Virus record (IMG/VR): IMGVR_UViG_3300031658_000135
Location: 1 to 23,493 of that record
From: a virus
DNA length: 23,493 nt
Direction: 5' to 3' (one strand)
Positions within the stretch are counted from its first letter, which is position 1; each line of letters begins with the position of its first letter. The position numbers and the translations under genes are program-made. Shown in pieces: positions 1 through 23,493 of the stretch. The notes beneath the pieces were generated by a model, which saw nothing but the letters and a program-made list of their open reading frames with translations, made no database searches and had not been told where the DNA came from.

Positions 1-3000
1 TCCGCTAATCTATCAAGTAGAGACTGTGCATGTGGATCTACAGTAGCTAAGAGTTTGATTACTTTATCTTGAGTACCTATTAGGATATCCCCTAATGTTT
101 TTCTTTTATTATTATTATTATAAGCTTTCCAACGTTTTCTTAATTTAGAAGCTATGTCCGGATCATCAATTAGATCCTTATTCTCATCTAACTCTCTAAA
201 CTGCTGTAACGTATATTCAGGGTTATTTGAGTATAATAATTTCTTTAAAACTGTATTATCTATAGAGCCAAAGATTTTATTTAAAATAGTAGAACTCTCT
301 CCGCCCCACTGTCTCTTAAAGATCTCATTAACTAAAGCTTCTGCCTCTTCCTCACCTTGTATCTTTTCACTGTTTTCTTTTAAACCGTGTAAAACTTTTA
401 GGTCATCTTCTAATTGTTTAACTCTAGCTTGATAACTGTTAAGAGATTTCTTAGTTTTAATTACCGCTTGTTGTAACTTCGTAATAGTTCCACTATGTGC
501 GGCCCTGGCAAGCTCTTGATCCTTTTCACTTTTAACATTATTAGTTAAGAAGCCTTGTAAATCTGCTACAGCTTTCTCTAACTCTTTCTGAATATCTTCT
601 AAAGATTCTGTAGTTTCATTTAATGATGATGTTAAATCCTCACTAACAAATTCTAACGCACTTTGTAAATACTCTTGTACAATGTCATTACCTGTAATAG
701 TTTTTATACCACTCTTAGCTTCTAACATAAAGGATAAGGACTTCTTCTTTATACCTAATTGATGTCCCCCTGCTTCTAGTTCTTTTGCTAAAGCATCTAG
801 TTTATGTTTAATACCTAAAGACTCACTTGTTAAGTTCTGTTCGTCTGCAATTTTTAAATCTAATTCTAACTCTTCTTGTCTTCTGAGTAATTTTAAAGTA
901 TCTAAAGTTGGTAATTGAATTAACACTTCATCAGCCCCGGACTCTACTTTAGTATCTTGAACTAAGAATCTATAAGTCTTAGTACCTTCTTTAGTTTCAT
1001 ATTCAAACTCTACAATGGTTCCTTTGTGTCTTCTATATAATCTTTCTAGGTCTTTATCATTAAGTTTAATTTGACCTTCCTTTAAGTTATGGTCCATTAA
1101 TCTTTGCAGCATCATCTCTGGAGGCGCAACAGGATCCCCCCCTTCAAAGTTTAAAGGCTTTTTCCAACTAGGCTTCCATACTAAATCTTCTTTAAGTTCT
1201 AGTAATTCATTGTACATATTTAAAGCTCTATGTCTTCGAGCTCTTAACTTTCTAGCATCCTTTAATTTTTGAACTACCTCTTCGCTATTTTTAGCATATC
1301 CTGATGGATCACTTTTTTCCCATTCATTTAAATACTCTTGCTCCATAGGGCTTAAGTCTGGGTCTAATGCATTACCTATATTTTGAGATAAGTGTGCTAT
1401 TCTATCTAATATAGCATCTAAATCTTTTCCTAGAGCCTCTTGTTGAGTATCTTTCTCTGAAGGAGATAAAGATTCATTAGAGTTCACTTGATCTATTTTA
1501 GTCTGCAGGTCCTGCTTCTTTTGAAGTAATACACTAAATAATTCTTCTAAATGTGTAGGCTCTGTGAACTCTTTAATACCTAATTTTCTTTTAATTTGCT
1601 GCCCTTCAGGGGAATTCTCCTCTGATTTTTTATATTTAGCAGGCATTCTTTCAGTTACTTTCTTTTGCCTTTCTTTAGATGCTTTTATTTCCTCTTGTGA
1701 AGCCTCCTCTTTATTTTCATATTCAGTTCCTTCTATAGTCCTACCAGTTATAGCCTCTATAGAGTTGATGATCTGGTCCTCTCTTATATCTGCATCCTCA
1801 GATACAGCCATAGCATGTACTATAGCATCCTTTTGACTGCTTCCATAATTCACAAATGACTGATCAACTGTCTGTTTAGTCTTCTTAATAGTTTCAGTTC
1901 TTTTAATCAAAGCGTCCGCTATTTCATTTCTTCGAGTCTCTAACTCAGAGTCAGTAAGATCATTCTTTTCATTGTATAAAAATTGAGCTCTGAATTCTTC
2001 ATTACTCATATTTCTTATCATAGCTACATTATCATGTATTTCACTCTCTAGTCCGGCGTCTAATCTAGAAGCTATGTAATTATAAATTTCATCATTCTCC
2101 GCGTTCTTAAACATCCAAGGACTGTCTATAATAGAAGCAAAATCCTTAGAATCTTGTATAACCTTAGCTCTCACTAGAGTATCAAAGTTCTTTTCGAAAG
2201 CTTCAACAGCAGTTGGATTACTTTCTAATCTTTCTTTTAACCTAGTAATAGCTTTTTGATATTCTTTTCCTTCTCTTACCGCGGCCCAGGCTCCATTCAT
2301 CTGCCACTTCTTCTCATCCTTACCCTCACTGTTCTTATTTCCAGTTCGTACTTTAGTAGGTAATCCCATAGCACCTAATAAGAATCCTATACCTATTTCT
2401 TTCTGCCCTTCTTTAGATCCATAAACATCTGCAAATCTATCATCCATGCTATACAACATTTCTGTTAACATGTCTGTAGCATTTCCATCTCTCTTAGCTT
2501 GATAATAATTCATAGCAGCTGTCTGCCCAGATAAGTCTAATAACTTTTGACCTCCTTCCTCTACAAACCCCTCATATAAAGGAGTCTTAAGTACTCGATA
2601 CGCATTTCTTGCTAGTACTTCTTTTCTCCCTATGTTTTTAAATAACTCTCTATATTCTCCTGCTTTAGTTTTTGCATTATTTATTATAGTTCCTTTTAAG
2701 GTATTCCTAGAAGAGTTGAATCCTTTACCAAATAATTTTGGAAACATCATATAATTACTATACCCTACTAATGCTACATTTCCTGCAAATACTGAATTAG
2801 CAGACTTAGTTGCTATATCTACTAACCCGGCTTTCTGATCTTGGTCAGGCTCTTTACCTCCGTGGTCTTCCTTATAAGCTTCTACTAAATGCTTTAAAGT
2901 TTCATCATAATGATGTCTAGATTCTACACCGGCCTCATACATAGCACCTGTACCTAACTGTCTTAAAGTAGTAAGTCCATTCTTTAATTTCTTAGGATTA

Positions 3001-3809
3001 ATTACCTTATCTTTAAATAATTGTTGAGTAGTTTTATTTGATGTTTTAGCTCCTGAATGTTTCCCAGCTTTGGAAAATAATTGTTTAGCTTTCAACGCTA
3101 CATTACCTGATGCCATACCTGCACTTAAGTATTCTGATAATACAGCTCCTGTAACAAATGATAAGCCATTAGCTACATCATTAGACCAGAAATTTGCAGT
3201 TCCCATGGATCTCCAAAAATTATATTCTTGTTCTTCTTTAGTATAGTGATGAGGAAGTTTATCATCCATCCAATTATTGATATCATCGAGTCCTCTTTGA
3301 AAATCATTATCCCAGAAGTTCTTTGCTGCACTCTCTCCTGGTGTTACTAACCCTCCTAAAAAGGCAGCACCACCATACGCTAGTCCTGCAGTAGAACCTA
3401 TAACATTAGTTCCCACTTTGGTAACAAATTTAGGTAATGCATACTTAAACTTTTCCCCAGTGGTTTGACCATAAGCCCTTAAGTCATCAGCATCATCTGA
3501 TATAAAAGAAAAAGGACGATCTATATAATCAGCATAATCATCGTAGTTAACATCATTCAACGTCTTACCCATAACAGGAGCTGCTGATTGTGTCTTAATT
3601 TTATGCTCTAAATCAGAGTCTCCTTCAGCAGGGGTTGAGATCTCTCTACTCGCCTCGACAGCTAACTGCTCTAAGTATTTTAAATTCTCAGCTGATATAT
3701 CATCATCTTTAGCGGGAGAATTATCTACCAAACTATTAACATCTAGTATTGAATCATCTCCGGGCTTTAATAAGCCATCTGTATTTGCTACTCCTAAACT
3801 TTGTCCCAT
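1..3809 (-). CDS. Large crAss-like virion cargo protein, C-terminus beyond window
   Basis: This is an open reading frame of at least 1269 codons that runs off the left edge, so the C-terminus is missing. It starts at the ATG whose first base is 3809, which overlaps the TAA of the upstream cargo gene by one base (TAATG). The N-terminal 110 residues are acidic. A Gly/Ala-rich hydrophobic stretch follows at about residues 137-152, then aromatic signatures: AKNFWDND around W166, LPHHYTKEE near 185, and FWRSMGTANFWSND with W199 and W208. EGFVEEGGQ lies near residue 410. From about residue 480 the protein is mostly charged helix and probable coiled coil, with many E/K/L-rich heptad-like runs. The FWDN, FWxND and EGxxEExxQ signatures match, from memory, the very long proteins next to the virion RNA polymerase in crAss-like phages. 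I infer a protein packaged in the capsid and ejected with DNA. No polymerase catalytic motif is visible in the part present. Confidence 0.7.
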   Translation of the reverse strand, partial: MGQSLGVANTDGLLKPGDDSILDVNSLVDNSPAKDDDISAENLKYLEQLAVEASREISTPAEGDSDLEHKIKTQSAAPVMGKTLNDVNYDDYADYIDRPFSFISDDADDLRAYGQTTGEKFKYALPKFVTKVGTNVIGSTAGLAYGGAAFLGGLVTPGESAAKNFWDNDFQRGLDDINNWMDDKLPHHYTKEEQEYNFWRSMGTANFWSNDVANGLSFVTGAVLSEYLSAGMASGNVALKAKQLFSKAGKHSGAKTSNKTTQQLFKDKVINPKKLKNGLTTLRQLGTGAMYEAGVESRHHYDETLKHLVEAYKEDHGGKEPDQDQKAGLVDIATKSANSVFAGNVALVGYSNYMMFPKLFGKGFNSSRNTLKGTIINNAKTKAGEYRELFKNIGRKEVLARNAYRVLKTPLYEGFVEEGGQKLLDLSGQTAAMNYYQAKRDGNATDMLTEMLYSMDDRFADVYGSKEGQKEIGIGFLLGAMGLPTKVRTGNKNSEGKDEKKWQMNGAWAAVREGKEYQKAITRLKERLESNPTAVEAFEKNFDTLVRAKVIQDSKDFASIIDSPWMFKNAENDEIYNYIASRLDAGLESEIHDNVAMIRNMSNEEFRAQFLYNEKNDLTDSELETRRNEIADALIKRTETIKKTKQTVDQSFVNYGSSQKDAIVHAMAVSEDADIREDQIINSIEAITGRTIEGTEYENKEEASQEEIKASKERQKKVTERMPAKYKKSEENSPEGQQIKRKLGIKEFTEPTHLEELFSVLLQKKQDLQTKIDQVNSNESLSPSEKDTQQEALGKDLDAILDRIAHLSQNIGNALDPDLSPMEQEYLNEWEKSDPSGYAKNSEEVVQKLKDARKLRARRHRALNMYNELLELKEDLVWKPSWKKPLNFEGGDPVAPPEMMLQRLMDHNLKEGQIKLNDKDLERLYRRHKGTIVEFEYETKEGTKTYRFLVQDTKVESGADEVLIQLPTLDTLKLLRRQEELELDLKIADEQNLTSESLGIKHKLDALAKELEAGGHQLGIKKKSLSFMLEAKSGIKTITGNDIVQEYLQSALEFVSEDLTSSLNETTESLEDIQKELEKAVADLQGFLTNNVKSEKDQELARAAHSGTITKLQQAVIKTKKSLNSYQARVKQLEDDLKVLHGLKENSEKIQGEEEAEALVNEIFKRQWGGESSTILNKIFGSIDNTVLKKLLYSNNPEYTLQQFRELDENKDLIDDPDIASKLRKRWKAYNNNNKRKTLGDILIGTQDKVIKLLATVDPHAQSLLDRLA

Positions 3810-6118
3810 TATCTATATACATTATCGTTAACGATCAATCCGGTATTCGGATCAAATAAATACATGTCTATTAATCTATTCACTTCTGCAGCATTTGCTG
3901 GTTTACCTTTATGTTTTTCATATGCAGCTATTTTATCTTCCATTGATTTATTAACCTCTGGGATAGTAAAATATAAAGTTCTCAATGAAGACTTCATCAC
4001 AGCTTCCTGCGTCTGAGGATTCATATTATCATTTTTTGCTACCTGTACTACAGATTGCATAACAGCATTTGCAACTTGCGAATATGTAGCATTAGGAGTA
4101 TTACTTAATTGTTGTACTACATTCTCCATTAATGTAATATTACCTAATCCTAGTTCATCAGACACACTCTCCATGATACCAAATAACTCAGAATCATTAC
4201 CTTGCTTAGCTTCTACTAGCGCCGTCTTACCAGTAGGTGTTGTAACTACCATCCTAGTAGGAGTATTATGCATTAAACTAGGAGCAACAATTTTATTAAA
4301 CTTTAAAGCTCCTGTAGATTTCTTATCTTTATCATCATATATATAACTATTATGTACCGGACTCCCTTCAGGTGCACCTAACACACGGAAGTTATCCATA
4401 GTAACATTATTATGTGACATAATAGTATTAACATTATTAGAAGCTGCTTTACCTTCTTTGGCAAATGACATTGTATAAGAATTACCTTCAAACACATCCC
4501 CATCATAATCCGCAAACTTATCAGAGATACCATCCCCATTAAATTTATCACTGGTTCCTTCAGCGTCTCCTACCTTATAATCATAATATTGCTCTGCCAT
4601 TAATTTCAATCTAGGTATATCTTTCTCTGTATAATTTGTACCTAGATGCATATTCACAAATTTAATATCTTCTACTGTCTCTAATAATTGACCTTTTTCA
4701 AATCCTTCAGGTCTTAATGTGTCTCTTACATTTCCATAATCAAACATAGAAGTTATACCCTTGTAAGCTAAATAACCTAAAGCCGTACCTACTGCTACTG
4801 GCGCGGAATATTTAGCAAAGCTTTTACCAACACCTTTAATCATACTTCCTCCAATACCTTCCATTATTTTCTTACCTCCTACATATTGTAATCCTCTCCC
4901 AAACATAGTTCCACCTACAGCTTCACCTCCAGTCTCTCCCGCTAGTGTTCCCCACTCTACATCTTTTTGTAAGTAGAAATCTGGTAAAACACGATCATCA
5001 GTTAAATACTTAACAAAGGTACCAAAAGCTTTATCGTGACCTCCCTTATCTTTACTCCCTTTCCACATCTCTATTTCATACTGATTAGCTATAGCAGCCT
5101 CTTCTTTAGTTAGAGTACCATTCTTAACCATAGACATAATAGTATTATCATGTATCTCTTGTAAATCCTTAGCCTTCTGCATATCCCCAGACTTCATAGC
5201 ATCCATCTGTTTAGTGTATAAATCTAATAACTTAGATGTAGACATATCTGACTCTAAAACATCATTAACATTAACAGCAGTATATCCTACCTCCATAGCA
5301 GCCTTAGATACATTTTTATATTTATCTAATAATGTAGAACTAGATTGTCCTCCTACTCCTCCTCCTTTACCTGTATTATGAATATACTGATTAGTAAAAC
5401 CTTTGATCCTTGCTATAATATCTCTTTGTGCCATCTTATAACGTTCTTGTTCAGGTATACTTTGATCATACTCAAGCTCCATTAAACGTCTTAAATCTTG
5501 TTGTCCCTCATCACTTTGAGAGTACGTATAATATAAACCTTTAGCTATACCATCGGCCTTTGCAGGGGAAACCCCACTCGCATCGGCTTTAATAGTTTTT
5601 AAAAGTTTACCCATTTTATCTTCATAATCTAATCTAGTCTCCGCACCTGCTTGATAAATATTATCTTCCCATTTACTAGTCGTATCATTATATGCATAAG
5701 AACTATGTGACGCAGCATTAGTTTTACCAAAGTCTAAAACCTTTTTACCTTCCATGGTTTGTTTCTTAATAAATTCTAATTCAGCTTGTCTATTTTCCAT
5801 AGATTTCTTAGCAGCAGCTACACCATCATCAGTTTGTACGGTTGTTACAGCTTCATCTATAGCCATTCCAGCATCTTCCCAGTTACCATTTTTAGCTATA
5901 TCTTTAAGACTATCTTGTACTTTATATTTGACCCTATCTATTAAGTGTTGATCACCCTCTAGAGCTTCCATAGATCCTAATGTAGTTTCAATTAAGTCTT
6001 TCTTAGCTTTATTTTTATCATACCTTTCTGATAGTATACCACTGATCTCTTTAGCACCTGAATCTACATAGGTGTTCATGAAAGGTTTTAATTCGTATCT
6101 ACTATATTTATTAGCCAT
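3809..6118 (-). CDS. crAss-like cargo (internal virion) protein, 769 aa
   Basis: This 769-residue protein lies between two other cargo-type genes, three bases after the previous stop and overlapping the next start by one base. The N-terminus (MANKYSRYELKPFMNTYVD) resembles the N-termini of other crAss-like cargo proteins I recall. Residues 20-350 are largely helical and charged. A Gly-rich, partly hydrophobic segment at about 393-455 contains repeated GG pairs and the stretch APVAVGTALGYLAYKG, a plausible membrane-inserting segment. Residues 520-770 look globular and mixed alpha/beta. There are no cysteines and no signal peptide. I infer a structural protein stored in the head and ejected early in infection. 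No enzyme motif is visible, so the exact role is unknown. Being cysteine-free is in sharp contrast with the Cys-rich repeat protein at the right of the window. Confidence 0.7.
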   Translation of the reverse strand: MANKYSRYELKPFMNTYVDSGAKEISGILSERYDKNKAKKDLIETTLGSMEALEGDQHLIDRVKYKVQDSLKDIAKNGNWEDAGMAIDEAVTTVQTDDGVAAAKKSMENRQAELEFIKKQTMEGKKVLDFGKTNAASHSSYAYNDTTSKWEDNIYQAGAETRLDYEDKMGKLLKTIKADASGVSPAKADGIAKGLYYTYSQSDEGQQDLRRLMELEYDQSIPEQERYKMAQRDIIARIKGFTNQYIHNTGKGGGVGGQSSSTLLDKYKNVSKAAMEVGYTAVNVNDVLESDMSTSKLLDLYTKQMDAMKSGDMQKAKDLQEIHDNTIMSMVKNGTLTKEEAAIANQYEIEMWKGSKDKGGHDKAFGTFVKYLTDDRVLPDFYLQKDVEWGTLAGETGGEAVGGTMFGRGLQYVGGKKIMEGIGGSMIKGVGKSFAKYSAPVAVGTALGYLAYKGITSMFDYGNVRDTLRPEGFEKGQLLETVEDIKFVNMHLGTNYTEKDIPRLKLMAEQYYDYKVGDAEGTSDKFNGDGISDKFADYDGDVFEGNSYTMSFAKEGKAASNNVNTIMSHNNVTMDNFRVLGAPEGSPVHNSYIYDDKDKKSTGALKFNKIVAPSLMHNTPTRMVVTTPTGKTALVEAKQGNDSELFGIMESVSDELGLGNITLMENVVQQLSNTPNATYSQVANAVMQSVVQVAKNDNMNPQTQEAVMKSSLRTLYFTIPEVNKSMEDKIAAYEKHKGKPANAAEVNRLIDMYLFDPNTGLIVNDNVYR

Positions 6119-6121
6119 ATT

Positions 6122-8689
6122 TTATGTTATATATTTATTCCATTCTTCAGAACCTTCTTTAATACCTTGTTTTTTAAGAAGTTCTTTAAGATGTTTTGAT
6201 GCATCATTATATTGAGGATTACCTGATGTTGTAGTTGTTTCTCCGTTATATCTTTCCCAAGCATCTCTATTACCATCTGTTACATTTGCAATAGCTAAAT
6301 CTGTATTATTTTTCTCTCTAGACATTTGCATTGTCATAGCTCCTTGAGTCATCGTATCTAAAGCTTGTAGTTTTCTATCAAATGTAGTAGCATCTGCTCC
6401 TTTGTTAAATTCATTAACATACATTTTATTTTTAGTATTTAACTCAGCTGCATTCCCTTGTGCTCTTGCATTAGTAGTAGAAGCTTCTAAAGCTTTAGTT
6501 TGATTAGTAGCATCTGCATTTAACTTATTAGCAACATTTGTTCCTTCAATATCAACATTAGCTTTAGTCTCTTGTGCATTAATAGCCATCCTTGCTTTAA
6601 ACTTAGAAGTTTGGTTAGCCATCTTATTAGAGATATTACTCATACCACCTCCACTGGTCTGTATAAATTGATCCATGTTAGCTCCATCCATATCTATTGC
6701 TGCACGTTCTGCATTGAAGTTTTTCATTCCTATTTTTTCAGCTTTAATTCTTTCCGCTCTTACAGTAGGAGGAACTATGATATCTGGATTATCCATATAA
6801 TCAGGTTTATCAGTCATTGCTACAGCCGCCGGTAAAAATTGTAACATAGATAAATCTACACCATCCCCCCATCGTTTTCTACCAGATGTTGTAGTTATCT
6901 TTTCATTACCTCCGCCTTCTTCTACAAATGTTTCTTTATTAACATTTTTCTCCTCCTCAGTAGGATTAGATTTCTTACCCATGGATGTTTTACTCCAAGT
7001 AAATTCTCCCATCTTACCATCAATACCTGAAGAACCAGTACCGTGAAATCCACTTTGCTTCACATAATCTTCTTTACTTATACCTGCCTCCTCTAACTTT
7101 GCTTGTAATTCCGGATCATTATCATATGTTGAAGATAGATTATTATTAAATTTATCTTGAAAATCTTTAGTATGCTTAGCAGGATCAAACTCTTCAGGAG
7201 AATTAATACCCATCTCTTTCATTAAGGAAGAATTTCTATTATAGAAATCTGACATATTTGCTTCACTAACTTCTCCATAATAACCTTTACCTCCACCTTT
7301 TTGTGTAGCTGCAATACCTTCATCCCCTAAATCATTAGCTCTATACGAACCGTCTTCACCTCCACCAGTATAACCAGCACCACTATTAGCTTCTTCTATT
7401 TTAGTATAATCTTCTCCAAAAGCATTAAACCTAGGTTTAGATTTATTTGGACTAGTAGTTTTAGCTTCTGTTTTTACTTGCTCCTCACTACTTTCATTTG
7501 GTTCTGGATCGATTCCATTTGGAACTCCATCCCCATCTATATCAGGATCCGAAGAATCTGGTATCCCATCCCCATCAGTGTCTCTAGTAAACTTCTCTAA
7601 ATCTAGACTAAAATCAAACTCTCCTCCTTTTGCATATTTTTTAAACCCTCCAGCTTTAGCAACCATTTCTGGGTTTCTACCAGCTATAATTTCTTGTTCT
7701 CTTGCTAAGGCGTCTTTAGCTTGTTGACTATCTCCATTCTTAACAATTTGTTTATGCCACTCTGCGATAGGAATTCCTCCTTTCTTTAAATGATTAGAGA
7801 AGAAATAATCTTTCTTTTCTCCTCCATCTCTAGCCATAGTCACTTGATCTTGAGTCTCTCCATTTTCTACCTCTGCATTATCTACTAATATACCTGAATT
7901 ACTTCCATTATCTTGTTCATGTGATTGACCTGTATATTCAATTGCATTGGAACCTTCTGCTATAGGAGCAGCTGTTCCTCCTGGTAATGATACGCTTTCT
8001 CCTCCTGCTATAGACTGTTGTACAGCATCCATAGATTGTTCTGGTGCAACACCTCCCTCCTCAAAACTTCTACTTCCATTTTCATTTACTTCCGGATTAG
8101 CTTCAATATAGTTTTGTCTTTCTCTTTCATTATCTTGTGCTTTCCAAGACTCATATCCTCCTTTTAACACGCCGTACCCAGCGCCTCCCATTGTCCCCCA
8201 TTTCCTATTACCCTCCCAAAATGTTTTATTTAACCAACCTGGCACTTCTTTAACTTTATCAGCAACTACATCTTTACCTTTTTTAACAGTCTGTTTAACT
8301 ACTTCCATCTTAGTTTTATCTTTAACAGCTTTCTCTGTGGCCTTCTTTACTACTTTCTTTTTAACGGTATCTTTTACTTTCTTGACTACAATCTTATTAC
8401 CAACCTTAGTTACTATAGGTGCAGCAGCTAATGCTAATTTACTCAGGCCTACACCTTGACCAATACCCGGTATTATAGTTGTAGCATTCACACCAGTATT
8501 AATAGCGTGCTCTTTAGCAGCCGCATCATCACCGATAAGTTTATTATATCCCGATCTAGTAGCAGATACCCCCGTATTAACTATATCTGGTATAGCACCC
8601 CAACCAGGTACTAGCCCAGCACCGGTTAATACATTCTGAGCATTATCCCAAAACTTAGTTGTTTTTGATTTTTTTTGTTTTTTTGCCAT
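6122..8689 (-). CDS. crAss-like cargo protein with TSP3-like calcium-binding motif, 855 aa
   Basis: The protein is modular. Residues 1-15 are Lys-rich. Residues 20-95 are Gly/Ala-rich and hydrophobic, with the turns GLVPGWGAIPDIV and TTIIPGIGQGVG. Residues 95-150 form a Lys/Val-rich amphipathic run related to the octad repeats of the preceding gene. Residues 255-345 carry a block I recognise from crAss-like cargo proteins: SHEQDNGSNSGILVDNAEVE, then DYFFSNHL, then an Ala/Gln-rich helix. Residues 369-396 hold two consecutive DxDxDGxPD calcium-loop motifs of thrombospondin type 3 type. Residues 478-570 end in IDGKMGEFTWSKT, which is reminiscent of the DGxxGxxT signature of peptidoglycan-binding domains, although this is weak. 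Residues 690-800 are a polar, Ala/Asn/Thr-rich helix. Spacing to the neighbours is six and three bases. I infer a multi-domain virion protein ejected with the genome; no catalytic site is evident. Confidence 0.7.
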   Translation of the reverse strand: MAKKQKKSKTTKFWDNAQNVLTGAGLVPGWGAIPDIVNTGVSATRSGYNKLIGDDAAAKEHAINTGVNATTIIPGIGQGVGLSKLALAAAPIVTKVGNKIVVKKVKDTVKKKVVKKATEKAVKDKTKMEVVKQTVKKGKDVVADKVKEVPGWLNKTFWEGNRKWGTMGGAGYGVLKGGYESWKAQDNERERQNYIEANPEVNENGSRSFEEGGVAPEQSMDAVQQSIAGGESVSLPGGTAAPIAEGSNAIEYTGQSHEQDNGSNSGILVDNAEVENGETQDQVTMARDGGEKKDYFFSNHLKKGGIPIAEWHKQIVKNGDSQQAKDALAREQEIIAGRNPEMVAKAGGFKKYAKGGEFDFSLDLEKFTRDTDGDGIPDSSDPDIDGDGVPNGIDPEPNESSEEQVKTEAKTTSPNKSKPRFNAFGEDYTKIEEANSGAGYTGGGEDGSYRANDLGDEGIAATQKGGGKGYYGEVSEANMSDFYNRNSSLMKEMGINSPEEFDPAKHTKDFQDKFNNNLSSTYDNDPELQAKLEEAGISKEDYVKQSGFHGTGSSGIDGKMGEFTWSKTSMGKKSNPTEEEKNVNKETFVEEGGGNEKITTTSGRKRWGDGVDLSMLQFLPAAVAMTDKPDYMDNPDIIVPPTVRAERIKAEKIGMKNFNAERAAIDMDGANMDQFIQTSGGGMSNISNKMANQTSKFKARMAINAQETKANVDIEGTNVANKLNADATNQTKALEASTTNARAQGNAAELNTKNKMYVNEFNKGADATTFDRKLQALDTMTQGAMTMQMSREKNNTDLAIANVTDGNRDAWERYNGETTTTSGNPQYNDASKHLKELLKKQGIKEGSEEWNKYIT
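7502..7582 (-). repeat. Thrombospondin type 3-like calcium-binding repeat in the 855-aa cargo gene
   Basis: Residues 370-396 read DTDGDGIPDSSDPDIDGDGV followed by PNGIDPE. This holds two copies of the DxDxDGxPD loop that binds calcium in thrombospondin type 3 repeats and in secreted bacterial proteins. The acidic spacing is intact in both copies. The motif is common in Bacteroidota surface and secreted proteins but unexpected in an internal virion protein. Confidence 0.8.
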
Positions 8690-8695
8690 AGTTTC

Positions 8696-10021
8696 TTAGT
8701 TATAGTTTGGAAGTTGTTTGAACCCTCCTTTTTTAGCTGATACATTATTCCCTAAATCATACCCAGAATATGTTTTAGCTTTCATCTCTGCGGCTCTAGT
8801 TCTAGACAACTGACTAGTAAATGCTGTCGTAGTTTTAGTATTTGTTTCATTTGCTTTTACTAGTGCTTTATCTTCTGCCGCTTTCTTTTCTTTTCTAGCT
8901 TTACCTCTATTTGTTAACCCTTGCCATGTAGCTACACCAGCTCCTATTACTCCCCCAACAACTGCACCAACTGCATTACCTACGCCGGGTACAACTGAAC
9001 CAATCATAGCTCCATATCCTGCATAAGACCCAGCTTTAGCTAGTATATCTCCAGAAGCTTCTCCAGCATTCCATGTAGTAGCATCGTTATCATTTGACCC
9101 CATACTAATTGCAGTACCTGCTAAATTAGCAGCCATTGCATATGGATTAGGATTTATAGTACTACCTGCTGCTGCTTTAACCCCTTCTTTTGCTCCGGTC
9201 TCAAGTAACTTCTGAGCAGCTAATTCTGCAGCTTTCTTTGTTGCTTCCTCTCCAACTTTATCAACTAATAAATCCTTACCTTTATTTATAGCAACTTCTT
9301 TAACTTTATCAGCTATAACCTCTTTACCTTTATTTAAGGCTACATCTTTAGCTTTATCTATTATTACATCCTTACCTTTATCTAGAGCAAACTTACTAGC
9401 TTGATCTGCTCCCCAGTTCATCCCCATATTAGAACCCTTATCAATAGCAATCTCTGTTCCTTTATTAGTAACTTGTTCAGCTAATTGTTTAGAAACTAAT
9501 TCAGAAGATTTTTGCCTAGCCACGTTCCCAAATCCTTCACCAGCTATAGATTCAGCAGCTTTTTTCTTTGATTCTGCTATAGCCTTTTTTCTAAAGAGCT
9601 TCATAGCAGCAGTTTTAACTACCTGCTTACCGTCCTTTAACTGCCCTTTAGCATTTTCAATAGCACCTCCTTTACCATCATTAGTAAGAGTCTTAATAGC
9701 TTTACCTGCAGTAGCATCTATCTGCAAGTTCTGAGCTTGTCTATCAGCAGCATCCGCATCAACTGCATCCAAATCTTGCTGTTTAGTAGTCTGAATATCA
9801 GCAGCCGCAGTGTTAGCATTCTGTGTAAGGACCTCATCATTCTTTAGTTTCGCATTTTTAGCAGCTTCTAAAACCTGTGGGTTAGCTTCTTCGTAGACTG
9901 TAGATTCAGTAGTCCCAGCACCGCCCTGTCCAGACGTTGATATAGAATTGCTTTCATACATTCCGCCCGGAGCATACTTTTTCTTTCTTTTAACTACGTA
10001 TTTTGATTTATGTTTTTTCAT
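8696..10021 (-). CDS. Putative ejected virion protein with octad repeats and glycine zipper, 441 aa
   Basis: The gene starts one base after the muzzle gene stop. The N-terminus is strongly basic (MKKHKSKYVVKRKKKYAPGG), a type common in phage cargo proteins. Residues 45-180 are Ala/Lys/Gln-rich and helical. Residues 214-261 consist of six tandem octads of the form [DN]KxK[DE]V plus two hydrophobic residues, probably an amphipathic helix or helical solenoid. Residues 333-364 form a long glycine zipper (YAGYGAMIGSVVPGVGNAVG followed by AVVGGVIGAG), typical of proteins that insert into membranes. The C-terminus is again basic and helical. Low complexity gives little chance of finding a named family. 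By position (directly after the tail muzzle) and architecture I infer a pilot or ejection protein analogous in role, not in sequence, to podoviral gp14/gp15-type internal proteins. There are no cysteines. Confidence 0.6.
   Translation of the reverse strand: MKKHKSKYVVKRKKKYAPGGMYESNSISTSGQGGAGTTESTVYEEANPQVLEAAKNAKLKNDEVLTQNANTAAADIQTTKQQDLDAVDADAADRQAQNLQIDATAGKAIKTLTNDGKGGAIENAKGQLKDGKQVVKTAAMKLFRKKAIAESKKKAAESIAGEGFGNVARQKSSELVSKQLAEQVTNKGTEIAIDKGSNMGMNWGADQASKFALDKGKDVIIDKAKDVALNKGKEVIADKVKEVAINKGKDLLVDKVGEEATKKAAELAAQKLLETGAKEGVKAAAGSTINPNPYAMAANLAGTAISMGSNDNDATTWNAGEASGDILAKAGSYAGYGAMIGSVVPGVGNAVGAVVGGVIGAGVATWQGLTNRGKARKEKKAAEDKALVKANETNTKTTTAFTSQLSRTRAAEMKAKTYSGYDLGNNVSAKKGGFKQLPNYN
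9239..9382 (-). repeat. Tandem octad (24-nt) repeat region inside the 441-aa cargo gene
   Basis: Six consecutive units of 24 bases encode DKGKDVII, DKAKDVAL, NKGKEVIA, DKVKEVAI, NKGKDLLV and DKVGEEAT. Position 2 is always Lys, position 1 is Asp or Asn, and the last positions are hydrophobic. The DNA units are diverged but clearly alignable, so the array probably arose by tandem duplication. A weaker unit, NKGTEIAIDKG, lies just upstream. Part of the array is nearly repeated in the next gene at 8244-8280. Confidence 0.8.
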
Positions 10022-10022
10022 G

Positions 10023-13000
10023 TTATCGTGTCATTATTCTAGACTCCACAGTAGTAGAGTACAAATTTAGTAAATTATTTGAGATATTATCATAAATTAA
10101 ACGAATTCCTATCCATTTATCTATAAATTTCTTTTGTTCAGTCCAAACCTTACTTGCATTTTGGTACATTGTATTTGGATATTTAATAACACCAGTATAT
10201 CTAAACATACTTTGTGCATTAGAAGTTGTTATAGTACCTGTATTAGTACCCCCTACAAGATTAGTATTTAAAGAAGTATAATAAGCGCTTGTATCTAATG
10301 TTATATCTGCCATATCCCTGAACCTATTAACCTTCCAGTTGTTACCTACTCTTCGTATATTAATTAAATACTCTAAGGCTGTTGTCTCTAGCCCGCTTAT
10401 TTGATATGTATTATATAAAAAGTAAGATGTGAATCCATGTTCCAGTACCCTAACCCCTTCAGGTGCTAGTATAGTTATTTCATTATACACATCTGCCGTA
10501 TAAGCGAAACTAGAATACAAGGATGTTACATTTCTTAATTCATTGTGTATATATTCTATTTCAAATGGATGATATACTATACTATCTGCATATGCAGTGT
10601 ATTGAACAAGTGCAGGATCATCCTGATATATTAATCCTCTTCTATAAGAATTATGCTCCCATACCGTAGCATTCCCAATATAAGATCCGGCTGTTCCACT
10701 AGTAGAGCCTGCAGTAAAGAGACCATCTAAAAGGGGATGTTGATCCGTCATAGAGTAAAAATTAGTAGACGTATTAAAATATATATAAGGTACGTATGAA
10801 TGTAAACTTACCCATACATTTAATTCAGGGTAATAAGACATTGTCCAACCTGCCGTCCTAAAATAAAAAGTATCAGTATACTCAATAACAGTCGGAACCA
10901 TAGTACTGCCTACTTTATTAAATACTTCAAATACTTTAGTTACAGAATTCCATCTTATGTAAGGGTGAACACCAAGTACTGCAGGTTTGTTAGCCATATT
11001 CACACCATGGGAACTCAAGACATACTCGCGTTTAGTTAATATTATCCTTCTATGTTTAGGGTCCCATACAGAATGCATACCAAATCCGAAGATAGGATTA
11101 TCAAAGTCTCTTATAGGGAATCCATAATCTTCTACTTGAAAATGTAAGTTCTTACGAAACCATTTCTTCATACCTAAATCACTTAATTCTTGTAATTTAT
11201 CTTTCATTAAAAATACTTTCTTAGCCGCTAAGTCAACAAAGAAATGCCCAAACCTAGTAGTCAATACAGACCATTGAGATTGAGATCCTCCATAACCATC
11301 ATCAGTAAGAACTATTTCTGCAGGCTCTTGGGCGAAGATATCACCACTACCTACATACGCCTCACTCCCATCCTTCATCTGCATGGATTGTTTACCTTGA
11401 GATTTTAATAAACTCTCTTCCATATGGAAGTACAATAGATTATTAAAAGAAGCTAACTTCCATAAATCTCCTCTATTTTTAGGGAGATCCTTAAATTGAT
11501 TAGCTAAGAAAACTCTATAATTATCTATTAAACTACTAGTATCATTTTTAGCTGATCTATGTACCCGTGTTGGGAAATCTAATTGTTTTGTTTCACTTAA
11601 AGGTAAGGGAAATGCTACACGTAGATCATTTAATTCTGAGTAATTTTTATTATATTTTAAATTCTCTTGATCCGTGAAATCAGTTTCCCCGGCAAGTCTT
11701 AATAAATCCTTAGCTGGAGTAGCAGGGAAGTACAAACTCTTATCGGACTCTATATGTCTGAAATTTATATTATCTGTAGATTCAACTATATGATAATGTA
11801 TAGCTTTTCTAGGCCTTGAGTCTGTAACAATATCACTAGCTGTTAATGATGTTACAACTCCATGTCTACATATATAAGTATCTCCCCCGTAAATACCAGT
11901 ATCCATATCATCTAAATTTTCCCAATTAGATCCTTGCACAGTAGCAACACTGTAATCTGGAGTTTGTCCATTTGAGGCAGTTACAGGACTTCCGTTAGTA
12001 GAATCAAAGATAAAGTTCTCCAAACTATCTCCTAAAACCTCAAATCCCGTCCAGATTAACTCTTGAGAGTCGATAGACTTATATACATCAGTCTTAAAGG
12101 CATCTAGATTTGCTATCATATATGTACTTCTATTTCCTACAGGAGGCCCCCCTGCATTATCAGATGCATTGATCATTAAAGGTGGTGCTATGAAAGAGTT
12201 GTATCCCCAATTACCCCAGTTATTAGCTCCTCCACCTGCAAATCCCCCACAAGCTGTGGTAGGGGCATACCCTCCACACCCAGCATTAGCTGCGGTACAA
12301 TTTGGAACAAGACTTCCTAAAGGATACATAGGTGTATTTAAACAATTTCCACTACCTAGAGAGTTTATATCATGAAGAGCAGTAAATCCATGATTGTCTT
12401 TTAGTTTAAAAATTAGAGAGCTCTCCCCAAACAGATTAACTACCTTACCCCCAAACCCTAAAGATTTCCCATTAAATATACTATCTCCCTTTAAATAAGT
12501 CTTAGCCTTCTGACCTAATACTCTAGGATATCTATAAACTCCATTCGAAGAACCTGTAGACATCATTCTATATCCTGTTCTATAATACATACCTATGTGA
12601 ATTGACGAATTTATCTTTTGAGCGTAACAGTTTGTAGGACCATCCCATCCCCACTCTTCTCTAGGCATTAAGATTTGCGGATCCGTATTCTTATCTTTTA
12701 CTAATTTAGTTTGCATACGTTTATCTTGATCCAGTGAGGGACCATTCCAAACTAAATTCTTTACATGGAACTGCGGAGAGATATGTGTAGCACCGGCTAA
12801 ACTATTCTTTGTTCTTAATAAATAAAAATCATGAAAACTAAAAGCCATACTAGAATAATTATGATTTATACCATTCGCATCTGTACTAGTTACTGACTGC
12901 AGTATACCAGAATTATCCTGCTGTATAAGATCAACCTCTTCATAGTTCCATCCATTAGTTGCCCAAGGCATTGCTGTGTAAAATTGTTCTGGCTCAGTCT

Positions 13001-15575
13001 GAGTAGAGGCTAATACTTGCATAGCATCTGAGTCCCCCGCCGCTTCTTTACAGAGTCCTATAGGAGTATTTTCAGGTACCATAGGAATTATAGCTGCTTG
13101 CCCTAGAATAGTTCTGTCTGAATGCTTTCTCTTAGCGTAGTAAACTCTAAACCCTTGTACTTGATTAGCTATATTACTTGGTACTTTAATATCATCTAAT
13201 GTAAAACCTAGTCGTCTTACGGTATGGGAAATCTTAGCATCATTATAAATCTCAGGTGGTATATTAGCTGCATTTGCTGTTATTTCAATTTGAATATAGC
13301 CATCTCCACACGGGGATGCGGATTTGACAGCCTTTCTCCCAGCAATAAAAGTAGTTGCCCCGCTACCAGTGTTTTTAAAACTTTTAATTCTAATTGAATC
13401 TCCAGACACAAGCGTTGTGGTCCATCCCGTTGTGTATTTATTATATGATACTCTATTATCCCAATAATCATTCCCACACCCATTCCATGTGGAAAAGTTA
13501 GAAGTTTGCCACCCACTTGAAGATGAACCTGATGCCGTATTTTTAAAAATATAACTTTTAACTTCTGGATCATTAATACCATGTTTATGAAAATTTACTT
13601 GATATGTAACCTTTACAGTCATCGCTTGATCAGCTATGAAAGTAGTAGAACCATTCCACAAAGCAGCTTCCATAGCAGGGTCATTAGTAGTATCAGGAGA
13701 GTTATATATAACGGTATTAGCACTACCAGAGCCAACTAGTAGTTTCCCTGGTTGACAATCCCAAGAGGTTCTATTAAACCGTAGCGTACCTACCCAAGGA
13801 GCTACAGAAGTTACAGATATACCTTCACTAGCAGTAGTTAAACATCCATGATCTTGTAAAATAACTTTCTTACCATCATTTTCATTAGACGGAAAGTGAT
13901 GATGTCTTACATTTTGCTGTTTTAAGTTTAATGCTCCTATATTTCCAGTCTCATCCCATGTTTCATAATCACCTGTATTTGGATAGAACTCTGTAGCATT
14001 CTGCCAATAGTTCATCTTCCTGGTAACTTTACCTGTAAAAGGTCCCCCAGTAAAACTATATTCAAAGAAGTGAAAATTCTTAGCATACCCCTCGCTTAAA
14101 CTTTTAAAATCAGCTGCATTTCCAAACCCTGAAGGTTGTTCAAGTTCTCTCATACCTAAGTCGGGTATACCTACTCCATCACAAATATCTCTACCAGGTA
14201 TATGATATGCGTAGGACATACTACCATCGTTCATAACAAAGGCGATATAAAATGCATAAACTTCACTACGCATATATCCTTTATATTTATATATATTTGG
14301 GACATATCTATAGGACTTACTAGGATCCACAGGTTGTACGGTAGTTAAAAACTTATCTACTGGCTTACCTGCAAACCCAGTGGTGAGATTATCCACAGTA
14401 GCATAATACTCATCAAAGTTATCTATCTCATGTGTTACGGAAGTTAGCTTAATATTATTTGCGTATTTTTGAAAACCTACATCTCTAGTACCAGTTACGT
14501 TACCTACATACAATACCCCATCTAATTGATTGATAGTTTTTGCAGTGTCATAAGCAACCGTATCTATAATAACCTTCTCTAAATCCCCAGAGGCTGCACC
14601 CTCAACTCCTGAAAATACAACTTCCAATCCTGATTTTGTAGTTATCTCTACATCATTAAGTTTTATAGCTTTTATCTCGTCCCCCATTTTACGGATAATA
14701 GTAGGTCTTAATCTATTATAATCAGTATTTAAATTTGACACTAACCATTTAATAGCTTTAGATGTTTGTGTACCATCTTTGGCTCCATCCTTTTTTGTTG
14801 TAGGCCGTGTATGATCATACTCATCAACAATACTTACTGGATTGGAAACTGATAAATAATTTGTAGCAACTAAATCTTCATCTACATATGCTAAAGCTAA
14901 ATAATATACTGCAGTTCGTAAACCACCTCCTTCTATAATAGATTTTTGATAATTAGGAGTTACTGAGATAACATTATCCAGTTCAATTCTAGGTACAGGA
15001 CCAGCACTAGGAAATAAATTTAATAAACCTATATGATCTTTATGGGATGTACCCGGATTGATACCATATATTTTATTTCTCATTGTTGAGATTGGTATTT
15101 CTCTTCGTTGTCTATCTACATTAAATGCTCTCGGTGGATTAAGATCATCCGTCCAATAAACAACTAAATCCCCTTTAGAGTCTACCTTAAAAGTGCCTTC
15201 TATAGGATGTGATACTTTAAAATTTAATTGAGCATTACTCGCAGATGGAATATACAGAGTTTCAAAAACGCCTTGATTATTCCATATAGCTATATGATCT
15301 GCTCCACCAGTTGATGAATTCTTAGCTAAAAAGAGAACAACATGATCCCCAGGAACTTCAATTGCACCAATAACTTTACAGTGTTGACCAAGAGCTCCTG
15401 CATATAGAGGGTTTTCACCTAACTGCCCTTTAGGAGTAGTACCACCTTCATTGGATAATGAACCCTCTTTATCATTCATGAACATGTTTAATGCATGTCT
15501 CCAAGAACCTTTCATCTGATCTATATGACCAGAGTCTTTAAATAATCCTTTTAAAAATCGTTTTTCCTCTGCCAT
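10023..15575 (-). CDS. crAss-like tail muzzle / stabilisation protein (P22 gp10-like)
   Basis: This 1850-residue protein is the largest complete gene here. It follows the tail tubular gene by two bases. The N-terminal 160 residues show the hallmark of crAss-like stabilisation proteins related to P22 tail accessory factor gp10: a basic start, WRHALNMF at 25-32, LSNEGGT at 40-46, and VYWTDDLNPPRAFNVD at 139-154. A second signature lies near residues 804-829 (QGFRVYYAKRKHSDRTILGQ). A third lies around W1588 (VWVSLHSYVPYIYF). Between them is mostly beta-rich sequence. A Gly/Cys-rich loop near residues 1085-1110 (CTAANAGCGGYAPTTACGG) stands out. Structural work on crAss001 places this family at the end of the short tail, where it closes and then opens the ejection channel. 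I therefore infer the tail-tip muzzle of the virion. The insertions make it long for the P22 family, which is expected in crAss-like phages. Confidence 0.85.
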   Translation of the reverse strand: MAEEKRFLKGLFKDSGHIDQMKGSWRHALNMFMNDKEGSLSNEGGTTPKGQLGENPLYAGALGQHCKVIGAIEVPGDHVVLFLAKNSSTGGADHIAIWNNQGVFETLYIPSASNAQLNFKVSHPIEGTFKVDSKGDLVVYWTDDLNPPRAFNVDRQRREIPISTMRNKIYGINPGTSHKDHIGLLNLFPSAGPVPRIELDNVISVTPNYQKSIIEGGGLRTAVYYLALAYVDEDLVATNYLSVSNPVSIVDEYDHTRPTTKKDGAKDGTQTSKAIKWLVSNLNTDYNRLRPTIIRKMGDEIKAIKLNDVEITTKSGLEVVFSGVEGAASGDLEKVIIDTVAYDTAKTINQLDGVLYVGNVTGTRDVGFQKYANNIKLTSVTHEIDNFDEYYATVDNLTTGFAGKPVDKFLTTVQPVDPSKSYRYVPNIYKYKGYMRSEVYAFYIAFVMNDGSMSYAYHIPGRDICDGVGIPDLGMRELEQPSGFGNAADFKSLSEGYAKNFHFFEYSFTGGPFTGKVTRKMNYWQNATEFYPNTGDYETWDETGNIGALNLKQQNVRHHHFPSNENDGKKVILQDHGCLTTASEGISVTSVAPWVGTLRFNRTSWDCQPGKLLVGSGSANTVIYNSPDTTNDPAMEAALWNGSTTFIADQAMTVKVTYQVNFHKHGINDPEVKSYIFKNTASGSSSSGWQTSNFSTWNGCGNDYWDNRVSYNKYTTGWTTTLVSGDSIRIKSFKNTGSGATTFIAGRKAVKSASPCGDGYIQIEITANAANIPPEIYNDAKISHTVRRLGFTLDDIKVPSNIANQVQGFRVYYAKRKHSDRTILGQAAIIPMVPENTPIGLCKEAAGDSDAMQVLASTQTEPEQFYTAMPWATNGWNYEEVDLIQQDNSGILQSVTSTDANGINHNYSSMAFSFHDFYLLRTKNSLAGATHISPQFHVKNLVWNGPSLDQDKRMQTKLVKDKNTDPQILMPREEWGWDGPTNCYAQKINSSIHIGMYYRTGYRMMSTGSSNGVYRYPRVLGQKAKTYLKGDSIFNGKSLGFGGKVVNLFGESSLIFKLKDNHGFTALHDINSLGSGNCLNTPMYPLGSLVPNCTAANAGCGGYAPTTACGGFAGGGANNWGNWGYNSFIAPPLMINASDNAGGPPVGNRSTYMIANLDAFKTDVYKSIDSQELIWTGFEVLGDSLENFIFDSTNGSPVTASNGQTPDYSVATVQGSNWENLDDMDTGIYGGDTYICRHGVVTSLTASDIVTDSRPRKAIHYHIVESTDNINFRHIESDKSLYFPATPAKDLLRLAGETDFTDQENLKYNKNYSELNDLRVAFPLPLSETKQLDFPTRVHRSAKNDTSSLIDNYRVFLANQFKDLPKNRGDLWKLASFNNLLYFHMEESLLKSQGKQSMQMKDGSEAYVGSGDIFAQEPAEIVLTDDGYGGSQSQWSVLTTRFGHFFVDLAAKKVFLMKDKLQELSDLGMKKWFRKNLHFQVEDYGFPIRDFDNPIFGFGMHSVWDPKHRRIILTKREYVLSSHGVNMANKPAVLGVHPYIRWNSVTKVFEVFNKVGSTMVPTVIEYTDTFYFRTAGWTMSYYPELNVWVSLHSYVPYIYFNTSTNFYSMTDQHPLLDGLFTAGSTSGTAGSYIGNATVWEHNSYRRGLIYQDDPALVQYTAYADSIVYHPFEIEYIHNELRNVTSLYSSFAYTADVYNEITILAPEGVRVLEHGFTSYFLYNTYQISGLETTALEYLINIRRVGNNWKVNRFRDMADITLDTSAYYTSLNTNLVGGTNTGTITTSNAQSMFRYTGVIKYPNTMYQNASKVWTEQKKFIDKWIGIRLIYDNISNNLLNLYSTTVESRIMTR

Positions 15576-15577
15576 TT

Positions 15578-16462
15578 TTAATCTCTATTTAAATTTTCTT
15601 TTGTATTTAGATCCTCAAAGAAAGAATCATGCCTATTCATGTTAGGGATTAATCTAACCCACTGACTCATAAAGGAATCATACCTATCAATGTCTGGGTA
15701 GTTAGCTGCATTTCTCGCTTGAGTACAATATTGCTTCCATTGATTCTCTGCAAAATTATAATCTATACCGTTTTTCTTTATATTAGGATTAAACAATAAA
15801 AGTTTTTTGTATATATACCAAAACATAGCTTCTTTAAAACTTATATCTGCAGGTATCATAGGGTAACAATCATGATCTACTGGGAAAGCTGTATAACTTA
15901 AGCAGAGTTTACCTGTTTGAAAAGATGTTTTAATAAAGTTATTTTCGACTAAGTAAGAATCTTTAGATTGTGCACTTTCATTCACACACCCCTCGCAGTG
16001 CATACTAGCATGAAACGTACTAGCACTATATTGTAAAGGCATCATACTTGCATCCCCTTTGAAATAAGAATTTTGCATAACAACTAACTGACTATTAAGT
16101 ATTTGTAGTTGATGTGTTATTTGAGAGTACTCTAAGCCAGCTGCTTGAGCATCTTTTATTTGATCGTTTAAAGCTGTTATACCAGCTATTATAGCATCGT
16201 ATATACTTGAATCCTTAGTAGCCATAGCAGTGTTAGTAGCTACTTGGTTTATATAATATAGGTCTGAAGGTAAAGATACTTTATGATTAACTACACTTAG
16301 AACTGCTTGCTTATGCTCCAATTGAGTACTAGCACCAATATGTTCCAAAGCCTCTCCTATCCATTCAATTGCATCATCAATCCAATTATCATTATCAGGC
16401 TTAAGATCTCTAAATATTTTACGTATTATTTCTTTACTTGAAATTGTTTTATATATAGCCAT
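15578..16462 (-). CDS. Tail tubular protein / ring adaptor (P22 gp4-like)
   Basis: This 294-residue protein begins MAIYKTISSKEIIRKIFRDL, followed by NWIDDAIEWIGEALEHIGA at about 26-44 and LPSDLYYINQV at 64-74. These are the conserved N-terminal signatures of the crAss-like tail tubular family, distantly related to the head-completion adaptor gp4 of P22. A central helical region follows (90-130), then a Cys-bearing segment (MHCEGC) and a C-terminal aromatic helix FKEAMFWYIYKKLLLFN. The start overlaps the IHF-like gene stop by one base (TAATG), suggesting translational coupling. Its place directly before the muzzle gene matches the usual crAss-like order. I infer that it forms one of the dodecameric rings between portal and muzzle. 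Confidence 0.82.
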   Translation of the reverse strand: MAIYKTISSKEIIRKIFRDLKPDNDNWIDDAIEWIGEALEHIGASTQLEHKQAVLSVVNHKVSLPSDLYYINQVATNTAMATKDSSIYDAIIAGITALNDQIKDAQAAGLEYSQITHQLQILNSQLVVMQNSYFKGDASMMPLQYSASTFHASMHCEGCVNESAQSKDSYLVENNFIKTSFQTGKLCLSYTAFPVDHDCYPMIPADISFKEAMFWYIYKKLLLFNPNIKKNGIDYNFAENQWKQYCTQARNAANYPDIDRYDSFMSQWVRLIPNMNRHDSFFEDLNTKENLNRD

Positions 16463-16935
16463 TATTTTTTCTTAAATGTTAAATAAGCTAAGTCATCTGT
16501 TTTCAATAAATGGATTAACTTTTCTTTGTTTCCTTTAACTCCTCTTGTAGCATCAAATCTATATACAGATTTATTCTGAACCTTACATTTACCTTTGTTC
16601 CAGTGAAATTTACAATAGAAAGGGTCTGTATGGTATATATGCCATTTAACACCCGTTTCAGTTTCAGAGTTATATAACTCTTTATTCTCACCTAACAACT
16701 CTTGTTTATACAAGTTACTCTCTCCCCAGTCTATTCTAGGAGATCGTGGATCTCTTTCCCTTTTTAATATATATAGAGAAGATAAGTTCTTCCCCATATT
16801 AAACTCCTTCCCTTCAAGGATATAGTCCATGATCATAATATTAAAATCAGAACATATATCCCTGAACAGGAGTTTATCTATCTCGCCGTGCTCTTCAACA
16901 TAGCTTTTATATATATCTCTAAGAGTGTGAGACAT
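16462..16935 (-). CDS. IHF-like small protein of the crAss-like tail block
   Basis: This 157-residue basic protein has an N-terminal helical part followed by FRDICSDFNIMIMDYILEGK and NMGKNLSSLYILKRER at about 24-61, the pattern of IHF/HU-like subunits found in crAss-like structural blocks. Residues 98-137 carry the highly typical block WHIYHTDPFYCKFHW, then NKSVYRFDATRGVKGNKEKL. I know this block from many Bacteroidota phages but cannot attach a biochemical function to it. It overlaps both neighbours by one base at each end. Proteins of this type may bind DNA or have been recruited as tail or head structural parts; the sequence does not decide. It has two cysteines, at 108 and 117. Confidence 0.65.
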   Translation of the reverse strand: MSHTLRDIYKSYVEEHGEIDKLLFRDICSDFNIMIMDYILEGKEFNMGKNLSSLYILKRERDPRSPRIDWGESNLYKQELLGENKELYNSETETGVKWHIYHTDPFYCKFHWNKGKCKVQNKSVYRFDATRGVKGNKEKLIHLLKTDDLAYLTFKKK

Positions 16936-17675
16936 TAATATTTAGGTCCGTGTTGCATACCTAAAACATTAATACCAGTAATAGATTTTACACCTTTCTT
17001 CTTCTTAGCAACAGGCTTCTTCTTCGTTACAGTTTTCTTTTTAGCTTCATCGTCTTTAGTTCTAGTATGATACTTTTTACCTTTATACGTAAACTCTTTC
17101 TTACCAGCTTTTCTATTTGCTTTAAACGCATCCCCAAATGTACCTTCTTTTTTTGCTGTAACTTTCTTAACAGTAGCTTTTACAGGGTCATTTTTCTTAC
17201 CATCAGCTTTAACGTTATTTGCTTTAGCTGTTTGTTTAGCCTTTACATTAGCTTGACTAGCTGCTGACGTAGACTTAGCCTTAGTTATTTTATCATTAGC
17301 TTTATTAATAGTATTAGAAGTTTTTCTCACAACTCTATCATCTTTTTTAATAGCTTGTCTTTCTTCTCTATTAACTTTTCTAGTTCCTTTTTGAGTCGTT
17401 TTTAACGTTTTCATACTAGCTTTTCTATCCGCACGACTAGTTTCAGGATGATCTTTTTTAATATGTTTTCTAACACTCTTTCTCTTCTGTCTGTCAGTTT
17501 TTCTTTCCGCTCTAGATTCTTTAGATAATCGACCTCCAAATAGGTATTTATTATCTTCTGTTTCTATATCATCTAAGTTTGAAGTTGATGGAGGTAATAA
17601 GAAATCCTCCTCAATATTTGCTAGTCCATTAGGATTATTGATCCCACCGGTCTTTTTTGTTTTCTTTGTTTTCAT
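16935..17675 (-). CDS. Lys-rich basic virion-associated protein with FGxAF-type C-terminal motif
   Basis: This 246-residue protein is extremely basic and low in complexity, with Lys/Thr/Ala/Arg runs over residues 50-175 and 207-228 and no cysteine. A short acidic island at 22-42 precedes the basic part. The only conserved-looking block is at 178-205: GTFGDAFKANRKAGKKEFTY, then KGKKYHT. This matches the phage motif FGxAFxxARxxGxxxFxWxGKxYxT seen in many podoviral and crAss-like structural-region proteins, whose function I do not know. The C-terminus ends SITGINVLGMQHGPKY. The gene starts 22 bases after the ring protein gene, with an A/T-rich leader and no Shine-Dalgarno site. I infer DNA or RNA binding, or packing inside the virion, from charge alone. 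Confidence 0.55.
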   Translation of the reverse strand: MKTKKTKKTGGINNPNGLANIEEDFLLPPSTSNLDDIETEDNKYLFGGRLSKESRAERKTDRQKRKSVRKHIKKDHPETSRADRKASMKTLKTTQKGTRKVNREERQAIKKDDRVVRKTSNTINKANDKITKAKSTSAASQANVKAKQTAKANNVKADGKKNDPVKATVKKVTAKKEGTFGDAFKANRKAGKKEFTYKGKKYHTRTKDDEAKKKTVTKKKPVAKKKKGVKSITGINVLGMQHGPKY

Positions 17676-17697
17676 TTTAATTATAATTTTTTAATAG

Positions 17698-18408
17698 TTA
17701 TCCTTGTTGTTGTGGTACACCAGAACCAAATCTAGATCCTGGATCTTGCATGCGGTCATTCTCAAGATCACTTACTGTGCCTGCTATAACCTTCAGTTCT
17801 CCTGCGAGTATACCTTGATTAATTCTTTGTATCATATCCATAGGTATAGGAAAGTCTGCAGTCTCATCTCCACTATAACAGTAAGTTGAACCACAATCCC
17901 CAAATCTAGAGACATCTCGAGGGTTCTCAAACACCCCTCTAATATTTATATTTTCTAAGCCCTCTGCATTATAGATGTACATAAATTCATCTATCATGAA
18001 AGCTTTCATTTTATTTTTTGTATACTTATCATGCTTCAACCACTTAACAGTATTTGAATTAACAAGTGCTATTGTATCTAATCCGGAAACACTACCTACA
18101 TAGGTAATTGCTTCTGAGAAGTTAAATCTAACCGTTTTAGGGATAGGTAATTTTGTTTTATATACATCACATCCTAAGTCGACTCCACAGCACTGGCTGC
18201 CATCTACTTTCTCGAGTGCTACACATCCTAAATCTTGTTCTATATGTCTACTTGTAAAACCGTTTTTAGCGTAATCTCTTCTAATGAACATTGCTCTATA
18301 GTGCAATATATTAAATTTTAATTGTTCTAATGATATGGATTCATCATGATGAGAGTTACCGCCCCGTACTAGGTTCAACAAGTTATATGCTATTTCGTTT
18401 AATGTCAT
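17698..18408 (-). CDS. crAss-like tail ring / adaptor structural protein, 236 aa
   Basis: The N-terminus TLNEIAYNLLNLVRGG at 2-17, the following ISLEQLKFNILHYRAMFIRRD at about 25-45, and EQDLGCVALEKVD at 57-69 match a family I recall in the tail-assembly block of crAss-like and related marine Bacteroidota phages. LPIPKTVRFNFSEAITYVGS at 87-106 and a conserved-looking INIRGVFENPRDVSRF complete the pattern. Four cysteines (62, 73, 74, 80) cluster in one loop, with two more in GDCGSTYC. It begins immediately after the spanin-like gene stop, with no gap. I infer one of the ring proteins below the portal. The ring number cannot be assigned by eye. Confidence 0.65.
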   Translation of the reverse strand: MTLNEIAYNLLNLVRGGNSHHDESISLEQLKFNILHYRAMFIRRDYAKNGFTSRHIEQDLGCVALEKVDGSQCCGVDLGCDVYKTKLPIPKTVRFNFSEAITYVGSVSGLDTIALVNSNTVKWLKHDKYTKNKMKAFMIDEFMYIYNAEGLENINIRGVFENPRDVSRFGDCGSTYCYSGDETADFPIPMDMIQRINQGILAGELKVIAGTVSDLENDRMQDPGSRFGSGVPQQQG

Positions 18409-18966
18409 TTAATATTTATATAATGTTCTACTTAATCCTATGTTGTGCGTCTTGTCTATTAGTCCATATCTATAGTAGTAGGAGTTACCCTTTTTATTCG
18501 TCCAACCCACTATAGGTGAAACATTAAACGAATGATCATTTCCCCCTAAATCTCCTCCTAACCAAATCCGAGTGTAGGGCTTTCTCTCGGTTATTCTTAC
18601 TGTGTCTATTGTATGTATATACTTAGGGAACTTAGCTGTATAATTAAAATCTTGATTAACTAATACCCCATCTACATAACTAGTTATTGTCCCTTTAATA
18701 AGTTCATCTTCCACTTCATTTTCATAACACCCAAGAGTATCATTATTGATGTAAACAGTATCGTAAGAAATACTGCGAGTAGTGAGGTAAATAGTATCCA
18801 GAACATATATGCTATCAATAGTCCTAGTAAAGATAGTATCAATGTCTTGATTCCCATTATTCCCTGTAGTATTTTGTTTTTCATTGCACTCTTGTAAAAA
18901 TATTATATAGAGGACTAGTACTATTATCGTCCATGTCTTTATTTGAAACTTTTCTAGTATAGCCAT
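18409..18966 (-). CDS. Spanin-like single-pass membrane protein downstream of endolysin
   Basis: This 185-residue protein has a short N-terminal cytoplasmic part, one membrane helix at about residues 12-25 (WTIIVLVLYIIFLQ), and a long exported part. The C at 27 is not in a proper lipobox, so I read the helix as a signal anchor. The periplasmic part has a repeated D-[TS]-[IV]-[YF] pattern (43-46, 51-54, 57-60, 69-72) suggesting extended beta strands. The C-terminal 50 residues (GGDLGGNDHSFNVSPIVGW, then YYYRYGLID and NIGLSRTL) look like an outer-membrane or beta-sheet domain. The gene overlaps the endolysin end by 13 bases. Such TM plus beta-tail proteins sit next to M15 endolysins in Bacteroidota phages and plausibly act as single-protein spanins that disrupt the outer membrane; that role is inference. 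Confidence 0.55.
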   Translation of the reverse strand: MAILEKFQIKTWTIIVLVLYIIFLQECNEKQNTTGNNGNQDIDTIFTRTIDSIYVLDTIYLTTRSISYDTVYINNDTLGCYENEVEDELIKGTITSYVDGVLVNQDFNYTAKFPKYIHTIDTVRITERKPYTRIWLGGDLGGNDHSFNVSPIVGWTNKKGNSYYYRYGLIDKTHNIGLSRTLYKY

Positions 18967-19313
18967 GATACCCTATTATCTTTATCTGGGTCACAATCTA
19001 CATGTATAAAGGTTTTCCCTATTCCTATTCTTGTAAACCCCGCCGCTATAAATGCAGCAATCATTATAAATCTTTCTCTTGACTCTTTACAACTTACATC
19101 CGCTGCTAATCCATGTAGATGTGAAGATTCAGACTTTCCCCCTACTACAGCGTTATGTATTATGGTTCTATACCCACTATTAATTTTAAAAGGAATACCT
19201 GCTATATCTCTTGCTTGATCTAACATCTCTAAGAACTCTTTAGACATAAATTCCCCAGATCCAAGTGAATCAGGACTATCAAATTCAGATAGAGTAAAAT
19301 ATTCTAGTTCCAT
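18954..19313 (-). CDS. Endolysin, M15-family peptidoglycan peptidase
   Basis: The product of 119 residues fits the phage M15 peptidase family (Peptidase_M15_3 type), zinc enzymes that cut the peptide cross-links of peptidoglycan. Visible hallmarks are FTLSEF at 6-11, PFKINSGYRT at 41-50, VGGK at 57-60, the zinc motif SSHLHGLAAD at 63-72 (His65 and Asp72 as ligands), and FIHVD at 102-106 with His104 as third ligand. No signal peptide or cell-wall-binding domain is present, so export depends on the holin. I chose the start at 19313, four bases after the holin stop, because the family begins at FTLSEF. An upstream ATG at 19352 would add 13 non-conserved residues and overlap the holin by 35 bases. 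This is the only gene here ending in TAG; an in-frame TAA follows four codons later. Confidence 0.88.
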   Translation of the reverse strand: MELEYFTLSEFDSPDSLGSGEFMSKEFLEMLDQARDIAGIPFKINSGYRTIIHNAVVGGKSESSHLHGLAADVSCKESRERFIMIAAFIAAGFTRIGIGKTFIHVDCDPDKDNRVSWLY

Positions 19314-19317
19314 AGTT

Positions 19318-19821
19318 TTACCTTTTAGTAATGTATTTATCCAACAAGTCATTTAGATATTTTTTTAATGGTATTTCTCTACCTGTTATTCTCTCCATAT
19401 TTTCTAAAATAGATATTATATACTCCCACATAATGTATCCTATAACAGTCTCATGAAATGCTGATGTGAACCATGCTATAACAGCTCCTTTAGTAGCGTA
19501 AGCCTCTGCAAAAACGTGTGTGATATAGATCAGAACAAGCCAGGTTAATAATTTAAATCCAAATCTAGATATTTTTCTAGAGACTATTTTTTTACCCTCT
19601 ACTATAGAAGCAGAAACACCTGACCCTAATTCAAAGATGACCATTACAAAGAAGGCCATAAATGTAGTATGATCAAATCCTAATAAAGTTGAACAGCATG
19701 CTATTATACCTCCCATTGGTAATGTGATTTTTAGTAATTTAAAATGTATCATTGATGTTGTAAAATCATGTAGATTGTCAAACCCAAAGTGGTCGACTGT
19801 GTTATGTATGAAGTTTTTCAT
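19318..19821 (-). CDS. Phage holin (Phage_holin_4-like), 167 aa
   Basis: The protein has three or four hydrophobic segments at about residues 31-48, 51-72, 89-106 and 113-138. It ends with a hydrophilic tail containing WEYIISILENMERITGREIP at 132-151. The ExxSILEN...G..xP pattern after the last helix is typical of the Phage_holin_4 / toxin-secretion holin family. It would assemble in the inner membrane and release the endolysin encoded immediately downstream. It is the first gene of the lysis cassette and is preceded by the only sizeable intergenic gap in the window. The stretch between helices 2 and 3 (VEGKKIVSRKISR) is basic and likely cytoplasmic. Confidence 0.8.
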   Translation of the reverse strand: MKNFIHNTVDHFGFDNLHDFTTSMIHFKLLKITLPMGGIIACCSTLLGFDHTTFMAFFVMVIFELGSGVSASIVEGKKIVSRKISRFGFKLLTWLVLIYITHVFAEAYATKGAVIAWFTSAFHETVIGYIMWEYIISILENMERITGREIPLKKYLNDLLDKYITKR

Positions 19822-19888
19822 AATTAATTGTTATATAAAGTTATATCATGTATACTTAAATAAACTATAATCCCTAGTGGTTTTCCCA
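19822..19888 (-). promoter_or_regulatory. 67-bp AT-rich gap before the lysis cassette, possible promoter
   Basis: This is the only gap longer than 22 bases in the window. On the minus strand it carries a GGG-rich start followed by AT-rich sequence with ATATAA-CT-TTATAT, a perfect 6-bp inverted repeat (19833-19838 with 19841-19846) ending 11 bases before the holin ATG. TAACTTTA resembles the TAnnTTTG minus-7 element of Bacteroidota promoters with one mismatch, but I see no convincing partner TTTG. A promoter or operator for lysis timing is possible but not shown. Confidence 0.25.
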
Positions 19889-20302
19889 TTATTCTATAAT
19901 TTTTTCTAAATTCATAATTTGTTGTGGAGTAATATCTTCAGGTAAAATATCAGGATTTAATAGGTGTAATTCAACTTCTACTATATCTTCCATTTTAGCT
20001 TTCATAGCTTCTATTTGTTCCTTTCTGATATTTACTATTTCAATGTTATCTGCTTCTAGTTTATCTATTTGCGCTTTAGAATCATCATCTTCTTTCTCAG
20101 CGATGGCTTGTACTTGTGAAGCTAAATCTAAAAATTCATCAGAAGGCTTCCCTAATTTTTCTAAAGGATCTAAAACTTCCTTTAAAATATTTAAATTTTT
20201 ACCTACTGGTAAACTAAACTGCTTACCTGTTAGATCCTTAACTGAAAATAATCCGTTAATAAGATCTAATAATTCTCCGTTTGTTGCTTTAATACTTGTC
20301 AT
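19889..20302 (-). CDS. Conserved phage protein of unknown function, 137 aa, coiled coil
   Basis: The N-terminal 45 residues (TNGELLDLINGLFSVKDLTG, then KQFSLPVGKNLNILKE) form a recognisable block seen in other Bacteroidota and marine phages, where it has no known function. Residues 55-110 are acidic and helical with heptad-like spacing, probably a coiled coil. The C-terminus (LPEDITPQQIMNLEKI at 120-135) is a short conserved-looking tail. There are no cysteines, membrane segments or enzyme motifs. Size, acidity and position between structural genes and the lysis cassette would suit a tail assembly chaperone or scaffold-like factor, but that is a guess. The start lies 17 bases after the previous stop, with an A/T-rich leader and no Shine-Dalgarno site. 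Confidence 0.6.
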   Translation of the reverse strand: MTSIKATNGELLDLINGLFSVKDLTGKQFSLPVGKNLNILKEVLDPLEKLGKPSDEFLDLASQVQAIAEKEDDDSKAQIDKLEADNIEIVNIRKEQIEAMKAKMEDIVEVELHLLNPDILPEDITPQQIMNLEKIIE

Positions 20303-20319
20303 TTTATATATTGGTTTTA

Positions 20320-20619
20320 TTATTCTGTGAATACGTACCTATCACTCCCGTGAATGCAAGCATCACAATGCTTGTTTGCAAAGTTAATAAAATTATCTAT
20401 AAGATGGGACTTTTTCCCACTTATTTTTCCGTCACAATCTGGAAGACAAGGTAATCCATCTTTTGGAAGTAAATAACTAATAAATTTTAAGGTCCATAGA
20501 TAGTCTGTAGAACAATTATCTAACGTACCATTTTTAATTTTGTTTAATATTTTATCTCCTTTCTCTGCAATACAGAGAGTTAAATTTTTTGTTACGTTTG
20601 GGTGGACTTCAAATGACAT
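20320..20619 (-). CDS. Small Cys-containing protein of unknown function, 99 aa
   Basis: I do not recognise this 99-residue protein. It has six cysteines (16, 36, 58, 62, 85, 88). C58-x3-C62 and H84-C85-x2-C88 with H90 could make a zinc site, or disulfides if exposed on the virion. The N-terminus (SFEVHPNVTKNLTLCIAEKG) and the middle (STDYLWTLKFISYLLPKDG) look globular and helical. It begins 18 bases after the stop of the large repeat protein, preceded by a very A-rich leader (AAAAAAATAAAAATT before ATG), the kind of start favoured in Bacteroidota. It may be an accessory of the repeat protein, since both are Cys-rich and adjacent. Confidence 0.55.
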   Translation of the reverse strand: MSFEVHPNVTKNLTLCIAEKGDKILNKIKNGTLDNCSTDYLWTLKFISYLLPKDGLPCLPDCDGKISGKKSHLIDNFINFANKHCDACIHGSDRYVFTE

Positions 20620-20637
20620 AATTTTTATTTTTTTAAG

Positions 20638-23493
20638 TTACGATACACAACAAAGTGGATCTGACATACATGAGGCTTGTGAGGTATTAGGACCTTCAAC
20701 AGAAACAACAGAACAGTTGCATCTTCCTACACAACACGTTACTATATTAATAGTATCAGAATTTACACTAGGAGATCCAAGAGCACCTGAAATAATAGTT
20801 GCAGTAGAAGGTGTACTTGAAACTGTACTACCTTCTATACTTATATTGTAACCAGTTACTGGGTCACACCCATCTGTACCTGGAGCAGATATTAGACTAG
20901 GAGTTGGAACACCAGCTGATATAGCTGCATCTATATAAGTTTTCCATGTAGTAAAGAATTGACCAGGCATTCCTGCATGTGTTATACTAGATATCTTCTT
21001 TTTCACAAATCCATTTAAGCAACATCCCGTAGGATAAGTTCCACAAGGTTGTGAAGACTGATAATAGAAACCAGAGAAGGTAGCAGTAATTCCATGCAGA
21101 AGTACTAAAGAAGTTAAGGCCATCTCCGCGTTAGGGAATGTAGTCCAAGGATCTAACTCAGTTGAATTATATGTATTTGTAGATAATAAAATTCCTTCAG
21201 CTATAGGTAAAGTTACTGCTACCCCTGAGCTACAAGTGTTTATAGAGGTACTAGCAGAAGGAATACAATCCCAATACTCTGCCTCACAATACATACAAGA
21301 TCCATCATCTATAGTTGCCCCTGAACTATAATTTGATGCCCCTGGATCAGTACAACCTTCGATCGAATATAAACAACTTCCATCGTCACATGTTGCTACA
21401 GCATCATAATTTGCAGCTAATGTATCAGTACATCCATAAAGACAGTATATACATGATCCATCATCTGCCACAGCTAAAGAATTATAGTTGTATGCAGTTA
21501 TATCTGTACATCCACAAATAGGTATAGTGGTTATAATTATAACTGGCATAACTACAGTACCTGCAGTACCACATGAAGGGGTAGTAGTTTCAGTGTATGT
21601 AAATCTCCATTGACTATTAGTAGTAATTAACTGTGTATGGAGTAAAGTGTTAAAGCCGTTAGAGGTACCTGTTATAGAAGCTACTATTGTAGTCCAAGTA
21701 GCCCCTCCATCTAAAGATTGCTCTAAGAATCCAGTAATAGACGTACCAGGAGTACATATCATATTCCATGTAATACTAGATGGTGTACCACATACAGTAG
21801 AAACAACTGTTGTAGGAGTTACTAAACACGCACAAAATCCAGGAGCTATACATAATGCTGGAGTACTTATAACATATTGTGCTGGTATGACAGTAGTATT
21901 AAATGCAGCTGGGTCATCACAAGCAGGAGTTTGTATATCAAAGGTGAATGTATTATCACATGTTTGAGGTACACCCCAAACTGGAGTAGAAATAGTGCTA
22001 ATAACCATCGAATAACTTCCATATCCTAGTCCTAAAGTAGTAAAGGTTGTACCTACACCAGAAGATACAGTAGCAGAGTTTGATACATTTCCAACGGCAT
22101 CAAATACAGCTATATATAATACTGTAGGTAATTGCACATTAGGAATAAGACCCATTGTTAAAATAGCTGTACCTGTAAATGATCCTGATGGATCCTCTAT
22201 AGTAGTAGTTAATGAAGCTTGAAACCAATTTGTAGTAGTGTTTGCTGACGCAGCGTCTATAACAAAAGCTTGCCCCGTCCCTGATAGCGATGCTCCCAAT
22301 GCTGTGGTAAAGCCACTACAGTATAAGCAACTTCCATCATCATTATTTGCATTAGAATCATAGTTTAATGCAGTTAGATCTGTACAACCATCTAAAGGTG
22401 CTATACATCCTACTGCGCAGGTTGCTAAAGGATTAAAGTTAGTTGAGCCTGCTACTGTTGCAGCAGTTGTTCCGTTACAGAATAAACCAGGATTTGCTGC
22501 TTCCCATATAGTACCACAATCCATACACCCATTAACACATAAATCTATACAACAATCATTATTCAGAGTAATATCTAAAGGACCTGTATACCCTTGATCA
22601 GGATCAGTACTATTACAATCACAGGTTGCTAAAGGATTATATTGAACATAAAGAGGATCAGTACAGCCAAATACACAGTAGTTACAACTACCATCATCTA
22701 TAGTCGCATAAGATACATAATTTCCTGCTGTAGAGTCTGTGCAACCTAAATAGTCACAGGTTCCATCATCTAAGTTAGCTGTTACACTATAATTACTTGC
22801 TGGTACTGTTGGATATGTAACCGTATTAAGTAGTGTAGCATAATCATTTGGAGATTGAGAATTTATACCATTCCATACTTCTGTGCCATCCCAATAAGCT
22901 TGAGTTTGTAATCCATCATCCATACAACCTGAATTAATATACACACAACAACCATCGTTAAGTGTTGCTACTACCGGTAATCCTGCGCAATTAAAGTTGT
23001 AATTAGATGCAGTAGGATCCGTACATCCAGGTACTAATAAACAAGACGTACAATCTAGTTCTAGTGTAACAGTTGGAGTTGAATCAATCAATTCACTTGC
23101 AGCATTGGCTGCCTGAATAGTATTATAACCAGAGAAAGTAAAACAATCTCCACCAGTTAATTTTATCACTGTTGATCCAATAGTTGGGCCCCATGTTGCA
23201 TTAGGCATTATTATGGCCGCATTATTATTAATACCTACCCAAGCTATAGTATTTAAAGCAGTAACTCCTGTTCCCACATCTACTATATTATAAATATCAG
23301 TTGTACCACATTTAGTCCATTCTAAGAAAAGATCAGGAGCTAAAGCACACGCTGCACAATCATTATATATATCCGCACTCCCAGAAAAATAAAAATCATT
23401 TCCTAACTCCAACTCACCTGCCATAGTCGTATACCCATGGTGAACTGAGGCAGGACCTGTATGGGGTCCTAAATATGTGATACAGTATTCATA
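20638..23493 (-). CDS. Cys-rich GCTD/DDGSC repeat protein, probable virion surface or fibre protein, N-terminus beyond window
   Basis: The frame has no stop up to the right edge, giving at least 951 codons. The first in-frame ATG is at 23424 (928 residues), but the 23 codons upstream are open and I think the true start lies outside. In numbering from that ATG: residues 1-130 hold Cys-bounded units (FYFSGSADIYNDCAAC at 11-26, then EWTKCG and CFTFSGYNTI); residues 133-369 and 638-713 hold nine degenerate repeats of the form GC[TM]D...NY...DDGSCxYC; residues 370-637 look like beta-sandwich domains; residues 714-928 are a distinct Cys-bearing C-terminal region. GCTDPxAxNYxxxAxxDDGSC repeats are common in secreted proteins of marine Flavobacteriia. 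No signal peptide, catalytic motif or membrane helix is seen. I infer a virion surface, appendage or receptor-binding role. Confidence 0.6.
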   Translation of the reverse strand, partial: YEYCITYLGPHTGPASVHHGYTTMAGELELGNDFYFSGSADIYNDCAACALAPDLFLEWTKCGTTDIYNIVDVGTGVTALNTIAWVGINNNAAIIMPNATWGPTIGSTVIKLTGGDCFTFSGYNTIQAANAASELIDSTPTVTLELDCTSCLLVPGCTDPTASNYNFNCAGLPVVATLNDGCCVYINSGCMDDGLQTQAYWDGTEVWNGINSQSPNDYATLLNTVTYPTVPASNYSVTANLDDGTCDYLGCTDSTAGNYVSYATIDDGSCNYCVFGCTDPLYVQYNPLATCDCNSTDPDQGYTGPLDITLNNDCCIDLCVNGCMDCGTIWEAANPGLFCNGTTAATVAGSTNFNPLATCAVGCIAPLDGCTDLTALNYDSNANNDDGSCLYCSGFTTALGASLSGTGQAFVIDAASANTTTNWFQASLTTTIEDPSGSFTGTAILTMGLIPNVQLPTVLYIAVFDAVGNVSNSATVSSGVGTTFTTLGLGYGSYSMVISTISTPVWGVPQTCDNTFTFDIQTPACDDPAAFNTTVIPAQYVISTPALCIAPGFCACLVTPTTVVSTVCGTPSSITWNMICTPGTSITGFLEQSLDGGATWTTIVASITGTSNGFNTLLHTQLITTNSQWRFTYTETTTPSCGTAGTVVMPVIIITTIPICGCTDITAYNYNSLAVADDGSCIYCLYGCTDTLAANYDAVATCDDGSCLYSIEGCTDPGASNYSSGATIDDGSCMYCEAEYWDCIPSASTSINTCSSGVAVTLPIAEGILLSTNTYNSTELDPWTTFPNAEMALTSLVLLHGITATFSGFYYQSSQPCGTYPTGCCLNGFVKKKISSITHAGMPGQFFTTWKTYIDAAISAGVPTPSLISAPGTDGCDPVTGYNISIEGSTVSSTPSTATIISGALGSPSVNSDTINIVTCCVGRCNCSVVSVEGPNTSQASCMSDPLCCVS
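21286..21513 (-). repeat. GCTD...DDGSC protein repeats, cluster 2 (three units)
   Basis: Three nearly regular units follow one another: GCTDITAYNYNSLAVADDGS, GCTDTLAANYDAVATCDDGS and GCTDPGASNYSSGATIDDGS, each closed by Cys. Unit length is about 26 residues. They are more regular than cluster 1 and sit after the beta-sandwich region. Confidence 0.85.
22318..23028 (-). repeat. GCTD...DDGSC protein repeats, cluster 1 (six units)
   Basis: Six units begin GCTDPTASNY, GCMDDGLQTQ, GCTDSTAGNY, GCTDPLYVQY, GCMDCG and GCTDLTALNY. The first four and the last end in variants of DDGSC (NDGCC, DDGTC, DDGSC, NDCC, DDGSC). Two units (GCMDDG and GCMDCG) carry long insertions before the closing Cys, and the closing part of the GCMDCG unit is degenerate. 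Conserved Cys, Asp and Gly positions suggest disulfide pairing, possibly with metal binding. Confidence 0.8.
23452..23470 (-). other. 6-bp inverted repeat near the right edge
   Basis: AGGACC and GGTCCT flank a 7-base loop, so the minus-strand RNA could form a short hairpin. The surrounding 70 bases are richer in G+C than the rest of the window. No T tract follows on the minus strand, so it is not a typical terminator. It lies inside the open frame of the repeat protein and may be chance. Confidence 0.25.

Follow-up and report, generated by a model that had tools for sequence, protein, structure and literature searches.

Tandem TSP3-type calcium loops in the inter-domain linker of a probable crAss-like cargo protein

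Cargo protein 1 of PhiCrAss001 and its counterpart in the window

In abundance, crassviruses rank first among human gut viruses, and they have relatives in the environment. How their DNA and cargo proteins cross the envelope is an unsolved problem. Cargo protein 1 of PhiCrAss001, gp45 (PF25725), was detected in virions by mass spectrometry, where one segment lies on the portal and another sits poised in the tail barrel; gp45 has been proposed as the first protein to be ejected, and a partly unfolded state has been suggested for the cargo while this happens (PMC10172136). The cultured marine crAss-like phage phi14:2 of Cellulophaga encodes the syntenic cargo proteins g070 and g069, which are annotated as virion proteins from MS/MS. 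In this study, we analysed a 23,493-nucleotide stretch of viral DNA (IMG/VR record IMGVR_UViG_3300031658_000135), called the window below, in which a gp45-like protein, P0001, carries two calcium loops of the thrombospondin type 3 (TSP3) type. The relevant features are as follows.

15578 to 16462, minus strand: P0007 (294 aa), crassvirus tail ring protein 1 (PF24228, E 6.8e-55)
10023 to 15575, minus strand: P0004 (1850 aa), crassvirus muzzle protein (PF25731, E 5e-43)
8696 to 10021, minus strand: P0003 (441 aa), N-terminal (membrane/glycine-zipper) half of cargo protein 1, assigned by hhalign
6122 to 8689, minus strand: P0001 (855 aa), C-terminal half of the split, gp45-like cargo protein 1, assigned by hhalign and synteny
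7592 to 8035, minus strand: portal-binding-like (crAss_CARG1-like) domain, aa 219-366 of P0001, with the core G-Q-S/T-H-E-Q ... E-V-E-x-G-E-T
7508 to 7582, minus strand: tandem TSP3-type calcium loops, aa 370-394 of P0001 (855 aa)
6974 to 7432, minus strand: tentative accessory domain, aa 420-572 of P0001, ending in DGKMGEFTWS
6143 to 6943, minus strand: long helical C-terminal domain (KPDYM ... TSGGG ... N-rich), aa 583-849 of P0001, conserved across the family

The gene order on the minus strand is muzzle P0004, P0003, P0001, and then two more large proteins, which matches the placement of gp45 after the muzzle in PhiCrAss001. Profile comparison also revealed a collinear arrangement of the N-terminal membrane part, the portal-binding-like domain, and the helical C-terminal domain. 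With hhalign, P0003 matched residues 1-424 of gp45 (E 2e-5), and the P0001 family matched the gp45 family in the portal-binding-like domain (aa 219-366, E 3.6e-6) and in the C-terminal domain (E 3.5e-5). The window differs from PhiCrAss001 in that its cargo is split into two ORFs and in that P0001 has about 215 aa, loops included, between its two C-terminal domains. The P0003-like and P0001-like parts form a single ORF in seven relatives (L016, L025, L174, L178, L180, L181, and L182). The collinear gp45 matches and these fusions indicate that cargo protein 1 is divided here between P0003 and P0001, an assignment built on moderate profile scores plus gene order. A Pfam PF25725 search of 18 aligned proteins returned gp45 itself as the only match at E <= 0.1, and P0001 is accordingly named gp45-like by homology and synteny, not as a curated member of that family. 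The first-pass annotation had taken P0001 for a crAss-like internal virion protein, and the gp45 profile matches together with the position after the muzzle make it very probably a crAss-like cargo, or ejection, protein. By analogy with gp45 of PhiCrAss001, P0001 would be packaged in the virion and ejected.

Two other regions of the window deserve mention. P0005 (3-3809, minus strand) matches phrog_32390 (E 9.2e-43), a family without an assigned function, and lies where crassviruses have their large RNA-polymerase-associated cargo genes. Possible lysis genes, judged by sequence only, lie at 18409-19821 on the minus strand: P0013 is a predicted membrane protein, P0012 appears peptidase-like (HLHGLAADVS), and P0011 has a predicted N-terminal membrane segment.

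Sequence, class, and conservation of the loops

The loop segment of P0001 reads as follows.

Loop 1, aa 370-381 of P0001: DTDGDGIPDSSD, of the form DxDGDGxPD
Loop 2, aa 383-394 of P0001: DIDGDGVPNGID, of the form DxDGDGxPN
Whole segment, aa 370-397 of P0001, nt 7582-7499 (ORF 6122-8689, minus strand): DTDGDGIPDSSDPDIDGDGVPNGIDPEP

Two intact DxDGDGxPD loops had been annotated at 7502-7582; the position and loop 1 hold, whereas loop 2 ends in PN instead of PD. The D..N..D of loop 2 is that of a normal N-type TSP3 loop. Both loops carry the DxDxDGxxDxxD / DxDxDGxxNxxD ligand pattern of PF02412 (D370, D372, D374, D378, and D381; D383, D385, D387, N391, and D394), and on sequence grounds no ligand position of metal-binding TSP3 loops is missing from them. 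TSP_3 is the sole Pfam match in P0001; at 19.5 bits (E 7.8e-4) it falls short of the gathering score, which is 25, and the genome search gave 22.5 and 23.6 bits, again under that score. Among 20,000 residue shuffles of P0001, one full DxDxDGxxDxxD loop arose 10 times and two loops 0 times; these shuffles, together with the conservation described below, rule out a chance origin.

A phmmer search with 33 loop residues identified COMP (3fby, E 1.4e-4) and an OmpA-family protein with TSP3 (5wtl, E 1.8e-4) as the nearest matches with a solved structure. All 10 of the 10 acid/amide side-chain ligand positions align between the TSP3 of COMP and the P0001 loops without gaps. The thrombospondin repeats are cysteine-bearing arrays of several repeats, in contrast to the two cysteine-free loops of P0001. 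The loops of 5wtl belong to the same sequence class, and in OmpA proteins TSP3 loops adjoin a peptidoglycan-binding domain. P0001 differs in lacking a Pfam match to the OmpA C-terminal domain, and the neighbour of its loops is weakly peptidoglycan-binding-like. Among the titles and abstracts of the paper library searched, none describes TSP3 loops in phage virion proteins, and a search on 5WTL and TSP3 in phages yielded nothing useful.

An AlphaFold2 model of aa 221-855 of P0001, built with 16 sequences, had a mean pLDDT of 60. The loops scored 51-56, compared with 35-39 in their flanks, and showed no secondary structure at this low confidence; no helix of the EF-hand or dockerin kind was predicted beside them, in a part of the model that is likewise low-confidence. 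TSP3 loops are poor in secondary structure and require calcium to fold, and the model therefore speaks neither for nor against a TSP3-type fold. Foldseek found no match for this model, and a separate model of aa 420-572 gave no fold match.

P0001 has only one close homologue, found in L001/L003, with 65-68% identity. The L003 protein keeps both loops at the same place, with all 10 of 10 side-chain ligand positions unchanged. The two proteins agree at 19/25 loop residues versus 9/35 residues of the linkers on either side (Fisher p 2e-4), and synonymous differences are present in 10 of the 19 conserved loop codons. Because the ligands are unchanged through these silent codon changes while the adjoining linkers have diverged, the codon comparison shows that the loops are kept by selection. 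The more distant L010 protein (37% identity in its best segment) has a single loop, placed in the linker that also holds the loops of the window protein. Retention of the loops at the same place in homologues, which the first-pass annotation had proposed as a check, is thus seen for both loops in L003 and for one in L010.

The linker across the cargo family

The family of P0001 was gathered from IMG/VR, and 23 members were examined for loop placement. Loop motifs in these members are confined to the stretch between the CARG1-like domain and the C-terminal domain, although this inter-domain region makes up only 25% of the length on average. Loops are carried by 6 of the 23 members, against an expectation of 1.15 when the linkers are shuffled (P 2e-4), a frequency to which one carrier, L053, does not contribute independently, since it was found via the motif. 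In the window protein, L003, L010, and L164, a loop is found no more than about 20 residues from the CARG1-like domain, and L020, L164, and L053 have one that precedes the C-terminal domain; L164 thus has two loops, one at each place. In the three or four carriers other than the window protein and L003, the loops are looser. Several of the looser motifs are not the full DxDxDGxxDxxD, as in L020 and the first loop of L164, which are without the last acid. On a tree built from the two conserved domains, at least four gains or losses of loops are needed.

Loops are absent from ten gut homologues and from most relatives, and the phi14:2 sequence has none in the 100 kb searched. P0001 found no match in the 'phages' collection, nor did tblastn with the loop segment. 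A comparison of marine with gut relatives had been suggested as informative, but a marine habitat is not supported as the explanation: the gut homologues are without loops, yet so are the marine phi14:2 and most environmental relatives.

In P0001 the loops sit between the portal-binding-like domain and a variable segment, and other lineages fill the same linker differently. The cargo protein 1 relative of L178 (2777-6736) contains DUF2272 (E 1.8e-9, above the Pfam cut-off), and L020 and L023 contain MORN repeats, also above the cut-off. The g070 protein of phi14:2 (L187:10360-12141), which matches the gp45 family with E 2.8e-9, has two zincin-like HExxH motifs (HEFTH and HEFIH) in place of the calcium loops. 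In P0001 itself, aa 420-572 align weakly with PG_binding_1-like segments of several relatives, one of which, in L174, reaches only E 0.044 against PF01471. The DUF2272, the MORN repeats, the weak peptidoglycan-binding-like segment, and the zincin-like motifs lead us to read the linker of cargo protein 1 as a variable module site, and this site points to the part of the cargo that may meet the cell wall.

Three more specific assignments were set aside. A peptidoglycan-binding fold for aa 420-572 of P0001 was backed by the weak alignment only, with no Pfam profile match to PG_binding_1 and no match by Foldseek or VIA-align. A lytic transglycosylase or lysozyme in L020-L024 came down to one weak Pfam lysozyme match (E 0.0074) without PDB support. 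A K..GG motif considered as a processing signal showed no excess over shuffles.

Possible roles of the loops and related sequences

In the reading that we prefer, and to which we give about an even chance, the loops form a short TSP3-type spacer, calcium-binding and optional, in a modular ejection protein. The spacer would occupy the hypervariable linker between the portal-docking part and a variable, probably wall-acting, module. The loops putatively bind Ca2+, and once the virion has left the low-calcium cytoplasm, calcium would stiffen the linker; the stiffened linker would then keep the accessory module away from the portal-bound part, both in the virion and in the periplasm. Several observations weigh against such a spacer: the low pLDDT over the loops, the weak peptidoglycan-binding reading, the many relatives that do without loops, the single close homologue, the moderate gp45 profile scores, and the lack of a Pfam CARG1 match.

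The motif had been taken as a mark of exported proteins acting where calcium is high. A scan of viral contigs found DGDG[IV]P[DN] in at least 120 stretches, and among 20 proteins checked, five match portal families (L117, L124, L130, L082, and L106, each with a single loop in its C-terminal part) and one (L045) matches a cytidyltransferase family. Proteins of these families act in the cytoplasm or head and are not exported. Since similar single loops occur in portal proteins and in an enzyme, the motif alone does not imply export. The same survey lends some weight to an explanation that we consider possible but doubtful, namely, that single DxDxDG loops in the disordered tails or linkers of many virion proteins are a general phage virion element to which export is irrelevant, binding whichever divalent cation is available in the head and serving a structural, assembly, or DNA-neutralising role. 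Single loops in lysine-rich virion-region proteins of L003 and L004 fit this explanation; however, the window protein carries a pair of loops in exact TSP3 register and not a single one, and the loops of the cargo family are restricted to one inter-domain linker. A functionless acidic linker derived from a host exported protein is very improbable. It would suit the patchy distribution and the repeated gains or losses on the tree, but the ligand residues have been kept through synonymous change while the neighbouring linker residues have not, and loops exceed the number expected from shuffled linkers.

The first-pass annotation had itself proposed that the loops could be a folding switch triggered by calcium when the protein arrives in the periplasm or sea water, or an anchor outside the cytoplasm, a model that we regard as unlikely. 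Similarly unlikely is a fuller version in which a calcium-using ejection apparatus would have its loops fold on exit from the cytoplasm, fix the wall-acting module in the periplasm, and release it in the cytoplasm, so that the protein would sense the side of the inner membrane on which it lies. The calcium dependence of TSP3 folding favors a switch, as does the presence, in the corresponding linker of some relatives, of modules that may act on the cell wall. The partly unfolded state suggested for PhiCrAss001 cargo in ejection also speaks for it (PMC10172136). Against it, phi14:2 comes from sea water and has no loops, and most relatives dispense with them. Phage heads and capsids are permeable to small ions, and ions would thus enter the head before ejection, leaving no new calcium signal at that step. 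Because of this permeability, calcium loading is expected at cell lysis and release, when the virion leaves the low-calcium cytoplasm, and not at ejection, which removes the ground for a trigger there. We therefore prefer a spacer beside the module site and treat the switch as a less likely extension of it. The linker also offers a testable handle on the calcium dependence of ejection.

Loop-like sequences were also seen in proteins outside the cargo family. P0009 of the window, a lysine-rich protein, has no loop. Its positional counterpart in L003 (7623-8642) has one, DQDGNGVPD, and that in L004 (7849-8634) has two; those in L006 (7483-8484) and L005 (8236-8640) have looser DxDxDG-like stretches. 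A KPDADGDGVPDWADKxPG segment recurs in lysine-rich phage proteins of L040, L054, L055, L061, L073, L097, L103, and L104, an example of this type being KPDEDGDGVPDWADKKSG in L061; the proteins of L073, L097, and L040 had no PHROG match. Finally, P0006 of the window (951 aa, an open-ended ORF at 20638-23493, minus strand), which has no Pfam match at E 0.1, contains nine repeats of the type GC[TM]D..., several of which close with DDGSC, as in GCTDPGASNYSSGATIDDGSC, and we take these repeats to resemble those of exported Flavobacteriia proteins.
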